From positions 1-64,000 of the forward strand of contig QKJQ01000033.1 of NCBI GenBank assembly GCA_003249225.1: a DNA stretch of 64,000 nucleotides, given 5' to 3'. This DNA is from Clostridia bacterium. Lineage in GTDB: Bacteria > Bacillota > Clostridia > Lachnospirales > Lachnospiraceae. Every line of letters starts with the position of its first letter. Position 1 is the first letter of the stretch. A model generated the notes under the pieces. It saw nothing but the letters and a program-made list of their open reading frames with translations, did no database searches and had not been told where the DNA came from. A program made the position numbers and the translations under genes. Shown one piece after another: positions 1 through 64,000 of the stretch.

Positions 1-314
1 CTATTCCAGCAAGCAGATTATTTACGGATGAATTAAAAAGTAGTATTGTAAAAATATCCGTCTATCCTTCAGGATTGGAATTTACAACTGAGAATCCTGA
101 TGAAATTCAAGAAATACTGAATCTTTTTTCTGATTTAAAGTTACAAATATGTAGGGACCCTGGTACAGATGGAGGTTATATGTGTGTCATTTACACAATC
201 AATGATTCTATAACATTTACTTATTCAAGAAGTTATCTTTCATTTGGTGGACATTGGTATAAGACTGACCATTCTGTTTCCCAAGAAATCCGAGAAATAT
301 TAAAAATGGACTGA
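1..314 (+). CDS. C-terminal part of an unrecognised protein, cut by the window edge
   Basis: The frame is open from the first bases (codons from position 3) to TGA at 312-314, so the gene begins upstream of the window. About 103 residues are visible. The only internal start candidate (TTG at 75) has no convincing SD, which favours a truncated longer gene. The tail is mixed and soluble-looking, with many aromatic residues, and has no membrane segment or motif I recognise. It lies outside the left att-like repeat of the prophage, so I take it as host sequence. No function is proposed. Confidence 0.55.
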   Translation, partial: IPASRLFTDELKSSIVKISVYPSGLEFTTENPDEIQEILNLFSDLKLQICRDPGTDGGYMCVIYTINDSITFTYSRSYLSFGGHWYKTDHSVSQEIREILKMD

Positions 315-415
315 TATTTGACCTGTAGTAAACAAAAAGATTCAAACTATAATTCCCAATGAACAAAATCGCTAGAATATACCTTAATGAAGGGGCATAT
401 TCCAGCAATACAAGT

Positions 416-440
416 AATCTGATTATGATATCAGATTTTT
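416..440 (+). terminator. Possible intrinsic terminator
   Basis: AATCTGAT (416-423) and ATCAGATT (430-437) form an 8-bp stem with a 6-nt loop followed by a short T run. It lies about 100 bp after the stop of the upstream plus-strand gene. The stem is AT-rich and the T run is short, so the call is tentative. Confidence 0.35.
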
Positions 441-495
441 GTCCCTCGACACCTTTACAACCATGAAATAGAGTAGTATAATTTAGATATAGACA

Positions 496-523
496 ATTGC
501 GCTAAACACAGGTTTAACGCAAT
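496..523. repeat. dif-like site, left junction of the prophage (attL)
   Basis: Two 11-bp arms, ATTGCGCTAAA (496-506) and TTTAACGCAAT (513-523), flank a 6-bp centre CACAGG (507-512). The arms are inverted copies of each other with one mismatch. The 11+6+11 layout is that of Xer recombination (dif) sites. The same arms recur at 7154-7192 in direct orientation, bracketing the inovirus-like genes. Reading it as a Xer target is inference from structure, from the flanked element and from the XerS-like gene next to the right copy. Confidence 0.7.
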
Positions 524-557
524 GTTATATTCATTTCCAAAACTCCACGATACGTTA

Positions 558-872
558 TTATACCGCCTTTAACATACTTACAAACAATTCCTTGATTTCT
601 CTTTGCATTGTTCTTTGCTGATCAAGGATTCTTTGTCTTTGTTCCATTGCTTCCTTACGATCCAACATATAGCTTCCTTGTTCAAATTCATTATTATTGA
701 TTTTACGCAACAAATACTCTTGTAACTTGTCCCGATGTTCTTCATCAATAAATCCGAAACGATAACACCAGGTAATTTCCGAAAGATAATCCGTTTTAGC
801 TTTAACATCAAATCGTTGTTCTTGATCTATCCGCATATATAGATCATATTCCCAGTTGTCCAGATACCTCAT
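558..872 (-). CDS. Unrecognised 104-aa charged helical phage protein
   Basis: The start at 870-872 is chosen because GGGGG lies about 10 nt upstream; an upstream in-frame start would add an unlikely leader. The protein is strongly charged and rich in Glu, Arg and Gln in its second half (around residues 65-100), suggesting a long helix or coiled coil, and has no membrane segment. It is the last gene before the left att-like site and diverges from the HTH regulator over about 200 bp. That place is typical of regulators or directionality factors, but no motif supports either. Function unknown. Confidence 0.6.
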   Translation of the reverse strand: MRYLDNWEYDLYMRIDQEQRFDVKAKTDYLSEITWCYRFGFIDEEHRDKLQEYLLRKINNNEFEQGSYMLDRKEAMEQRQRILDQQRTMQREIKELFVSMLKAV

Positions 873-1069
873 TTTAAGATACCCCCTATTAAAATGTACG
901 CATGTCGTTACTTTAATATGATACACATATCGTATATTTATCAATGTACGTAAATACTTTACAAGTGAAATAATACCATATTATCGTAAATCCGACAATA
1001 CCGGAATATTATACAATATTGTATTATTATTATGTGGCACTATATACAATTAATGTATGGGAGTTGAAT
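873..1069. promoter_or_regulatory. Divergent control region with a 14-bp palindrome
   Basis: This AT-rich spacer separates the minus-strand 104-aa gene from the plus-strand HTH gene, so both promoters must lie here. A perfect palindrome ATACAATATTGTAT occupies 1011-1024, about 45 bp before the HTH start, and is the best operator candidate for that regulator. A TTTACA at 958-963 could be a -35 element for the plus strand, but no good -10 follows at the right distance. Confidence 0.4.
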
Positions 1070-1276
1070 ATGATATCTTACGAACCTTTTTTTGAATATT
1101 TAAAGAAAAAGAATATATCTCAATATGAATTATTAAAAATGGGAATTGTTTCTAATGCATTGCTAAACTCTCTAAAACACAATAATTCTATTACTATGTC
1201 AACCCTAAACAATTTATGCAACCAATTAAATTGTAAACCGGAAGATATATTTATTTATCATCCAGATCAAACATAA
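1070..1276 (+). CDS. Cro/CI-type helix-turn-helix phage regulator (68 aa)
   Basis: Start at 1070 chosen for the GGGAG SD just upstream; the frame is open further 5' but without an SD. The protein is a single small HTH domain of the XRE/Cro-CI type: an N-terminal helix, then a Q-Y-E-L-L-K-M-G-I-V-S type recognition region, then a T-M-S-T-L-N-N-L-C helix and the closing K-P-E-D-I-F segment typical of the family. It is the only plus-strand gene of the element and overlaps the 3' end of the Rep gene by 26 bp in convergent orientation. Likely role: repressor keeping the prophage quiet, possibly acting at the palindrome 1011-1024. Confidence 0.75.
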   Translation: MISYEPFFEYLKKKNISQYELLKMGIVSNALLNSLKHNNSITMSTLNNLCNQLNCKPEDIFIYHPDQT

Positions 1277-2042
1277 ACACTTCCTGTTTAGGCAAACTAG
1301 ATCTACAACATTCCGCACAAATACCACTGTTTTCTGATCCAACACCACAGTATATATTAAATTTATCCGGTGTATCTTCCTTACCGCAAACATTACATAT
1401 TATTTTTCGTTTTGCCGGCTCTTTATCTTCTTTTTTCAATTCCGGGAACACTTCTTTTACTTCACATTCGACCTTTTGACTTTCATAACGTCCACGCTGA
1501 TACATATCCACATAATTTCTATACGCGAAAGATTGAGCCGGCAAGATCATCCCTTGAAATGCCATTTGATTAACAGATACGCCCATTTCAAGATATTTGT
1601 TGATCTTTGATAACTTTATTATATCCGAGTGCCTGGCTCGCTCTATACGTACGTATAATTCATCAAGATCCCCGGTTATTATTTCATCATCACTATATTG
1701 CATTTTCCTGGTTTCAAATTTTGTCTTAAGGTAGTCCGGATCATGTATTCCGTAAAAATACCAGTCTTCCCACTTTGAGGATCTCCAATCAACACATTTT
1801 AACGGTTTATCTGGTTGCGCCGGATCTATTTCTTTCAACATGTCCTGGAGATCCATTGTATCTATTTTTCCGTTTGGTTCTATATACAAATGATAATGAT
1901 CCTTTTTTTCGTCACCCTCTGCCAAATGTCTAATAAATGCATAAAACGCGATTTTGTGCGCCCCCACCAGACCGTCAAGCGTAAAGGTTAAAAAGTCCCT
2001 TGTATTATAACTGATCGTTGATATCGGCTTAGTCGTTTTCAT
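1251..2042 (-). CDS. Rolling-circle replication initiator, Rep_2/pMV158-like HUH endonuclease with C-terminal zinc ribbon
   Basis: 263 aa. An HUH metal-binding motif (H49-Y50-H51, followed by hydrophobic residues) lies in the N-terminal third. About 45 residues later comes a W-Y-F-Y-G-I-H segment followed by a Lys-rich stretch and Q-Y-S-D-D-E, resembling the Y-L-T-H motif of RepB-type initiators; Y97 (or Y95) is the candidate nucleophile. The C-terminus (about 216-246) carries CxxC, a lone Cys and CxxCC, a zinc-ribbon pattern. The start overlaps the end of the small ribbon-helix-helix gene by 14 bp, the copG-repB arrangement of pMV158 plasmids. It should nick the phage double-strand origin to start rolling-circle synthesis. 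The Rep_2 assignment is by motif only. Confidence 0.75.
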   Translation of the reverse strand: MKTTKPISTISYNTRDFLTFTLDGLVGAHKIAFYAFIRHLAEGDEKKDHYHLYIEPNGKIDTMDLQDMLKEIDPAQPDKPLKCVDWRSSKWEDWYFYGIHDPDYLKTKFETRKMQYSDDEIITGDLDELYVRIERARHSDIIKLSKINKYLEMGVSVNQMAFQGMILPAQSFAYRNYVDMYQRGRYESQKVECEVKEVFPELKKEDKEPAKRKIICNVCGKEDTPDKFNIYCGVGSENSGICAECCRSSLPKQEVFMFDLDDK

Positions 2043-2205
2043 TGTTTGATACCGCCGATCCGTAGATATAAGATCCCAATATCATTTTTCGCATATATTC
2101 ACTTGACGACATATGGCACGCCCTCGCCATCTTCTCAACAAATGCTTTTTGATCCTTTGTAAGCCTGATTGTAATTGTTTCTTTTTTGTCCATCATGTAA
2201 AGCAT
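2029..2205 (-). CDS. CopG-like ribbon-helix-helix protein (58 aa)
   Basis: ATG at 2203-2205 is preceded by AGGGGGG five nt upstream. The product starts with a short beta strand (E-T-I-T-I-R-L), then two helices (K-D-Q-K-A-F-V-E-K-M-A-R-A and S-S-S-E-Y-M-R-K-M-I-L), the ribbon-helix-helix/Arc-MetJ-CopG pattern of dimeric DNA-binding proteins. Its 3' end overlaps the Rep start by 14 bp, so the two are translationally linked. In pMV158 the equivalent CopG represses the shared copG-repB promoter and so limits copy number; I infer the same here. An origin-accessory role is the alternative. Confidence 0.7.
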   Translation of the reverse strand: MLYMMDKKETITIRLTKDQKAFVEKMARACHMSSSEYMRKMILGSYIYGSAVSNNEND

Positions 2206-2241
2206 AATATCCCCCCTAAATGATTTTTGTAAGACAAACTA

Positions 2242-2466
2242 TCACTTTTTTTCGTCCCTATTCGTGGTAGGGACGAAATCAAAAAATTTTTTATTTGCTC
2301 TAAATACTAAATACGTATAAGGCAACAAACACAGATAACTTAAAATCTTAAATATAACGCCAGGGATCCCCAAACAAATCATAATTTTATAAACCACAAT
2401 CCGGCCACAAACGAAAACAACCGAAAGCACAAATACATAAATCACATACTTAATTAAATTTTTCAT
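2242..2466 (-). CDS. Small phage membrane protein (74 aa)
   Basis: Two strongly hydrophobic stretches (about residues 5-33 and 37-55) are followed by a charged tail ending D-E-K-K, so the product is a small inner-membrane protein. The SD is weak (AGAAAA). It lies between the origin-like region and the copG-rep pair. An 11-bp hairpin (2250-2278) is embedded in its last codons. Function not recognised; a host-superinfection or assembly role is possible but unsupported. Confidence 0.55.
   Translation of the reverse strand: MKNLIKYVIYVFVLSVVFVCGRIVVYKIMICLGIPGVIFKILSYLCLLPYTYLVFRANKKFFDFVPTTNRDEKK
2250..2278. other. Perfect 11-bp hairpin inside a phage coding region
   Basis: TTTCGTCCCTA (2250-2260) and TAGGGACGAAA (2268-2278) are perfect inverted copies around a 7-nt loop. 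No T run follows in the direction of transcription, so it does not fit an intrinsic terminator. On phage single-stranded DNA it would fold stably, and it is a candidate packaging signal or complementary-strand origin. Confidence 0.5.
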
Positions 2467-2624
2467 GTTTTTCTGGTGAACGCACGACCGGCGAAGCCGG
2501 ATCCGCGCCAGTTCACCCCCTCGATTCTATTTTTTTTTGATTTTTTTAAATGCTCAAAATCATTTTGCCGAGTAAGCGTTGTCCGACAAACCCCGGACGC
2601 GGGCAGATCTAAAAACAAAATTAT

Positions 2625-2656
2625 CTTTTACACTTTTACACTACTACATTTTACGA
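2625..2656 (+). repeat. Four tandem 8-bp iteron-like units
   Basis: CTTTTACA (2625-2632), CTTTTACA (2633-2640), CTACTACA (2641-2648) and TTTTACGA (2649-2656) lie end to end, immediately before the cloverleaf-like inverted repeat. RepB-type initiators bind short direct repeats next to the nick hairpin, and the pMV158 nick sequence contains TACTACG, which the third and fourth units resemble in part (TACTACA, TTTACGA). Candidate Rep-binding site. Confidence 0.5.
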
Positions 2657-2706
2657 GTTATCGTTGGCGCTCTCGCGCTTTCCACCCCTACGGGGCAACG
2701 ATTAAC
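2657..2706. other. Cloverleaf-like inverted repeat, candidate origin hairpin
   Basis: GTTATCGTTG (2657-2666) pairs with CAACGATTAAC (2696-2706) with a one-base bulge. Between the arms are two further hairpins: GCGC/GCGC with a TCTC loop (2667-2678) and CCCC/GGGG with a TAC loop (2685-2695). The result is a three-way junction right after the iterons, suited to extrusion for Rep nicking or to acting as a single-strand origin or packaging hairpin. Confidence 0.5.
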
Positions 2707-2844
2707 AACTCTTACATTTTTAAAACCGGCACCGAATAAAAAAATCCCCCCCGAAAGCCGACAACGTCCTTTTACGCCTGGCCTAAACCAAGCCGAAACC
2801 CTCACCGCCCTCCGGGGGAAAATCAGAGATCAAAACCGCATCCC

Positions 2845-3087
2845 CTAATACAATATTACAATTTGTCCATTTGCACCATCTACAAGCACCGCCTCCGCCT
2901 TATCCAAGATCGTTACATATATTTCCCTGGACAACTCGTCAGCAAAGTACATTACTACTTCATAAAAACGATCCGCAACATTCTTTACCTTTACCCTGGG
3001 ACATTCACCAGCCACAACAACACCGTTTTTGCTAATCGTTTTTTTATCCCCTACTAACAACATTTTTAACGCAAAATAATTATTCAT
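2845..3087 (-). CDS. Unrecognised 80-aa phage protein downstream of the assembly ATPase
   Basis: Starts one base after the stop codon of the Zot/pI-like gene, so it is translationally coupled to it and last in the structural operon. The product looks soluble and beta-rich (alternating Val/Ile strands around residues 22-60 and 65-80). No motif is recognised. By position it could be an accessory to assembly or a second DNA-binding protein; neither is shown. Confidence 0.6.
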   Translation of the reverse strand: MNNYFALKMLLVGDKKTISKNGVVVAGECPRVKVKNVADRFYEVVMYFADELSREIYVTILDKAEAVLVDGANGQIVILY

Positions 3088-3088
3088 G

Positions 3089-3997
3089 TTACGCCCCTTT
3101 TCGTAGTTTTTTTAATTTTTTAGATGGATGTTCAACCGCTTCATTGCACATATTACGCCCCAGGCCTATGCCTTGCATGATCTGATCCGGCGTAAGCATA
3201 TCACCATTCATTGAAGCCTTAACCAAATTATCCACGCACGCTTGCGTATTATACGCCTTATAATGCTTATTTTTAACAAACCAGGCCATCCGTCCGATCG
3301 GCTTAACCATAGACGCTGAAGTAGCATTCTCCATGTCCCAGGCATCATATTTTTCCAACCCCTGAAACCGCCAGGTTTTATTACACAAGAATACATAGCT
3401 AGTTACCTGACGCAACAACGCGTCAACATGTCCGAATCTTTGCGCGGTATAATATATCGATATATAATGATGCCTACATGTCAAGATCGTATTAAGCGCA
3501 AGTGGATCCAGATTCCCTTTAAAATTCCGACTGTTCATTTGTACACTAAATTCATCCCCCAGGACATAAAGGATCGTCAGCGTGTCGTTTTCATCATCTA
3601 CGCCATTATGCACCATTGTGAACTCAACTATTTGATTCATAGATCTAAAAGGCAAATATGGGATATTAAGATCCACATTAGACATAACAAGTACCTTTTG
3701 AGTAACATATTTTTTTCGACGCACACACCACACAATCCGATCGTTGTACCTGGAATATAAATAATTGATCCTGGCCACATCAGATAATGTTTTACCCTTT
3801 CCAAACAAGCCACAAAACGCCACGATCTCGCCCACCGGCGCCCTGTTATACTCTTTTCTGACAAAGTATCGCACCAGATCAGCCACGCCATACGCAATAA
3901 CTAACGGTAACTTTTTAATACATAGCAATATTTTCGGATACCTGGCAAAGAATACAGCAAGCACCACAAAGACAATAGCAATTAAAATTATACTCAT
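3089..3997 (-). CDS. Zot/pI-like filamentous phage assembly ATPase
   Basis: 302 aa. An N-terminal membrane segment (about residues 2-18) is followed by an ATPase domain with Walker A G63-L-F-G-K-G-K-T70 and a Walker B-like strand I-L-Y-V-L-G-D148-E149. This is the Zot/pI family, which powers extrusion of the phage through the membrane and is the marker gene of inoviruses. In the M13/CTX-type proteins the ATPase domain comes first and the membrane segment is C-terminal; here the order is reversed, with no later hydrophobic span. The start overlaps the preceding 50-aa gene by ATGA. Confidence 0.85.
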   Translation of the reverse strand: MSIILIAIVFVVLAVFFARYPKILLCIKKLPLVIAYGVADLVRYFVRKEYNRAPVGEIVAFCGLFGKGKTLSDVARINYLYSRYNDRIVWCVRRKKYVTQKVLVMSNVDLNIPYLPFRSMNQIVEFTMVHNGVDDENDTLTILYVLGDEFSVQMNSRNFKGNLDPLALNTILTCRHHYISIYYTAQRFGHVDALLRQVTSYVFLCNKTWRFQGLEKYDAWDMENATSASMVKPIGRMAWFVKNKHYKAYNTQACVDNLVKASMNGDMLTPDQIMQGIGLGRNMCNEAVEHPSKKLKKLRKGA

Positions 3998-4146
3998 TTT
4001 TCCCCACCGATCCGCGCCAATGGGACAATCATATCCACCAACGACTCAAATACAAAACACAGAACAAAAAAACCCATAATCAACGCTTTATAACTTGCGC
4101 CCTCCACCGTAGGCTGACCGGTTACATACTGTATAAACTGATCCAT
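3994..4146 (-). CDS. Mini membrane protein (50 aa), phage structural module
   Basis: ATG at 4144-4146 shares its A with the stop of the preceding gene (TAATG) and its own stop overlaps the ATPase start (ATGA). A GGGGGG SD lies about 10 nt upstream. One hydrophobic helix (about residues 20-34) follows a polar N-terminus, and the tail is basic. Size, topology and place match the minor coat or virion-cap proteins (pVII/pIX/pVI class) of filamentous phages, but sequence cannot say which. Confidence 0.65.
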   Translation of the reverse strand: MDQFIQYVTGQPTVEGASYKALIMGFFVLCFVFESLVDMIVPLARIGGEK

Positions 4147-4322
4147 TATTTGCTCACCCCCCTAATCTTTTTGTGGATCTTCTTGATCCAGTAATACAAC
4201 AAAGCTAACAAAATGGTAAAAAGTAAGGCTTCCTGGTAATACACTACCCTTTGCACCGTTTCCCCCATACCGTAAAGCTGATATACGCATCCCGACACAG
4301 CCTGATATATTTCTTGATCCAT
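4146..4322 (-). CDS. Mini membrane protein (58 aa), phage structural module
   Basis: ATG at 4320-4322 overlaps the stop of the upstream gene as TAATG, with AAGGA just before it. A polar N-terminal half (about residues 1-30) precedes one membrane helix (31-46) and a Lys/Arg-rich tail (47-58), an N-out/C-in pattern. Candidate minor coat or cap protein by position. Confidence 0.65.
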   Translation of the reverse strand: MDQEIYQAVSGCVYQLYGMGETVQRVVYYQEALLFTILLALLYYWIKKIHKKIRGVSK

Positions 4323-4483
4323 TATTCCTTTGAACCCCCTAACTTGTAAAATACATAAAGGCCAATTTCTACCAACGTAGTACAGATCAGCATTTCCAAA
4401 AATGAAAACTCAAACGTAAATAACGTTATACGTAATCTCATAATACCCATTACAAACTCCCACAATAATGTTATAACTTGCAT
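4322..4483 (-). CDS. Mini membrane protein (53 aa), phage structural module
   Basis: Start 4481-4483 chosen because AGGGGG lies about 8 nt upstream; a longer frame exists but runs into the adhesion gene and lacks an SD. Mostly hydrophobic, with likely spans around residues 2-15 and 26-46. It begins 10 bp after the large adhesion gene and heads a chain of three overlapping mini genes leading into the assembly ATPase. Candidate minor coat protein. Confidence 0.6.
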   Translation of the reverse strand: MQVITLLWEFVMGIMRLRITLFTFEFSFLEMLICTTLVEIGLYVFYKLGGSKE

Positions 4484-4493
4484 ACTACACCCC

Positions 4494-6563
4494 CTATTTA
4501 GTAAACTGGCGCACAATACCAACAACAATACATAACACCATAGAAACCGTAAACAACCCGATTACCTCAGCCGGCAAAAACGTCATGATCGAAGTAAACA
4601 ACACCGGAACCGCGCCCACCATAGCCAATAACGATCTAATCGAAGCAAGTACACTATTTAATATACCAGGCAATGTTTTATTCATACTATCAACATTATC
4701 CAACCAGGCACCCGATTCATAATAAGACGAATCAGAGCCGGCAACGATCCCGGATCCATGATCGAGAATATCCTGTTCATCATTAAAATATTGCGTTGCG
4801 GTACTCGAAGCCACTTCCGGGATCACGACATTATTAAGATCGTTTGTATACGTTGTATTTCCATCACACGCTTTCACAAACCACTTCGAATAATACGTTT
4901 TTCCATTTGTATCAGTATACTTAAACCGCATAGACACAAATACAAGCATGGAAAAATGTTCCGGATCCTGGGCAACAAGATCTCCGCTGAATTTACTCCA
5001 CCAGGTTGTCTCATAATTTGTAACAGATCCTTTCCAGATCGTATCATACACTGATTGAATGTTCGCGATCTGCTCAACGACACTACAATTTGATACCTTA
5101 CTATCACCATTATTTGCGAGCGCATACGTTACAACACTCTTTCTTAGTATCTTATAACCATCCCCATTAACCGCCATGTCCGACTCCTGGACACCGTATC
5201 TTATTTCATAATCTAAAAACGGAACATATGCTGAATAAGCATCCGGGTAAGTCCACCGCGTTGTTAGCATACTTCTATAACTCATGTCTTGGACATACGA
5301 AACACTTGTAGGATAGATCAACGACAAAAGAGATCCGGCGTTATTATCAAGATACGAATAAGCACTATTCAACCCAATAATTGAAGTTGTACCGCTGTTG
5401 CTATGATCCGGCAATTCCCCCATCAATATAACCGCGTCAACCTCGTCCTCTGTTTCATAATATTGCATGTTTGTTGTAAACAACTGTTTTACGTACTGAT
5501 ATTTATTATCATAGTAAATATATGAATCCAGGTACGTTGTATCATCCAACAAACAACTTTTTCCTACACCCCGGTAATATGCCTGTTTTATCTCATCGTA
5601 ATAATACCAGGTAAATTCAGTCTTACTTTTTGCAAACAGACTTTTCTCTCCTGTTCCGGCCTGGTACCAATACAAATACACCGGATCTTTTCCAACAAAT
5701 TTCCATTGCTTATTATTGTGTATCGCATCCGTTTGCCCGATCTCGTTAATAATACCCCTATACTGTACATATTGCGTGGTTGCTGAATTTATAGAGTCAT
5801 ACTCTTCCCGGCTACAATTACCGTAATATCTTTGCGTTTCAAAGTTATGCTGATCGTCAAGATCCAACCCGGCCGGGTACGTATTATCTAAATAAGTGTA
5901 GTTAATAATAGTTTTACCAGATTGCATATACGCAACAAGATCGGTATAACTGTTAAATATCTTATAGGTACAATATGCAAACTTTACCTTATACTCCACA
6001 TGTTTTCCATCCGTACCCACAAATGAATAACTACTAGTCGGCAAATCAAAATAACTCAATGTCGGCATTGTATTAGCATTAAAAGCCGTACCACTTGCAT
6101 TTAAAGGTTGCGTTGCACTACTTGCCACGCCTAAAATATTCGAAGCACTAGTTTGCGCGCAAAGATCCGCATTATAGGTTGTTGAATGATAGTTAAATCG
6201 AATAATATTCCAGGAAGTATCCGTCCAAATAGATGAATCATAAACTAACGCGTATTGCGTTCCACCGTTTGCGTTCATTCCTTTAACAAGCCCGATTACT
6301 GACTCATCCGTACTGGCATATCTATCCCAACTTACCGTTCCATTTCGATAAAAACAAAGATTATAATAATCAATGTCATATACATTTTTTAACTTTCCAT
6401 CTTCGTACACTTCAACACAATATCCCATACGATTATTTCGTAATTGATTAGCAATATCATATTGCGTACGATCATCAACGGTCATATCATACGCCCTAGC
6501 AACAACCGGTACCCCAATAATCACCGTAAACATAACCGACACAATAAATACTATTTTTTTCAT
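4494..6563 (-). CDS. Large C-terminally anchored adhesion/minor coat protein (pIII-like)
   Basis: 689 aa from the ATG at 6561-6563; a TTG at 6581 would add six residues but has no SD. The N-terminus is a classic signal peptide (M-K-K, hydrophobic core, A-R-A then Y-D). The body is a long extracellular domain rich in Tyr, Ser, Thr and Asn. The C-terminus has two hydrophobic stretches (about 635-655 and 660-685) and a short basic end. Signal peptide, large ectodomain and C-terminal anchor are the architecture of the receptor-binding tip protein of filamentous phages, and the position between coat and assembly ATPase fits. No sequence family is recognised. Confidence 0.7.
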   Translation of the reverse strand: MKKIVFIVSVMFTVIIGVPVVARAYDMTVDDRTQYDIANQLRNNRMGYCVEVYEDGKLKNVYDIDYYNLCFYRNGTVSWDRYASTDESVIGLVKGMNANGGTQYALVYDSSIWTDTSWNIIRFNYHSTTYNADLCAQTSASNILGVASSATQPLNASGTAFNANTMPTLSYFDLPTSSYSFVGTDGKHVEYKVKFAYCTYKIFNSYTDLVAYMQSGKTIINYTYLDNTYPAGLDLDDQHNFETQRYYGNCSREEYDSINSATTQYVQYRGIINEIGQTDAIHNNKQWKFVGKDPVYLYWYQAGTGEKSLFAKSKTEFTWYYYDEIKQAYYRGVGKSCLLDDTTYLDSYIYYDNKYQYVKQLFTTNMQYYETEDEVDAVILMGELPDHSNSGTTSIIGLNSAYSYLDNNAGSLLSLIYPTSVSYVQDMSYRSMLTTRWTYPDAYSAYVPFLDYEIRYGVQESDMAVNGDGYKILRKSVVTYALANNGDSKVSNCSVVEQIANIQSVYDTIWKGSVTNYETTWWSKFSGDLVAQDPEHFSMLVFVSMRFKYTDTNGKTYYSKWFVKACDGNTTYTNDLNNVVIPEVASSTATQYFNDEQDILDHGSGIVAGSDSSYYESGAWLDNVDSMNKTLPGILNSVLASIRSLLAMVGAVPVLFTSIMTFLPAEVIGLFTVSMVLCIVVGIVRQFTK

Positions 6564-6592
6564 TTTTTCATTTTTTTCCAATCAACAGCAAT

Positions 6593-6631
6593 AAAAAAGA
6601 GCACATACAAAAGTTATTGTACATGCTCTTT
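6593..6631 (-). terminator. Strong intrinsic terminator between coat gene and adhesion gene
   Basis: On the minus strand AAAGAGCA-TG-TACAA pairs with TTGTA-TG-TGCTCTTT (15 pairs including two G-T wobbles), followed by a run of Ts (plus-strand A run 6593-6598). It sits just after the coat-candidate stop and before the adhesion gene, the same place as the terminator after gene VIII of M13, and would make coat transcripts far more abundant than those of the genes behind it. Confidence 0.8.
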
Positions 6632-6640
6632 GGCTGATCC

Positions 6641-6805
6641 TTAACCGCGAGAAGTTCTCTTTGCCTTACGAATAAGTCCGAACATTACGCCGGCAATGCC
6701 ACCGTAAAGAAAGATATTGATCGGAAACTCCGTAAACAATCCAAGTAACGTTTTTGCGCCAGAAATAAGCTCGCCCATTAAGGAAACGTCAATAGCTGTA
6801 GTCAT
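6641..6805 (-). CDS. Major coat protein candidate (pVIII-like, 54 aa)
   Basis: ATG at 6803-6805 has a full AGGAGGT SD six nt upstream, the best in the element. The product has a polar/acidic N-terminal helix (about 1-26), a membrane helix rich in Gly, Ile and Phe (28-45) and a strongly basic tail (R-K-A-K-R-T-S-R-G), the acidic-hydrophobic-basic order of filamentous phage coat proteins, where the basic end faces the DNA. It has no obvious cleavable signal peptide. A terminator follows directly. Two 10-bp repeats (TAAGATTAGT at 6822 and 6833) lie in its leader. Confidence 0.75.
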   Translation of the reverse strand: MTTAIDVSLMGELISGAKTLLGLFTEFPINIFLYGGIAGVMFGLIRKAKRTSRG

Positions 6806-6866
6806 GTCTTTACCTCCTGTCTAAGATTAGTTTAAGATTAGTCTATTTTAAGCTTACGCCCAAAAC

Positions 6867-7121
6867 CTATGCAAATATAACACCTTTCAAAACCGCCTGG
6901 CCGTTGTAACTAGGCTCATATTGTAATTCCATTTCTTTTCCGACCTTATCCGGTGTGAAATATCTTTGCATTTCTTCAAATATTACAACCGTACTCGTAA
7001 CAGATCCAGTCGTTCCTTTTTCATTTTCTGCTACCGTTGCAGGCCTTACCATGTGTATTGTTATCATATCCCTACCGGCCTTGCTCTTCCATTTTGAAAT
7101 ACCAACCAATTTCACTTTCAT
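6867..7121 (-). CDS. Candidate phage ssDNA-binding protein (pV-like, 84 aa)
   Basis: The first gene of the structural operon, with a GAGGTGATG SD. The small soluble product is beta-rich with conserved-looking aromatic and basic residues (W, K, R, Y) spread along short strands, like the OB-fold/pV-type proteins that coat filamentous phage DNA before export. Size (M13 pV is 87 aa) and position support this; sequence similarity alone does not prove it. Confidence 0.5.
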   Translation of the reverse strand: MKVKLVGISKWKSKAGRDMITIHMVRPATVAENEKGTTGSVTSTVVIFEEMQRYFTPDKVGKEMELQYEPSYNGQAVLKGVIFA

Positions 7122-7153
7122 TTCTCATCACCTCATGATATAATTTTTTTGAC

Positions 7154-7192
7154 ATTGCGCTAAATCATGGAATATCACAGGTTTAACGCAAA
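7154..7192. repeat. dif-like site, right junction of the prophage (attR)
   Basis: The arms ATTGCGCTAAA (7154-7164) and the centre plus arm CACAGG-TTTAACGCAAA (7176-7192) repeat the left junction, but 11 extra bp (TCATGGAATAT, 7165-7175) lie between the left arm and the centre. The extra segment has exactly one arm length, so it may be the arm actually paired with the centre here. Joining the phage sides of both junctions gives an extended palindrome, ACATTGCG on one side and CGCAATGT on the other. Confidence 0.65.
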
Positions 7193-7399
7193 GATGCATA
7201 CGGATTTATATGAAAATGATGAAAACACCTATTTCCCTTAGGCTGGTTTATTTTCAATGGTTTCAAGATAATTGATTACTTTATTTATTAGCAGCTTACA
7301 ACTTACTATATGGTTATTTTATTTCAATGCTTACACATCCAAACAAATGCTTTTTGTTTATTAGATTTATTTTATCTACATACATACGCTGGAGGTTTT

Positions 7400-8452
7400 A
7401 TGAAAGAAATTACGTACGACAAACAAAAAAATTTAGAATATGTTAAAAAGCTTCGTGAACTGCAAAATGAACTTCCTACATTTTTACGGTCTTTTTTTAT
7501 TGGTATTGATCAGACAACCGCTCCAAGAACCCGTGTTGCGTATGCTACAGACCTGAAGATATTTTTTGAGTATCTGATGAGTTATAATCCAGCTTATAAG
7601 AATATAAAAGTCAATGAAATCCCGCTTGATGTCTTGACAGATCTAACAGCTCAGGATTTTGAGGAATTTATTCAGTATCTTAAACTGTACGATAAACCAG
7701 ATGGTAAAATTATTTCGAATACAGAACGTGGAATCAAAAGAAAATTATCTTCCCTGCGTGCCATGTATCATTATTATCACAAAAATAAAATGATTGCAGA
7801 AAACCCGATTCTTCAGGTCGACATGCCAAAACTTCACGATAAGGCAATTATAAGGTTAGATACAGATGAAATTGCACGATTTCTGGACCAAATTGAATCA
7901 GGTGACAAATTAAGTAAAAAACAACAAGAATATCACGAAAAAACAAAGGTACGTGATTTGGCATTAATTACCTTATTTTTAGGAACCGGTATTCGTGTGT
8001 CCGAATGTGTTGGCTTGGATTTAATGGATGTTGATCTGAATAATGACAGAATAAAGGTAGTAAGAAAAGGTGGTTACGAAGATTTCGTATACTTTGGGGA
8101 GGAAGTCAGAAGCGCATTACTCTCCTATCTTGATGAGCGTGAAAATATTATAGCTATACAAAATCATGAGAATGCCTTATTCCTTTCATCAAGACGACAG
8201 AGGTTAAGCGTCCGAAGCGTTGAAGTTCTTGTTAAAAAATATGCACAGCTTGTGACCTACAACAAAAAAATTACACCACATAAGCTTCGCAGTACTTATG
8301 GTACGGCATTATACCGGGAAACGAATGATATCTATCTTGTTGCAGACGTGTTAGGTCATAAAGATGTAAATACAACCAAAAAGCACTACGCTGCTCTTGA
8401 AGAAGAAAGAAAACGAAGCGCAAGAAATGCTGTAAAATTAAGGGATGAGTAG
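7400..8452 (+). CDS. XerS-like tyrosine recombinase
   Basis: 350 aa from ATG 7400, which has GGAGGT upstream; an in-frame start at 7310 lacks an SD. The C-terminal catalytic domain keeps R199 (G-T-G-I-R), K223, H294-x-x-R297, H320 and Y330. The N-terminal core-binding part has an F-F-E-Y-L ... E-I-P-L-D-V-L sequence close to the equivalent part of streptococcal XerS, which works alone (no XerC/XerD pair) on a dif site beside its own gene. A dif-like sequence lies 210 bp upstream. It probably resolves chromosome dimers with FtsK and is the likely enzyme for the prophage. XerS versus XerC/D is judged from similarity by eye. Confidence 0.75.
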   Translation: MKEITYDKQKNLEYVKKLRELQNELPTFLRSFFIGIDQTTAPRTRVAYATDLKIFFEYLMSYNPAYKNIKVNEIPLDVLTDLTAQDFEEFIQYLKLYDKPDGKIISNTERGIKRKLSSLRAMYHYYHKNKMIAENPILQVDMPKLHDKAIIRLDTDEIARFLDQIESGDKLSKKQQEYHEKTKVRDLALITLFLGTGIRVSECVGLDLMDVDLNNDRIKVVRKGGYEDFVYFGEEVRSALLSYLDERENIIAIQNHENALFLSSRRQRLSVRSVEVLVKKYAQLVTYNKKITPHKLRSTYGTALYRETNDIYLVADVLGHKDVNTTKKHYAALEEERKRSARNAVKLRDE

Positions 8453-8565
8453 GATAAGAAAACAGGTACTCTTAATATAAACTTGTTCTTATACGACTCT
8501 AAAACTCCATTTCCTTTTGCGATAGGATTATTCTTAGTAACCAGTGATTTTTTGATATTTATAGA

Positions 8566-9537
8566 TCATGGACAAAGCTTATATGCTACTTCTGTAGGCA
8601 GCCATCCCAGTTCATCAAAAAGTTTCACTTGTGGAGTATTCGGAAGTCTGTTTACCACTTCTTCAACAGAGGATAGGCAAAATCCAAGTCTTTTCCAGTA
8701 GTCTCCTGCTTCTGTACTGAATAAATAAATGGTATCAAGGTTCATTTTTTTTCCTGCTTCTATTACCTTTGAAAAAAGCTTTTTTGCCAGACCATTGTTA
8801 CGATAAGATTCATCAACCATCGCACTGCGGAGCAATCCGTATTTAGTTTCATATTCACAGCCAATCACCCCAATTAATGCATTGTTCATGAAAGCACCCC
8901 AGTAACGTGTATTCACAGCAAGAATCCCTTCTGTTCGTAAGTCACTTTTAGAGATCAATTCAAGGACCAAAGTTTTGTCAGATAAGGAAAGTTCTTTAAT
9001 CACAAGCATTTCGTTTTGCATCGATTTCAGTGCCGTGCCTTCGGATGATGAATTAAGATATTGCAATATATCTCGTGCACATTCATCTGGCGAATTATTT
9101 GTTGTGTCTACCATATAATCATAGTGACTTACAACATTCATGTGAGAGGTCTGATATTCTGACAGACCTATGACTCTGTCTTTGCGTGCGATTTCCCGCT
9201 TCTTTAATTCATCCAGAGAACAGCTTACCTTAATAAAACGAACATCGTATGACGAGAATATATTGATACAGCGATTCAGCCAGTCAGCATAATTATCTTC
9301 AAAAACAAAATCCAGAACAACGTTAAATCCATTATCAAGAATATGTTTTGAAAATAAAAAAGTAAAATCAGCAATATTATTTATGTTAGCTGCAATCTGA
9401 CTGCCATCAATCATAGACGCTACCATATCAATTCCAATGTGATAGTATGGTTCATCTTCAAATTCTAAAATTTTTTTTGCTATGGATGATTTACCTGAAC
9501 TGGATGTTCCATTTAATAGGATAAGTTTTTTCTTCAT
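8566..9537 (-). CDS. Fusion of a chloramphenicol-phosphotransferase-like kinase and a GNAT acetyltransferase
   Basis: 323 aa from ATG 9537; a GTG at 9579 with its own AGGGGA could add 14 residues. The N-terminal half starts with a P-loop G-T-S-S-S-G-K-S-S and resembles the CPT-like small-molecule kinase family. The C-terminal half (from about residue 180) has GNAT features: V-D-E-S-Y-R-N-N-G-L-A-K-K-L acetyl-CoA loop and the E-A-G-D-Y-W-K-R-L-G-F segment typical of ArsN-like acetyltransferases. Two modification activities in one chain suggest detoxification or antibiotic resistance; substrates are unknown. It lies convergent to the recombinase gene and next to a spacer with a decayed reading frame. 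Confidence 0.75.
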   Translation of the reverse strand: MKKKLILLNGTSSSGKSSIAKKILEFEDEPYYHIGIDMVASMIDGSQIAANINNIADFTFLFSKHILDNGFNVVLDFVFEDNYADWLNRCINIFSSYDVRFIKVSCSLDELKKREIARKDRVIGLSEYQTSHMNVVSHYDYMVDTTNNSPDECARDILQYLNSSSEGTALKSMQNEMLVIKELSLSDKTLVLELISKSDLRTEGILAVNTRYWGAFMNNALIGVIGCEYETKYGLLRSAMVDESYRNNGLAKKLFSKVIEAGKKMNLDTIYLFSTEAGDYWKRLGFCLSSVEEVVNRLPNTPQVKLFDELGWLPTEVAYKLCP

Positions 9538-9579
9538 TTTATTATAAATCCCCTTAGTCCTTTTTTCTTCTTTTCTCAC

Positions 9580-9990
9580 GTTCCCCTAATGCAAGCAGGT
9601 AAAGCAGATCATCAAGTTACTGTTGTGATTGATTTATCTCTGTAAATACTGCACCTGAATGCGTAGACGGTCAAATAAGACTTTATATTCAAAAAAACGT
9701 ATATCAAATACCATATCACTATTATGCGTATTTACGGCTGATTTAAGCGTATTCACTGCTTTTTTATATTTGCTGATACTATGACTGAAAATCTCTTATA
9801 CAATAGGATACAATAAGTGGTAAAGTATTACAACAAGTTTTATTTATTGAAATCAGGGTAAAGTTTGCAAATCCGTCGAATATATACTATAGTTTAACAT
9901 ATGATGTCGGAGGCAAAGTATTTTGCCCTCAGAAGATTAAAATGCATGATCGGCGGTTCATAGGATGGATTGTCAGAAGGAGATTGAACA
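9580..9990. other. 411-bp spacer with a possible gene remnant
   Basis: No intact gene. On the minus strand a 47-codon open stretch (about 9650-9795, bounded by stops) reads like ordinary protein with Lys/Asn and Phe/Arg-rich segments, but lacks a start with an SD, so it may be the decayed end of a gene. The right part (about 9780-9990) must hold the promoter of the SGNH-like gene, but I cannot place it with certainty. Confidence 0.3.
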
Positions 9991-11364
9991 TTGCAGAACA
10001 TACACTTATTATTGGATTCCACCATATCACAGAATGAAAAGATAAAAATACTGAATGATTCGGTAAATGAACTGCTCCCCTGGAAAGCAGCCAAGGATTT
10101 GGTTATCCAAAGTTGCCTTGCGTCGCTGGTATCTTTATTGGATCAGATTTCGGAACTCGTTAACCGAGAAGAAAACATCGAGAATTGTGGATTTTTAGAT
10201 AGCTACGTCTCCTGCTTTGATACTTTTCTGGCAAGAAAAGAATTGTACCACCGTGCACCGGTTGAGAACAAACGTAACATTGTCATATGGGGGAATAGTC
10301 TGGTCAGCAGAATAATAACATTTGCCTTTGATCACAGAAAAGTGAATATTCTGAATGAAAAGAATATTCTAACGTCAAATGATTTGAATACGATAGAATT
10401 TGACTATCTTATTTTGTGTGATAATACACAGGATGATTTATCGATGGTTCCACCGGAAAGAATAGTTAATTACTGGCTGTACCTGAACTACTTCTGGCTG
10501 AACACGCCCCGAAACTATTATAATTTAAAGCAGTTTCAAATGGGGGATAATTATGCGGGGATTGCTACCGGTATCTCTTACATTCTGCGAGCGATAGATT
10601 TCGAGAAGCTTGACTACAAAACTGCAAGTCTGACAAGCCCGGGTCAGGATCTTTTTTATGATTTTGAGATGTTCAAATGGGCGATGCAGGATTCTGCCTG
10701 TCAGAATGTAAAGTACTGTATTCTTGGTCTAAACTACTACTGCTTTCAGTATGACCTGTCAAAGAGCCATAAGTTTGGAATACGAAGCTTATGCTATTAC
10801 CCTCAGACCTTACAATTGCACCACTATTATACCAAAGAGGATTCTATACGATTCTTTGATGTTATGAAGCAGGTACTCCCAGAGTTCATGAAAGAGAATC
10901 ATGTTGATATTCTGTTTGAGCATTACAAAAGATACAATGAAAGTTTCATGCATGGATTGACAGGCCGCTTTGAGGAAGCAAATCTTTCGGCAGAACAATA
11001 CGAGCAGGTCCTTGACGTATTAAAGACTTTATTTAACAAAGATTATCCGGATACGTTAAAAGAATACGAGACGATCTTTGATGAATATTTACGTTACTTG
11101 GATGAAAAGAATGTAAAAGTATTTGTATTAATCCCTCCCTTCCCGGATATTTATATCAGAAATATTCCGGGAAAGATGAAACAGGAATTTGAAGAAATTG
11201 TTGCCAGATATAAAGAAAAATACAATTTCGAACTTATTGATCTGTCGAATGATCCAAGATTTACAAATGAACATTTTGGCGATTTTTCGCATGTAAATGT
11301 ATATGGAGCTGAAATTGTATCTTCTATACTGAACGAAAGAATATCCACTTCTACTATTTTTTAA
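9991..11364 (+). CDS. SGNH-hydrolase-like protein, unknown substrate
   Basis: 457 aa starting at TTG 9991, which has an AAGGAG SD at proper distance; no ATG competes. There is no signal peptide or membrane segment. The C-terminal third resembles SGNH/GDSL-fold proteins: a V-F-V-L-I-P-P-F strand, then F-E-L-I-D-L-S, and near the end G-D-F-S-H-V-N, fitting the DxxH catalytic pair. The central part contains G-M/N-type loops of DltD/AlgX-like proteins that handle surface polysaccharides. A cytoplasmic esterase or acyl-transfer role is inferred; the family is not certain. Confidence 0.55.
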   Translation: MQNIHLLLDSTISQNEKIKILNDSVNELLPWKAAKDLVIQSCLASLVSLLDQISELVNREENIENCGFLDSYVSCFDTFLARKELYHRAPVENKRNIVIWGNSLVSRIITFAFDHRKVNILNEKNILTSNDLNTIEFDYLILCDNTQDDLSMVPPERIVNYWLYLNYFWLNTPRNYYNLKQFQMGDNYAGIATGISYILRAIDFEKLDYKTASLTSPGQDLFYDFEMFKWAMQDSACQNVKYCILGLNYYCFQYDLSKSHKFGIRSLCYYPQTLQLHHYYTKEDSIRFFDVMKQVLPEFMKENHVDILFEHYKRYNESFMHGLTGRFEEANLSAEQYEQVLDVLKTLFNKDYPDTLKEYETIFDEYLRYLDEKNVKVFVLIPPFPDIYIRNIPGKMKQEFEEIVARYKEKYNFELIDLSNDPRFTNEHFGDFSHVNVYGAEIVSSILNERISTSTIF

Positions 11365-11417
11365 CTACCTTATTTAATAAATAAGACGAGTGCAATTATC
11401 GAAAAGATTTTACTAAA

Positions 11418-13754
11418 TTATTTTTCCGGATAAGTCTCAAACAGTGCAGCTACCGTATCATAGATGTTTTGTGCAATTTTGCTCTGATAGGTCGAACTTG
11501 TAAGCTTGTCAAGTTCCGTTGAATTGGTCATGAAGCCAGCTTCAATCAAAACGGCAGGAACCTTTGTATCGCGAACGACAACATAGTCAGCGGTCGTGAT
11601 ACCGCGGTTGGTCGTGCTTAATGCTGATGAAACACTGGAAACAAGTTTTGAAGCAAGCATTCTTGAGGTGATTCCCCCTGTTGATGTATTCTTATTCAAT
11701 GTACTGTAGTAAGTTCCAGTACCAACAGCACTGGTTACCGGCTGCTTTGATGCATTTACAAGTACATTGCAGTGAAAGCTGATGAAAAGATCAGCATCGG
11801 TCAGATCAGGGTATGCGGCACGGTCTGCAAGTTCAATGTATGTGTCGTTGATCCTGGTCATATAGGCTTTGATATCAGTGTTATTGAATATCGATGCGGC
11901 CAGGGTAAGAACGGAAAGATTAATATCTTTTTCATTCCATAAAGTACCGTTACTTGATTTATATGACGCACCGGGATCTTTCCCTCCGTGTCCAGGATCA
12001 AGAACAACAACCGCTTTATATATATTCCCTGGGTTATCAATCGTCATTACAAATCCGCCGGATGAATTCAAGGATTTAAATCCTTGAATTTTTGTTGTCT
12101 TTATAACAATTTCTGTCTTCTTGCTCGAATTCAGCTGTGTTGTAATGCCTGATATTGCCGGGTGCTGATAAGATATTGGATTTTCCTTGTAGAACTCAGT
12201 ATAATCGTTATCCAAAACAATAATGATCTGATTGTTCCAGTAATAATCTTTAAAGGTGACTTTTTCATAAGAAATGCTGTCTGGTAAAGGTATATAGATC
12301 TGCTGATCAGATAACGTAATCACATCGTCCTCTTCGCTTTTGACTGGTGCTTCGTAAGAATAGGAATTATTCATTCGAAGACAATAACTGCCATCCTCTA
12401 GAGTTGAAACAACGTAACCACTATAATAGGATGGTTTCTTAATAATAACACAGGTGGAATTATCTGTTGGTGACTCAACCATACAATAATCAATAGCATA
12501 GGATTTTGTTGAATACTGATGATCGCCGACTGTATTGATTACATTATCAAAAACCAAGTGTATGGAATAATCATCTTCTGCAATGGTTGGTGTTGCTTCA
12601 TATTTAGTTTTAAGAATAATATACTCACCATAGTTATCGCAGCCGGCAGTAAAAGCGGAAAGATAATTCGTTTCCATGGAATCAAAATAGGACAACTGGT
12701 TTGCGAATGAATCAGTAGTTAACCATTCAAAGTAAGACACACTCTCATCAAGTGCCGTACTGCAGTCAATCAGCTCATTCATGGATGCTTCAAGAGAAAG
12801 CGAATCAGCTGTTGTAATTGTACAGTTACATTGTATTGAATTATTATTTAGATCAAGACCAAGTGCTGTTGCTGTGAATTCAAGCGGAACATAGATTGCA
12901 TAGGAACCGGATACATTATTCGTAACAATATTCGGAGCAATTGGAAGTTGAAATGCAACACCATTTACATAGGCTGACTTACTTCCTAAAGTAAAGATGA
13001 CTGTACTTTCATCTCGAACCAACTTCAGAGTATTCGTCGTTGAATCATAGCTATAATCTACACCAAAGGCACTTTTCGTAAAGATCTTCTTTGCCGGGCC
13101 AAAGAGAACTTTATCCATTGTTATAACAGGAAGACTTCCAAAAGAAAGAAGTTTATTATTAATAGATATCGATGTTGTATCACCTTTATAGGTAAAACCA
13201 ATATTGTTTATAGACAAATCCATGGAAGAACCAATGGTTATGGTTGCATTTGCGCTGTTCCAATCATATTCGTACCCTAAAGTTTCACATATAAAACGGG
13301 TCGGAACAAGAACCCTGGTAAGTTTCGAGTCAGCGTATTTCACTTTAACAGGAGCGGCATTTATGGATACCGATTCTCCATTTACAATTGCTGTCTTGCT
13401 GCCGATCTTTACTATGATTGTTGTTGAGGCATCGGAAATGGTAACGGTTGCCGCATTGCTGTCATAAATACAAGTCAACCCAAGTGTTTTTGAGAATAAT
13501 GCAGTTACAGAGCACAAAGCCACCCCATTGCTGCTGAGCATTGCGGGTGTTTTTGATAAGTCAACAGATGCACCGTTACAGATATAGGTAAGAGCACTGT
13601 CATTGTATGATTTTGTTTTCTTCGTTGAATAATCATAATATTTATAAGTCGTTGTTGCTGCATGTAGTACATTTGTTGGTATAAATGATGTAAACAGAGA
13701 TGTTATTATCAGCAGGCATACCATGTTGATCATTACTTTTTTGCGGTTTTCCAT
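11418..13754 (-). CDS. Secreted N-acetylmuramoyl-L-alanine amidase with copper-amine-oxidase-like stalk domains
   Basis: 778 aa. Signal peptide at 1-32. Two copper-amine-oxidase-N-like repeats follow (about 40-175 and 180-320; marks: V-L-V-P-T-R-F and Y-V-P-L-E-F). A middle beta region (about 480-575) resembles AMIN domains. Amidase_3 comes last (about 580-775) with zinc ligands in D-P-G-H-G-G, N-E-K-D and S-F-H-C-N and the catalytic Glu in L-I-E-A-G-F. It cuts the stem peptide from muramic acid in the wall. AGGAGAGG precedes the ATG. A shorter relative lies at 33265-34680. Confidence 0.9.
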   Translation of the reverse strand: MENRKKVMINMVCLLIITSLFTSFIPTNVLHAATTTYKYYDYSTKKTKSYNDSALTYICNGASVDLSKTPAMLSSNGVALCSVTALFSKTLGLTCIYDSNAATVTISDASTTIIVKIGSKTAIVNGESVSINAAPVKVKYADSKLTRVLVPTRFICETLGYEYDWNSANATITIGSSMDLSINNIGFTYKGDTTSISINNKLLSFGSLPVITMDKVLFGPAKKIFTKSAFGVDYSYDSTTNTLKLVRDESTVIFTLGSKSAYVNGVAFQLPIAPNIVTNNVSGSYAIYVPLEFTATALGLDLNNNSIQCNCTITTADSLSLEASMNELIDCSTALDESVSYFEWLTTDSFANQLSYFDSMETNYLSAFTAGCDNYGEYIILKTKYEATPTIAEDDYSIHLVFDNVINTVGDHQYSTKSYAIDYCMVESPTDNSTCVIIKKPSYYSGYVVSTLEDGSYCLRMNNSYSYEAPVKSEEDDVITLSDQQIYIPLPDSISYEKVTFKDYYWNNQIIIVLDNDYTEFYKENPISYQHPAISGITTQLNSSKKTEIVIKTTKIQGFKSLNSSGGFVMTIDNPGNIYKAVVVLDPGHGGKDPGASYKSSNGTLWNEKDINLSVLTLAASIFNNTDIKAYMTRINDTYIELADRAAYPDLTDADLFISFHCNVLVNASKQPVTSAVGTGTYYSTLNKNTSTGGITSRMLASKLVSSVSSALSTTNRGITTADYVVVRDTKVPAVLIEAGFMTNSTELDKLTSSTYQSKIAQNIYDTVAALFETYPEK

Positions 13755-13858
13755 AATCCTCTCCTAACAGGTTCTTGACTCTCGTTTGTTGATGTGATAA
13801 TATCCTAGGTGCTGTTTATTTCCTATAAAAATAGTAAGAATAAAAAAAGGGGTATAAC

Positions 13859-14578
13859 ATGAAATTACAGAAACTACTCAGCCTTACCAGACGTGCGGTC
13901 GATGATTATAAAATGATTGAGGAAGGCGATAAAATTGCAGTTGGTTTATCAGGCGGCAAGGACAGTCTTGCCATGCTGTATGCACTTGCTGAATTACGAA
14001 GATTTTACCCAAATAAATTCGAAATTGTTGCCATTGCGGTTCATTTAGGTTTTGATGGGTTTGATCTTTCAAAAATCGAAGCTTTATGCAAAGAACTAAA
14101 TGTACCAATGACAATTGTTGAAACACAGATTGCACAAGTGGTATTTGAAACCAGAAAAGAAACGAATCCCTGCTCTTTATGTGCTAAAATGAGAAAAGGT
14201 GCCTTTAATGAAAAGGCAAAAGAACTTGGATGTAATAAATCTGCCTATGCTCATCATCGGGATGATGTTGTTGAAACTATGCTTATGTCAATGTTATATG
14301 AAAGCAGGTTTCATACATTTTCTCCCGTTACTTATCTGGACCGAATGGATCTTACCTTAATACGTCCACTTATCTATGTAAATGAAGCAGATATTATAGG
14401 ATTCAAAAATGCGTATCAACTGCCTATTGTTAAGAATCCCTGCCCAATGGATGGATATTCAAAACGTGAGTACGCCAAAGAACTGGTGAAACAATTATCG
14501 GAAGAAACAAAAGGGGCGAAAGACCACATCTTTCGTGCAATAACTGAAGGACCCTTTGAAGCCTGGAATAAGAAATAG
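13859..14578 (+). CDS. TtcA-like PP-loop ATPase (tRNA thiolation family)
   Basis: 239 aa with the S-G-G-K-D-S PP-loop at about residues 31-36, the C-S-L-C pair near residue 103 and A-H-H-R-D-D, all marks of the TtcA/TilS group of adenylating tRNA-modifying enzymes. TtcA makes 2-thiocytidine at tRNA position 32 using an iron-sulfur cluster. The clostridial relatives are shorter than E. coli TtcA, as here, and their exact tRNA target is less sure. SD AAAGGGG. It diverges from the amidase gene. Confidence 0.75.
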   Translation: MKLQKLLSLTRRAVDDYKMIEEGDKIAVGLSGGKDSLAMLYALAELRRFYPNKFEIVAIAVHLGFDGFDLSKIEALCKELNVPMTIVETQIAQVVFETRKETNPCSLCAKMRKGAFNEKAKELGCNKSAYAHHRDDVVETMLMSMLYESRFHTFSPVTYLDRMDLTLIRPLIYVNEADIIGFKNAYQLPIVKNPCPMDGYSKREYAKELVKQLSEETKGAKDHIFRAITEGPFEAWNKK

Positions 14579-14597
14579 ATTACATTCATAACCGATT

Positions 14598-15071
14598 TTA
14601 TTTTGTCTCCGTGAAAAGTCCAGGGTAAAGATAGAGCTCAAATGACTGCATATATTTTGAATATGCTGTATCCTGACATTCTTTTGGGATAATACTTATA
14701 ATCTTCGCTGCTATTTCTTCATCACTATAGTAGGATGTCGTAATATCCTGAACCAGACTTGTTAAGCTGTTATACCATTCATCCGCTGCTATGTAGTTGA
14801 AAAGTTCAGGACTATCATCTTCTAAGTTATCACGAAGGTATATGATCTCCTCTTCCCAGATTGAATAATTATGATTCAACTCTGGGTGTTCCTGTTCAGC
14901 TTTGCTTTGAATCTCAGAAAAGGCTTCCATTGCTGCTTGCTTTGCTGTCTCATCCTGTTGCGCCGTTAATTTAGCGTTAGCGAGATAAGAAAAGAAAAGC
15001 AAAAGAACAACAGCAACTGCAATCGTAACAAAAGGAATGACTTGTGTAACATAAGGATTTTTTTTATTCAT
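14598..15071 (-). CDS. Membrane-anchored protein of unknown function (157 aa)
   Basis: A Lys-rich N-terminus and one membrane helix (about residues 9-31) are followed by an acidic, helical extracellular domain with many Glu, Asp and Tyr. It has no motif I recognise. It stands alone, convergent with the TtcA-like gene. Confidence 0.65.
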   Translation of the reverse strand: MNKKNPYVTQVIPFVTIAVAVVLLLFFSYLANAKLTAQQDETAKQAAMEAFSEIQSKAEQEHPELNHNYSIWEEEIIYLRDNLEDDSPELFNYIAADEWYNSLTSLVQDITTSYYSDEEIAAKIISIIPKECQDTAYSKYMQSFELYLYPGLFTETK

Positions 15072-15170
15072 AAAATCATCTTTTCTAAATTATTTTAGGT
15101 ATATTATACCACATATCATGATTATGTAAATAATATAGCTGGATTAAATCTTATATTAATAAGACTTCAC

Positions 15171-15212
15171 ATGAAAAAAAGGCAATGGAATATTCCAAAG
15201 CCTTTTTTTCAT
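15171..15212. terminator. Bidirectional intrinsic terminator
   Basis: ATGAAAAAAAGGC (15171-15183) pairs perfectly with GCCTTTTTTTCAT (15200-15212), with an inner palindrome TGGAATATTCCA in the loop. The A/T runs are built into the stem, so it can work both ways; its main client is the LysM gene on the minus strand. Confidence 0.8.
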
Positions 15213-15254
15213 GCTTGATATAAGATTTTGATTGTAGGTAAAGTAAATTAAATA

Positions 15255-15623
15255 TTATAGTGAATTGTTTGCTTCCGTATAATAAGGAATAACCAAATAA
15301 TTACCTGAATGTATTGTATCAGAATGTAAATGATTTGTTGCTTTGATCTCAGTAACATAGTCGCTAATACTATCATACTCATCCGTATAATATTGTGTTG
15401 CAATGGCCCAGAGTGTATCACCACTTTTAATCTCAATCGATATAACTTTTTTAATTCGTTCCGGATGTTCGCTGGCAGATACACTTTGTGTTAAAATAGA
15501 AAGAGATAATAGGAAAACAAGTAAAACTGCTATGGCCAAAATAATTCTGGAACGTAATCCACGGCAAAAGAAATACGCTGCTGCTTGTAGTGGTCTGCTG
15601 TAAAATCTTCTTATTATACGCAT
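15255..15623 (-). CDS. yneA: YneA-like SOS cell-division inhibitor (LysM protein)
   Basis: 122 aa from ATG 15623 (GGGAGGTG SD five nt upstream). One membrane helix (about residues 28-48) is followed by a LysM domain (K-S-G-D-T-L-W-A-I-A to L-V-I-P) that binds peptidoglycan. A LysM membrane protein divergent from lexA is the yneA arrangement of Bacillus, where YneA stops division during DNA damage. LexA-box-like sequences lie in the shared promoter region. Assignment rests on architecture and context, since YneA proteins vary in sequence. Confidence 0.75.
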   Translation of the reverse strand: MRIIRRFYSRPLQAAAYFFCRGLRSRIILAIAVLLVFLLSLSILTQSVSASEHPERIKKVISIEIKSGDTLWAIATQYYTDEYDSISDYVTEIKATNHLHSDTIHSGNYLVIPYYTEANNSL

Positions 15624-15641
15624 TGTGCACCTCCCTGATAT

Positions 15642-15770
15642 CGAACATATATTCCGAACATTTGTTTTCTTTATTATATCGAACAAACATATGTTTGTCA
15701 ATTGATTTTTTGAAAATTATTATTTTTTTCGAACATAAGTTTTGCATTTGGAAATGAGGTGTGTTATAAT
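15642..15770. promoter_or_regulatory. LexA-controlled divergent promoter region
   Basis: Four sequences resemble the Gram-positive LexA box CGAAC-N4-GTTCG: 15642-15655, 15655-15668, 15684-15697 (CAAACATATGTTTG, a perfect palindrome) and 15730-15743 (CGAACATAAGTTTT). The lexA promoter is TTGCAT (15742-15747), a 17-bp spacer and TATAAT (15765-15770), so the last box overlaps its -35. This fits autoregulation of lexA and SOS control of the LysM gene. Confidence 0.8.
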
Positions 15771-15820
15771 ACATCCATAAATAAGAAATTTTATGAAAAA
15801 TAACGATTGGAGGTTATAAC

Positions 15821-16435
15821 ATGGGTTATGGTAAGATTAGCGGTAAACAGAGAGAGATTTTAGAATATTTGAAAACACAGATTATTAATCGTGGTTTTCC
15901 ACCTGCTGTTAGAGAGATATGTGAAGCTGTGAATTTAAAGTCCACTTCTTCGGTTCATTCTCATCTTGAAACATTGGAAAAGAACGGATACATCAGAAGA
16001 GATCCATCAAAACCACGTGCTATAGAGATTGTAGATGATTGTTTTAATTTGGCAAGACGTGAAGTAGTTAATGTACCGATCGTTGGTACGGTAACAGCAG
16101 GTCAACCGATTTTGGCGGTGGAGAATATGGAGGGATATTTCCCGATTCCTATGGAATATATGCCGAATGAAGAGACTTTTATGCTTCATGTAAAAGGTGA
16201 CAGTATGATCAATGCCGGTATTTTTAACGGTGATCAGATACTGGTACAAAAACAGCAGACAGCCAAGAACGGAGACTTTGTTGTTGCATTGCTTGAAGAT
16301 TCTGTAACCGTAAAGACTTTCTATAAAGAAAAGAACCATTATCGTCTTCAGCCTGAGAATGATACGATGGAACCAATCATCGTAGATGAAGTAATGATAC
16401 TTGGTAAAGTAATTGGATTATTTAGAATGCTGTAA
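15821..16435 (+). CDS. lexA: LexA repressor
   Basis: 204 aa. N-terminal winged HTH (about 1-65), then the A93-G94 self-cleavage site and the S24 peptidase domain with S128 (K-G-D-S-M) and K165 (V-T-V-K). It represses the SOS regulon until RecA filaments trigger cleavage. ATTGGAGG precedes the ATG. It is followed by a strong terminator at 16477. Confidence 0.97.
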   Translation: MGYGKISGKQREILEYLKTQIINRGFPPAVREICEAVNLKSTSSVHSHLETLEKNGYIRRDPSKPRAIEIVDDCFNLARREVVNVPIVGTVTAGQPILAVENMEGYFPIPMEYMPNEETFMLHVKGDSMINAGIFNGDQILVQKQQTAKNGDFVVALLEDSVTVKTFYKEKNHYRLQPENDTMEPIIVDEVMILGKVIGLFRML

Positions 16436-16476
16436 AGTATCAGCTATAACTGGGTGTAATTTTTATTGATAACGTG

Positions 16477-16505
16477 AAAGCCGGAGAAAATTCTCCGGCT
16501 TTTTT
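16477..16505 (+). terminator. Intrinsic terminator of lexA
   Basis: AAAGCCGGAGAA pairs with TTCTCCGGCTTT (12 bp, 2-nt loop) and runs into a T tract, 40 bp after the lexA stop. Confidence 0.9.
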
Positions 16506-16543
16506 ATAGGTATATCTAAATAGATTTATATCATTTGTACTCT

Positions 16544-16606
16544 GTAGTGTTTAGATATTTATAGCAATCGTGTTTCTACAGTGTATTGATATTTATAGCA
16601 ATCATG
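16544..16606. repeat. Imperfect 29-bp direct repeat
   Basis: Two copies (16544-16572 and 16578-16606) share GATATTTATAGCAATC and a preceding AGTGT, with a few differences. They lie in the AT-rich spacer between the lexA terminator and the convergent rsfS gene. No role is evident. Confidence 0.5.
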
Positions 16607-16634
16607 CAATGTATATATCTATATCAGATATATA

Positions 16635-16988
16635 CTACAGCGTATCTATATCAACAGTTTTACCATCTTTCCAGATACGTTCCAGGTTATAGAACAGACG
16701 ATCTTCACTGGAAAAGATGTGTACGACGATATCGCCGTAATCCATGAGAACCCAGCCGCTGGAACGAATTCCTTCGATTCTGGCTGGCTCAATTCCATTA
16801 CGTCCAAGCTGTTCTTTTACAGCATCAACAAGTGCATCAACATGAGGAACGTTGTTGCCGTTGGCAATGACAAAGTAGTCAGCAATAACAGATACTTCAC
16901 CAATATTAATAATCTTAATATCTTCTGCTTTTTTATCAGCAAGCGCACTGTGAACAAGTTTTACATATTTGTTTGATTCTAAACTCAA
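16635..16988 (-). CDS. rsfS: Ribosomal silencing factor RsfS
   Basis: 117 aa, full length for the DUF143/Iojap family: D-Y-F-V-I-A-N-G, S-S-G-W-V-L-M-D-Y-G-D-I-V-V-H-I-F and R-L-F-Y-N-L-E-R-I-W. It binds L14 on the 50S subunit and blocks subunit joining in starvation. The start overlaps the yqeK stop by four bases, so the two are coupled; the yqeK-rsfS order is standard in Firmicutes. Confidence 0.95.
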   Translation of the reverse strand: MSLESNKYVKLVHSALADKKAEDIKIINIGEVSVIADYFVIANGNNVPHVDALVDAVKEQLGRNGIEPARIEGIRSSGWVLMDYGDIVVHIFSSEDRLFYNLERIWKDGKTVDIDTL

Positions 16989-17596
16989 TTTTGTTCTCCT
17001 TTCGAGTTGAATAACTCTTTATAATAATCATATGTGACCTGGGTCTGTGGATCAATTTCAGTCTCGGATTCTCTTAAATAACGCAGAGTATTTTCAAGTA
17101 CAAGACACATCGCATAATCAATGTCTCGAAATGAGATCTCACGTATCTGAAGCAGACCGGGTGTTGTTTTTTGTGCTCTGTAGGGCTCGATATAATCCGC
17201 AAGAAAAATAAATTTCTCCAGCATCGTCATATTGGGCTTACCAGTCGTATGCCACTCTATGGAGGATAATATATCCTCATCTTCTATTTCATACTCATTT
17301 TTAGCAATATAGGCGCCAAGTTTTCCATGCAATAAAAATGGATTTCTTGCTTCTACTTCACTAACCGAAAGCGGAATGGTAAGACATCTTTCCAGAATAA
17401 TTCCATCACCCAGCTGTTTCGCGCAATCATGCAAAAGTCCGGCAATGATCACCTGTCTGAGGTCTTCATATTGATAACACATAGCCATGGATGCTGCGGT
17501 ATATGCTACACTTATTGAGTGCAGATAACGTTTTCCGCTAAGTATCTTTTGCATGGCTTCCTGTAATTCAAGTATCTGCGTTTTCTTCTGATTCAT
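16985..17596 (-). CDS. yqeK: YqeK-type HD-domain diadenosine tetraphosphatase
   Basis: 203 aa with HD residues in R-Y-L-H-S-I-S-V-A, L-L-H-D-C-A-K and E-W-H-T-T-G-K. YqeK proteins split Ap4A symmetrically using iron. It lies between nadD and rsfS as in most Firmicutes. A 190-bp spacer separates it from nadD. Confidence 0.92.
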   Translation of the reverse strand: MNQKKTQILELQEAMQKILSGKRYLHSISVAYTAASMAMCYQYEDLRQVIIAGLLHDCAKQLGDGIILERCLTIPLSVSEVEARNPFLLHGKLGAYIAKNEYEIEDEDILSSIEWHTTGKPNMTMLEKFIFLADYIEPYRAQKTTPGLLQIREISFRDIDYAMCLVLENTLRYLRESETEIDPQTQVTYDYYKELFNSKGEQN

Positions 17597-17786
17597 TCTG
17601 TGCTACCATTTCTGCGATGCTTACTTTATAAAGAATGACCCTGCGTAAAGCAACGCGCAAACACAAAGCCTGGTTTTACTATAATTCAAGTGATATCAAA
17701 GATATGATTCATACTAATTCACGTGAATTCAAATCAAATTATCAATAAGTCACTCGTTTATTAAATACGTAAGCTTCTGTCCTGTT

Positions 17787-18401
17787 TCATTCGTTTCTGC
17801 TGTCATACAAATGATGCTCTTCGATATATTGTATGACCAGATCCGGTACAAGATACTTAACCGATTTACCTTCAGCTATCATTGTTCGCAGATGCTGTGA
17901 TGATATCTCCATGGATGGAATGATCACTTTATCAATGGATGCATTATACATGCTTCGTATGGATTCAATTGCCTGATCAATCTGATGATCGTTATACGCA
18001 TATCTGGAAGAAGCAAGAATATGTGCACGCTTAAAGATTAACTCAGGATGATACCAATTCTCTATGTTACACAAAGAATCTCCTCCGATTATAAAATACA
18101 GGTTTGTGTCAGGCATAGTATCCATAAGGATACGAAGCGTATCACAGGTATAGGACGTATCTTCCTTGTCAATTTCCAAAGTAGAATAGGTAAAATGAGA
18201 ATTTTCCTGTATGGCAAGCTTTAACATGGCCAGCCGATGTTTATCGTTAAGTACAGCAGAGGAATCTTTATGAGGCGGACGATACGATGGCATAAAGATT
18301 ATCTTATCAAGATCGTATTGTTGGTAAGCTTGTTCAGCCAGGACTAAATGTGCAATGTGAACCGGATTAAAGGTTCCCCCCATAATACCGATTTTGTCCA
18401 T
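17787..18401 (-). CDS. nadD: Nicotinate-nucleotide adenylyltransferase NadD
   Basis: 204 aa from ATG 18401 with a GGAGGT SD; the longer frame has an implausible 32-residue leader. G-G-T-F-N-P-V-H-I-A-H near the start is the nucleotidyltransferase H-x-x-H signature, and S-S-Q-H-L-R near the C-terminus is the second ATP site. It joins nicotinate mononucleotide to AMP in NAD synthesis. Confidence 0.95.
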   Translation of the reverse strand: MDKIGIMGGTFNPVHIAHLVLAEQAYQQYDLDKIIFMPSYRPPHKDSSAVLNDKHRLAMLKLAIQENSHFTYSTLEIDKEDTSYTCDTLRILMDTMPDTNLYFIIGGDSLCNIENWYHPELIFKRAHILASSRYAYNDHQIDQAIESIRSMYNASIDKVIIPSMEISSQHLRTMIAEGKSVKYLVPDLVIQYIEEHHLYDSRNE

Positions 18402-18530
18402 AATATGATACCTCCATTTTTGCGAGATAAAATAAACATAGCCTTCCTTTGGCTTACATGCCTGTTCTATCCAAAATCGTATGAATGTTTTGCGCAATAT
18501 TCCCTGAGCTCTTTTAGCAGATATTGATAA

Positions 18531-18824
18531 TTATGCTTTTGGAAGTTCGATCTTTTTTTTATTCTTTGATTCTTTGTAAAGAACGATCTTTTTTCCAATG
18601 ACCTGCACTATTTCGGAATGTGTACGCTCAGATAAAACAAGAGCAAGACTCTTTGGCTCATCGAGGCAATTGTTAAGTACAGAGATCTTAATAAGTTCAC
18701 GTGCTTCTAAGGCTTCCTCCACACTGATTGTTAAATCAGGTGAAATCCCTGATTTACCGATCTGCATAATTGGATCAACCTTCATGGCAAGACTTTTTAA
18801 ATACGAACGTTGTTTGCTCGTCAT
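18531..18824 (-). CDS. yhbY: YhbY-family RNA-binding (CRM domain) protein
   Basis: 97 aa from ATG 18824 (AGAGGATA SD). Begins S-K-Q-R-S-Y-L-K-S-L-A, followed by P-I-M-Q-I-G-K-S-G, the CRM-domain G-x-x-G loop; the tail is Lys-rich. Family members bind pre-50S ribosomes. It lies between obg and nadD as in many Firmicutes. Confidence 0.92.
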   Translation of the reverse strand: MTSKQRSYLKSLAMKVDPIMQIGKSGISPDLTISVEEALEARELIKISVLNNCLDEPKSLALVLSERTHSEIVQVIGKKIVLYKESKNKKKIELPKA

Positions 18825-18849
18825 AATAAATATCCTCTTTCTAAATAAA

Positions 18850-20139
18850 TTATTTATAGTAATCAAACTGTAATCCGTACATACGAACGGTATCACCATC
18901 CTGAATACCCAGTGCTTCCAACTCTTCCAGAATACCATTGTCTTTTAAGAATTTCTGGAAGAACTCAAATCCTTTTTCGGAGTCGATATTCGTATACCCC
19001 AGCATTCTTTCGATTTTTGGACCTTCCACAGCATATACCTGTTCTTCTTCATCGTAAAATACAGAATATGGATCCTTTGCAACACGGAATTCATTCATGG
19101 AAAATTCTTTTTCAAAAACAATTGGTGTTTTTGGAATAGTCTTTAAGAGCTCATATACATAATAAAGAAGTTCCTTTACACCTTTTCCGCTGACGGCAGA
19201 GATCGGGAATACTTTTATTCCGTCTTTTTCAAATTCTTCCTTTAACAGATCAATTACAGTCTCTTCTTCAGAACCAAAAAAGACATCTGTTTTATTTGCA
19301 GCAATAACCTGCGGTTTTTTCAGAAGATCGGGATTATAAGCTTCCAATTCATGATTGATCGCACGTATATCAACAATTGGATCGCGGCCTTCTGTTGAGG
19401 CTGCATCAACAACATGGATTATGACTTTTGTTCTTTCAATATGCTTTAAGAACTCATGTCCAAGACCAACACCGTTCGAGGCTCCTTCAATAAGGCCAGG
19501 AATATCTGCAATTACAAATCCCGCTCCATTGTCAAGGTCTACAACACCTAAATTAGGATTCAACGTTGTAAAATGATAATTTGCAATCTTTGGCTTTGCA
19601 TTGGTAACACGTGAGAGAAAGGTTGATTTACCGACATTCGGGAAACCAACAAGCCCAACATCAGCAATAACTTTAAGCTCCAAAGTTACATCAAGTTCAA
19701 GAGCTTCCTGTCCGGGCTGTGCGTAAGTCGGAACCTGCATGGTCGCTGTAGCATAATGCTGGTTGCCCTTACCACCTTTTCCACCGGTCAGAATGACTTC
19801 ACGTTTGTTGCCGTGTGACATATCTGCTATGATCTTACCTGTTGAAGATTCTTTTATAACCGTACCTTCCGGCACTTTCAAAACAAGGTCTGCACCATTT
19901 TTTCCGGTACATTTTTTATTTCCGCCATCTTCACCGTTTGGCGCACAGTATTTACGCACAAAACGATAATCTGATAAGGTATTCATACCCTCATCAACTT
20001 CAAATATTAAATCTCCGCCTTTTCCACCGTCGCCTCCATCGGGACCGCCAGCAGGAACAAAGATTTCGCGACGAAAACTGACATGACCGTCTCCGCCTTT
20101 GCCAGACCGAATATAAATATTGGCTGTATCTGCAAACAT
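18850..20139 (-). CDS. obg: Obg/CgtA GTPase
   Basis: 429 aa from ATG 20139; the TTG three bases upstream would leave the AGGTGG SD too close. The glycine-rich Obg fold (1-158) is followed by the G domain (G-F-P-N-V-G-K-S-T, D-I-P-G-L-I-E-G-A, N-K-T-D) and an OCT domain (about 350-429). It assists 50S assembly and stress control. It follows rpmA behind a terminator at 20272-20310. Confidence 0.97.
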   Translation of the reverse strand: MFADTANIYIRSGKGGDGHVSFRREIFVPAGGPDGGDGGKGGDLIFEVDEGMNTLSDYRFVRKYCAPNGEDGGNKKCTGKNGADLVLKVPEGTVIKESSTGKIIADMSHGNKREVILTGGKGGKGNQHYATATMQVPTYAQPGQEALELDVTLELKVIADVGLVGFPNVGKSTFLSRVTNAKPKIANYHFTTLNPNLGVVDLDNGAGFVIADIPGLIEGASNGVGLGHEFLKHIERTKVIIHVVDAASTEGRDPIVDIRAINHELEAYNPDLLKKPQVIAANKTDVFFGSEEETVIDLLKEEFEKDGIKVFPISAVSGKGVKELLYYVYELLKTIPKTPIVFEKEFSMNEFRVAKDPYSVFYDEEEQVYAVEGPKIERMLGYTNIDSEKGFEFFQKFLKDNGILEELEALGIQDGDTVRMYGLQFDYYK

Positions 20140-20271
20140 CAAACCACCTGTTCTTTCTTGTATGACATTAATAATAAACGAGATTGTTGTATTTTTTATT
20201 AATTATAATAGATACGATTTATTTAATCAACCGTTACTGCATGTAAAACAGCCGGTCGTATGATTTTGCTT

Positions 20272-20310
20272 TAAACAAAAACAGAAACCCTGAGATTTAT
20301 CAGGGTTTCC
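20272..20310 (-). terminator. Terminator after rpmA
   Basis: GAAACCCTGA (20284-20293) pairs with TCAGGGTTTC (20300-20309). On the minus strand it is followed by TCTGTTTTTGTTT. It sits between rpmA and obg and may reduce obg transcription relative to the ribosomal proteins. Confidence 0.75.
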
Positions 20311-20322
20311 AGTCGTTCATTC

Positions 20323-20613
20323 TTATGCTTCAGCTTGAACAGGGTAAACAGAAGCCTGCTTCTTGTCTTTACCCTTTCTTTCGAAACGTAACACACCATC
20401 TGTTAATGCAAATAATGTATCATCTCCACCGCGTCCAACATTCACACCTGGGTGAATCTTAGTTCCGCGCTGTCTGAAAAGAATATTTCCAGCTGTAACG
20501 AACTGTCCGTCAGCACGTTTCGCACCGAGTCTTTTTGATTCGGAATCTCTGCCGTTCTTTGTAGAACCAACACCCTTTTTATGAGCGAAAAATTGAAGGT
20601 TCATCTTTAACAT
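20323..20613 (-). CDS. rpmA: 50S ribosomal protein L27 (precursor)
   Basis: 96 aa with AGGAGGTG seven nt before the ATG. The N-terminus is [10 protein letters not shown] then H-K-K-G: the Firmicute-type leader ending F-F-A that Prp protease removes so that the mature end can reach the peptidyl-transferase centre. The matching protease gene is directly upstream. Confidence 0.97.
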
Positions 20614-20662
20614 GGTTTACACCTCCTATTTACATAATGTAAAATACCAGTTTCATCTAATT

Positions 20663-20986
20663 TTATAAGTGATTTACCTGCACATATCGTTTTCCGTATG
20701 TCTCTTCAATATCTTTTAGACCCAGGAACATTGCATTTAGAAGAACTTCCGAATCATGACTGGGAGAGCCTTTAATCTTAAAATCAATTTGAGCTTTCTC
20801 TTCGTTCTGATGACAGTCGAATTTGTCTGATGTGAAATGTTCTATTGAATTGATCGTGTTAATAGTCAGAACAGAAACCGAAGCACAGATAATATCCTGT
20901 CCGCTCTCTGCATAACCTGAATGTCCACTGCTGAAGAATCCAATCAATTTTCCCTGTTCATTTTTAATAGAAGAAATCTTAATCAT
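20663..20986 (-). CDS. prp: Ribosomal-processing cysteine protease Prp
   Basis: 107 aa. G-H-S-G-Y-A (His) and D-I-I-C-A-S-V-S (Cys) form the catalytic dyad of the Prp/YsxB family, which cuts the leader of L27. It lies between rplU and rpmA as in most Firmicutes. Confidence 0.93.
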   Translation of the reverse strand: MIKISSIKNEQGKLIGFFSSGHSGYAESGQDIICASVSVLTINTINSIEHFTSDKFDCHQNEEKAQIDFKIKGSPSHDSEVLLNAMFLGLKDIEETYGKRYVQVNHL

Positions 20987-21002
20987 ACGTTACCTGCGAT
21001 TA

Positions 21003-21311
21003 TTATGCGTTAATCTTTTCAATCTTAACTTTAGTGAAACACTGTCTGTGTCCGTTTTTCTTGTGGTATCCGGATTTTCTCTTGTAACGATAAACGATAA
21101 CTTTCTTTGCTTTACCATTTGTTACGACTGTTCCGGTCACACTAGCACCAGCTACGGTTGGGGTACCAACTGTCATCTTGTCATCACTGAGAACAAGAAC
21201 CTGATCAAATGTTACGGCATCACCTGCTTCAACACCAAGCTTTTCAACATTGATTACATCACCTTCGGAAACTTTATACTGTTTTCCGCCAGTTGCAATA
21301 ATTGCGTACAT
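21003..21311 (-). CDS. rplU: 50S ribosomal protein L21
   Basis: 102 aa: M-Y-A-I-I-A-T-G-G-K-Q-Y-K-V start and K-R-K-S-G-Y-H-K-K-N-G-H-R-Q near the end are family signatures. It is the first gene of rplU-prp-rpmA, preceded by GGAGGAGC and a leader with its own promoter. Confidence 0.97.
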   Translation of the reverse strand: MYAIIATGGKQYKVSEGDVINVEKLGVEAGDAVTFDQVLVLSDDKMTVGTPTVAGASVTGTVVTNGKAKKVIVYRYKRKSGYHKKNGHRQCFTKVKIEKINA

Positions 21312-21450
21312 ATTGCTCCTCCTATACTATCCAACGTATTGGATTTACTCGCCAACTTTGGTGCTGTTACATATTCTTCAAAATAAACAGACTTGAACCA
21401 CATTGTGCGGCATACTGATATATAATAGCATGTGAATATTTGTTTGTCAA
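21312..21450 (-). promoter_or_regulatory. rplU promoter and candidate L21 leader
   Basis: TTGACA (21450-21445), a 17-bp spacer and TATTAT (21427-21422) form a strong promoter that overlaps the last codons of the RNase G gene. About 100 nt of untranslated leader follow, with a GCCGCACAATGTGG segment able to pair with itself. Firmicute rplU genes often carry an autoregulatory L21 leader here; I cannot confirm its fold. Confidence 0.6.
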
Positions 21451-22661
21451 ATATTTATTTGCGTTTTTATCAAATTCTTTGGAACCTGTTCATACAATGG
21501 TCTGCGGACCTTTTTTCTGGTTAATTCTACAAGATTAAGAGCGGTCATATCAACAAAGGTCGTTTTAATAGGATCTGCGAACAATAAAGTCTGAAGATGT
21601 TCGATCAGTTCTTCTTTGTACTTTGGCTCAATCATATCAATGTAATCAATAATAATAATACCGGACAGATTTCTTAATCGTATCTGACGTGCAATTTCAT
21701 CGGTAGCTTCCAGATTGATCTTTAAGAACATATCCTGTACTTTTTTCTTTGAGGATATAGCTTTTTCTGTATTTACATCGATAACAGTCAGTGCTTCCGT
21801 GGGTTGAATGATAACACTGCCACCTGACCGCAACCACACTTTTTCACGAAGCGCTTCCTCCAGTAAAGCAGGAATCTTATAGAGGACGTTCAGCGGCAGT
21901 GCGCTGCTCTCCTGCATTTTAAGCTTCTCAAGATCTTCTTTTTGAAAATCGGACAGATAAGCCTCAATGGACAGATAAAGTTCAGGTTCATCGGTACGAA
22001 TTGCATCAATGTTATCGGCAAATCCATCCCTTATTGTGCATAAAAAAGGAGGAAGTGTCTGATAAAGCATAGAAAAACAGGTACGATGTATACCGGTCAT
22101 CAGGATGTCCTGATATAACATAATTAAATGATTTACTTCGTTCTGTATTAAATCTGCATTTGCATGGAGCGAATTTGTTCGAACTATGAACCCGTAATTA
22201 TCCGCTACAAAAGGTTTAACTATCTTGCGAAGCCGTTTCTGTTCCTCTTCCTCTTCTATTTTGTTTGAAACACCAAGCGATGGTTTCCCATGCGTTAAAA
22301 CTACGTATTTGCCCGTCAGAGCAAAAGAAGTTGTTACTACGGGAGCTTTTGTTTTTACTTCGTCTCTTGCCACTTGCACGATCAGCTCGTCGCCAACACA
22401 TATGGTTTTACTTTGACCATGATGAATAAAAACTGGGTTCTTAACTTCTGCCAGAGATAGATAACACATTTTACCATCAGCAATTTCTACAAAGGCAGCA
22501 TTGATATTCGAAATAATATTTTTCACTTTTCCAATGTATACGTTACCGAGGATTTGATTGGTGCATTCCGGATCAACATTGAACTGTACCGCACTTTTAC
22601 CGTCATGAAGACAGGTAACAATACTGTCGTAATATTTCGTTATGATTATCTGATTGCCCAT
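21447..22661 (-). CDS. rng: Ribonuclease E/G family protein
   Basis: 404 aa, the length of RNase G-type enzymes without the E. coli RNase E scaffold. An S1-like start (I-L-G-N-V-Y-I-G-K-V, A-A-F-V-E-I) is followed by the catalytic part with L-T-V-I-D-V-N-T and I-I-I-D-Y-I-D-M metal-binding acids. An endonuclease for rRNA and mRNA. Its start overlaps the upstream DUF2344 gene by 16 bp; that pairing is common in clostridia. Confidence 0.93.
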   Translation of the reverse strand: MGNQIIITKYYDSIVTCLHDGKSAVQFNVDPECTNQILGNVYIGKVKNIISNINAAFVEIADGKMCYLSLAEVKNPVFIHHGQSKTICVGDELIVQVARDEVKTKAPVVTTSFALTGKYVVLTHGKPSLGVSNKIEEEEEQKRLRKIVKPFVADNYGFIVRTNSLHANADLIQNEVNHLIMLYQDILMTGIHRTCFSMLYQTLPPFLCTIRDGFADNIDAIRTDEPELYLSIEAYLSDFQKEDLEKLKMQESSALPLNVLYKIPALLEEALREKVWLRSGGSVIIQPTEALTVIDVNTEKAISSKKKVQDMFLKINLEATDEIARQIRLRNLSGIIIIDYIDMIEPKYKEELIEHLQTLLFADPIKTTFVDMTALNLVELTRKKVRRPLYEQVPKNLIKTQINI

Positions 22662-23428
22662 AAAGGCTGCAGTCCTTTCTGATTGGAATAGAGTTCCATA
22701 CGATGGATCTGATAAGCAAACTTATCATAATTAATACCATGGAATGCACAAAAACTTTCTATAATAGAATCCGGTTTGATGTTCGTCTCGCTGCCAGAAG
22801 TAAGCTGAAGATAGAGTCTTCTGTCATTTTCATAATAGTCGGCAAATATCGTCCCGTCCTTGATATATTCTGGTTCAATAGCTATTTTGTCGTAAAAATC
22901 ATAAAGGTCGAAGGAATATCCAAGAATAAATGGCTTACAATCGATTTCTTTGCTGCTCTTCTTTGTTTTCTTTTGAATTAGTATTTCATTTTGCTTGTAA
23001 AACTCCTCAAAATGAGCTTCGAATTCTTCTTGTGTAAAAGGAAAATCGAATCCATCTTTAATAGAAATCATATAATCAGCAGCTTGAACGAGCGCCATGG
23101 ATGTAATTCGTTTTGTATGAGGCAAAATCTCATCAAGCAGGGTTATTTCATTCACCCAGATTCCGTCTGTCATTACGGCATTGATGCTTTCTTTCAGCTT
23201 CTCAAGACTTTCGTAAGAGTTAAGTTCAATCTCCATATATTCAGATGAACTAGTCACGCCAACCGACAAAGGCTGAGCAAATGACATAATCTGATGCGGA
23301 TGAAATCCTTTAGAATAAACAACATCCCAGCCGGCACGAAGCACTGCTTTTTGAAAGTAACGCATCACATCAAGATGTCCGATGAACTTTAAGACACCGA
23401 ATTTTGCAAATTTAACTCGAAAAATCAT
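22646..23428 (-). CDS. TIGR03936-type (DUF2344) radical-SAM-associated protein
   Basis: 260 aa from ATG 23428 (GGAGATAAA SD). Starts with V-K-F-A-K-F-G-V-L-K-F-I-G-H-L-D and Q-K-A-V-L-R-A-G-W, typical of this family, which always accompanies the TIGR03960 radical SAM protein encoded next to it and RNase G. Its biochemical role is unknown. Its start region is duplicated upstream (see 23429-23564). Confidence 0.85.
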   Translation of the reverse strand: MIFRVKFAKFGVLKFIGHLDVMRYFQKAVLRAGWDVVYSKGFHPHQIMSFAQPLSVGVTSSSEYMEIELNSYESLEKLKESINAVMTDGIWVNEITLLDEILPHTKRITSMALVQAADYMISIKDGFDFPFTQEEFEAHFEEFYKQNEILIQKKTKKSSKEIDCKPFILGYSFDLYDFYDKIAIEPEYIKDGTIFADYYENDRRLYLQLTSGSETNIKPDSIIESFCAFHGINYDKFAYQIHRMELYSNQKGLQPLWAIR

Positions 23429-23564
23429 TTTATCTCCATTCTGCGCATGAATTTTGCGCATATCAAGTTTGAACGAGCGGTGACGCGCGAGGAACAAACT
23501 TGCCACATGAAATATTTTATTTCATGTTTATCTCCATTCTGCGCATGAACTCTGCGCATATCGA
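23429..23564. repeat. Direct repeat of about 35 bp bracketing a hairpin-bearing insert
   Basis: TTATCTCCATTCTGCGCATG and the following TGCGCATATC occur at about 23430-23465 and again at 23528-23564 with two differences. Between them are a palindromic ATGAAATA/TATTTCAT hairpin and CAAGTTTG/CAAACTTG arms enclosing a GC-rich loop. The repeat includes the SD region of the DUF2344 gene, so the insert placed a second SD and ATG (reading M-K-stop) upstream. Looks like duplication caused by a small mobile repeat. Confidence 0.55.
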
Positions 23565-23565
23565 A

Positions 23566-25437
23566 TCAGGATTTTGTATGTGATGATATACACACACCAC
23601 ATTGATAGGTACCAGCACCGCAGCCGGAACAGGATATGTAGCAGTTTGGTGTTGTAATCTCATTTTTTGCTTGCTCGTATTCCTTGTATAAGAATTTTTT
23701 CGTAACACCAATATCAATAAAATCCCATGGAAACAGCTCGCCGAATCCTCTTTCACGGAAGTTATAAAAATCAATACTGAGCTGATTCTCTTCCAATGCC
23801 TTGATCCATCGGTCAAAGACAAAATTTTCAGTCCAGGCTTCAAATATGCTTCCGGCTTTGTATACCGACAGAATTACCGAACTCAATCTTCTGTCACCTC
23901 TTGCAAGAATACCTTCAATAATGGTCGTTTCCGGGTCATGCCAGTTATAACGAATGCTTTTTGCATTTAATTGCTCTTTTACTTTTGAGTGCAGGAACTT
24001 TTGCTTTGCAAGAAATTCTTCCATCGTACTCATTCTGGACCATTGAAATGGCGTGAATGGTTTCGGAACAAAGAATGAAGTGCTTGTTGTAATGGCAACT
24101 TTTCCATTCCGCTGATCCTTTGGTATTTCATAATAACGTCTTGCAATTTGATCGGAAAGTTGGGCGATTCCTTCGATATCTTCTTCAGTTTCGGTAGGAA
24201 GTCCCATCATAAAATATAATTTTACTTTATTCCAGCCACAAGAAAATGCTGAAGCTGCACCGTCAAGGATAACATCTTCTGTTAAGCCTTTATTGATTAC
24301 GTTACGAAGCCTTTGAGAGCCGGCTTCCGGTGCGAAAGTCAGACTGCTTTTACGAATATCCTGTACTTTGCTCATTACATCAAGCGCAAAAGAATCAATA
24401 CGCAGAGAAGGAAGAGATATGTTAACACCCTTATCTCTAAATTCATCGATCAAAAAATAAACCAGTTCATGAAGGCATGAATAATCACTTGAACTTAAGG
24501 AACTTAAAGATATCTCATCATAACCAGTTGATTCCAGCATGTCTTTTGCCAGAGACTTCAGGTAATTTACATCTCTTTCCCGAATCGGCCGATAAATCAT
24601 TCCCGCCTGGCAGAAACGGCAGCCTCTTGTACAACCTCTTTGTATTTCAAGAACAACACGATCCTGAATTGCCTGTATATAAGGAACAAGCGGTTTTCTG
24701 GGATAAGGTGAATTGCTGATGTCGGATTCGACCTGTTTTTTAATTTTTTTCTGTGCGTGGCTGTTGTTAGGTTCCTGTGAAAGAAGTATACCTTCTTCAT
24801 TGTATGTTACATCATAAAAAGAAGGAACATAAATCCCTTCGATCTCTGCTGCAAGCTCTAGAAATTCTATCCTTGAAAGATTTTCATGTTTATATTTTTT
24901 ATAAGCATCCAGAAGCTGATCGTAAACTGTCTCACCTTCACCTATATAGAAAAGATCAAAGAATTCAGCAACGGGTTCCGGATTGTAGGTACAAGGACCA
25001 CCACCAATAACAATGGGGTCTTCCTTGGTTCTATTCTTTGCAGAAAGTGGAATACCGGAAAGATCAAGAATCTGAAGTATGTTAGTGTAACACATTTCAT
25101 ACTGCAGTGTTATACCAAGGAAATCAAATGATTTAATCGGGTCTTGTGATTCAAGGGCAAACAAAGGAATCTTTTTTTCTCTCATGATTTTGTCAAGATC
25201 CGGCCACGGCGAATAGACACGTTCACAATAGGTGTCCTCACGTTTGTTGAACATATCATATAATATCTGGATGCCAAGATGTGACATACCAACTTCATAT
25301 ACATCAGGGAAACACATACAGAAGCGAATATCGATCTGGGACAGGTCTTTTTTGACCATATTCACTTCATTTCCGATATACCTTGCAGGTTTTTCTATCG
25401 TCAGTAGTATATCATCTGATAAAGCTAAATGTTTCAT
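23566..25437 (-). CDS. TIGR03960-type B12-binding-like radical SAM protein
   Basis: 623 aa. An N-terminal B12-binding-like fold, then the radical SAM cluster in R-G-C-T-R-G-C-R-F-C (about residue 265), and a Cys-rich end (C-S-G-C-G-A-G-T-Y-Q-C-G-V-C). It co-occurs with the DUF2344 protein downstream; the pair is thought to act on a ribosomal or RNA substrate but is not settled. Confidence 0.88.
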   Translation of the reverse strand: MKHLALSDDILLTIEKPARYIGNEVNMVKKDLSQIDIRFCMCFPDVYEVGMSHLGIQILYDMFNKREDTYCERVYSPWPDLDKIMREKKIPLFALESQDPIKSFDFLGITLQYEMCYTNILQILDLSGIPLSAKNRTKEDPIVIGGGPCTYNPEPVAEFFDLFYIGEGETVYDQLLDAYKKYKHENLSRIEFLELAAEIEGIYVPSFYDVTYNEEGILLSQEPNNSHAQKKIKKQVESDISNSPYPRKPLVPYIQAIQDRVVLEIQRGCTRGCRFCQAGMIYRPIRERDVNYLKSLAKDMLESTGYDEISLSSLSSSDYSCLHELVYFLIDEFRDKGVNISLPSLRIDSFALDVMSKVQDIRKSSLTFAPEAGSQRLRNVINKGLTEDVILDGAASAFSCGWNKVKLYFMMGLPTETEEDIEGIAQLSDQIARRYYEIPKDQRNGKVAITTSTSFFVPKPFTPFQWSRMSTMEEFLAKQKFLHSKVKEQLNAKSIRYNWHDPETTIIEGILARGDRRLSSVILSVYKAGSIFEAWTENFVFDRWIKALEENQLSIDFYNFRERGFGELFPWDFIDIGVTKKFLYKEYEQAKNEITTPNCYISCSGCGAGTYQCGVCISSHTKS

Positions 25438-25455
25438 GCAGTAATCCTTTCGGTT

Positions 25456-26631
25456 TTATTTCTTATGTTTTGTCAGAACCAATAACGGTACTAACATTAT
25501 ACTGGCAAAAAGCAGACATTTACCTACGGTTGAGGCCTTTGAAGAACAACATTTTGGGGCAGGCTGCTTATTTGCTGTATTTGTAAACTCGACAGCTTTT
25601 GTTTTTGATAAAATTTCTTCTTTCTTTTTTAATGCTTGTTGTTTTTGTTTCGTATTACGCTTCCATTCTTCCGATGTGCTGTCTGGCTTATTTTTTTTCT
25701 TCTCCATAACGGGAGTTTTGTTTGTTGGAATTGTATAATAAGGTACATTTACCTGAACACCACTTTTTACTGCAGCCTTTTTAGCCTGAAGCGTAATCTC
25801 ATCACCCGCTGTCGAAATTCCTGAGGCAACGGCAGGTTCAATAATTTCAGCTTCTGGTTCAATGCGTTCGACCTCTGATTCAATAAGTTCGACTTCTGAT
25901 TCATTACGTTCAACTTCTGATTCATTACGTTCGACTTCTGATTCTATTCGTTCATTTTCTGATTCAGGAGAATCATTCGATGCTTTTGTTAAGTCAGACT
26001 CTTCTATGGAATCAGGTAGTTCCACCGCAGAGTGAGCCGCTGCAGCAGGAATATCTATTGTTTCTGGTGTAGTTATATCATCAGCATGTAAGTTCACATT
26101 GACAAGCCGGTCATAACACGTAAGAATCTGATCCTTAAAGGGAAGAATTGCAGCATATAAGCTGCTGTAGTCCTTACTGCGAGGGAGTTTATATGATAAA
26201 AAATCATCGATCGATTTTTTGTTCCTTTCACTTTTTTCAAGCGGAACAAAATCACGGAATTTATCAAAATTCAGCTCCAAACCCTCTCTGGTCTGCGTAA
26301 GAAACCACGCATCAAAGCCAACTTCAACCAGAAGTTTCGTCAGGTAGAACTGGCTGTCGATCTTCCCATCCGTAGTCAGAGACTGAATGACAGAATCGTA
26401 TACAAAATATTTGGCTGTACTGTAAATATAAGAAATGGATTCTCTGTCAGGATCTGTGCCAAAGGTATTTACAAATTCCTGCCTGATTACATCAATACAA
26501 TGATCTGATGTCTTTTTCAGATAACTTGTATGGAGAATTCGATAATATTCTTCATAGAACTGATCCTTACTAACATTTCCCGCATTTCTCCTGCAAAATT
26601 CTCTGCCAGAGATTGTGCTTGGGTACCCCAT
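25456..26631 (-). CDS. Unrecognised protein with Glu-rich heptad repeats and a C-terminal membrane anchor
   Basis: 391 aa from ATG 26631 (AGGGGG SD). The N-terminal 190 residues look globular and helical. The middle (about 225-270) contains five to six near-perfect 7-residue E-S-E-V-E-R-N/I units, encoded by 21-bp DNA repeats at about 25855-25960, followed by a Lys-rich stretch and one C-terminal membrane helix (about 368-386), i.e. a tail-anchored topology. It sits upstream of the radical SAM gene. Function unknown; the repeats may vary in number between strains. Confidence 0.7.
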   Translation of the reverse strand: MGYPSTISGREFCRRNAGNVSKDQFYEEYYRILHTSYLKKTSDHCIDVIRQEFVNTFGTDPDRESISYIYSTAKYFVYDSVIQSLTTDGKIDSQFYLTKLLVEVGFDAWFLTQTREGLELNFDKFRDFVPLEKSERNKKSIDDFLSYKLPRSKDYSSLYAAILPFKDQILTCYDRLVNVNLHADDITTPETIDIPAAAAHSAVELPDSIEESDLTKASNDSPESENERIESEVERNESEVERNESEVELIESEVERIEPEAEIIEPAVASGISTAGDEITLQAKKAAVKSGVQVNVPYYTIPTNKTPVMEKKKNKPDSTSEEWKRNTKQKQQALKKKEEILSKTKAVEFTNTANKQPAPKCCSSKASTVGKCLLFASIMLVPLLVLTKHKK

Positions 26632-26764
26632 GAAATAACCCCCTCTGCTCAATGAATGCAACTCTATTGTTTATTATAGTGAATTTTAAATTAAAAGTAA
26701 ATCCCAAACTATTTTATGTCTGTATATTTTACGCTTACGACGAGACATCAGAATGTGTTTTGTC

Positions 26765-26793
26765 TTGAATTACCATGCTCTTTCGGATATAAT
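26765..26793 (+). promoter_or_regulatory. Promoter of tyrS
   Basis: TTGAAT (26765-26770), a 17-bp spacer and TATAAT (26788-26793), with the gene start 34 bp on. The leader is far too short for a T-box, so tyrS is not under tRNA-sensing control here. Confidence 0.75.
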
Positions 26794-26826
26794 AATAGGA
26801 AAATGAATTGATGGAGGAATATGAAT

Positions 26827-28062
26827 ATGGCTAAGAACGTTTATGACGTTCTCTTAGAGCGTGGATTTATTGAGCAGACAACGCACGAGACAGAAATACG
26901 TGAATTACTTGAAAAGGAAAAGGTCACTTTTTATATAGGCTTTGATGCAACTGCTGACAGTCTGACAGCGGGCCATTTTCTTACCGTTATGGCTATGATG
27001 CACATGCAGCAGGCAGGTCATAAACCAATTGCATTATTAGGCGGCGGAACGACCATGATCGGTGATCCGACCGGGAAATCTGACATGCGTACCATTATGA
27101 CAAAAGAAACCATCCAGCATAATGCTGATTGTTTTTATAAACAGCTTTCTAAGTTCATAAATTTTGATAATGACAATGCTATTATTGCGAACAACGCAGA
27201 TTGGCTTCTTGAATTGAACTACGTAGAGTTTTTACGTGAAATCGGAATCCATTTCTCCGTTAATAAAATGATTACGGCGGAATGTTACAAGCAGAGAATG
27301 GAACGTGGTCTTACTTTCTTCGAATTCAATTACATGTTAATGCAGTCCTATGATTTCTGGAAATTATATAAATTATATGGCTGTCAGATGCAGCTTGGTG
27401 GTAACGATCAGTGGTCCAATATACTTGGCGGTGTTGAACTGATCCGTAAAAAAGAACAGGCTCCTGCTTTTGGTCTTACCTTTAAGCTATTAACAACCAG
27501 TGAAGGAATTAAGATGGGTAAATCCATGAAAGGTGCTGTGTGGCTTGATCCGAACAAGACATCTCCTTATGAATTCTATCAGTACTGGAGAAACATTGAA
27601 GATGTTAAAGTTGAAGAATGTCTTGGTCTTCTCACCTTCCTTCCAATGGAAGAAGTACGCAGACTTGGTGCATTAAAAGATTCTGAGATCAATCATGCAA
27701 AAGATGTTCTTGCCTTTGAAATCACTAAAATTGTTCATGGTGAAGAAGAAGCCATGAAAGCACAAAATGCATCAAAAGCATTATTTGGAGGCGGTGCAGC
27801 TCTTGAAAATATTCCAACTACGACCTATACAAAGGCTCAGTTCGCAGAAGGCATCGATCTTATAACGATGATGGTCGATTCAAAAATGGTATCCTCTCGT
27901 TCTGATGGAAGAAGGAACATTGAACAGGGCGGTGTAACCGTTAATGATGAAAAAGTTATTGATTTTTCCAAACTTTATACAGAAGCAGACTTTGACAACG
28001 AAGGAAAACTTCTTGTAAAAAAAGGTAAAAAGATGTACCATATGTTTAAAGTTGAAAACTAA
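26827..28062 (+). CDS. tyrS: Tyrosyl-tRNA synthetase
   Basis: 411 aa. ATG 26827 is preferred because GGAGG (26813-26817) is nine nt away; the ATG at 26821 is only three nt from it. Class I synthetase: [11 protein letters not shown] in place of [15 protein letters not shown] for tyrosine binding, K-M-G-K-S as KMSKS, and a C-terminal S4 domain (about 345-411). Followed by a zinc-ribbon membrane protein 17 bp on. Confidence 0.96.
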
Positions 28063-28079
28063 TCCAAAGGAGCAATCTT

Positions 28080-29177
28080 ATGCCGTGGTGTCCGAAATGT
28101 AAAAGCGAATATCGAGAAGGGGTTACATACTGTGAGGACTGCAAAGTTGATCTGGTTGATATAATAAGCAATGAACCGGAACTTGTTGATCTTGCATTAA
28201 TAGAAAAAAAATCAGTCGCTGAAAAATTTCTGAACTATCTTACTTATTCAAATATTGAAGCAAAGATTGATTTTTCAGATGAGAATTCAGCCTATATCAT
28301 TCGGGTCAAAGAAAAGGATTCCAAGAAAGCGAAGAAGCATTTTATTGCCTTTTCTACCGTTGAAGCTGAAAATTCACCGGATGAAACAGATCCTGATAAA
28401 AAAAATGCAGATGAAACAGCAAATGTTGAAGATGCAAAAGAAAACCTTTCTTTTGATAATGAGACAGATCCCTTTGACTGGGAAAGATCTGATACTGATG
28501 CAAGCGAAGATACTTTGGATGTTCATAAGGAAGATGATGAGTTTGATGAAAATGATACAGAAAAGTCTTTTGATGACGTAACCGATGAAAAAGAGAACGA
28601 AGACGCAGCGAAAGCAGATGGATTTACTACTGTGTCTGATGATGAAGTTCTTTACCCTGAATCAATAACCTATATAAAAAAATCAGAACAATCAAAGGAA
28701 CTTAAATCTACTGCTGTTACTTTCCTTGTTTTTGGTGTACTTGGTATTATTTATGTGGCTCTGAATATGCTAGGGATTATCTCCTTGTCAACCGGAATTG
28801 TTTCTTATATTGTTATGACCGCAGTTTTCATTGGGTTCATTGTCGTTGGTATCTCTTCGCAAAAAAGAGCTAAAAAAGCTGCAAAAGATGCAGTACAGGA
28901 AGAAGAACTTACCGGTACTCTTACGGACTGGCTTGATCAGAATGTAACAGAGGAAACACTGGAAATGATAAAAGAGGATTACCTTACTTCAACCAATGAT
29001 AAGAATGTTTCCAATGAAATCATCTATCTGAAGCAGATTTATGCAATCAAGAAAAAAATCATTCAGGCATTTGGAGAAATGGATGATGCTTACCTGGAGA
29101 CAATAGTCGAGGAATATTACAACGATCATTTTAGTGATGAGTTCAATGAGACATTTGAAGAACAAGACGAAGAATAA
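28080..29177 (+). CDS. Zinc-ribbon membrane protein of unknown function
   Basis: 365 aa with AAAGGAG upstream. The N-terminus holds a two-knuckle zinc ribbon (W-C-P-K-C and Y-C-E-D-C). A very acidic linker (about 100-195, mostly Asp and Glu) leads to two membrane helices (about 215-235 and 240-260) and a helical acidic C-terminus. Similar zinc ribbon plus acidic linker plus two-helix proteins follow tyrS in clostridia, without known role. Terminator at 29189. Confidence 0.75.
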   Translation: MPWCPKCKSEYREGVTYCEDCKVDLVDIISNEPELVDLALIEKKSVAEKFLNYLTYSNIEAKIDFSDENSAYIIRVKEKDSKKAKKHFIAFSTVEAENSPDETDPDKKNADETANVEDAKENLSFDNETDPFDWERSDTDASEDTLDVHKEDDEFDENDTEKSFDDVTDEKENEDAAKADGFTTVSDDEVLYPESITYIKKSEQSKELKSTAVTFLVFGVLGIIYVALNMLGIISLSTGIVSYIVMTAVFIGFIVVGISSQKRAKKAAKDAVQEEELTGTLTDWLDQNVTEETLEMIKEDYLTSTNDKNVSNEIIYLKQIYAIKKKIIQAFGEMDDAYLETIVEEYYNDHFSDEFNETFEEQDEE

Positions 29178-29188
29178 ATAATAAAAAT

Positions 29189-29239
29189 AATGCGTATGAC
29201 TATATTCCGATAAGGATAAAATAATCATACGCATTTTTT
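29189..29239. terminator. Bidirectional terminator between convergent genes
   Basis: AATGCGTATGA (29189-29199) pairs with TCATACGCATT (29225-29235), with T runs on both outer sides. It ends the tyrS unit (plus) and scpB (minus). Confidence 0.85.
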
Positions 29240-29846
29240 ATATGTCGAGCTCCAATTGAAGTTCTTCTTCAACTTCAAGCTTAAAGTCTTCCAGTTTTTC
29301 TGGTTTGATGATTGGAAGTTCATCAAGAGATTTTATACCAAAATTCCGTAAGAATTCTTCTGTGGTACCGAATAAAATTGGACGTCCCGGTGCATCAAGC
29401 CTGCCAAGCTCTGTAATAAGATTATATTCAACCAGTTTATTCACAGCATGATCGCATTGAACACCACGGATTGCTTCGATGGATATACGTGTGATAGGCT
29501 GTTTGTAGGCAATGATGGATAATGTTTCAAGCAGTACATCGGTAAGTATATGCTTTTTGGGTACATGGGTAATCTTAATGATTGATTCATACATAGAGGC
29601 CTTTGTGCACATCTGAAAAGATCCATCAAGTTCAATAATCTGAATTCCACGATTTTCTTCCTGATACTGATCCATCATACTTCTAATAATCTTGCGTACG
29701 GTATCTTCATCATGTCCGACAGCGGCAGCAAGTCGTTCTACTTCCACTGCTTCGCCCATTGTAAATAAAATTGCTTCAATAACGGCTTCCAGGTTCTCAA
29801 TATTTTCAATCGGTGTTATCTCTTCGTATTCTATTTCATGATCCAT
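29238..29846 (-). CDS. scpB: Segregation and condensation protein ScpB
   Basis: 202 aa with two winged-helix domains (E-A-I-L-F-T-M-G-E start; A-Y-K-Q-P-I-T-R motif in the middle; Y-x-T-T-E-E-F-L-R near the end). A kleisin partner in the SMC-ScpA-ScpB condensin. Acidic C-terminus. It starts 16 bp after scpA. Confidence 0.95.
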   Translation of the reverse strand: MDHEIEYEEITPIENIENLEAVIEAILFTMGEAVEVERLAAAVGHDEDTVRKIIRSMMDQYQEENRGIQIIELDGSFQMCTKASMYESIIKITHVPKKHILTDVLLETLSIIAYKQPITRISIEAIRGVQCDHAVNKLVEYNLITELGRLDAPGRPILFGTTEEFLRNFGIKSLDELPIIKPEKLEDFKLEVEEELQLELDI

Positions 29847-29862
29847 TGGGAATGCTCCTTTT

Positions 29863-30645
29863 TTATTCTATTGAGAACTGTTCGACCGGTACAGTGTCCT
29901 CTGCAAGGTAATCTATAATGATATCGTCAAACAAATCATCCTGTTGAATCAAAATCCGTCCCATTTTAATCAGTTCAAGTATTCCGAGAAATGTTACAAT
30001 GACTTCCATCTTATCGCATTGTTCTTCGAGCAGCTTACGGAAACTGAATTTTTTATGGGTAATACCAAAATTTTGTATATCCATGATTTTCTGTGACAAA
30101 TTGATGTCTTCTCTCTCTATACGACCAAATTTACTTCGGATCGGATCGATTTTGTCGACTTGTTTTTTTATTACAGACTCAAAAATAACATGAAGCTTCT
30201 GCAAAGTCAAATCATTAAGAAGCTCTTTCATATCGATAGGTTCTTTATAATGTGCTATCTCATCCGGTATAGTACTTTCTTTGAACATTAGTTTTGCGGC
30301 ACCGAATTGTTTATCTTTAAGTTCACTTGATATATATTTGAACATCTTGTACTCAAGAAGACGTTCTACAAGTTCTTGTCTTGGATCGGTAGATTCTTCA
30401 TCCTCTTCTTTTGGATCTGCCGGAAGAAGCATTTTTGATTTGATCTTAAGCAGCGTTGCAGCCATTACCAAAAAATCACTCATGACATCAAGATCTTTTT
30501 CTTTAAGATCCTGAATATATTCCATATACTGTTCGGTTATCAGGACAATTGGAATATCATAAATGTTTATTTTGTTTTTTTCTATCAGGTGCAATAATAA
30601 ATCAAGCGGTCCTTCAAAACTTTCAAGTTTATATTGAATCTGCAT
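29863..30645 (-). CDS. scpA: Segregation and condensation protein ScpA (kleisin)
   Basis: 260 aa from ATG 30645, which has AAGGAG seven nt upstream; the ATG at 30663 lacks one. F-E-G-P-L-D-L-L-L-H-L-I near the start is the ScpA signature, with a winged-helix C-terminus. It bridges the SMC heads. It overlaps the upstream phosphoesterase gene by 17 bp. Confidence 0.96.
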   Translation of the reverse strand: MQIQYKLESFEGPLDLLLHLIEKNKINIYDIPIVLITEQYMEYIQDLKEKDLDVMSDFLVMAATLLKIKSKMLLPADPKEEDEESTDPRQELVERLLEYKMFKYISSELKDKQFGAAKLMFKESTIPDEIAHYKEPIDMKELLNDLTLQKLHVIFESVIKKQVDKIDPIRSKFGRIEREDINLSQKIMDIQNFGITHKKFSFRKLLEEQCDKMEVIVTFLGILELIKMGRILIQQDDLFDDIIIDYLAEDTVPVEQFSIE

Positions 30646-31642
30646 CAGAAATCTCCTTGCCATTTGAAAAATGTAGAATGTTTATTTCTGGTCTGTTAAA
30701 AAGACGAAAATGTATCGTATGCGTTCCTAACCCTTTTGATACAAGCATTGTTGTGTTACCTTTTTTGTAAGCTCCGGAAGTATAATCGGGAAACAAACGG
30801 TATTTGGGAGAGATCAGACCTCCAAGTCCCGGTATTCGAATGATTCCTCCATGGTAATGACCACCAAGTGAAAGGTCAGCCTGCCAGTCTGCATACGCAG
30901 AAAAACACTCTGGATTATGAGCTAACAATATATGATAATTTTCTGTATCTGCTTCGCCAATTAATTCGTTCATTAAATCCTTTGTTAATACTGCAGGATG
31001 TTGATCGTAATATTCTTCGCCCAATGTCAATCCAGTAATTTTACAAACGACAGGACTTAATTTATCTGCGTTTCCACTTACCGGACTCTTAAGTCCTGCA
31101 GATGTCACTTTCCCGCTCGCATTATCATCTTCTGCAAGGCCTGTGTTTTCTTCTGCCTTCCTATCATACGTTAACGATACGCTGCCATCCGCATGATAGA
31201 AAACGGACTGATTATCTAGATAAATCACACCGCTTTTTTTAATGGATTCTAAAAACTGCGCATACTTTTCAGGATATCTAAACGCTGCTGTTGACTCATG
31301 GTTGCCCAATGAATAAAAGACCGTGCATATTTTGCATAAATCCTTCATGAGATGTTTTGTTGCTTCCATTGTTCCGGGCTTATTTTTTGTTATAAAATCG
31401 CCTGCAATTAAAATGAAATCAGGTTTTAATGATTGTAACCTGGTAATCAGACGGCTGTTATCTTTACCAAATCGATAGCCATGAAGATCTGACAGGAACA
31501 GAATTCTTTTTGCCATTAAATCAGGTGTTACTTTTAAAGATTCCAATGAATAGTTGCTTATCTTTAGGAATTTATTTTCAATTAATGAATATATAATGAT
31601 CAGTATCAATAAGATACCGCATATAACAAAGAATAATAACAT
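30629..31642 (-). CDS. Membrane-anchored metallophosphoesterase (YkuE-like)
   Basis: 337 aa. One N-terminal membrane helix (about 2-19), then calcineurin-like motifs: S-D-L-H, G-D-F, G-N-H-E, and L-x-G-H-Y-H-G-G. An unusual insert of about 40 residues (around 165-205) lies between motifs. Relatives in Bacillus are Tat/membrane phosphoesterases of unclear substrate. Coupled to scpAB by overlap. Confidence 0.85.
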   Translation of the reverse strand: MLLFFVICGILLILIIIYSLIENKFLKISNYSLESLKVTPDLMAKRILFLSDLHGYRFGKDNSRLITRLQSLKPDFILIAGDFITKNKPGTMEATKHLMKDLCKICTVFYSLGNHESTAAFRYPEKYAQFLESIKKSGVIYLDNQSVFYHADGSVSLTYDRKAEENTGLAEDDNASGKVTSAGLKSPVSGNADKLSPVVCKITGLTLGEEYYDQHPAVLTKDLMNELIGEADTENYHILLAHNPECFSAYADWQADLSLGGHYHGGIIRIPGLGGLISPKYRLFPDYTSGAYKKGNTTMLVSKGLGTHTIHFRLFNRPEINILHFSNGKEISDADSI

Positions 31643-31651
31643 AAATACTCC

Positions 31652-33220
31652 TTATTTTTTTCGTTTACCGGCAGCAATAAAAAATAAAAGAGGTATAAAC
31701 ACAACATGAAAAGCGGTCAGACCAATTAATAAAACACTGCATACATTTATAATTATGGTATTTGACAGAACAAAGGCTGTATCTGCCAAAGGAACTGACT
31801 CATTTACAGTAAGCAAAAATTCATATAGAACAGAAGGTAAGCAGGTAAAGCCTATATAACTTCCAAGGGCTACACCGAGTATGCTCCAGAGTACAGAAAA
31901 CAGTATACCCGGTAGAATTACAACGGATATGGTTTTACCGCTTCGGATGCATTCTGCAACAGCAGAGACAAAACCAAGGCTGACCAGTGTTGCCAGTAAT
32001 GCAGATGCAACGGCAAGCAGGATGATTAATTTTGCTTTGATGGAATCAACACTTTCTGCAATTTTTTGACTTTCCTCTGTATAACTTTGATAGGAATTCA
32101 ATGCGCTTTTGGAGATGTAAGAAAAATCCGGAATGTTGCTTGCGTCAAGGAATGCCTGCAGTTCATCAATGGTTTCAGAAAGTGCATTCATGGATGCTTC
32201 CATCTCATCAAGCCTTGCTTGATAATCCTTCACAGCATCCGTATAAGCATCTCGTGCATCCTTTGTTACTGCTTCTAATGCAGAAACTTCGGCTTCCTGG
32301 TTAGCAAGTGCTATATCAGCATCTTCTTTGCTGTAATCAACCGTATACAAAGCCTGTCTTTTAGCTTCTATGTCCACTCTTGCTGCTTCTGAAATCGAAG
32401 CAGAGTCTTTCCAGGTTTGAAAATAAGCTGCTTCTACAGTTTCTGCCTCATCCGATAATGTAGTAAAATCTGCTTCTATTTCTGAATATTGTTGCTTATT
32501 ATTTTCAAGTTCTGAAGCAGAAAGAGAGGTTTCGTTCCGGTAATCATTCTCCAGACATACTTTAAATAGTTCATCTATTGAAGAAGAAAACGCCTCATAC
32601 GATTGATTTTCACTGCTTTTGGTAAGTAATAGATTGTTAGCCGGCTGAATAAATGCATCTTTCGTAAGAACAATATAGCAATAATCACCGTTCAAGCCGA
32701 CATCGGAAAAATGTCTGTCATATGATGTATAAAAGGAGGATTCACAAATACCTACAATGGTAAGCTGAGTTACATTTAAAATCGTGTCACCAAACGTCGA
32801 ATCCGGATCCAGTGTAATGGTGTCACCAATGGCAACGCCGGTCAATTCGGCCAGCAATTCATCAACAATACATTCTGAAGACTGCACCGGTGCTCTTCCA
32901 GTGATAACCTGAAATGTTGACACCGTATCATTTAATGAATAAGCCTGAAGAATAAGATCATTTCCAGCTACAACAGATGGGTATTCCATGCTCCAGAATT
33001 CTTCCAGTTCTTTAACATTCGAATCACTCGAGAGTGTTTTTATATCATAGTCTGTAAAGCCATTATCGCAGGTCAACATCAGGTCAAACATATTGGCTTT
33101 ATCATAGTAGTCCGATAAAGAATCCGGCAGGTTCTGCTGAACGGCAAGAGCTGCAGATAATAGACCGGAACCAATCAGCAGGACTATAAATAATGGAAAG
33201 AATGAATACCAGCGTTTCAT
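31652..33220 (-). CDS. FtsX/MacB-like membrane protein with an extracellular coiled coil
   Basis: 522 aa. One N-terminal membrane helix (about 6-28), a long extracellular part with a MacB-type fold (early) and a Glu/Ala-rich coiled coil (about 240-365), then three C-terminal helices (about 385-410, 425-450, 480-510). That topology matches FtsX-like permeases, but no ATPase gene adjoins. It may regulate a wall hydrolase such as the amidase encoded next upstream; that is inference from neighbourhood. Confidence 0.6.
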   Translation of the reverse strand: MKRWYSFFPLFIVLLIGSGLLSAALAVQQNLPDSLSDYYDKANMFDLMLTCDNGFTDYDIKTLSSDSNVKELEEFWSMEYPSVVAGNDLILQAYSLNDTVSTFQVITGRAPVQSSECIVDELLAELTGVAIGDTITLDPDSTFGDTILNVTQLTIVGICESSFYTSYDRHFSDVGLNGDYCYIVLTKDAFIQPANNLLLTKSSENQSYEAFSSSIDELFKVCLENDYRNETSLSASELENNKQQYSEIEADFTTLSDEAETVEAAYFQTWKDSASISEAARVDIEAKRQALYTVDYSKEDADIALANQEAEVSALEAVTKDARDAYTDAVKDYQARLDEMEASMNALSETIDELQAFLDASNIPDFSYISKSALNSYQSYTEESQKIAESVDSIKAKLIILLAVASALLATLVSLGFVSAVAECIRSGKTISVVILPGILFSVLWSILGVALGSYIGFTCLPSVLYEFLLTVNESVPLADTAFVLSNTIIINVCSVLLIGLTAFHVVFIPLLFFIAAGKRKK

Positions 33221-33264
33221 GAATACCAGCCTTTCTCCAGAAAGAAGATCTTCTTCCAGTAACG

Positions 33265-34680
33265 TTATCTTCCTGTAGGATATGTGTCAAATATCTGTTT
33301 CACCGTATCAAAAAGTACCTTTCCTGCATTTTTCTGAAATTCAGGATCATTTAATCTTGCAAGATCTTCTGTATTCGACATAAATGCAAGTTCAATCAGT
33401 ATGGAAGGTACCGTATTATTCGTTGTAACAGTTAGGGAATGATTGATCACACCATAGTCAACTGTATTCAGCGAAGCAATAATATTATCCCGGAAAATTC
33501 CAGCCATAACTTTGCTGGAAAGTCCATTAATCAATGTTGGATTATTCAAGGATGAATAATATACGGAAGTACCTTGTATGCTTGTATTGTTATTGGTATT
33601 CTGATGCAGGCTCACGTATAGATCTGCATGTATTTTAGCTGCCATGGCAGCGCGTGTATCAATGGTACTGTAAAAATCAGTTACTCTGGTGTAATACACT
33701 TTTATATCAGATGCGGCAAACAGATCCTTTGTATTCTCATAAGCAATAAGCAGGTTGTAATCTTTTTCATAGGTGGATTCTCTTATTGCACCGGTATCTT
33801 TACCGCCATGTCCCGGATCAATGATAACAATTTTGGAATATACATCGTCCGGATCTGCAAGTGTTACATTAAGGTAACCATTTTTTATATCGAGTGTACA
33901 GGCACGAATTGAACTTGTACAAAAAATGATTTCAGTTCGGTTGTCAGCGGTAATCGTAACATCGATGTTTTTTATTGCGCTGTAACGATTGGTAATAACG
34001 TTATCTTCATACTCCGCTTGATGATTCCCTGGCAGATAAATTGCAATCTCACCATCATAATAACGGTCGTCGATGTAGATCTCGTCAAGAGTGGTATCTT
34101 CGAATAAGGGAATTGCAATTGAAGTTTCCGTCAAATTTGTTTTATAAGAAACGGAATGTGTCTGTTCCATAGTTACAGTACCGGCTGTACTGTTCCAAAA
34201 ATAAGTGAAACCAAGATTTTCAGCTACAAATCGTGTCGGAACGAAAATCTGTGGAGTTGAACCTTCGAGCTGAAGAATCTGAGGTGCAACGTCCATTGTT
34301 TTCTCGACACCATTCACAATTGCCTTGGTACTGCCAATGAAAAGATCAATTGTATTGCAAGTATTCTGTAATGTGATTTTTTGTGTTTTCAAATCAAAAG
34401 AACAAACTACATGTAGATTCTTTTGAAAGATCTCCGTCATTGGTCCAAGAGCAGAACCATCTTCTGCAATTATGCCATAATCTTTATTCAGATCAAGCCC
34501 GATTCCATTGTAGATATATGTTATATGGCTTCCGGAATAATCATAATCAGAATCTAATGTCAGATTTTTAATCATAACAGGATCTGCAGATGATGCCATG
34601 ACTTTTATAGTATGGCTTACCTCTGTAAAAAATATAGAAAAAAGAAGAATAAATACAAGATATTTACGATATTGTTTCAT
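33265..34680 (-). CDS. Secreted N-acetylmuramoyl-L-alanine amidase (shorter paralogue)
   Basis: 471 aa. Signal peptide (1-27), one copper-amine-oxidase-N-like domain (about 45-170, with V-P-T-R-F), an AMIN-like beta region (about 190-285), and Amidase_3 (about 288-470) with D-P-G-H-G-G, Y-E-K-D, S-L-H-Q-N and L-I-E-L-A-F. Same plan as the 778-aa protein at 11418 but with one stalk domain fewer, so the two are probably paralogues. Confidence 0.9.
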   Translation of the reverse strand: MKQYRKYLVFILLFSIFFTEVSHTIKVMASSADPVMIKNLTLDSDYDYSGSHITYIYNGIGLDLNKDYGIIAEDGSALGPMTEIFQKNLHVVCSFDLKTQKITLQNTCNTIDLFIGSTKAIVNGVEKTMDVAPQILQLEGSTPQIFVPTRFVAENLGFTYFWNSTAGTVTMEQTHSVSYKTNLTETSIAIPLFEDTTLDEIYIDDRYYDGEIAIYLPGNHQAEYEDNVITNRYSAIKNIDVTITADNRTEIIFCTSSIRACTLDIKNGYLNVTLADPDDVYSKIVIIDPGHGGKDTGAIRESTYEKDYNLLIAYENTKDLFAASDIKVYYTRVTDFYSTIDTRAAMAAKIHADLYVSLHQNTNNNTSIQGTSVYYSSLNNPTLINGLSSKVMAGIFRDNIIASLNTVDYGVINHSLTVTTNNTVPSILIELAFMSNTEDLARLNDPEFQKNAGKVLFDTVKQIFDTYPTGR

Positions 34681-34815
34681 GGGGACCTCACATAGTAGAA
34701 TTTCAAACCAATATTATTATAATACCTATTTTAGAGATTTTTTGCAACTTAAAAACATGGATAATTTGATATTTTACGGATAGGAAGTGTTATATTATTT
34801 ATCTCAACAAAATCA

Positions 34816-34855
34816 AGGCAAAGAAAAAGCCATATTCCATTATGGAATATGGCTT
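34816..34855 (-). terminator. Intrinsic terminator of rny
   Basis: AAGCCATATTCCA (34827-34839) and TGGAATATGGCTT (34843-34855) form a 13-bp stem with a 3-nt loop. On the minus strand it is followed by TTTCTTTG, 8 bp after the rny stop. Confidence 0.85.
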
Positions 34856-34862
34856 ATCTATA

Positions 34863-36419
34863 CTATTTTGCATAATCAGTAACTCTGGATTCTCTGATTA
34901 CATTTACCTTAATCTGTCCCGGATATTCAAGCTCAGCTTCAATCTTCTTTGACAAATCACGGGCGAGCAGTATCATTTCATCATCATTGATCTGATCTGG
35001 AACAACGATAACTCTGACTTCACGACCTGCTTGAATTGCATAAGACTTTTCGACTCCCTTAAAGGCATTTGCAATATCTTCTAACTGTTTTAAACGATTT
35101 GTGTAGGTTTCTAAGGTTTCTCTTCTTGCACCTGGTCTTGCAGCAGATATGGTATCCGCAGCCTGAACGATACATGCAATCAGTGACTGGAATTCCACAT
35201 CACCATGATGTGCTTCAACCGAATTAATGATTACAGGTGATTCTTTGTATTTCTTACAAAGATCAACACCAATCTGTACATGAGTACCCTCCATCTCATG
35301 ATCAACGGACTTACCAATATCATGTAATAAACCTGCACGTTTAGCCAAACGTACATCGACCCCAATCTCTCCGGCTAAAAGTCCGGATAAAATAGCAACT
35401 TCAATGGAATGTTTTAATGCATTCTGACCATAGCTTGTTCTGAATTTCATCTTACCAAGAAGTCGAATCAATTCCGGATGAATACCATGAACACCAACTT
35501 CAAGAGTTGCGGATTCACCTTCTTCACGCATCATTGCTTCTACATCTTTCTGTGCTTTTTCAACCATCTCTTCGATTCTTGCAGGATGGATACGTCCATC
35601 TACAATCAATCGTTCCAAGGCAAGCCTTGCGACTTCACGGCGAACCGGATCAAAAGCAGATAAAATAACAGCTTCCGGTGTATCATCAATGATCAAATCA
35701 ACACCTGTCATCGTTTCAAGAGTACGAATATTCCGGCCTTCTCGTCCAATGATTCGACCTTTCATCTCATCGTTCGGCAGTTGGACAACGGAAATTGTCG
35801 TTTCAGCCACATGATCTGCAGCACATTTCTGGATTGCAGTTATTACATAATCCTTTGCTTTCTTGTCTGCCTCATCTTTTGCTTTTTGCTCAAGATTTTT
35901 GATCAGCATGGCGGTTTCGTGTTTAACTTCATCTTCAACAGTCTTTATCAGATATTCTTTTGCTTGTTCGGAGGTCAGCCCTGAAATCTTTTCGAGTTCC
36001 TGAACTTGTTTCTGATGAAACGTGTCAATCTCAGCTTTTGTTTTCTTTAATTCCTGCTCAACTGCTGAAACCTTGGTCTCTTTTTGTTCCAGTGCTTCCG
36101 TCTTCCTGTCTAATGCTTCTTCTTTCGATAAAACGCGCTTTTCATAACGCTGTAACTCTGCCCTGCGCTCTTTTGTTTCTCTTTCGAGCTCATTCTTTGT
36201 CTTCAAAGATTCTTCTTTTGCTTCCAGCAAAGCTTCTCTTTTCTTGGTTTCTGCTGTCTTTAAAGCTTCATCTATGATTTCTCTTGCTTTTTCATCTGCA
36301 CTACCGATTTTAGCTTCAACAACTTTAATTCGGTAAGCGATTGCAGACTTCCAGGCAATGATGGTAACAATGATCGCAGTAATAAGAACCGCAATTATGA
36401 TCTTTACCGTTTCGTCCAC
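34863..36419 (-). CDS. rny: Ribonuclease Y
   Basis: 518 aa starting at GTG 36419. N-terminal membrane helix (about 5-24), long coiled coil (about 30-200), KH domain ([12 protein letters not shown]) and HD domain (H-D-I-G-K). The main mRNA-decay endonuclease of Firmicutes, at the membrane. The SD lies in a tight hairpin, AGGAG-GTG-CTCCT (36420-36432), which could limit translation. Confidence 0.97.
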
Positions 36420-36573
36420 AGGAGCACCTCCTTATTCAATTTTCATTGTACGTTAATACAATATATAAATTTTATACTTTTTTAACGGTTATGTCAAGTA
36501 AAGAACTAATTTTTTATGTCTTTTGGTCAAATTCATCAAAATTACAGAAAAATTCAGTAAAATGGTAAGATTA

Positions 36574-38022
36574 TTATTCCGCTTCGCCCATATAGTAAAA
36601 TCCTTTGCATTCTTTCAGGGTCACCATTTTTATATGTCCAATGTCTTCTTTTCCACCCGGAAAATGTACCAAAAGATTGTTGGAAAGGCGTCCTGTGACA
36701 TAGCCGGAGGTCTGAATATTCAGTTCTTCGACCAATACTTCCTGTGTTTTGCCGAGGCTCTTCTTTGCCTGCTGTTCTGCGGTATTCTGAACAACGGAAA
36801 GCAATCTTGAAAATCTTTGTTCTACGACAGCTGGACTGATCTGACCACTCATTGTTGCAGCAGCCGTACCTGTTCTTTTTGAATATTGGAAAGTATAAGC
36901 GCTTGCAAAACCAACTTTCTCAATAACATCGATCGTATCATTAAAATCTTCTTCTGTTTCGCCGGGGAAGCCAACAATAATATCCGTTGTAAAGGAAATC
37001 TCAGGGATAGCTGCTTTTGCTTTTTCTACCAGAGTCAAGTAATCTTCTTTCGTGTATTTACGGTTCATTTTTTCCAGAATCCTTGTACTTCCTGATTGAA
37101 GAGGCAGATGGAGCTGTTTGCATATTTTTGCAGAGTTCTTAATCGTGTCAATTAATTCGTCCGACAGATCTTTCGGATGAGGTGTCATAAAACGTATTCG
37201 TTTTAATTTTTCGATTTTTTCAATCATTTGAAGCAATTTTGCAAAAGATATCGGTTCTTCCAACGTTTTACCGTATGAATTAACATTCTGTCCCAGAAGC
37301 ATGATCTCTACAACGCCATGTTCAGTTAATTCAGTTATTTCATTTATAATGTCTTTGGGAGCACGGCTGCGTTCACGTCCTCTGACATAAGGTACTATGC
37401 AGTAACTGCAAAAATTATTGCAGCCATACATAATGTTGACCCCTGCTTTGAACGAATACTTCAAACTGCTTGGAAGGTCTTCGACAATCTTTTCTGCCTT
37501 TTCTTTAATATCAAATACTGATTTTCTGGTACTGATGTTTTGATATAAAAGTTCAGCTAGCATATAGATGTTGTGAGTTCCGAATACAACATCAACGAAC
37601 CGGTAACTTTTTTTCAATTTATCTATTACATGTGTCTCCTGCATCATACAGCCGCACATAGCAATTCTCATATTGGTATTTTTTTGTTTCAGCTTTCCAA
37701 GATATCCGATTCGACCATAAACTCTTGAATTAGCATTTTCCCGTACTGTACAGGTATTGTATAATACAAAATCCGCTTCTTCTGTGTCCGCTTCGACATA
37801 GCCGATTGCTTCCAGAATACCGGCAAGTTTTTCGGAATCTTTTGCGTTCATCTGACAGCCAAAGGTCTGTACATGATAGGTCATAGGGCGTTGCAGGCGT
37901 TCAATCTCATGTTTCATCCAGTCAGCGAGCAGTGTTATAAAATAAGCCTGTCTGTCGGGTTCCGTCATTGGAACTTCTTCCTGGTATAAGACAGGAACCG
38001 GTGTGATCTCAGTTCTTTTCAT
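36574..38022 (-). CDS. miaB: tRNA-2-methylthio-N6-dimethylallyladenosine synthase MiaB
   Basis: 482 aa with an N-terminal extension of about 45 residues before the UPF0004 domain (Q-T-F-G-C-Q-M-N), the radical SAM cluster G-C-N-N-F-C-S-Y-C, and a TRAM domain at the C-terminus. It methylthiolates adenosine 37 of tRNAs. Overlaps the upstream cyclo-ligase gene by 14 bp. Confidence 0.95.
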   Translation of the reverse strand: MKRTEITPVPVLYQEEVPMTEPDRQAYFITLLADWMKHEIERLQRPMTYHVQTFGCQMNAKDSEKLAGILEAIGYVEADTEEADFVLYNTCTVRENANSRVYGRIGYLGKLKQKNTNMRIAMCGCMMQETHVIDKLKKSYRFVDVVFGTHNIYMLAELLYQNISTRKSVFDIKEKAEKIVEDLPSSLKYSFKAGVNIMYGCNNFCSYCIVPYVRGRERSRAPKDIINEITELTEHGVVEIMLLGQNVNSYGKTLEEPISFAKLLQMIEKIEKLKRIRFMTPHPKDLSDELIDTIKNSAKICKQLHLPLQSGSTRILEKMNRKYTKEDYLTLVEKAKAAIPEISFTTDIIVGFPGETEEDFNDTIDVIEKVGFASAYTFQYSKRTGTAAATMSGQISPAVVEQRFSRLLSVVQNTAEQQAKKSLGKTQEVLVEELNIQTSGYVTGRLSNNLLVHFPGGKEDIGHIKMVTLKECKGFYYMGEAE

Positions 38023-38623
38023 TTATAAAAATCCTTTCAGGTGTTAATATCATATCGGGACATACATCAAAAGGTTCAATCGGTAAATCATCTTCAATCA
38101 CCTGAAATGTATAAGCCAATGCAATTATTTTTCTAAACTTAGTGCGGTTCTTTTCCAGATAACGATCATAATAACCACCACCAAAGCCTATTCTGTGAAA
38201 CTTTTTATTAAATACAATACCTGGTAAAAAAAGTATGGGGTTCTGTTCCTTTTTCAACAGTGCCGGTAGTTTAGCTGCTGGTTCAGGAATGGACATAGCT
38301 CCCGGTAATAAATCATCAAGACTTGTAATCTCATAGAAATCCATGTTTTTTTCTTTTATTTTTGGCAGTACTACCTGTTTACCTGAGGAAAATGCATTTT
38401 CTATAATTCCGAGTGTGCTGATTTCATTTTTAACAGAATAATAAACGGCAATACAATTGCTATCCTTATATTCCGGAAGGGTTAAAACTAAATCAAGTAT
38501 TTTCTGTCCGGCGAGCATTGCGTCTTCCGTGGTAAGTTCTTCTCTCATTTTACGATATAGCACACGATATTCAGATTTTGATAATTCTGTTTTTGCTGTA
38601 TTTCTATCATTATCGCGGAACAT
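38009..38623 (-). CDS. 5-formyltetrahydrofolate cyclo-ligase
   Basis: 204 aa with L-P-G-I-V-F and R-I-G-F-G-G-G-Y-Y-D-R-Y-L, the family signature for ATP and folate binding. It recycles 5-formyl-THF to 5,10-methenyl-THF. AGGAGA precedes the ATG. A folate link exists with fhs at 57872, but the two are not in one operon. Confidence 0.93.
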   Translation of the reverse strand: MFRDNDRNTAKTELSKSEYRVLYRKMREELTTEDAMLAGQKILDLVLTLPEYKDSNCIAVYYSVKNEISTLGIIENAFSSGKQVVLPKIKEKNMDFYEITSLDDLLPGAMSIPEPAAKLPALLKKEQNPILFLPGIVFNKKFHRIGFGGGYYDRYLEKNRTKFRKIIALAYTFQVIEDDLPIEPFDVCPDMILTPERIFINEKN

Positions 38624-38638
38624 ACGCTCTCCTGCCCT

Positions 38639-38848
38639 TTATTGCAGATTTTTTTTAGCCAGTTCTGTTACAGAACCATCGGGTTCAAGAATAGATACCT
38701 GATGCAGTGTACTGCGCATATTCTGTCTGATGGCAGCAATGTATTCCTGCCTTAGTTTCTTTTGTTCTTCCAGTTCTTCCGCAGTCAGACCGATTTCGAT
38801 TGATTTGTGATATAGTTCATTGATTCTTGTTATTTTTTCCTGATCCAT
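38639..38848 (-). CDS. YnzC/DUF896 family small protein
   Basis: 69 aa with the family pattern I-x-R-I-N-E-L-Y-H-K and L-T-x-E-E-x-x-E-Q-K-K-L-R-Q-E-Y. Two helices, cytoplasmic. In Bacillus the homologue ynzC is in the yneA SOS operon; here it is elsewhere, 15 bp upstream of the cyclo-ligase, and I see no LexA box. Function unknown. Confidence 0.9.
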   Translation of the reverse strand: MDQEKITRINELYHKSIEIGLTAEELEEQKKLRQEYIAAIRQNMRSTLHQVSILEPDGSVTELAKKNLQ

Positions 38849-38995
38849 ATAATCTCCTGTTTCTTAATTCTTACAGCAGAACATTTTGTATTGCTGCTCT
38901 AAGTGCTTTTACTTTATTTGATTTTATTTATTTCTATCTGATTTCCAGACTGATATCTTTTTGATTATTATCTGATTTTTTGCTATTAATAATCG

Positions 38996-40756
38996 TTATA
39001 CCCGGTATCTTTTGATGATTGTTTCAAAAACACGGATTCCATCCACTGCCGCGGATACAATCCCACCGGCATATCCGGCACCTTCACCACAGGGAAGAAT
39101 ACCTTTTATGGTACAATTCATATCTTCGTCCCTGGTTATACGAACTGGTGATGATGTTCTGGCTTCTATACCAAGCACAACCGTATCTTTCCGGTCAAAT
39201 CCTGGTATCTTTTTGCCAAAGGCCTCCATTCCTTCCAGAATAGCTTCGAGAACATCTTCCGGCAGGCACTCATGAAGATCAGCGTATGTATAAGCTCCTT
39301 TTGTATTTGGCTGGATTTCTCCCATACTATCACTACTTACATGATTAATCAAGTCACCGTACTTCTGTACAGGGATCTTTCCTTCACCGCAGACATAGGT
39401 CTTTCGTTCCCAGTACCGTTGAAAAGCAACCCCTAGCAAAGGTGAATCCAGCATGGTTTTACAAAAGTCAGCATCCATAATTTCCGAGGAATAACAACCT
39501 GCAGAGGACAGAACTTCTTTAAAATCATTTCTTGAAATTGTTTTCTTGAAATCTTCAGGATTTACCGTAACAACGATGGCACTGTTTGCATTTTTTTCGT
39601 TCCGAGCATAATTGCTCATTCCATTTACCGTTAAAAGACCGGGTTCTGACGAAGCATTAACGACAAAACCACCCGGACACATACAAAAAGAATATACGCC
39701 ACGGTCTTTTGTCTGGTGTGTCAGTTTATAATCTGCCGGTGGAAGTATTGCTGACAGATCCTTTGAACTATTTAAAATGCAGTCATTCTTTTTATTGTTT
39801 TTCTGATTATCACTTTCCGGATCTTCGATCTTTGGACTCTCAGCAAGGTGATACTGTGAATGATTAATCAGGCTTTGTGGGTGTTCTACTCTGACGCCTA
39901 TGGCAAATGGTTTTGGCTCCATGGAAATACCGCGTCGATTCAATAATTCAAAGGTATCTCTTGCACTATGGCCAATGGCAAGTACCAGAACTTCACAGGG
40001 AAGTATCTTTGTTTGATTGATCTCAATCGAAGTTATCTGACCATCTTTTGTAAAGATATCTGTCAACTTACTTCTGAATTGTATTGTTCCTCCAAGTGCA
40101 ATAATCTCTTTTCTCATGGTAATAATCACATGACGCAGGTGATCCGTGCCAATGTGTGGTTTGTTATGGTATAGGATTTCTTGGGGAGCACCAAATGAAA
40201 CAAAGGTTTCAAGAACTTTTTTTATACGGCCGGTTTTATCCTTAACCATGGTATTCAATTTTCCGTCTGAATAGGTACCTGCGCCGCCTTCACCAAACTG
40301 AGCGTTTGATTCAGGGTCAAGCTCATTCAGGGACCAGAATTTCTCCAAAGCTTTCGTCCTGTTCTCAATGCTGTCACCACGTTCGATTAATATAGGACGG
40401 TACCCTTCCAATGCAAGAAAATAGGCACAAAACAGTCCTGCCGGACCACAGCCTACGATGACCGGCGGATGTTCGAATTGTTTATCACCGTTACTAGTAT
40501 ATTGATAGGAAATGGAATCCGTTTGACTTACATTCGGATTACGGTTCGCCTTTAAAACTTTGTTTTCATTCTGTATGGATGCTTCTACTGTATAAACATA
40601 ACACAAAGGCTGATTGCGCCTTGCGTCAAGGGATCTTTTTGTGATTTTATAAGAAAGAACATTCTTTTGTTCTGTTTTAAGCGCTTTGCATAAAGCAGAC
40701 AGCAGTTCTGCTTCTGTATGTGTTATTGGGAGCTTAATCTGTGAGACTGTTATCAT
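38996..40756 (-). CDS. FAD-dependent dehydrogenase (COG2509 type)
   Basis: 586 aa from ATG 40756 (GAGGT SD). The N-terminal 90 residues resemble an RNA-binding-like domain common in this family. An FAD Rossmann motif G-C-G-P-A-G-L-F-C-A (about residue 120) and E-G-A-G-Y-A-G-G-I near the C-terminus follow. Clostridial members are widespread without an assigned substrate. 22 bp separate it from the next FAD protein. Confidence 0.85.
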   Translation of the reverse strand: MITVSQIKLPITHTEAELLSALCKALKTEQKNVLSYKITKRSLDARRNQPLCYVYTVEASIQNENKVLKANRNPNVSQTDSISYQYTSNGDKQFEHPPVIVGCGPAGLFCAYFLALEGYRPILIERGDSIENRTKALEKFWSLNELDPESNAQFGEGGAGTYSDGKLNTMVKDKTGRIKKVLETFVSFGAPQEILYHNKPHIGTDHLRHVIITMRKEIIALGGTIQFRSKLTDIFTKDGQITSIEINQTKILPCEVLVLAIGHSARDTFELLNRRGISMEPKPFAIGVRVEHPQSLINHSQYHLAESPKIEDPESDNQKNNKKNDCILNSSKDLSAILPPADYKLTHQTKDRGVYSFCMCPGGFVVNASSEPGLLTVNGMSNYARNEKNANSAIVVTVNPEDFKKTISRNDFKEVLSSAGCYSSEIMDADFCKTMLDSPLLGVAFQRYWERKTYVCGEGKIPVQKYGDLINHVSSDSMGEIQPNTKGAYTYADLHECLPEDVLEAILEGMEAFGKKIPGFDRKDTVVLGIEARTSSPVRITRDEDMNCTIKGILPCGEGAGYAGGIVSAAVDGIRVFETIIKRYRV

Positions 40757-40778
40757 ACAATACCTCATTCTTTGTTTA

Positions 40779-41990
40779 TCATTTCTGCGACATACCGGCA
40801 ACAGCTCCAGAACTCCAGGCCCACTGAAGGTTATATCCTCCGCAGGTTCCGTCAACATCAAGAATTTCCCCTGCAAAATAAAGATTCTTAACGATCTTTG
40901 ATTCCATGGTTACTGGATCGACTTCCTTTGTTGAAACACCACCCATCGTGACTTGAGCCTGATCAAAATCACCGGTTCCTGTCACATGTACCTCAAAATT
41001 CTTAAGGTAATTAAGCAGTTTTGTAATATCTTGTGTCGACAATGAGAAACCGGGCATCGTCGGTTGTATTCCGCATTCGAGAAAAGCAAGATAAGTAAGC
41101 TTATTATTACAGATTCCGCGAAATAGATTTTCTGCGGGCTTTTCAGGATTTCTTTTTCTCTGGAGCTGTATCATATGGGATAATTCTTCAAATGTATTAT
41201 CCGGGAAAAGATCAAGTAACATGATTACTTTTTGACCTTTACTAAGGCCGGAAGAAGCGAAACGGCTAAGCTGCATGACAGGAATTCCAGACACTCCGGT
41301 ATCTGTAAAAATGATTTCGCCGGATTCTTTATATACTTTTCCGTTTGCTTGAAGTGTAACGGATGCTTCTCTTCTGACCCCACTGATTTTTTTATATTTC
41401 GTATCAGATGAAACCAGTGAAACAAGTGCCGGCAGAGGAGGAAGGATGGTATGCCCAAGCTCTTTTGCAAGGTCATATCCGCTTCCGTCGCTTCCCTGTT
41501 TTGGCGAAGCACAGCCTCCAGCAGCGAGAATAAGTGAACGGCAGGTGTAATCCATATCTTTTGTCTGAAGAAGAAATACATCATTGGCGTGAACCTGTGA
41601 TACATGAACTTCTGTAACAATCTTTACACCAGCATGCTTCAAATCATCGCATAAAGCATCAACAACACAGGATGCCTGCTCTGATAAAGGATACAAATAT
41701 CCATTTTTTGATTTTGTGCAAATACCAATTGACTTAAAAAATTCCAGCGTTTCTATAAGACCGAATTTCGAAAATACTTCCTGCGCAAAACCAAACTGTG
41801 TACATCGGTATGCAGAATGAGGCTGAGATTGATTCGAAAGATTGCATTTACCATTTCCTGTGACAAGTATTTTTTTGCCCGGTTTTTTCATATGGTCAAG
41901 AAGCAACACTGACTTTCCTGATTTTGCAGCATATATGCCTGCAATCAGACCAGAAGCTCCGGCTCCGACAATTATGACATCTGAGTACAT
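40779..41990 (-). CDS. HI0933/BaiN-like flavoprotein
   Basis: 403 aa from ATG 41990 (AAGGAG SD). V-G-A-G-A-S-G-L-I-A-G at the N-terminus binds FAD, and G-T-C-G-G-Y-N-L-Q-W-A at the C-terminus is the family's closing motif. Possibly an oxidoreductase of aromatic or steroid substrates; the real one is unknown. Confidence 0.85.
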   Translation of the reverse strand: MYSDVIIVGAGASGLIAGIYAAKSGKSVLLLDHMKKPGKKILVTGNGKCNLSNQSQPHSAYRCTQFGFAQEVFSKFGLIETLEFFKSIGICTKSKNGYLYPLSEQASCVVDALCDDLKHAGVKIVTEVHVSQVHANDVFLLQTKDMDYTCRSLILAAGGCASPKQGSDGSGYDLAKELGHTILPPLPALVSLVSSDTKYKKISGVRREASVTLQANGKVYKESGEIIFTDTGVSGIPVMQLSRFASSGLSKGQKVIMLLDLFPDNTFEELSHMIQLQRKRNPEKPAENLFRGICNNKLTYLAFLECGIQPTMPGFSLSTQDITKLLNYLKNFEVHVTGTGDFDQAQVTMGGVSTKEVDPVTMESKIVKNLYFAGEILDVDGTCGGYNLQWAWSSGAVAGMSQK

Positions 41991-42004
41991 ACGAATTCTC
42001 CTTA

Positions 42005-43627
42005 TCATTTTAATAAATGAACTTTTTTACAAAGAGATACTATTTTACGACCCTTTGGCATGGCAGAAAGCTCACTTTCGGTTGCAGCACCAAACACAAT
42101 AACAAAAACAAAATATACAATGACTGCAAAAGGAACGGCAAACAGAATACCGATCAGATTGTTTCCACTGATCTGGAAGGCAATGTTATACATGATACGA
42201 GTTATTATTCCCATTATAATGGAGGAAACAAAAGGAAGGGCAAATGTTTTTATTACTTCTTGTTTGTAATCCGTATATTGTTTTATGGAAAGCCAGTTCA
42301 AAATACAGATAATAAACGAAAAGGAAATGTTACCAAGCAGCAAACTATAAACACTTAAGTGTAAAGTCTTAAGCATAAATATCATCAGCAGTACATGTAT
42401 TACGAGTGAAATGGATGAATTAATCATCGGAACACGGATCCGATTAATTCCCTGAAGAATACCGTTTGTCATAGAAGAATATGCAAAAAAAACAATGGCA
42501 ATGGACCCAAAACATAACAAATTGGAATCAATTTTACTTGTATCTTTGTAAAGAAGCTCAATGATCGGTTTACCAAGAACACTCATGCCAACCGCAGAAG
42601 GAATGGCGAGCAACATGTTCAGTTTAATAGAGGAAGCAATTTTATTACGGATCGAGATCATGTCCTTTATCGCAAAGGACGAGGACAAAGACGGAACCAC
42701 GGCAGAACTCATGGCAGCTGCGATTGCTACCGGTACATTTGTCAGCTGTCTGTATTTATTACTGTAGCTCTCGTAAAGAGCCGCGATCTGTTCCTGATTT
42801 AATCCGGTAAGGCTCATATGATTACCAAAAATTATGTTATCAAGCAGTCCGCTTGCCTGGAAAACAAACTGGCTCATAATAATCGGGAAAATAGTGAATA
42901 CAATTGCTGTAGCAGCTTCTTTTGTGGATTCAGGAACTGGATCCTTATCCCTTTTGCGTTGTTTTCGGAAAAGGGGCAGATTAATCAGGAAAACAACAAT
43001 CATGAATAAAAATCCTGCACCGGCTCCGACAAGTGTACCAAGGGTCCCGCCCATTGCACCATATGCTGCTGTAAGTGACGTATCTGTCTGAATCGTAATC
43101 AGCCAGATCGCTGCAAATACACTTACAAATGCATTTACAACCTGTTCAAATATCTGCGACATGGCAGTCGGTACCATTGTTTTCTTCCCCTGAAACAGGC
43201 CTCTTAATACCCCAAGAACTGCAACAACGAGTAAGGTCGGTGCTAAGACACGCAATGGATAAGCAGCATCTGGTAATTTAGAAATCGCAGCAAATTTATC
43301 TGCAAAAACAAAAAGAATAAAAGCAGCTGCACCACCTGTGATCAAAGAAATAATAATTGCAGTTGTAAAAATCTTATAGGAGTTCTTATATTCACGGCGC
43401 TGCTCTCTCGCTGCAATAAGTTTTGAGATAGCTAACGGTATACTCAAGGATGAAATAATCAGTGCAATATTATAGTAATCATAGGCAATGTTATAATATC
43501 CCATACCGATGAAACCGATTTTTCGTGTTAATACGATTTTATAAATCAGTCCGATAATACGCGAACTGATGGATGCAAAGGCCAGAATACTCCCCTGTAT
43601 AATAAAACTGCTTTTTCTTGCATTCAT
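42005..43627 (-). CDS. Polysaccharide/lipid flippase, SpoVB/MurJ-like (MOP superfamily)
   Basis: 540 aa with about 14 membrane helices. Y-D-Y-Y-N-I-A-L near the start and S-R-I-I-G-L-I-Y-K-I-V-L-T are typical of the SpoVB/YtgP group, which flips lipid-linked wall precursors. A 38-bp stretch of this gene (42413-42450) is found again, inverted, in the spacer at 52589-52626. Confidence 0.88.
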   Translation of the reverse strand: MNARKSSFIIQGSILAFASISSRIIGLIYKIVLTRKIGFIGMGYYNIAYDYYNIALIISSLSIPLAISKLIAAREQRREYKNSYKIFTTAIIISLITGGAAAFILFVFADKFAAISKLPDAAYPLRVLAPTLLVVAVLGVLRGLFQGKKTMVPTAMSQIFEQVVNAFVSVFAAIWLITIQTDTSLTAAYGAMGGTLGTLVGAGAGFLFMIVVFLINLPLFRKQRKRDKDPVPESTKEAATAIVFTIFPIIMSQFVFQASGLLDNIIFGNHMSLTGLNQEQIAALYESYSNKYRQLTNVPVAIAAAMSSAVVPSLSSSFAIKDMISIRNKIASSIKLNMLLAIPSAVGMSVLGKPIIELLYKDTSKIDSNLLCFGSIAIVFFAYSSMTNGILQGINRIRVPMINSSISLVIHVLLMIFMLKTLHLSVYSLLLGNISFSFIICILNWLSIKQYTDYKQEVIKTFALPFVSSIIMGIITRIMYNIAFQISGNNLIGILFAVPFAVIVYFVFVIVFGAATESELSAMPKGRKIVSLCKKVHLLK

Positions 43628-43639
43628 TTGCTCTGTCCT

Positions 43640-44815
43640 CTATTCCATAATAACTTTTGGTGCTTGATATGTCGGTACTACTGCGATGTAAGTTTTCCCC
43701 GGGTTCATGGATAATTCATTTCCCTCACCATCGTAATATCGCATGAACTGTGTGGATTCCTTTTTCTCCCAGGTTATGCTGATGGCTTTTCCATCCGAAA
43801 CATAATAACCGGTTCCGGAAGCATCAGCCAAAGACATGGTCTGATAACCATTATCATCCTTATCCCATTCTTTTACGAACTGTATCAGAAGATTCTTAAA
43901 GGTAAGCGGTTCACCGGTATTCGCATCCACATGAAGCTCATCAAAAGCATATCTTGTATAGGAAGCTGATGTCTTATCATACACAAAATACGGAGTGGCG
44001 GTATAGGAAAAACCGATGGTTACCTTATTGGCTGACAAAGCATCTGCTGCTTCAGGAATCGTGTCGGTTGAATTAAAAACATATCCCGGATCATTGTCTT
44101 TCGCAATCGTAGTTCTCCTGCTCGTATCAGCAACGAGTGCCTGAAGTTCAGATAATGAGAAGAATACATTATGTGGTGCTTCAATGGATTTATCACGAAT
44201 AAATGCACTGCCAAGCGCCCCGCCATTCATCCCTTCAATGTCATCAACGTTCTGTTTTTTGATCTGATTAGCTGCATAACTGGTCTCACCAAAATGTACA
44301 AAGATGGCATCGTACTGATTCGAAAAGCTCACAAAATAATGTCTGGCACTTCGAACGGATCCAATTCGTTCCGTGTTGGCAGAAAGGCTTTTGCTTGCGT
44401 CATATATGGCCAGGAATCTTGTAATTCCATATTCCACCAGTGCTTCATACAAGATGTCAGCATCAGAAAGGCCACTTTGCGGATAGGCATGAATGATATT
44501 ATTGATCATAACTGCATAGGGACGCTGATCTGCATACTCCGCTGGGATATAAAGCCCGGTCAGGCGGCTTATGACTTCATTTTCATGGTTGTCTGCATTT
44601 TCAGTCACTGACCCGGGGTCCGGTACTGCCGTAACATCTATGGCAGGGGTAGGCGTGCTGCTGTCGGAAGCCGGCTCGGTTATAGACGGCTTATCAGTAG
44701 CAATTGGTGTCAGTTCATTCCCTATTTCCTTGTTTTCCTTGTTACCGCAGCTTACCAGAAAAGCAATGGACAATAACAGGATTAGAAAAGATAGAACAAT
44801 TCGTCTAAAATTCAT
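43640..44815 (-). CDS. DUF3048 lipoprotein (YerB-like)
   Basis: 391 aa. Lipoprotein signal with lipobox L-V-S-C (about residue 23), a Pro/Thr-rich linker, then the DUF3048 domain (R-P-Y-A-V-M-I-N-N, S-D-A-D-I-L-Y-E-A-L-V-E, R-I-G-S-V-R-S-A-R). Surface-anchored; function unknown. Confidence 0.88.
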   Translation of the reverse strand: MNFRRIVLSFLILLLSIAFLVSCGNKENKEIGNELTPIATDKPSITEPASDSSTPTPAIDVTAVPDPGSVTENADNHENEVISRLTGLYIPAEYADQRPYAVMINNIIHAYPQSGLSDADILYEALVEYGITRFLAIYDASKSLSANTERIGSVRSARHYFVSFSNQYDAIFVHFGETSYAANQIKKQNVDDIEGMNGGALGSAFIRDKSIEAPHNVFFSLSELQALVADTSRRTTIAKDNDPGYVFNSTDTIPEAADALSANKVTIGFSYTATPYFVYDKTSASYTRYAFDELHVDANTGEPLTFKNLLIQFVKEWDKDDNGYQTMSLADASGTGYYVSDGKAISITWEKKESTQFMRYYDGEGNELSMNPGKTYIAVVPTYQAPKVIME

Positions 44816-44828
44816 AGCAACTCCCAGT

Positions 44829-45326
44829 TTAGTTTCTTGTAATACCCATTTGTTCTAATATAACATTTTGTTTTTCTTCCATAATAATTCGCTCTTCTTC
44901 TTCCATATGATCATAACCAAGAAGATGAAGTACACTGTGTGCTATCAGAAAGGCCAGTTCTCTTTCGATCGAATGCCCATATTCGTCAGCCTGCACTATC
45001 ATCTTTTCCACGGATATCATAATATCACCCAGAAGCAGCTCGTCGCTGTCGGGATTAACACAGTCGGGAAGAAATTCAATACACTCAAAATCAGAGGGCT
45101 GGGGAAAATCAATCATAGGAAAAGAAAGAACATCCGTCGCTTTGTCAATGGAACGAAATTCCTTATTAGCCGCCTGAATCTCATCATTGTCAGTCAGTAC
45201 AACACTGACTTCGGCTTCATACGGACAATCTTCAAAATCAAGTACCGCAAGAATAGTTTTCTTTATGATATCTTCATAGGGCAGATCAAGTGCTGTCCTG
45301 CTTTCATATTCAATTTGAAATGTCAT
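44829..45326 (-). CDS. ybeY: Endoribonuclease YbeY
   Basis: 165 aa with the zinc motif H-S-V-L-H-L-L-G-Y-D-H. Needed for 16S rRNA 3'-end maturation and ribosome quality control. Overlaps the PgpH-like gene by four bases. Confidence 0.95.
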   Translation of the reverse strand: MTFQIEYESRTALDLPYEDIIKKTILAVLDFEDCPYEAEVSVVLTDNDEIQAANKEFRSIDKATDVLSFPMIDFPQPSDFECIEFLPDCVNPDSDELLLGDIMISVEKMIVQADEYGHSIERELAFLIAHSVLHLLGYDHMEEEERIIMEEKQNVILEQMGITRN

Positions 45327-46687
45327 TCAAGATTCCCGCCTTTCATAAAGTCTTCATCAAATACTAATTCGGATAAATAGGCTTTCCGAAGTTGATTGAA
45401 CTGGTTTATTGTCATTCCGGATGCTTCAATCGTTCCTTTGTTAAAGTGCATATGGAATGTATTATCAATCAGTTTAACAATGGATACTTCTTTCTCCTGT
45501 TTTTTCATGAAGTGATACATAGTAATAATATTATCGCTCAGCATAACAATAACGGCTTCAGAACTCTGCGGAAGCTCATTTTTATAATTATGCTGCTTGA
45601 GAATACTGATTACCGAGGCGGGAAGATGATATTCTTTTGCTAGTACCAGACTTTCTTCCAGAAGATTACTGCCCATTAGGCGTCCAACTTCATGATACAA
45701 AGCTCCAGCATAAGCAAGCCGGCTGTCAGAGTTTGTCTTTTCAGCCACTCTGGAACAAAGGTCAGCCACTTCTTTTGAATGACGGTATAAACGATTTGAT
45801 TCTGTTTTCATTCGCTTCAATAATTCAAAATCCGGTGATAGTATTTCTTCAAGGGATTTTGCCAGTGCATCTTCTTCCATTGGTAATTCTGTTCTGGTGG
45901 AGCTCGTTACTTCCTGTAATGTAATAAACGGGGTTCCCTGGGCAGTTACCCAAGATACCTTTTTGTCAATGACTTTGGATTCTTCTTTGACTGTGAGTGC
46001 CTGTGCCTGAACGGTACCATTTACGTGAGTTTCTGTATCTTCTTTCAAAGGAGAAATGATCTGTCTTAGGAAAAAGGATAACAGAAGAATAACAAAATAA
46101 AAGGAAAAAGAAAAAATCAAAACCGGGTTCAATAAAGCCGACCACTGGTAACTATATAAAATCAGACCAAATACAAGGAAAAGAAGTCCGGTTATTAGTT
46201 CAAGCAGTAGAACAGAAAGAAAGCCTGAAATCGTCTGTACAAGTATCGATAATAGCAGAGAAATCAGGAAAAAGAACAATACATCAAGTGAAATTTCTCT
46301 ATTTAAAACGCAGGTAAAAACAAAGAAAATACAGGCATAAACCAATCCAAGATTAACATCGATTACATATGCCAGAAGTATGGCACCGATAAAAAAAACG
46401 GATGTGTGAATGGATAATGTATTCGGAAAGCAAATTGCGAAAAAGGTAAGTCCATAAACCGCCGTTATGATCCAAAACGCTGATTTTGTCTGAAAGACTT
46501 TCTTAGATTTCAAACCAAGATAAAAAATAATGCAAAGATCGGAAATAAGGACCACCAAAAGAAATGATATTAATCTTGTAATATCAGAATTCTTATAGAA
46601 CCATAAAAGTAATATTCCTGACAGACTTAATAATAACATCATTCCTGATGTCAGAATAAAACGTCTGTTCTCAAGAGTTTCGTTCAT
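45323..46687 (-). CDS. PgpH-like membrane HD-domain protein with altered active site
   Basis: 454 aa, much shorter than c-di-AMP phosphodiesterase PgpH (about 700 aa): the extracellular 7TMR-HDED part is missing. About eight membrane helices (17-235) precede an HD-like domain (about 305-440). The HD signature reads Y-H-E-V-G-R instead of Y-H-D-I-G-K. The position between phoH and ybeY is that of pgpH (yqfF), so it is the orthologue by context, but phosphodiesterase activity is doubtful. Confidence 0.75.
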   Translation of the reverse strand: MNETLENRRFILTSGMMLLLSLSGILLLWFYKNSDITRLISFLLVVLISDLCIIFYLGLKSKKVFQTKSAFWIITAVYGLTFFAICFPNTLSIHTSVFFIGAILLAYVIDVNLGLVYACIFFVFTCVLNREISLDVLFFFLISLLLSILVQTISGFLSVLLLELITGLLFLVFGLILYSYQWSALLNPVLIFSFSFYFVILLLSFFLRQIISPLKEDTETHVNGTVQAQALTVKEESKVIDKKVSWVTAQGTPFITLQEVTSSTRTELPMEEDALAKSLEEILSPDFELLKRMKTESNRLYRHSKEVADLCSRVAEKTNSDSRLAYAGALYHEVGRLMGSNLLEESLVLAKEYHLPASVISILKQHNYKNELPQSSEAVIVMLSDNIITMYHFMKKQEKEVSIVKLIDNTFHMHFNKGTIEASGMTINQFNQLRKAYLSELVFDEDFMKGGNLE

Positions 46688-47694
46688 TGATTATCGCTCC
46701 TTTTGGATTTCCGGTAGTGTGCACTTTGAACGGAAACGCTTTTCTTTTCGTACTTTTCATATGCAGTAACAATCTTCTGTACCAATGGATGACGAACAAC
46801 ATCAACACTAGTCAGAAATGAAAAGCCAATCTCGTCAATACTCTGTAACACTTTAACGGCAACATCAAGACCAGAGGTCTGTCCGGAAGGAAGGTCCTTC
46901 TGAGTCAGATCCCCTGTTATAACGACTTTCGAACCAAATCCGATTCGTGTCAGAAACATCTTCATCTGTGCAGGTGTTGTGTTCTGGGCTTCATCGAGAA
47001 TAATAAAAGCATTTTCAAGTGTACGTCCTCTCATATAAGCAAGAGGCGCAACTTCAATCAGACCTTTTTCAGTATTACGAAGAAAACTGTCTGCTCCCAT
47101 GATCTGATTTAATGCATCATACAAAGGACGCAGATATGGATCCACCTTACTTTGCAAATCGCCAGGCAAGAATCCTAGTTTTTCACCTGCTTCAATAGCA
47201 GGACGGGTTAAAATGATTCGGTTCACTTCATCGTTCTTGAATGCTGTGATCGCCATAGCCATGGCAAGATATGTTTTTCCGGTTCCAGCAGGACCGATTC
47301 CAAATACGATCATCTTATTTCTGATATTATCAACATACGATTTCTGCCCGAGTGTTTTCGGCTTGATTTGTTTTCCGCTGATCGTATGACATATTAGTTC
47401 TTTATCCAGTTCGGCAAAGCCTTCTGTCTGTCCATCAAGTACCATTGATAAACAGTAATTAACATTTTGGTCATTGATAGGCTCTTTTTTTTCTGCAATG
47501 GTAAGCAGCATCGAAAAAACAGTTTTTGCTTTTTCGATCCGATCCAGGTTGCCCAGAATTTTTACAGAGCTGTCTCGTGCAATCAAGGTAATGTTTAAAG
47601 TCTTTTCAATACGTTTTGCAAATATGTCATATTGCCCAAATATACTCTGCTGATTTTCAGCAGATATATTTAATTCAAGTTCACTAATACTCAT
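46684..47694 (-). CDS. phoH: PhoH-family ATPase
   Basis: 336 aa with Walker A G-P-A-G-T-G-K-T and Walker B F-I-I-L-D-E-A-Q-N. Small KH-like N-terminus. An RNA helicase-like ATPase functionally tied to YbeY. Overlaps the next gene by four bases. Confidence 0.94.
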   Translation of the reverse strand: MSISELELNISAENQQSIFGQYDIFAKRIEKTLNITLIARDSSVKILGNLDRIEKAKTVFSMLLTIAEKKEPINDQNVNYCLSMVLDGQTEGFAELDKELICHTISGKQIKPKTLGQKSYVDNIRNKMIVFGIGPAGTGKTYLAMAMAITAFKNDEVNRIILTRPAIEAGEKLGFLPGDLQSKVDPYLRPLYDALNQIMGADSFLRNTEKGLIEVAPLAYMRGRTLENAFIILDEAQNTTPAQMKMFLTRIGFGSKVVITGDLTQKDLPSGQTSGLDVAVKVLQSIDEIGFSFLTSVDVVRHPLVQKIVTAYEKYEKKSVSVQSAHYRKSKRSDNQ

Positions 47695-47987
47695 TGAAAT
47701 TTCCCCTCTGAAGCTGTTTTATAGAAAAGACATCAGTACATATGTCATATTTATCCTGTCTTCTTGAATTACAAGATGGGCAGCGCTGCTGTCTTGCTAT
47801 ATAATTCATATTATTATAGCATAGGGAAGCGTTTAATTTCCATACCAATCATAATATTTTATAAGAAAAATGAAGAAATCAGAGAACATTCTGCAAATAA
47901 GAAAACAGATTGCAATCTTTTGATTACAATCTGTTCTGCTCATTGTTAACTTTCGATGTATAATTAGAAGTCAAAAATAATCTGCTA
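47695..47987. other. Spacer between phoH and rplS
   Basis: 293 bp without a convincing gene. It holds the rplS terminator (47904-47935); the upstream part must contain the phoH promoter, which I cannot place. Confidence 0.5.
47904..47935 (-). terminator. Probable terminator after rplS
   Basis: AACAGATTGCAATC and GATTACAATCTGTT pair over 14 positions with one mismatch around a TTTT loop. The minus-strand continuation is TTCTTATTT. It lies 53 bp after the rplS stop. Confidence 0.6.
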
Positions 47988-48347
47988 TTAAAAGTTTCTC
48001 TGTTTTTTGGAATCTTTCAACTTAGCAGCCTTACCTGTACGTTGACGTAAATAGTTAAGTTTCGCTCTTCTTGCTTTACCATGACGGATAACTTCTACGC
48101 TCTCAACGATTGGAGAATGAAGAGGCCATGTCTTTTCTACACCAACACCACCGGATGTTTTACGAACTGTGAAAGTCTCACGAATTCCACCATTCTGTTT
48201 CTTTAATACAACGCCTTCGAATACCTGTGTTCTTTCACGGTTACCCTCTTTTACTTTTGCGTAAACTCGCACAGTGTCACCAACGATAAACTGTGGTGCA
48301 TCTTCTTTTAACTGAGGGGTTTCAATGCTCTTAATAATATCATTCAT
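47988..48347 (-). CDS. rplS: 50S ribosomal protein L19
   Basis: 119 aa, full length: [19 protein letters not shown], and R-R-A-K-L-N-Y-L-R near the end. Located at the subunit interface. It has its own promoter and leader inside and after trmD. Confidence 0.97.
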
Positions 48348-48452
48348 TATGATATCCTCCTTATTTAGTAGATGTTCTTACTACCGCAATTGGTACAGCG
48401 GAACATCAGTCTCACGGCTATAAATTATAACACTCAATTTTCAGTATTGCAA
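48348..48452 (-). promoter_or_regulatory. rplS promoter and candidate L19 leader
   Basis: TTGCAA (48452-48447), a 17-bp spacer and TATAAT (48429-48424) form a promoter overlapping the trmD end. The leader contains GTTCCGCTGTACCAATTGCGG, whose CCGC/GCGG arms can pair, and an inverted TGTTC/GAACA. An L19 leader occurs at this place in Firmicutes; identity here is by position and partial likeness. Confidence 0.6.
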
Positions 48453-49189
48453 GTGTTTTTTTGAAGCTCATCCAAAAATATCTTTTCTTTTTTAGATAAA
48501 CTTGCATTTCTAAGTAAATCAGGCCGGCGATCCAGCGTCCGTTGGATGGATTGCTCTCTTCGCCATTTTTCTATCTTTGCATGGTGACCGGATAAAAGAA
48601 CCTCTGGTACCTTCTGTCCCATGAAATCTTCTGGTCTTGTATACTGCGGATATTCAAGCAGATTATCGTGAAAACTTTCAAAACGTGCTGAGTCTTCATT
48701 ACTTAAAACACCGGGAAGAAGCCTTGCTACGGAATCCAGAACGATCATTGCCGGAAGTTCACCGCCAGTCAGAACATAATCACCGATCGAACAGTAATCC
48801 GTCACGATCATTGACAGGACACGCTCATCAATACCTTCGTAATGTCCGCAAAGCAGAATAACATGATCGATCGTTGATAACTCTTCTGCTTTTCTTTGTA
48901 CAAAGGGAGTTCCCTGTGGTGTAAGATAAATCGTTCTTACCGTTTCACCAAAAGCAATGGATGCACGAATCGACTGATAAGCATCATATACAGGTGGCGC
49001 AGCCATTAACATACCAGCACCGCCTCCATAGGTATAGTCATCGACCCTGTTATGCTTGTTGCCCGAAAAATCCCTGATATTAATCAGTTCAACCTCAAAC
49101 AGATTCTGAGAAAGTCCTCGTCCAAGTATGCTGGAATGCAATATGGGTTCGAAAATTTCGGGAAATAATGTCATAATATGAAATTTCAC
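48434..49189 (-). CDS. trmD: tRNA (guanine-N1)-methyltransferase TrmD
   Basis: 251 aa. [11 protein letters not shown] and [10 protein letters not shown] form the trefoil-knot SAM site. It methylates G37 of tRNAs. It lies between rimM and rplS, the standard order. Confidence 0.97.
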
Positions 49190-49297
49190 GGCAGCCTCCC
49201 TTTTGGTATACTTTATATTCAGAGAATAATTAAAAGTAACGAATACGTTCTGTGCCGTCTATAGATTCAGCAGCAACGAATACGTTTTGTGCAGTCA

Positions 49298-49807
49298 TTA
49301 ATCCAGAAGACCTGGCATAATATGTACAACTACAAGTCCACCGGCTGTATCCACCGAAAGAACACATTCATCAATAACGGGAAGCAGAACTTCTTTTCCT
49401 GCTTTTGTGTCAACAACATATACATCATTCGCTCCGGTCTGAAGGACGTCTTTTAAAATTCCAAACTCTTCGTTTGTATCAGTTATTACTTTTGCACCTA
49501 TAATGTCGCAAATAAAATACTCACCTTCTTCAAGTGGTACAGCATTTTTCCTTGTTACCAGCAGATCACGGCCTTTGTATTTCTCTATATCTTCAATTTT
49601 GTCATACCCTTTAAACTTAACAATAACAAATTTCTTAAAGAATTTGACGTTCTTAATTTCCATCGTAATGGTTTCTTTTCCGGTATCCAAAAGAACTTCT
49701 TTTAAATCCAGAAATCGATGCGGATCATCTGTTGTTGGAAAAACTTTTACTTCACCATGTACTCCATGTACGGATGATATGACTCCTACCCGTAAGAATT
49801 GTTCCAT
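49298..49807 (-). CDS. rimM: Ribosome maturation factor RimM
   Basis: 169 aa. [15 protein letters not shown] at the N-terminus and a PRC-barrel C-terminal half ([11 protein letters not shown]). It binds S19 during 30S assembly. The 141-bp gap upstream has a hairpin. Confidence 0.96.
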
Positions 49808-49892
49808 AGTATCTCCATTTCTGTGCGTTATGGCACAATGAACTTCTTATAAACAACTATTCCATGCATGCATTGGATTGCATATGATTATG

Positions 49893-49941
49893 AAATATAA
49901 GAGACTGCTGCAAACAGTTCTGTCTGGTTTACGCAGTCTCT
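49893..49941 (-). terminator. Possible terminator/attenuator between khpA and rimM
   Basis: AGAGACTGC (49900-49908) and GCAGTCTCT (49933-49941) form a 9-bp stem. The minus-strand tail is TATATTTCA, a weak U-run, so it may only attenuate within the operon. Confidence 0.4.
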
Positions 49942-49949
49942 CTTTTCAA

Positions 49950-50180
49950 TTATTGCATTATTTCTACAACTACTTTTTTGTCATCCTTCGTTGCAGCAGC
50001 TTTTACTAAGGTACGGATGGATTTTGCAATACGGCCCTGTTTGCCGATTACTTTCCCCATATCGTCCGCAGCAACCCTTAATTCAACAACGATTGCCTTC
50101 TCAGTTTCTGTTTCCGTGACAACAACTTCTTCAGGATGATCAACGAGTGCCGAAGCGATTACTTGAACCAACTCTTTCAT
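49950..50180 (-). CDS. khpA: KH-domain RNA-binding protein KhpA
   Basis: 76 aa, one KH domain with G-K-V-I-G-K-Q-G-R-I-A (the G-x-x-G loop). It pairs with KhpB in Firmicutes and lies between rpsP and rimM as usual. Confidence 0.93.
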   Translation of the reverse strand: MKELVQVIASALVDHPEEVVVTETETEKAIVVELRVAADDMGKVIGKQGRIAKSIRTLVKAAATKDDKKVVVEIMQ

Positions 50181-50204
50181 ACCTGTTTCCCTGTCCCTTC
50201 AAAA

Positions 50205-50450
50205 TTATTTCACGATTCCAGCCTTTTTGAATAATCTGTTAACTGTTTCAGTTGGCTGAGCGCCATTTGCAAGCCATTTCTGTGCTAATTCTTCATTTAC
50301 CTGAAATGCACTAGGTTCTTTCGTAGGATCGTAAGTGCCGATTTCCTCGATAAATCTGCCATCTCTTGGGAATCTTGAATCAGCAACTACAACTCTATAA
50401 AAAGGTGCTTTTTTCTGACCCATTCTTTTTAATCTGATCTTTACTGCCAT
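50205..50450 (-). CDS. rpsP: 30S ribosomal protein S16
   Basis: 81 aa from ATG 50450 with AGGAGGTG upstream. [17 protein letters not shown] is the S16 signature. Confidence 0.97.
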
Positions 50451-50504
50451 GATTTCACCTCCTTTCAACTATGTGAAAACAAAACGAATAAATGTTTATT
50501 TATC

Positions 50505-51857
50505 TTATAAACCAAACGGAAGTTTCATTCCGCCGAATCGTTTTTTACCTTTACCACCCATCATTCCGGAAAATTGTTTCATCATCTTCTTCGCCTGCTC
50601 GTACTGCTTAATGACGCGGTTGACATCACTGATATCGACACCGGCACCTTTGGCAATACGGCTTTTTCTTGAGGGGTTCAGAAGATTTGGATTGTATCGT
50701 TCTTCCTTTGTCATGGAGTAAATAATGGACTCCATACCTTTGATGGAACTTTCCGCTTCATCAAGGTCAACGCCTTTCATCTGCGAACCCATGCCGGGCA
50801 TCATGCTCATGATGTCTGACAGGCCACCCATTTTTTTCATCTGTTGAATCTGTTCCAAATAATCATTAAAATCAAATTCTGCTTTTTTTAATTTAGCAGT
50901 CAATTTTTTTGCCTGTTCCTCGTCGATCTCAGCTTCCGCTTTTTCAATCAGCGTCAGAACATCGCCCATTCCAAGAATTCTGGAAGCCATACGATCCGGA
51001 TAGAATTGTTCAACATCGGAAAGTTTTTCACCGACTCCGGTATAAAGAATCGGCTTACCGGTCACAGCACGTATGGAAAGTGCCGCACCACCTCTTGTAT
51101 CGCCATCCAGTTTTGTCAGGATGACACCTGTAATTTCAAGTTTTTCATTGAAAGTTTCAGCAACATTAACTGCATCCTGTCCGGTCATGGCATCGACCGT
51201 CAGTATAATATGAGCGATATCGATTTGTTCTTTGATCTCTATAAGCTCATCCATCATTCCTTCATCAATATGAAGACGTCCGGCTGTATCTATAATTACA
51301 ACATTATTGCCATTTTTCGCGGCATGTTCCATCGCCGCCTTTACGATGTTCACCGGTTTGTGATTCGTTCCCATGGCAAATACCGGTACCTGTTGTTTTT
51401 CACCATTGATCTTTAACTGTTCGATTGCTGCCGGACGGTAGATATCACAGGCAACAAGCAATGGCTTTTTACCCTTTGCCTTGAATTTACCGGCTAGTTT
51501 TGCTGCCATTGTCGTCTTGCCGGCACCTTGAAGTCCACACAACATAATAACCGTGATTCCGGAAGGTCTGAATTCAATCTCTGTGGTCGTACTGCCCATT
51601 AGATTGATAAGTTCTTCATGAACGATCTTGATGACCATCTGACCCGGTGTAAGGCTTGACATTACATCCTGACCGATTGCACGTTCCGTAACGGTACTTA
51701 TAAAGTTCTTAACAACTTTAAAATTAACATCTGCTTCAAGTAAAGCCATCTTCACTTCTTTCAGCGCTGCTTTTACATCAGCTTCAGAAAGCCTGCCTTT
51801 TCCACGCAGATTTTTGAATATATTCTGTAATTTATCTGATAAACTGTCAAATGCCAT
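50505..51857 (-). CDS. ffh: Signal recognition particle GTPase Ffh
   Basis: 450 aa: N domain, G domain (G-L-Q-G-A-G-K-T-T, D-T-A-G-R, T-K-L-D-G-D) and Met-rich M domain (from about 300) that binds SRP RNA and signal sequences. Its start is one base after the ylxM stop. Confidence 0.98.
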   Translation of the reverse strand: MAFDSLSDKLQNIFKNLRGKGRLSEADVKAALKEVKMALLEADVNFKVVKNFISTVTERAIGQDVMSSLTPGQMVIKIVHEELINLMGSTTTEIEFRPSGITVIMLCGLQGAGKTTMAAKLAGKFKAKGKKPLLVACDIYRPAAIEQLKINGEKQQVPVFAMGTNHKPVNIVKAAMEHAAKNGNNVVIIDTAGRLHIDEGMMDELIEIKEQIDIAHIILTVDAMTGQDAVNVAETFNEKLEITGVILTKLDGDTRGGAALSIRAVTGKPILYTGVGEKLSDVEQFYPDRMASRILGMGDVLTLIEKAEAEIDEEQAKKLTAKLKKAEFDFNDYLEQIQQMKKMGGLSDIMSMMPGMGSQMKGVDLDEAESSIKGMESIIYSMTKEERYNPNLLNPSRKSRIAKGAGVDISDVNRVIKQYEQAKKMMKQFSGMMGGKGKKRFGGMKLPFGL

Positions 51858-51858
51858 T

Positions 51859-52290
51859 TTATAGCTCCTTTAAAATCCGGTCGGTAATTTCATTAATAGT
51901 CTGAAGCTTGTCCTGATAATCACTTGCTTCTTTTTCTTCTGAAATCATTGATAAAGAGTTATCTTTGTTTAGAAGCTCACCGGTTATGTTCTGGATCTGA
52001 ATGATCCGCGATTTTGCTTCTTCAAATTTAGAATGCAAACGCAGCTTCTCCTCATAATTACGAAGTTCAATGCTGCATCTTTTTATTATATCATGAACAC
52101 CCTGACGGCTGATTCCTTCTACTTCCGCGATCTCGCTTAAAGAAAGATCGTTGCAGATGTAATCCTCAAATATATGACGCTTATGTTCCGAAAGCAGTTC
52201 TCCATAAAAATCAAATAACAAAGAGAGTTCTACAACTTCCCGAAGAGAATCCCTGCTATCTTTATCAATTGTATGTTTCTGCTCTTTCAT
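51859..52290 (-). CDS. ylxM: YlxM-family HTH protein (SRP-associated)
   Basis: 143 aa. Sigma-70 region 4-like HTH (E-D-Y-I-C-N-D-L-S-L-S-E-I-A, then I-S-R-Q-G-V-H-D). YlxM accompanies ffh in Gram-positives and modulates SRP. Here the C-terminal extension is Glu/Lys-rich. Promoter and SD lie in an inverted repeat (52296-52328). Confidence 0.93.
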   Translation of the reverse strand: MKEQKHTIDKDSRDSLREVVELSLLFDFYGELLSEHKRHIFEDYICNDLSLSEIAEVEGISRQGVHDIIKRCSIELRNYEEKLRLHSKFEEAKSRIIQIQNITGELLNKDNSLSMISEEKEASDYQDKLQTINEITDRILKEL

Positions 52291-52295
52291 ATGGC

Positions 52296-52357
52296 ACCAC
52301 CTGTAAAGTTATTTTCTTTACAGGTGGTAGTATACCTTAAGTCGGATGACCTGTCAA
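52296..52357 (-). promoter_or_regulatory. ylxM-ffh promoter with perfect 13-bp inverted repeat
   Basis: TTGACA (52357-52352), a 17-bp spacer and TATACT (52334-52329). Directly downstream, ACCACCTGTAAAG (52296-52308 on plus) and CTTTACAGGTGGT (52316-52328) are perfect inverted copies with a 7-nt centre, covering the expected transcription start and the AGGTGG SD. It could be an operator for a dimeric repressor (possibly YlxM itself) or an SD-hiding hairpin. Confidence 0.75.
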
Positions 52358-52510
52358 GCATTTTTATTGACAGTGTTGAAATTCAATCTGATACAATTTA
52401 TGTCATTTTTATTCGAGGTTGCTGTACACTTTATTATCCGTCTTTGCAATTCGTTTTACTTTTTTGCTTTTATCCTCCAACTTTATCATTCAATTTACTC
52501 ACTAGCTTTG

Positions 52511-52549
52511 TTAGCTGATTTTGTTAACTGATTTTGTTAGGTGATTTTG
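52511..52549. repeat. Three tandem 13-bp repeats
   Basis: TTAGCTGATTTTG, TTAACTGATTTTG and TTAGGTGATTTTG lie end to end, differing at two positions. Probably slippage-prone; no role evident. Confidence 0.6.
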
Positions 52550-52588
52550 TTTTCCGGCTTTTGTTATATTGGTTCTTTCTTCTTCAGA

Positions 52589-52626
52589 GAATTAATCGGA
52601 TCCGTGTTCCGATGATTAATTCATCC
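52589..52626. repeat. 38-bp exact inverted copy of flippase gene sequence
   Basis: This stretch is the exact reverse complement of 42413-42450 inside the SpoVB/MurJ-like gene; the likeness extends a few bases upstream (TCTTCAG). In frame here it would read I-N-R-I-R-V-P-M-I-N-S-S before diverging and stopping, so it is a gene fragment, not a working gene. The segment also folds into an imperfect hairpin. Confidence 0.7.
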
Positions 52627-52665
52627 CTTTCCCGCTTTCTATATCTCTTATGATTACAGGCTGCT

Positions 52666-53373
52666 TTATCTTGTAAACAGATAAAGACCGATTCCAACAG
52701 CAATGGTAAGATTTAGCGAATCTACTTCTTCGGTCTGCGGTATGATCACACTGGTGCCGATCGTAAGAAATGAATCATCAAGCCCGGTAGCTTCATTTCC
52801 AAAAATCAGGGTAAACAATTCCGGTTTCGGACACTGATCCGCTGTAAGCTGCCTTGTTGCATTTAACATAAATGGAAAGAGTTCCTGCTTCGTATAAATG
52901 CTTCGGTATTCTTCAAAAGAATCAAAATACTGAAAGCGTAATCGAAACAATGCACCCATGGAGGAACGGACGACTTTTGGATTAAAGATGTCAGACCCAG
53001 GATTTATGATAGCAATATCTTTGATACCAAAACCGACCGCTGTCCGAAGAATCGTTCCAAGGTTCCCCATATTCCCGGGATTTACAAGCATAAGATGTGA
53101 TCGGGATTTATCAAGTTCACAATCAAACCTCTTAAATACGCCAATTACATAAATATTCTCTTTGTTTCCCAGTTTCTGAATCATTTTATCATTCACAGTC
53201 ATGGGAAGGTTATGTCTGTGACACTCTTTCTCCAGTTCATCTTTATCAAAAGATGAATGTACAAAAACATGCAGAACAAGATCCGGTCTTGTCTTTATAA
53301 GTTCATAGGTTGGAAACGCTCCCATCGTATAGGAGTATTCCATTCCCTTTTTGTATGGTTTTATTGCATCCAT
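52666..53373 (-). CDS. TrmH/SpoU-family RNA methyltransferase
   Basis: 235 aa. The three SpoU motifs are present: N-P-G-N-M-G-N-L-G-T-I-L-R-T, F-G-N-E-A-T-G-L and S-L-N-L-T-I-A-V-G. An N-terminal substrate-binding part (1-90) resembles the RNA 2'-O-ribose methylases. Target RNA (rRNA or tRNA) unknown. Confidence 0.9.
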   Translation of the reverse strand: MDAIKPYKKGMEYSYTMGAFPTYELIKTRPDLVLHVFVHSSFDKDELEKECHRHNLPMTVNDKMIQKLGNKENIYVIGVFKRFDCELDKSRSHLMLVNPGNMGNLGTILRTAVGFGIKDIAIINPGSDIFNPKVVRSSMGALFRLRFQYFDSFEEYRSIYTKQELFPFMLNATRQLTADQCPKPELFTLIFGNEATGLDDSFLTIGTSVIIPQTEEVDSLNLTIAVGIGLYLFTR

Positions 53374-53518
53374 TCGATTCTCCTGTTTGAAATGTCAGTC
53401 GGTTCTGTCTTACTGCTGCTCAATATACAGACAGTAATCCTTCGTTTAATAATCTCCCACTGCTTAGAATATCATAATGCCTGAAGTACTTTAATGCAAG
53501 AGACAAGATACAGACTAA

Positions 53519-55057
53519 TCAAATTCTAATGTCGCTGACAGACCGCTGCTCAACCCCTTTATAAAGCAAAGAAAGATGTCTGCCAAGATGTTCTTTCAGG
53601 AACGCTGCATATTCTGTATCGTACTGTCTCCATAAGGCGAAAAGTTTGTCTTTGAATATGTAGTGGTCCTTCTCTTTCGCTGTAAGTATAAAACCATACG
53701 TTATATGAAGCAGTTGTCTGATTGCTGAATTTGAAGTAATCAGTTCTTTTAACTCAATGTCTTTGTATTCAGCAAGGTCAGGAAGATCGCTGCGCTTTGT
53801 AGAAATATGATAATATTTTTTTGCTTCTTCGAATTTCGTTAATGAAAAGGCTGTAACTTCACGGAATAATTCAGGGCTTTCAACTGCAACGACTTTTAAT
53901 GCTTCCAGCCAGCTGGTACCGGCTGTTTTTACATGAAAATGCCCTCTTGTGTATTTTCCGATCAATTCATAGACAGAGAACTTGTCAGAACCCGAATGAA
54001 TGCTCAGTTTATAACCAAAGTACCTGGCGATTGCTGCATGAAGCTTTATGTCTTGTTCAAAAAGCGCAAGGTCACCAATGTAGTCAATGGCCTTTTGAAA
54101 TTCACCGTAAAATCTGGGAGCCATGGTTTTAAGTTCGACCCCAGCTTTTTTTAGTTCATACGCTATGTAAAAATGCTGCAGCGGTGTAGTCGAATGCATT
54201 GTCTCGTCAATGGACAGCTCAAGGTCTGCATTTGTTTTGTCTGCTTTAAAATACGTATTATAAACTTCTGTCGTGTATCGTATGGCATCGCCATATATGT
54301 ACTCCGCTTCGTATACATCTTCTTCCGTAAAATGCAGACAGCAGTCTTCTACAATAAAATCCCTGGAAAGATAGTAGTTCATTGTCTCTTCTTTTATGTA
54401 TAAGATTTTCTTTATACCAGTATAATCAATAGGATCATTACTTTGAACGATATGATCACTGCAGTCAAGCGTAATCATAGTAAAGCCAAGACGCAGTGCA
54501 TATTCAATCTCATCGAAGGTCTTTAAATGATCACCATCTGCACCGTACCCACCCTTGTAACCTTCACGAAAGACGGTAAAAGTAGTACTGTCAAGTACAT
54601 CCTCGTAGGTCCTTCCTGTCATTTTGAGTTCACGCATCGACTGTTGAGCAAGTACAGGTGTGGCATCGTATTCATGAAAAGCCTCAAGATGTCCATAACC
54701 GGCAATTCCAAGGCGATCGCCGACACCAAAGGTACGGTCTCTTGAAAGGACTCGGACCGGTGCGGTAAATGGAAACAGAGCCTGAAGCTTTAAAGCATTT
54801 TCATGGGACAGAAAAACATTAGTAATCGGCAAAGGTTTATTATCACTACTCAAAAACGGCAGACCATCGAACTCTTTCGCCTCCTGTCCAGCCACAATCA
54901 GACAGTCTTTTTTTTCACTGCGAATCATAAAATACCAGCTGTCAAGGTGCTTATGAATGGATGAAATATAGATTTCCCCTTTAAAAAAAGAAGCTATTTC
55001 ACTTTTTGTTATTCCTAATTCCTTTAAAAATAAATACAATTCCTTATGTTCTTCCAT
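53519..55057 (-). CDS. uxaE: Tagaturonate/fructuronate epimerase, UxaE family
   Basis: 512 aa from ATG 55057 (GGAGGT SD). Matches the UxaE family (G-V-G-D-R-L-G-I-A-G-Y-G-H-L, G-A-D-G-D-H-L-K, S-I-H-S-G-S-D-K-F). It would interconvert D-tagaturonate and D-fructuronate, linking galacturonate to the glucuronate branch. Divergent from a LacI-type regulator and uxaC, which supports this. The promoter overlaps a LacI-type operator. Confidence 0.8.
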   Translation of the reverse strand: MEEHKELYLFLKELGITKSEIASFFKGEIYISSIHKHLDSWYFMIRSEKKDCLIVAGQEAKEFDGLPFLSSDNKPLPITNVFLSHENALKLQALFPFTAPVRVLSRDRTFGVGDRLGIAGYGHLEAFHEYDATPVLAQQSMRELKMTGRTYEDVLDSTTFTVFREGYKGGYGADGDHLKTFDEIEYALRLGFTMITLDCSDHIVQSNDPIDYTGIKKILYIKEETMNYYLSRDFIVEDCCLHFTEEDVYEAEYIYGDAIRYTTEVYNTYFKADKTNADLELSIDETMHSTTPLQHFYIAYELKKAGVELKTMAPRFYGEFQKAIDYIGDLALFEQDIKLHAAIARYFGYKLSIHSGSDKFSVYELIGKYTRGHFHVKTAGTSWLEALKVVAVESPELFREVTAFSLTKFEEAKKYYHISTKRSDLPDLAEYKDIELKELITSNSAIRQLLHITYGFILTAKEKDHYIFKDKLFALWRQYDTEYAAFLKEHLGRHLSLLYKGVEQRSVSDIRI

Positions 55058-55083
55058 AGCTACCTCCATTTTGCGTATTTTAA

Positions 55084-55131
55084 TGAAAGCGTTTACAACA
55101 TGATTATAGGATTTACACATAGATATGTCAA
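55084..55131 (-). promoter_or_regulatory. uxaE promoter with LacI-type operator
   Basis: TTGACA (55131-55126), a 17-bp spacer and TATAAT (55108-55103). TGAAAGCGTTTACA (55084-55097), a LacI-family-like half-palindrome, lies just behind the -10, suited to block transcription. Confidence 0.7.
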
Positions 55132-55178
55132 CAAAACTTAAAATAATTATACAAATTCACGATGTAATTATTATCTTC

Positions 55179-55254
55179 TTGTCATTGAGAAATTACTATA
55201 GTATAATAATTTCGAACAATTTTGATATGTATTTCATGAATGTAAGTGCTTACA
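55179..55254 (+). promoter_or_regulatory. Promoter and operator of the LacI-type regulator
   Basis: TTGTCA (55179-55184), a 17-bp spacer and TATAAT (55202-55207). TGTAAGTGCTTACA (55241-55254), with TGTAAG and CTTACA arms, lies 34 bp after the -10, which suggests autorepression by a roadblock. Confidence 0.7.
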
Positions 55255-55308
55255 TTTAACAGTGAATCTTGAAAATAAGGTAAATTCACCCGAATCTATG
55301 GAGGAATC

Positions 55309-56325
55309 ATGAATATCTACGATGTATCACAAAAAGCAGGTGTTTCAATCGCTACTGTTTCAAGAGTAATAAACGGCAACCAGAATGTCAGTGAGAAAAC
55401 AAAACAAAAGGTATTGAATGTCATGCAGGAACTGGGTTACACCCCAAATGTTTTTGCTCGTGGTCTTGGTTTAAATACAATGAAGACGATTGGTATCCTT
55501 TGCCTTGATTCTTCGGATCCGTTCCTTGCCAATGCGGTCTTCTATCTTGAACAGAATCTGCGAAAGTATGGATATGATATAATTCTCTGCTGCACCGGCT
55601 ATGATCTTGTCAATAAGCAAAAATACCTCCAGCTTTTATTATCAAAACGTGTAGATGCAGTAATCCTGGTGGGTTCTTATTTTCTTGAAACAGTTCGTAA
55701 AGACAATGCTTATCTCCTTGAAGCAGCAAACAATATTCCTATTATAATTTTGAACGGATATCTAAGTCATCCAAACATCTATTGTTCTTTATGTGATGAT
55801 TATCAGTCTGTCTTTGATGCAACAACAAGACTTCTTGAAAGCGGCAGAAAACGTGTTCTTTATCTTTATCATACCAAATCATACAGCGGTATGCAAAAAC
55901 TAAATGGATACAAAGATGCTGTTGCTGCTTTCGGAATGTCAGTCGACGAATCTCTGCTTGTTCTGGCTAAGAACAATATGCAGCAGACACAGGATATTTT
56001 ATCAAAGGTATATGATGAGGGATTGCAGTTTGATGCGATCATGGCAGCAGAGGATCTTCTTGCCGTTGGTGCTATAAAATTCGCAAGAGAAAAAGGCTTA
56101 CGGATACCGGAAGAGCTCTCCATCATCGGATATAACAATTCTTTACTATCAACAGCCTGTGAGCCGGAACTTACATCGGTAGACAATCATATTGAAACAT
56201 TAAGCATTACTGCTGTTTCCTCACTTATGCGAGTATTTGAAGGACATGATGTGCCGAATAAGACAACGATATCCAATGATTTAATACTCCGTGGAACAAC
56301 AGATTTCACAAAACAATATTATTAA
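55309..56325 (+). CDS. LacI-family transcriptional regulator
   Basis: 338 aa. N-terminal HTH and hinge (V-S-Q-K-A-G-V-S-I-A-T-V-S-R-V-I-N-G), then a periplasmic-binding-like sugar domain (about 60-330). The neighbours uxaE and uxaC and the two operators make it the local hexuronate regulator; the effector is inferred. Confidence 0.92.
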   Translation: MNIYDVSQKAGVSIATVSRVINGNQNVSEKTKQKVLNVMQELGYTPNVFARGLGLNTMKTIGILCLDSSDPFLANAVFYLEQNLRKYGYDIILCCTGYDLVNKQKYLQLLLSKRVDAVILVGSYFLETVRKDNAYLLEAANNIPIIILNGYLSHPNIYCSLCDDYQSVFDATTRLLESGRKRVLYLYHTKSYSGMQKLNGYKDAVAAFGMSVDESLLVLAKNNMQQTQDILSKVYDEGLQFDAIMAAEDLLAVGAIKFAREKGLRIPEELSIIGYNNSLLSTACEPELTSVDNHIETLSITAVSSLMRVFEGHDVPNKTTISNDLILRGTTDFTKQYY

Positions 56326-56357
56326 GAAAAATATTTTTAAGAAATGAGGTTCGAATC

Positions 56358-57755
56358 ATGGAATTTATGTCGAAGGATTTTTTATTAAAAACAGAAACTG
56401 CAAAAAAACTTTACCATGACTATGCAGAGACGATGCCGATTATTGACTATCATTGTCACATCAATCCGCAGGAAATTGCGGAAGACAGAAAATTTGATAC
56501 CATTACACAGGTCTGGCTTGGTGGCGACCACTATAAATGGAGACAAATGCGTTCAAACGGAATCGATGAAAAATATATTACAGGGGATGCCAGTGACCGT
56601 GAGAAATTTAAAGCATGGGCTGCTACACTTGAAAAGGCCATCGGAAATCCTTTGTATCACTGGAGTCACCTTGAACTTCAGCGCTATTTTAACATTTTTG
56701 AGCCTCTGACATCTGAAAACGCTGACAAGATCTTTGATTTATGTAACGAACAGCTTGCAAAAGATGATATGAGTGTTCGTAATATTATTAAAAAATCAAA
56801 TGTAACAACCATCTGTACGACTGATGATCCGGTGGATGATTTAAAATGGCATAAAATGCTTGCAAATGATACCAGCTTCGATGTTAAGGTGCTTCCGGCC
56901 TGGAGACCGGATAAAGCCATGAACATTGAAAAGCCGGAATTTAATGATTATATCAATACACTGGCAAAGGTTGCCGGCTGTACGATCAATACATTTGAAG
57001 ATTTAAAGAAGGCTATTGTTTCTCGAATGGAATTTTTCCATAGTTCTGGCTGTTCTGTATCGGACCATGGAATTAACTTTGTTGTATACCGTCCGGCATC
57101 TGCTGAAGTAATTGAATCCATTTTTAATAAAAAACGTAACGGCGGCGAAGTTACAGAGCTTGAAGAACTTCAGTTCAAAACTGCTTTTATGGTATTTATC
57201 GGTAAAGAATATCACAGACTTGGCTGGGTTATGCAGCTTCACTACGGCACTAAGAGAAATAACAATACATTAATGCTTAAAAAGCTTGGACCGGATACCG
57301 GCTATGACTGCATTAACAATTATGCTCCGGCAGCAGAGATTGCAGACTTTTTAAACGCACTGAATACGACCGATCAGCTTCCAAAGACAATTCTGTATTC
57401 ACTGAACCCTAATGACAATGCGGTAATTGGAACCATACTTGGATGCTTCCAGAACAGCTCCACAGTAGGCAAGATTCAGCAGGGTTCTGCATGGTGGTTC
57501 AATGATCATAAGAAAGGCATGACAGATCAGATGATCTCTCTTGCTAATCTTGGACTGCTGGCGAACTTTGTCGGTATGCTGACTGATTCAAGAAGCTTCT
57601 TATCCTATACAAGACATGAGTATTTCAGAAGAATTTTATGCGAACTTCTTGGAAACTTTGTGGAAAATGGCGAATACCCTGCTAACATGGAGTTCCTTGG
57701 AAATATGGTAAAAGATATTTCTTATAATAATTGTGTACGTTATTTTGGATTTTAA
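56358..57755 (+). CDS. uxaC: Uronate isomerase UxaC
   Basis: 465 aa. D-Y-H-C-H-I-N-P near the start is the metal site of the family (amidohydrolase superfamily). It converts D-glucuronate to D-fructuronate and D-galacturonate to D-tagaturonate, the substrates of UxaE. 32 bp after the regulator, so both are probably cotranscribed. Strong terminator follows. Confidence 0.95.
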   Translation: MEFMSKDFLLKTETAKKLYHDYAETMPIIDYHCHINPQEIAEDRKFDTITQVWLGGDHYKWRQMRSNGIDEKYITGDASDREKFKAWAATLEKAIGNPLYHWSHLELQRYFNIFEPLTSENADKIFDLCNEQLAKDDMSVRNIIKKSNVTTICTTDDPVDDLKWHKMLANDTSFDVKVLPAWRPDKAMNIEKPEFNDYINTLAKVAGCTINTFEDLKKAIVSRMEFFHSSGCSVSDHGINFVVYRPASAEVIESIFNKKRNGGEVTELEELQFKTAFMVFIGKEYHRLGWVMQLHYGTKRNNNTLMLKKLGPDTGYDCINNYAPAAEIADFLNALNTTDQLPKTILYSLNPNDNAVIGTILGCFQNSSTVGKIQQGSAWWFNDHKKGMTDQMISLANLGLLANFVGMLTDSRSFLSYTRHEYFRRILCELLGNFVENGEYPANMEFLGNMVKDISYNNCVRYFGF

Positions 57756-57775
57756 TCCGCTATCATAGGTGAAGT

Positions 57776-57816
57776 AAAAATGGATGGTTCAGAGAAAATC
57801 TGAACCATCCATTTTT
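57776..57816. terminator. Bidirectional terminator between uxaC and fhs
   Basis: AAAAATGGATGGTTCAGA (57776-57793) pairs perfectly over 18 bp with TCTGAACCATCCATTTTT (57799-57816), loop GAAAA. It serves uxaC (plus) and fhs (minus). Confidence 0.92.
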
Positions 57817-57871
57817 ACTATGAGTCCGGTGACATACGTTTTTTCAAAGGTACGTCAACCTACTGCATTGA

Positions 57872-59539
57872 TCAGAACAATCCGGTAATCATACCAGCTT
57901 CGTCAACACCGACATTTTCAGCAGCCGGGACTTTTGGAAGACCAGGCATTGTCATTACCGTACCGGTTATGGCTACTACAAAGCCTGCACCGGCAGATAC
58001 ATATACTTCGCGGATATTGATCGTGAAGTTCTGTGGACGGCCAAGTTTCTTGGCATCGTCAGACAGGGAGTACTGATTCTTAGCCATACATACCGGAAGA
58101 TGTGAAAATCCGAGTTCGGAAAGATCTTTTAATGCAGAGGCTGCGACAGGATCAAAAGTTACGCCATCGGCTCCGTAGATTTCTTTTGCTATGGTTTCGA
58201 TCTTCTGTGAAAGCGATAAATCATCCGGATATAGCAAGGAGAATTTACTTGGTTCTTCTATGGCTTTTAATACCTCATTGGCAAGAGCAATACCACCCTC
58301 TCCGCCTTTTGCGAATACATCGGCAACGGCAAAACGGCAGTTATAGCTTTCACAATGTTTCTTAACAAAAGCGATCTCCGCTTCGCTGTCTTCCGCTCTG
58401 TGGTTCAGGGCTACTACGATAGGAACGTTATATTTATGAAGATTCTCGATGTGTTTATCAAGATTAACAATACCTTTTTCGAGTGTGACAAGGTCTTCTT
58501 TGGTCAGATCTTCTTTTTTCATACCACCATTATACTTTAATGCACGCATGGTAACCGTTAATACAACGGCAGAAGGTGTAAGTCCGGCTTTTCTGCACTT
58601 GATATCAAAGAATTTTTCTGCTCCAAGATCAGCGCCAAAACCAGCCTCCGTTACGACAACATCAGCAAGCTTTAAAGCAGCTTTTGTTGCTCTGACACTA
58701 TTGCATCCGTGCGCAATGTTGGCAAATGGCCCGCCGTGAACAATGGCCGGGGTATGTTCCAGTGTCTGGACAAGGTTAGGTTTAATGGCATCCTTTAAAA
58801 GTGCCGCCATAGCACCTACTGCTTTTAAGTCAGCAGCGGTAACCGGTTTTTTATTATAGGTATAAGCAACAATAATATTACCGAGCCTTACTTTTAAATC
58901 TTCCATGGAATCCGTCAGACAGAGAATTGCCATGATCTCGGATGCAACGGAGATAATAAAACCATCTTCTCTTGTAACACCATCTGCTTTTCTTCCAAGC
59001 CCGACAATAATATTACGAAGAACACGGTCGTTCATATCAACGCAACGCTTCCATACGATCTGCTTTGGGTCAATGTTAAGTTCATTTCCCTGATGAAGGT
59101 GGTTATCAAGCATGGCAGCTAAAAGATTATTGGCTGATGTAATTGCATGAAAATCTCCGGTAAAATGAAGGTTCAGATCTTCCATTGGAACGACCTGTGC
59201 ATAGCCACCGCCTGCGGCACCGCCTTTTATGCCAAAGCAAGGACCAAGGGAAGGCTCTCGGAGTGCAATAACGGAAGAAATATTCAGCTTACCCAGAGCT
59301 TCCCCAAGACCTACTGTTATCGTAGTCTTTCCTTCACCCATGGGGGTTGGATTTATAGCAGTAACAAGAACAAGCTTGCCATCCGGGTTAGTCTCAATAC
59401 GTTTCAGGCATTCGTCACTAAGCTTTGCTTTGTCCTTTCCATAATATTCAAGTTCATCTTCTGGAATGGACAGCTTTTCTGCGATATCTCTAATGTGAAG
59501 CAGTTTAGTATCATGTGCGATTTCAATGTCAGTTTTCAT
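57872..59539 (-). CDS. fhs: Formate-tetrahydrofolate ligase
   Basis: 555 aa, full length. P-loop [10 protein letters not shown] near residue 65. It makes 10-formyl-THF from formate and ATP, feeding purine synthesis or acetogenic one-carbon flow. AAGGAG lies inside the end of the upstream ATP-grasp gene, which it overlaps by 11 bp. Confidence 0.98.
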
Positions 59540-60422
59540 GTTCCGTTACTCCTTCTTTTTTCATGATATATTCTAGATATAAGCGTACCAGGTTAACATT
59601 GGTACACTGATATAACATTCTTGCGCCGACAACATCTTCAATCTCGTTAAAGATAAGCTCATTGTTATCGTCAAAGATAAAATCAATTCCAACAAGCCCA
59701 AAATCAAAAGAAGTAATGATTTTATTTACAACAGCGATTTCGTTGTCCGATAAAGAATAGACTTGAACATCACCGCCTAATGAATAGTTGGAACGAAAAT
59801 CATCTTTACCGGTACGTAGTATAGCGGCTATGATCTGATCTCCGATTACATAGACTCTTACGTCTTTGTGCTTTGTTCCTATCAATGGTTGTACGACCAT
59901 GTCGGAAGAATTTATACTCTGTACTATCTTCTGTTTATTTAATTCATTGTATAAGAATACAGAAGAACCACCGTGCCCGTCAATAGATTTTATAACAAAG
60001 TTTTCCTTTGTATTGTTATATTCATCCATTATGGTATCCGCAAAGTTATGTTTGATAAATCTTGTGTCCGGCATTTTAATTCCTGTATTACTTACGAACT
60101 GATACGTTTTAGCTTTATCATTACAGATTTCTGCAATCATCGAATTATTCCAGACAGAATATCCCATGCATTCCAGATGCCTGCTTAAGAAAGGATAGAT
60201 CGTGCGTACAATAATAAAAACAGGACATGCAAGTTCTTCCTTTTCATATGTCATATAGAGCCCGTTATCTTTTATACCAAAGGATATCTGTTCAGCATAC
60301 AAAAGCTTCATGCTAAGTCCAAGAGACGAACCTTCCTTTTCATAAAATGAAATATATGCTCTATTCTTTTCTGCATCTTCTTTTGAATAAATGAGCCAGA
60401 ATACACGGTCCTGCTTTTCCAT
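59529..60422 (-). CDS. RimK-like ATP-grasp ligase, copy 2
   Basis: 297 aa with ATP-grasp features: [11 protein letters not shown] loop, D-V-R-V-Y-V-I-G-D and F-N-E-I-E-D near the end (metal-binding Glu/Asn). It resembles the next gene (60502-61392) in size and order of motifs, so they may be an ancient duplication. ATP-grasp enzymes join a carboxylate to an amine; the substrate is unknown. It ends inside fhs. Confidence 0.82.
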
Positions 60423-60501
60423 ACAATTCTCTCCACTTGAACTTATCAGGGAGCAAAATACCTTTTGGTCCCAATATCATTTCTTTTTTATATCTTATCA
60501 A

Positions 60502-61392
60502 TTATATCTTTTCAAGAATATGCTCCATAATAGGAATCGCCGCATTCACTCCGGTACAATCAAAAATATTCTTAAAATGTGCATTAGAATTGACCTCGCA
60601 TAGAATCGGTTCTTCCCTGTCACCAAACAACAGATCAACACCGCAAAAATCAAGTGATAGTGCCTTTGCTGCTTTTAATGCAAGCTCCACCTGTGATGCA
60701 TCCGGTGTATATGGTTCCATCTTTCCGCCAAGTGTCAGATTTGCCCTGAAATCACCGGTAACAGAATAACGGAACATCGTTGCGATGACCGAATCTCCAA
60801 CGACCTGCAGACGCAGATCAGCACCAGCGTTCATGGACAGAAACTCCTGAAACAGCATTGGTTTTGCTCCAATTTTTTCAATTCTTGCCACTGCTTCTTC
60901 ATGGGAGTTTACAAGATATACCTGCTGACCAAACGAACCATAGGCTTCTTTAATAACAAAGGGATAGAGAAGTTTCTCTTCTGCTTTTGTCAAGAATTCA
61001 AGATTGGTATAACCAATGTTATTGTAGGTAAAAGGTGCTATGATGGTCTTGGGCATGGGTATATTTTCTTTTTGCAAAAGTATATGCGTCAGTCTTTTAT
61101 CATCGCAGGCTTCAATAGCCTTTGAGGAATTGAATACCGGAAGTCCCAGGATTTCAAGATGTCTGGCAAGTCTTATATCTTTATCCCAGAACAGGACAAA
61201 ATCCGGCAGGCTATGTGAAGTTACCAGTCCTGTTTCAAAACCATTTATATAAGCCATACATTCTGCGTTAGTAACCACATTCATCTGAACACCGCATTTT
61301 CCGGCAGCAATGAGCAGATATTGATTTATTTCATTAAATTTATTGCTGTTCAAAAATTCATTTACGATCAACCAGGCATTTTTCTTATGCAT
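60502..61392 (-). CDS. RimK-like ATP-grasp ligase, copy 1
   Basis: 296 aa. [13 protein letters not shown] loop, D-L-R-L-Q-V-V-G-D and E-V-N-S-N-A-H-F near the C-terminus fit RimK/YheC-type ATP-grasp proteins; the E-V-N-S-N-A end is typical. Its start overlaps the ftsK stop by 8 bp and 79 bp separate it from the second ligase. Substrate unknown. Confidence 0.85.
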
Positions 61393-64000
61393 TTTCTTCC
61401 ATAAAAGCTTCGAATTCTTCCATTGACATCAGGATCTTTCTTGGCTTTGTACCCTCCTCTTCTCCAACGACTCCGGCATCTGCCAGCTGTTCCATAATAC
61501 GGGCGGCGCGGTTAAATCCGATACGATAAACCCGCTGCAGCATACCGATGGAAGCTTTGTCTTTTTCTATAATAAAACGGGCAGCTTCATAAAAATACTC
61601 GTCTTTGCTGTTTGGAGCGATAGAATCATTTACACTGCCCCCGGATGAATTTGAGTTCTTTATATGGTTGCTGACTTCTTCGCTGTAACTTGGTTCAAGA
61701 TTCTGCTCCTTAATAAAGTCAACGATTGCACTGACTTCTTTGTCTGAAATGAAAGCCCCCTGAACACGGATCGGCTTTGGATATCCGGATGGATAGAATA
61801 GCATATCTCCTTTACCAAGGAGTTTTTCTGCACCGCCTCCATCAATGATAGTCCTTGAGTCAACCGCTGATGATACAGCAAATGCAATACGGGATGGTAC
61901 ATTTGCTTTGATAACACCAGTGATAACATTGACCGAAGGACGCTGTGTTGCAATTACTAAATGAAGTCCGGCTGCTCTTGCCATCTGAGCCAGGCGGCAG
62001 ATCGCATCTTCCACTTCATTGGAAGCGACCATCATAAGATCTGCAAGCTCGTCCACGATGATTACGATCTGAGGTAATTTATGATATTTCTCATCGGTGC
62101 AATAAGGTTCTTCTTTTATTCTTTCGTTGTATCCTTTCAGGTCACGGACATGCATTTCAGCGAATTTATTGTAGCGGTCCGTCATCTCCATAACCGCCCA
62201 ATTCAAAGCTGCTGCAGCTTTTTTGGGATCGGTGACCACCGGAATTAACAGGTGGGGAATACCGTTATAGGAGCTTAATTCAACGACCTTTGGATCGATC
62301 ATCATCAATCGTACATCGGATGGGCTGGATTTATACAATATACTTGCTATCAACGTATTAATACAGACTGATTTACCGGATCCTGTCGCACCGGCGATCA
62401 GAAGATGCGGCATCTTTGCAATGTCTGAAACAATAATCTGTCCGCCGATATCGCGACCTACTGCGAACACAATATCGGAATGGTGTTCTGCAAATTCTTT
62501 TGAATCTATCAGGTCACGAATCATTACGGATACATTCTCTTTATTCGGAACTTCAATTCCAATGGCTGCTTTTCCTGGTATCGGAGCTTCGATACGGACA
62601 TCTGCCGCTGCTAAATTTAACTTGATATCATCCGAAAGGCTGGTGATTTTACTTACCTTAACACCTTGCTCCGGCTGAAGTTCATATCTGGTAACACTAG
62701 GACCGCAGCTGACATTCAGCAGTTTTACCTGAACACCGAAGCTGTTCAGGGTTGAAATCAATTTGTTAGCTGTAGAATCCATCTCCTGTCGGCTCATACC
62801 AGTTGTTCTGCCCTTTGGTCTGGCAAGCAGGGAAACTGGTGGGAATTTATATACTTTTTCAACAGGTGTCTGATCGATCTGCAGCTCATCTTCTGTTGTA
62901 TTATCCAACGTTGTGACAGTATGATTTTCAGAATTTTTGGAGTAGTCTGACTCTGTGAAAGGTTCTTTGTCTGCTGTACTTTTAGCACCCAAATTACCTT
63001 TTTCCATCGAACGTTCTGAAAACCCAGTATCCCCCATGACAGGATCAGCATTCTCATGGAAGGCATCAAAGGAATCGAAGGTCGGCACCGCTTTATTGGA
63101 TTGAAACGACGAATCTGTATAAATGTCAGGACCATCGAATATGCCGTGAACCGTTGATTGTTCCTTTGTTTCAAAAATCTCTTCATCCTCAGGATTTTTT
63201 CTTATTACTTCGTTTCTTTTAAATTTACGATTCAACTCTTCTTCATAAATGGAAGGGGTATCTTTTGCATATTTCTGTGGAGTATCGTTCAAAGGGAAGC
63301 TTTGAATGACTGGTTTTATCTCCTCGACATTAAAATCATCTAATGAATCAAATGTTTCAAAAGCCAATGGAGCTTTTGTTTCAGAGCTGTCAATGATCTC
63401 ATTGTCATAATCATCGTCTTCATCTTGAGCTGCTTCATGAGGTACAACAGAGTTTTTGGAACCTTTTAGTTTCAGAAAATCTAAAAAGCCAAGGTGCTTT
63501 TCTGGTTCTTCTTCTGCTGCTTCGAATTCCTGCTCCCCTTCCTCTGCGGGTGCAAGTGTTACGATTCTTGCCTCTCTTCTGTTTTGCAGGTATAGTCCGG
63601 CTTCCATATCTTCCATTTCAGAAAATTCCTGTTTACGAAGCTGATAACGTTCTCTGTTTTTCTTGAAGGATTCCGAACTCTTTCTTCCAAAATAAGACAA
63701 CAAAGCTTTTCCTGATAGAATCATAAAAAAGATAAGAATAAAAGCAATCAGGATTATTGTCGTTGCCAGTTTACCAAAAAGCTGATTTAACGGGGTACAG
63801 ATCAGTGCACCTATAAAGCCACCGCCGCTTCTGCCAGCAGCTGATTTTGTATAGTAAGACCATATTGACATGGCAGGATCATAATCACTAAGCAACTGAA
63901 TTAGTGAAGTAAGGAATACCACAATGGCGGTTCCAGATATAATTTTTAATCTGGCAAGTGTACTCCCTTTGTTGGCAAGAGAAAATGCCACCAAAAAGAA
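61385..64000 (-). CDS. ftsK: DNA translocase FtsK/SpoIIIE, 5' end outside the window
   Basis: At least 870 aa; the frame stays open to the window edge, so the first membrane helices are missing. Visible: two to three membrane helices (up to about residue 105), a long acidic linker (about 125-400), the motor with Walker A G-A-T-G-S-G-K-S and Walker [11 protein letters not shown], and the gamma winged-helix (about 800-869). It moves chromosome ends at division and activates Xer recombination at dif, which links it functionally to the XerS-like gene at 7400. Confidence 0.96.

Follow-up and report, generated by a model that had tools for sequence, protein, structure and literature searches.

A conserved inverted repeat at the ylxM-ffh promoter of a Lachnospiraceae genome as a candidate operator for YlxM

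The window analysed here is a stretch of 64,000 nucleotides (positions 1 to 64,000 of contig QKJQ01000033.1, assembly GCA_003249225.1, Lachnospiraceae), in which ylxM is read from the minus strand with its ATG at 52290 and is followed by ffh. The co-directional genes behind ffh, which possibly belong to the same operon, include trmD, assigned by Pfam, and others that we take from their sequences to be rpsP, a KH-domain gene, rimM and rplS. Elsewhere in the window, positions 53519-57755 hold an apparent hexuronate cluster with a UxaE-type tagaturonate epimerase (Pfam) and, by reading, a LacI-type regulator and a gene resembling uronate isomerase. The window protein belongs to the YlxM/UPF0122 (p13) family, scoring 102.9 bits against NF045758 (cut-off 80) and 86.8 bits against PF04297 (cut-off 22.7), is encoded next to ffh and resembles both family structures, 1XSV and 1S7O. 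A search with it among named organisms returned two loci, with L032, from a Lachnospiraceae bacterium, 54% identical. The preliminary description of this DNA had called YlxM a helix-turn-helix (HTH) protein, and a sigma-region-4-like helix-turn-helix was indeed found at residues ~48-71. The features of the locus are as follows.

51859-52290, minus strand: ylxM, 143 aa, the proposed regulator, with the HTH around residues 48-71
50505-51857, minus strand: ffh (SRP54, 450 aa), one base past the ylxM stop codon
47988-50468, minus strand: co-directional genes behind ffh, possibly of the same operon (open reading frames)
52352-52357, minus strand: -35 box TTGACA (consensus match only)
52329-52334, minus strand: -10 box TATACT (consensus match only)
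52316-52328, minus strand: promoter-proximal repeat arm, just 3' of the -10 box on that strand (computed repeat)
52296-52308, minus strand: ATG-proximal repeat arm, containing the Shine-Dalgarno sequence (computed repeat)
52297-52302, minus strand: Shine-Dalgarno sequence AGGTGG (from sequence)
52302-52322, minus strand: site O2, TGTAAAG-N7-CTTTACA, exact motif match (motif scan)
52352-52372, minus strand: site O1, TGTCAAT-N7-CTTGACA, one mismatch (motif scan)

A perfect 13-bp inverted repeat by the ylxM start and Shine-Dalgarno sequence had been noticed in the preliminary description and was confirmed by computation. Its arms, ACCACCTGTAAAG (52296-52308) and CTTTACAGGTGGT (52316-52328), are 100% complementary and separated by a 7-nt spacer, and the repeat starts immediately past the -10 box, the order on the minus strand being TTGACA-17-TATACT-ACCACCTGTAAAG-AAAATAA-CTTTACAGGTGGT-GCCAT-ATG. 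The promoter matches 11 of 12 consensus letters with a -35/-10 spacing of 17 nt, and the usual distance from such a promoter predicts a transcription start near 52322 or 52321, so that the flank ACCACC is probably untranscribed and most of the Shine-Dalgarno sequence would lie outside the stem. Perfect repeats with arms of 13 and spacers of 3-20 are expected by chance 0.017 times per 64 kb (60 dinucleotide shuffles); the window has four separate perfect inverted repeats of such size, and the ylxM repeat is therefore by itself unusual, not unique. Further perfect inverted repeats with arms of at least 13 bp lie at 57774-57818, 15170-15213 and 34827-34855. The ylxM repeat is significant because the 7-bp core of each arm is conserved; the outer 6 bp are not. 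Among the genomes examined, just one more from this genus yielded a ylxM match (L003), and there the core is kept but the flanks ACCACC/GGTGGT are not. An Rfam search of positions 50000-54000 returned no match up to E 1, a plasmid collection gave no match, and the exact 13-bp repeat was not found in viral contigs.

The conserved core corresponds to site O2, which begins 6 nt past the -10 box and covers the predicted start and the 5' leader. O1 is a second, weaker copy over the -35 box, and its right half contains that box. The preliminary description, whose interval (to 52357) does include the promoter, made no mention of O1.

Conservation in relatives, which the preliminary description had proposed to check, was assessed in regions upstream of ylxM collected by searches in the genus, the family, the class, the listed relatives and the phylum, together with fetched stretches. 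With the initial motif TGTMAAG-N7/8-CTTKACA, 110 of 155 loci carried an exact site and 137 one that was exact or a single mismatch away, compared with 0/155 for the reversed control (at most one mismatch), after six loci without a ylxM match had been dropped. The motif was widened to TGTHAAG/CTTDACA after TGTTAAG/CTTAACA forms had been seen outside the class, and TGTHAAG-N7/8-CTTDACA is the conserved heart of the site. Allowing up to one mismatch over its 14 defined letters, the widened motif was found within 300 bp upstream of ylxM at 202 of 219 distinct loci (167 exact), against 0/219 in reversed sequence and 0.14% in composition shuffles; in this set identical upstream stretches are merged, and L001, L034, L035, L236, L237, everything from L224 on and the short L159 are left out. 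By batch, such sites occur in 32/32 loci of L002-L033, 114/128 drawn in the class, 26/29 from a further search and 30/30 outside the class. Of the 17 misses, 13 are at two mismatches, among which are several evident palindromes (for example GGTCAAG/CTTGACC), and four are at five; three of these four, from one genus, have a one-mismatch site farther upstream (~335, 364 and 520 bp). In the upstream scan L167 had no site in view and the best candidate at L187 was unconvincing, which counts against an autorepressor. A conserved palindrome at its own promoter, as expected of an autorepressor gene, is thus present at most ylxM loci, and the window repeat is a local copy of a putative DNA operator found before ylxM in most relatives examined.

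The position of the site relative to the promoter falls into two main classes. Among the 202 loci it lies downstream of the -10 box only in 110, over the -35 box only in 61 and at both positions in 23, the window included; four loci have other arrangements and four had no promoter called. The gap between the -10 box and a downstream site is 4-7 nt in 82 of 134 cases and 1 nt in 16. Both placements are usual for repressors. The -35 placement is partly expected, one half-site being itself a -35 box; the other half-site is not. In the right half of downstream sites TTTACA is commoner than TTGACA (105 T, 15 G, 14 A), a preference that may avoid a stray -35 box. Core position 4 of the 134 downstream sites is complementary in 96, a G-T pair in two and unable to pair in 36, and the other core positions are mostly near-invariant. 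Beyond the core, the flanks of downstream sites are symmetric above chance to ~5 bp with varying sequence; this symmetry is left unaccounted for by core recognition and so speaks against the operator reading, and it might stem from palindrome-perfecting mutation or from a hairpin formed in read-through RNA.

Genome-wide, an exact match was found in 64 of 98 relatives. Among the matches listed there are 75 places in 63 genomes (G544, which has an exact match, is missing from this count), of which 62, in 59 genomes, lie within 300 bp upstream of a ylxM match. Also among the matches listed, 13 exact places lie away from ylxM and a backward-read control pattern gave 13 places in all, so places away from ylxM are at background level. 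Among these 13, G554 has one at ffh, G054 has one in the ffh-rpsP interval, and the window's genus accounts for two that precede nadA. The ylxM and ffh genes of G554 are unlinked, and its single exact site stands before ffh, with none at ylxM. In G054, which counts against the operator reading, the exact site (L236:1475-1496) falls in the ffh-rpsP interval, and ylxM, a short way downstream of an ilvA-like gene, lacks a site. The genome of the window itself has the N7-8 pattern at two places, ylxM and before nadA, compared with one for the backward-read control, and with N6-9 there are two places against three in the control, a count that speaks against the operator reading. The site before nadA (a name read from the sequence), TGTAAAGATATATGACTTGACA, has the same core and occurs at L224:1472-1493 (G000 C39) and L225:557-578 (G001); in these two species of the window's genus it is possibly a second target or possibly chance. 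Exact sites at L229:1507-1527 (G029) and L231:1457-1478 (G028) precede an apparent rplU and a DUF177-rpmF pair, other translation genes whose names were likewise read from sequence.

Genomes without a ylxM match provide a complementary comparison. Thirty genomes without a ylxM match were searched for Ffh, and 11 had a full-length or nearly full-length ffh; two of these genes were at a contig end and were set aside, leaving nine genomes. None of the nine stretches of DNA upstream of ffh held a site at one mismatch or fewer; in one of them (L239) there is a site at two mismatches. The corresponding Fisher test gives p 8e-10 with kinship ignored, a value that is overstated because the nine include two genus-sharing pairs and some assemblies are 83-90% complete. 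In L243 (G556, no ylxM match), CATCAAGTAATAATGCTGTAAA follows a -10-like box ~100 bp ahead of where the examined ffh stretch starts, and with four mismatches it is possibly a decayed operator.

The link between site and protein was examined through the likeness of YlxM to sigma region 4. Local alignment with Escherichia coli RpoD (L333) needs no gaps across region 4.2 and sets R62 opposite R584, Q63 opposite E585 and H66 opposite R588; against the Pfam Sigma70_r4 profile YlxM scores 23.6 bits (E 3.6e-5), just below the cut-off of 24.1. The likeness comprises a gapless HTH and a half-site, CTTKACA, that contains a TTGACA/TTTACA-like -35 box, whereas YlxM differs from sigma-70 region 4.2 in being free-standing, in its inverted paired sites and in having Gln63/His66 for Glu585/Arg588. 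According to the relevant passages of PMC2613000, sigma70 becomes less specific at -33 with the substitutions E585Q and R588H; the equivalent of -33 is the degenerate position of the operator motif. Gln occupies position 63 in 99% of 205 proteins, and the commonest residues at position 66, in 166 proteins, are His (51%), Tyr (26%) and Arg (13%). The structure model of YlxM (three sequences, mean pLDDT 84.9) retrieved 1s7o and 1xsv as top Foldseek matches (E ~0.001 or below) and, more weakly (E 0.05-0.35), sigma factors and the repressors ArdK and KorA.

Residue 62, within this helix-turn-helix, covaries in part with the outermost bases of the site. Of 219 YlxM proteins 215 were aligned, six with a gap at residue 62, and since class-level proteins comprise the gene start only, columns past ~66 are thinly sampled; Arg is present in 199 of the 209 proteins with a letter there. 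A first, plainer test of consensus outer bases against residue 62 gave p 0.012. Both outermost bases are changed in 6/10 loci with non-Arg62 and in 1/170 with Arg62 (p 3e-8; 29 loci with Arg62 but no inner-exact site set aside). For this symmetric change residue 62 came top of the tested columns, the next column reaching 3e-4, in a test framed after the exceptions had been seen. A prediction that non-Arg62 proteins would generally have changed sites was then written down, and the families of three exceptions were searched. In the first (30 loci examined, of 61 genomes) residue 62 is Lys in 29/30, and of these 29 both outer bases are changed in 15, one in eight and none in four, with no core in two; the one member with Arg62, L277, bears out the prediction by having the consensus. 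The third family (30 loci, of 36 genomes) is nearly all Tyr62 with the consensus kept, and for Tyr62 the prediction failed.

Pooled, both outer bases are changed in 21/37 loci with Lys62, 1/178 with Arg62 and 0/30 with Tyr62, and any outer-base change occurs in 29, 14 and two, respectively; the pooled set counts G486 (L132/L283) and G489 (L144/L323) twice, and with each counted once the Lys62 figure becomes 20/36. A looser core finds the site in 255 of 281 loci of this set, against 4/281 in the reversed control; 22 Arg and two Lys loci without the GTHAA/TTDAC core were set aside, and L302, which is not ylxM, was left out. The sample is uneven, 30 of the 37 Lys62 rows coming from one family (f32), and among five Lys62 lineages counted by hand the outer bases are changed in f32, f10 and f42 and the consensus is kept in L038 and in L106 with L133. 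The covariation suggests a direct residue-base contact, as far as sequences can indicate one; in sigma70, according to the corresponding passages of PMC2613000, R584 contacts -31, the base adjoining the covarying one, which speaks against the operator reading.

Taken together, we consider it likely, on comparative sequence grounds, that the repeat is the operator of YlxM and that a YlxM dimer represses ylxM-ffh and thereby sets the SRP level; the identity of YlxM as the binder, binding as a dimer, repression and titration by Ffh or SRP RNA are the inferred parts of this reading. The dimer would place two sigma-region-4-like HTH domains on two inverted -35-like half-sites (CTTKACA). On O1, over the -35 box, it would compete with sigma, and on O2, over the start site, it would block RNA polymerase. 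Free YlxM would repress ylxM-ffh, and perhaps also the translation genes behind, holding SRP at a set level; it would report the output of the operon, and its uptake by Ffh and SRP RNA would relieve repression. Passages of PMC8546722, citing Williams 2014, describe YlxM of Streptococcus mutans as binding Ffh and SRP RNA and modulating GTP hydrolysis; there and in passages of PMC4993169 the family is an SRP accessory, a described role that counts against the operator reading, and these passages contain no DNA operator or autoregulation. A promoter upstream of ylxM is described for Bacillus subtilis in part of PMC10100781, and ylxM stands in a table of DNA-binding proteins in PMC5344976. The open-licence literature, as represented by the passages found, those of PMC3814617 and PMC4943231 included, yielded no account of a YlxM operator, and a literature text search on the two half-sites listed matches that were unrelated by title.

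Among known systems, the arrangement resembles autogenous repressors in having an operator at the gene's own promoter with two repressor-like positions, and KorA/ArdK show a weak fold and profile likeness to YlxM. YlxM differs from both in being also an SRP accessory without a plasmid context, and its repression is a proposal. Feedback of the ribosomal-protein type likewise has part of a ribonucleoprotein controlling its own synthesis; here the control is proposed at DNA, not mRNA.

Other explanations of the repeat are less probable to different degrees. The DNA evidence by itself shows just a sequence-specific site, and this site could be the conserved operator of another, unlinked repressor controlling the SRP operon; we regard such a repressor as unlikely, given the linkage of the site to ylxM or ffh, the failure to find it in the nine ffh genomes without a ylxM match (9/9) and the association of its outermost bases with YlxM residue 62. 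The site before nadA in two genomes of the window's genus brought NiaR into consideration; compared by eye with the one published motif checked, TACWRGTGTMTWKACASYTRWAW, in the pneumococcal part of PMC5343564, both core and spacing differ. There is little probability, by our estimate, that the repeat is a merged remnant with no regulatory role, namely a terminator of the upstream gene fused with the -35 box and copied by descent: at L018, L025 and L040, with the site over the -35 box, an extended stem is followed by a T-run by eye, yet the window repeat has no T-run and no terminator-like site was called there by the intrinsic-terminator test, and sites with the same core past the -10 box in 134 loci would be left unexplained.

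The preliminary description had also suggested that the repeat acts as RNA, in a hairpin hiding the ylxM Shine-Dalgarno sequence in early-starting transcripts; transcripts reading through from upstream would be a second case. RNA spanning the whole repeat folds well (z -3.45), and the flank symmetry with changing sequence described above points the same way, but RNA from the predicted starts 52322/52321 has no folding advantage over shuffled RNA (z +1.0 and +1.1), with most of the Shine-Dalgarno sequence outside the stem. Further, at the 61 loci with their sole site over the -35 box the site is not transcribed by that promoter, core position 4 cannot pair in 36/134 downstream sites, and the core is nearer to invariant than pairing alone requires; we therefore think a hairpin of this kind improbable, and this part of the preliminary description is not upheld. 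Its guess of a DNA operator with YlxM autoregulation has gained from conservation, promoter position, near-uniqueness in genomes, the absence of the site where no ylxM was found and the partial covariation with the recognition helix, binding being so far a prediction.

More tentatively, and with more doubt than belief on our part, a free-standing sigma-region-4-like repressor, YlxM, might read paired -35 boxes across much of the phylum, unbound YlxM shutting off ylxM-ffh, ribosomal-protein and rRNA/tRNA-maturation genes and so coupling targeting capacity to SRP assembly. A dedicated operator before ylxM-ffh would, if true, give YlxM, whose gene is conserved beside ffh, a concrete, testable job, with residue 62 and the outermost base pair as a named residue and base pair to test, and a sigma-type DNA-reading helix would then be acting in repression, over the -35 box of its own gene.
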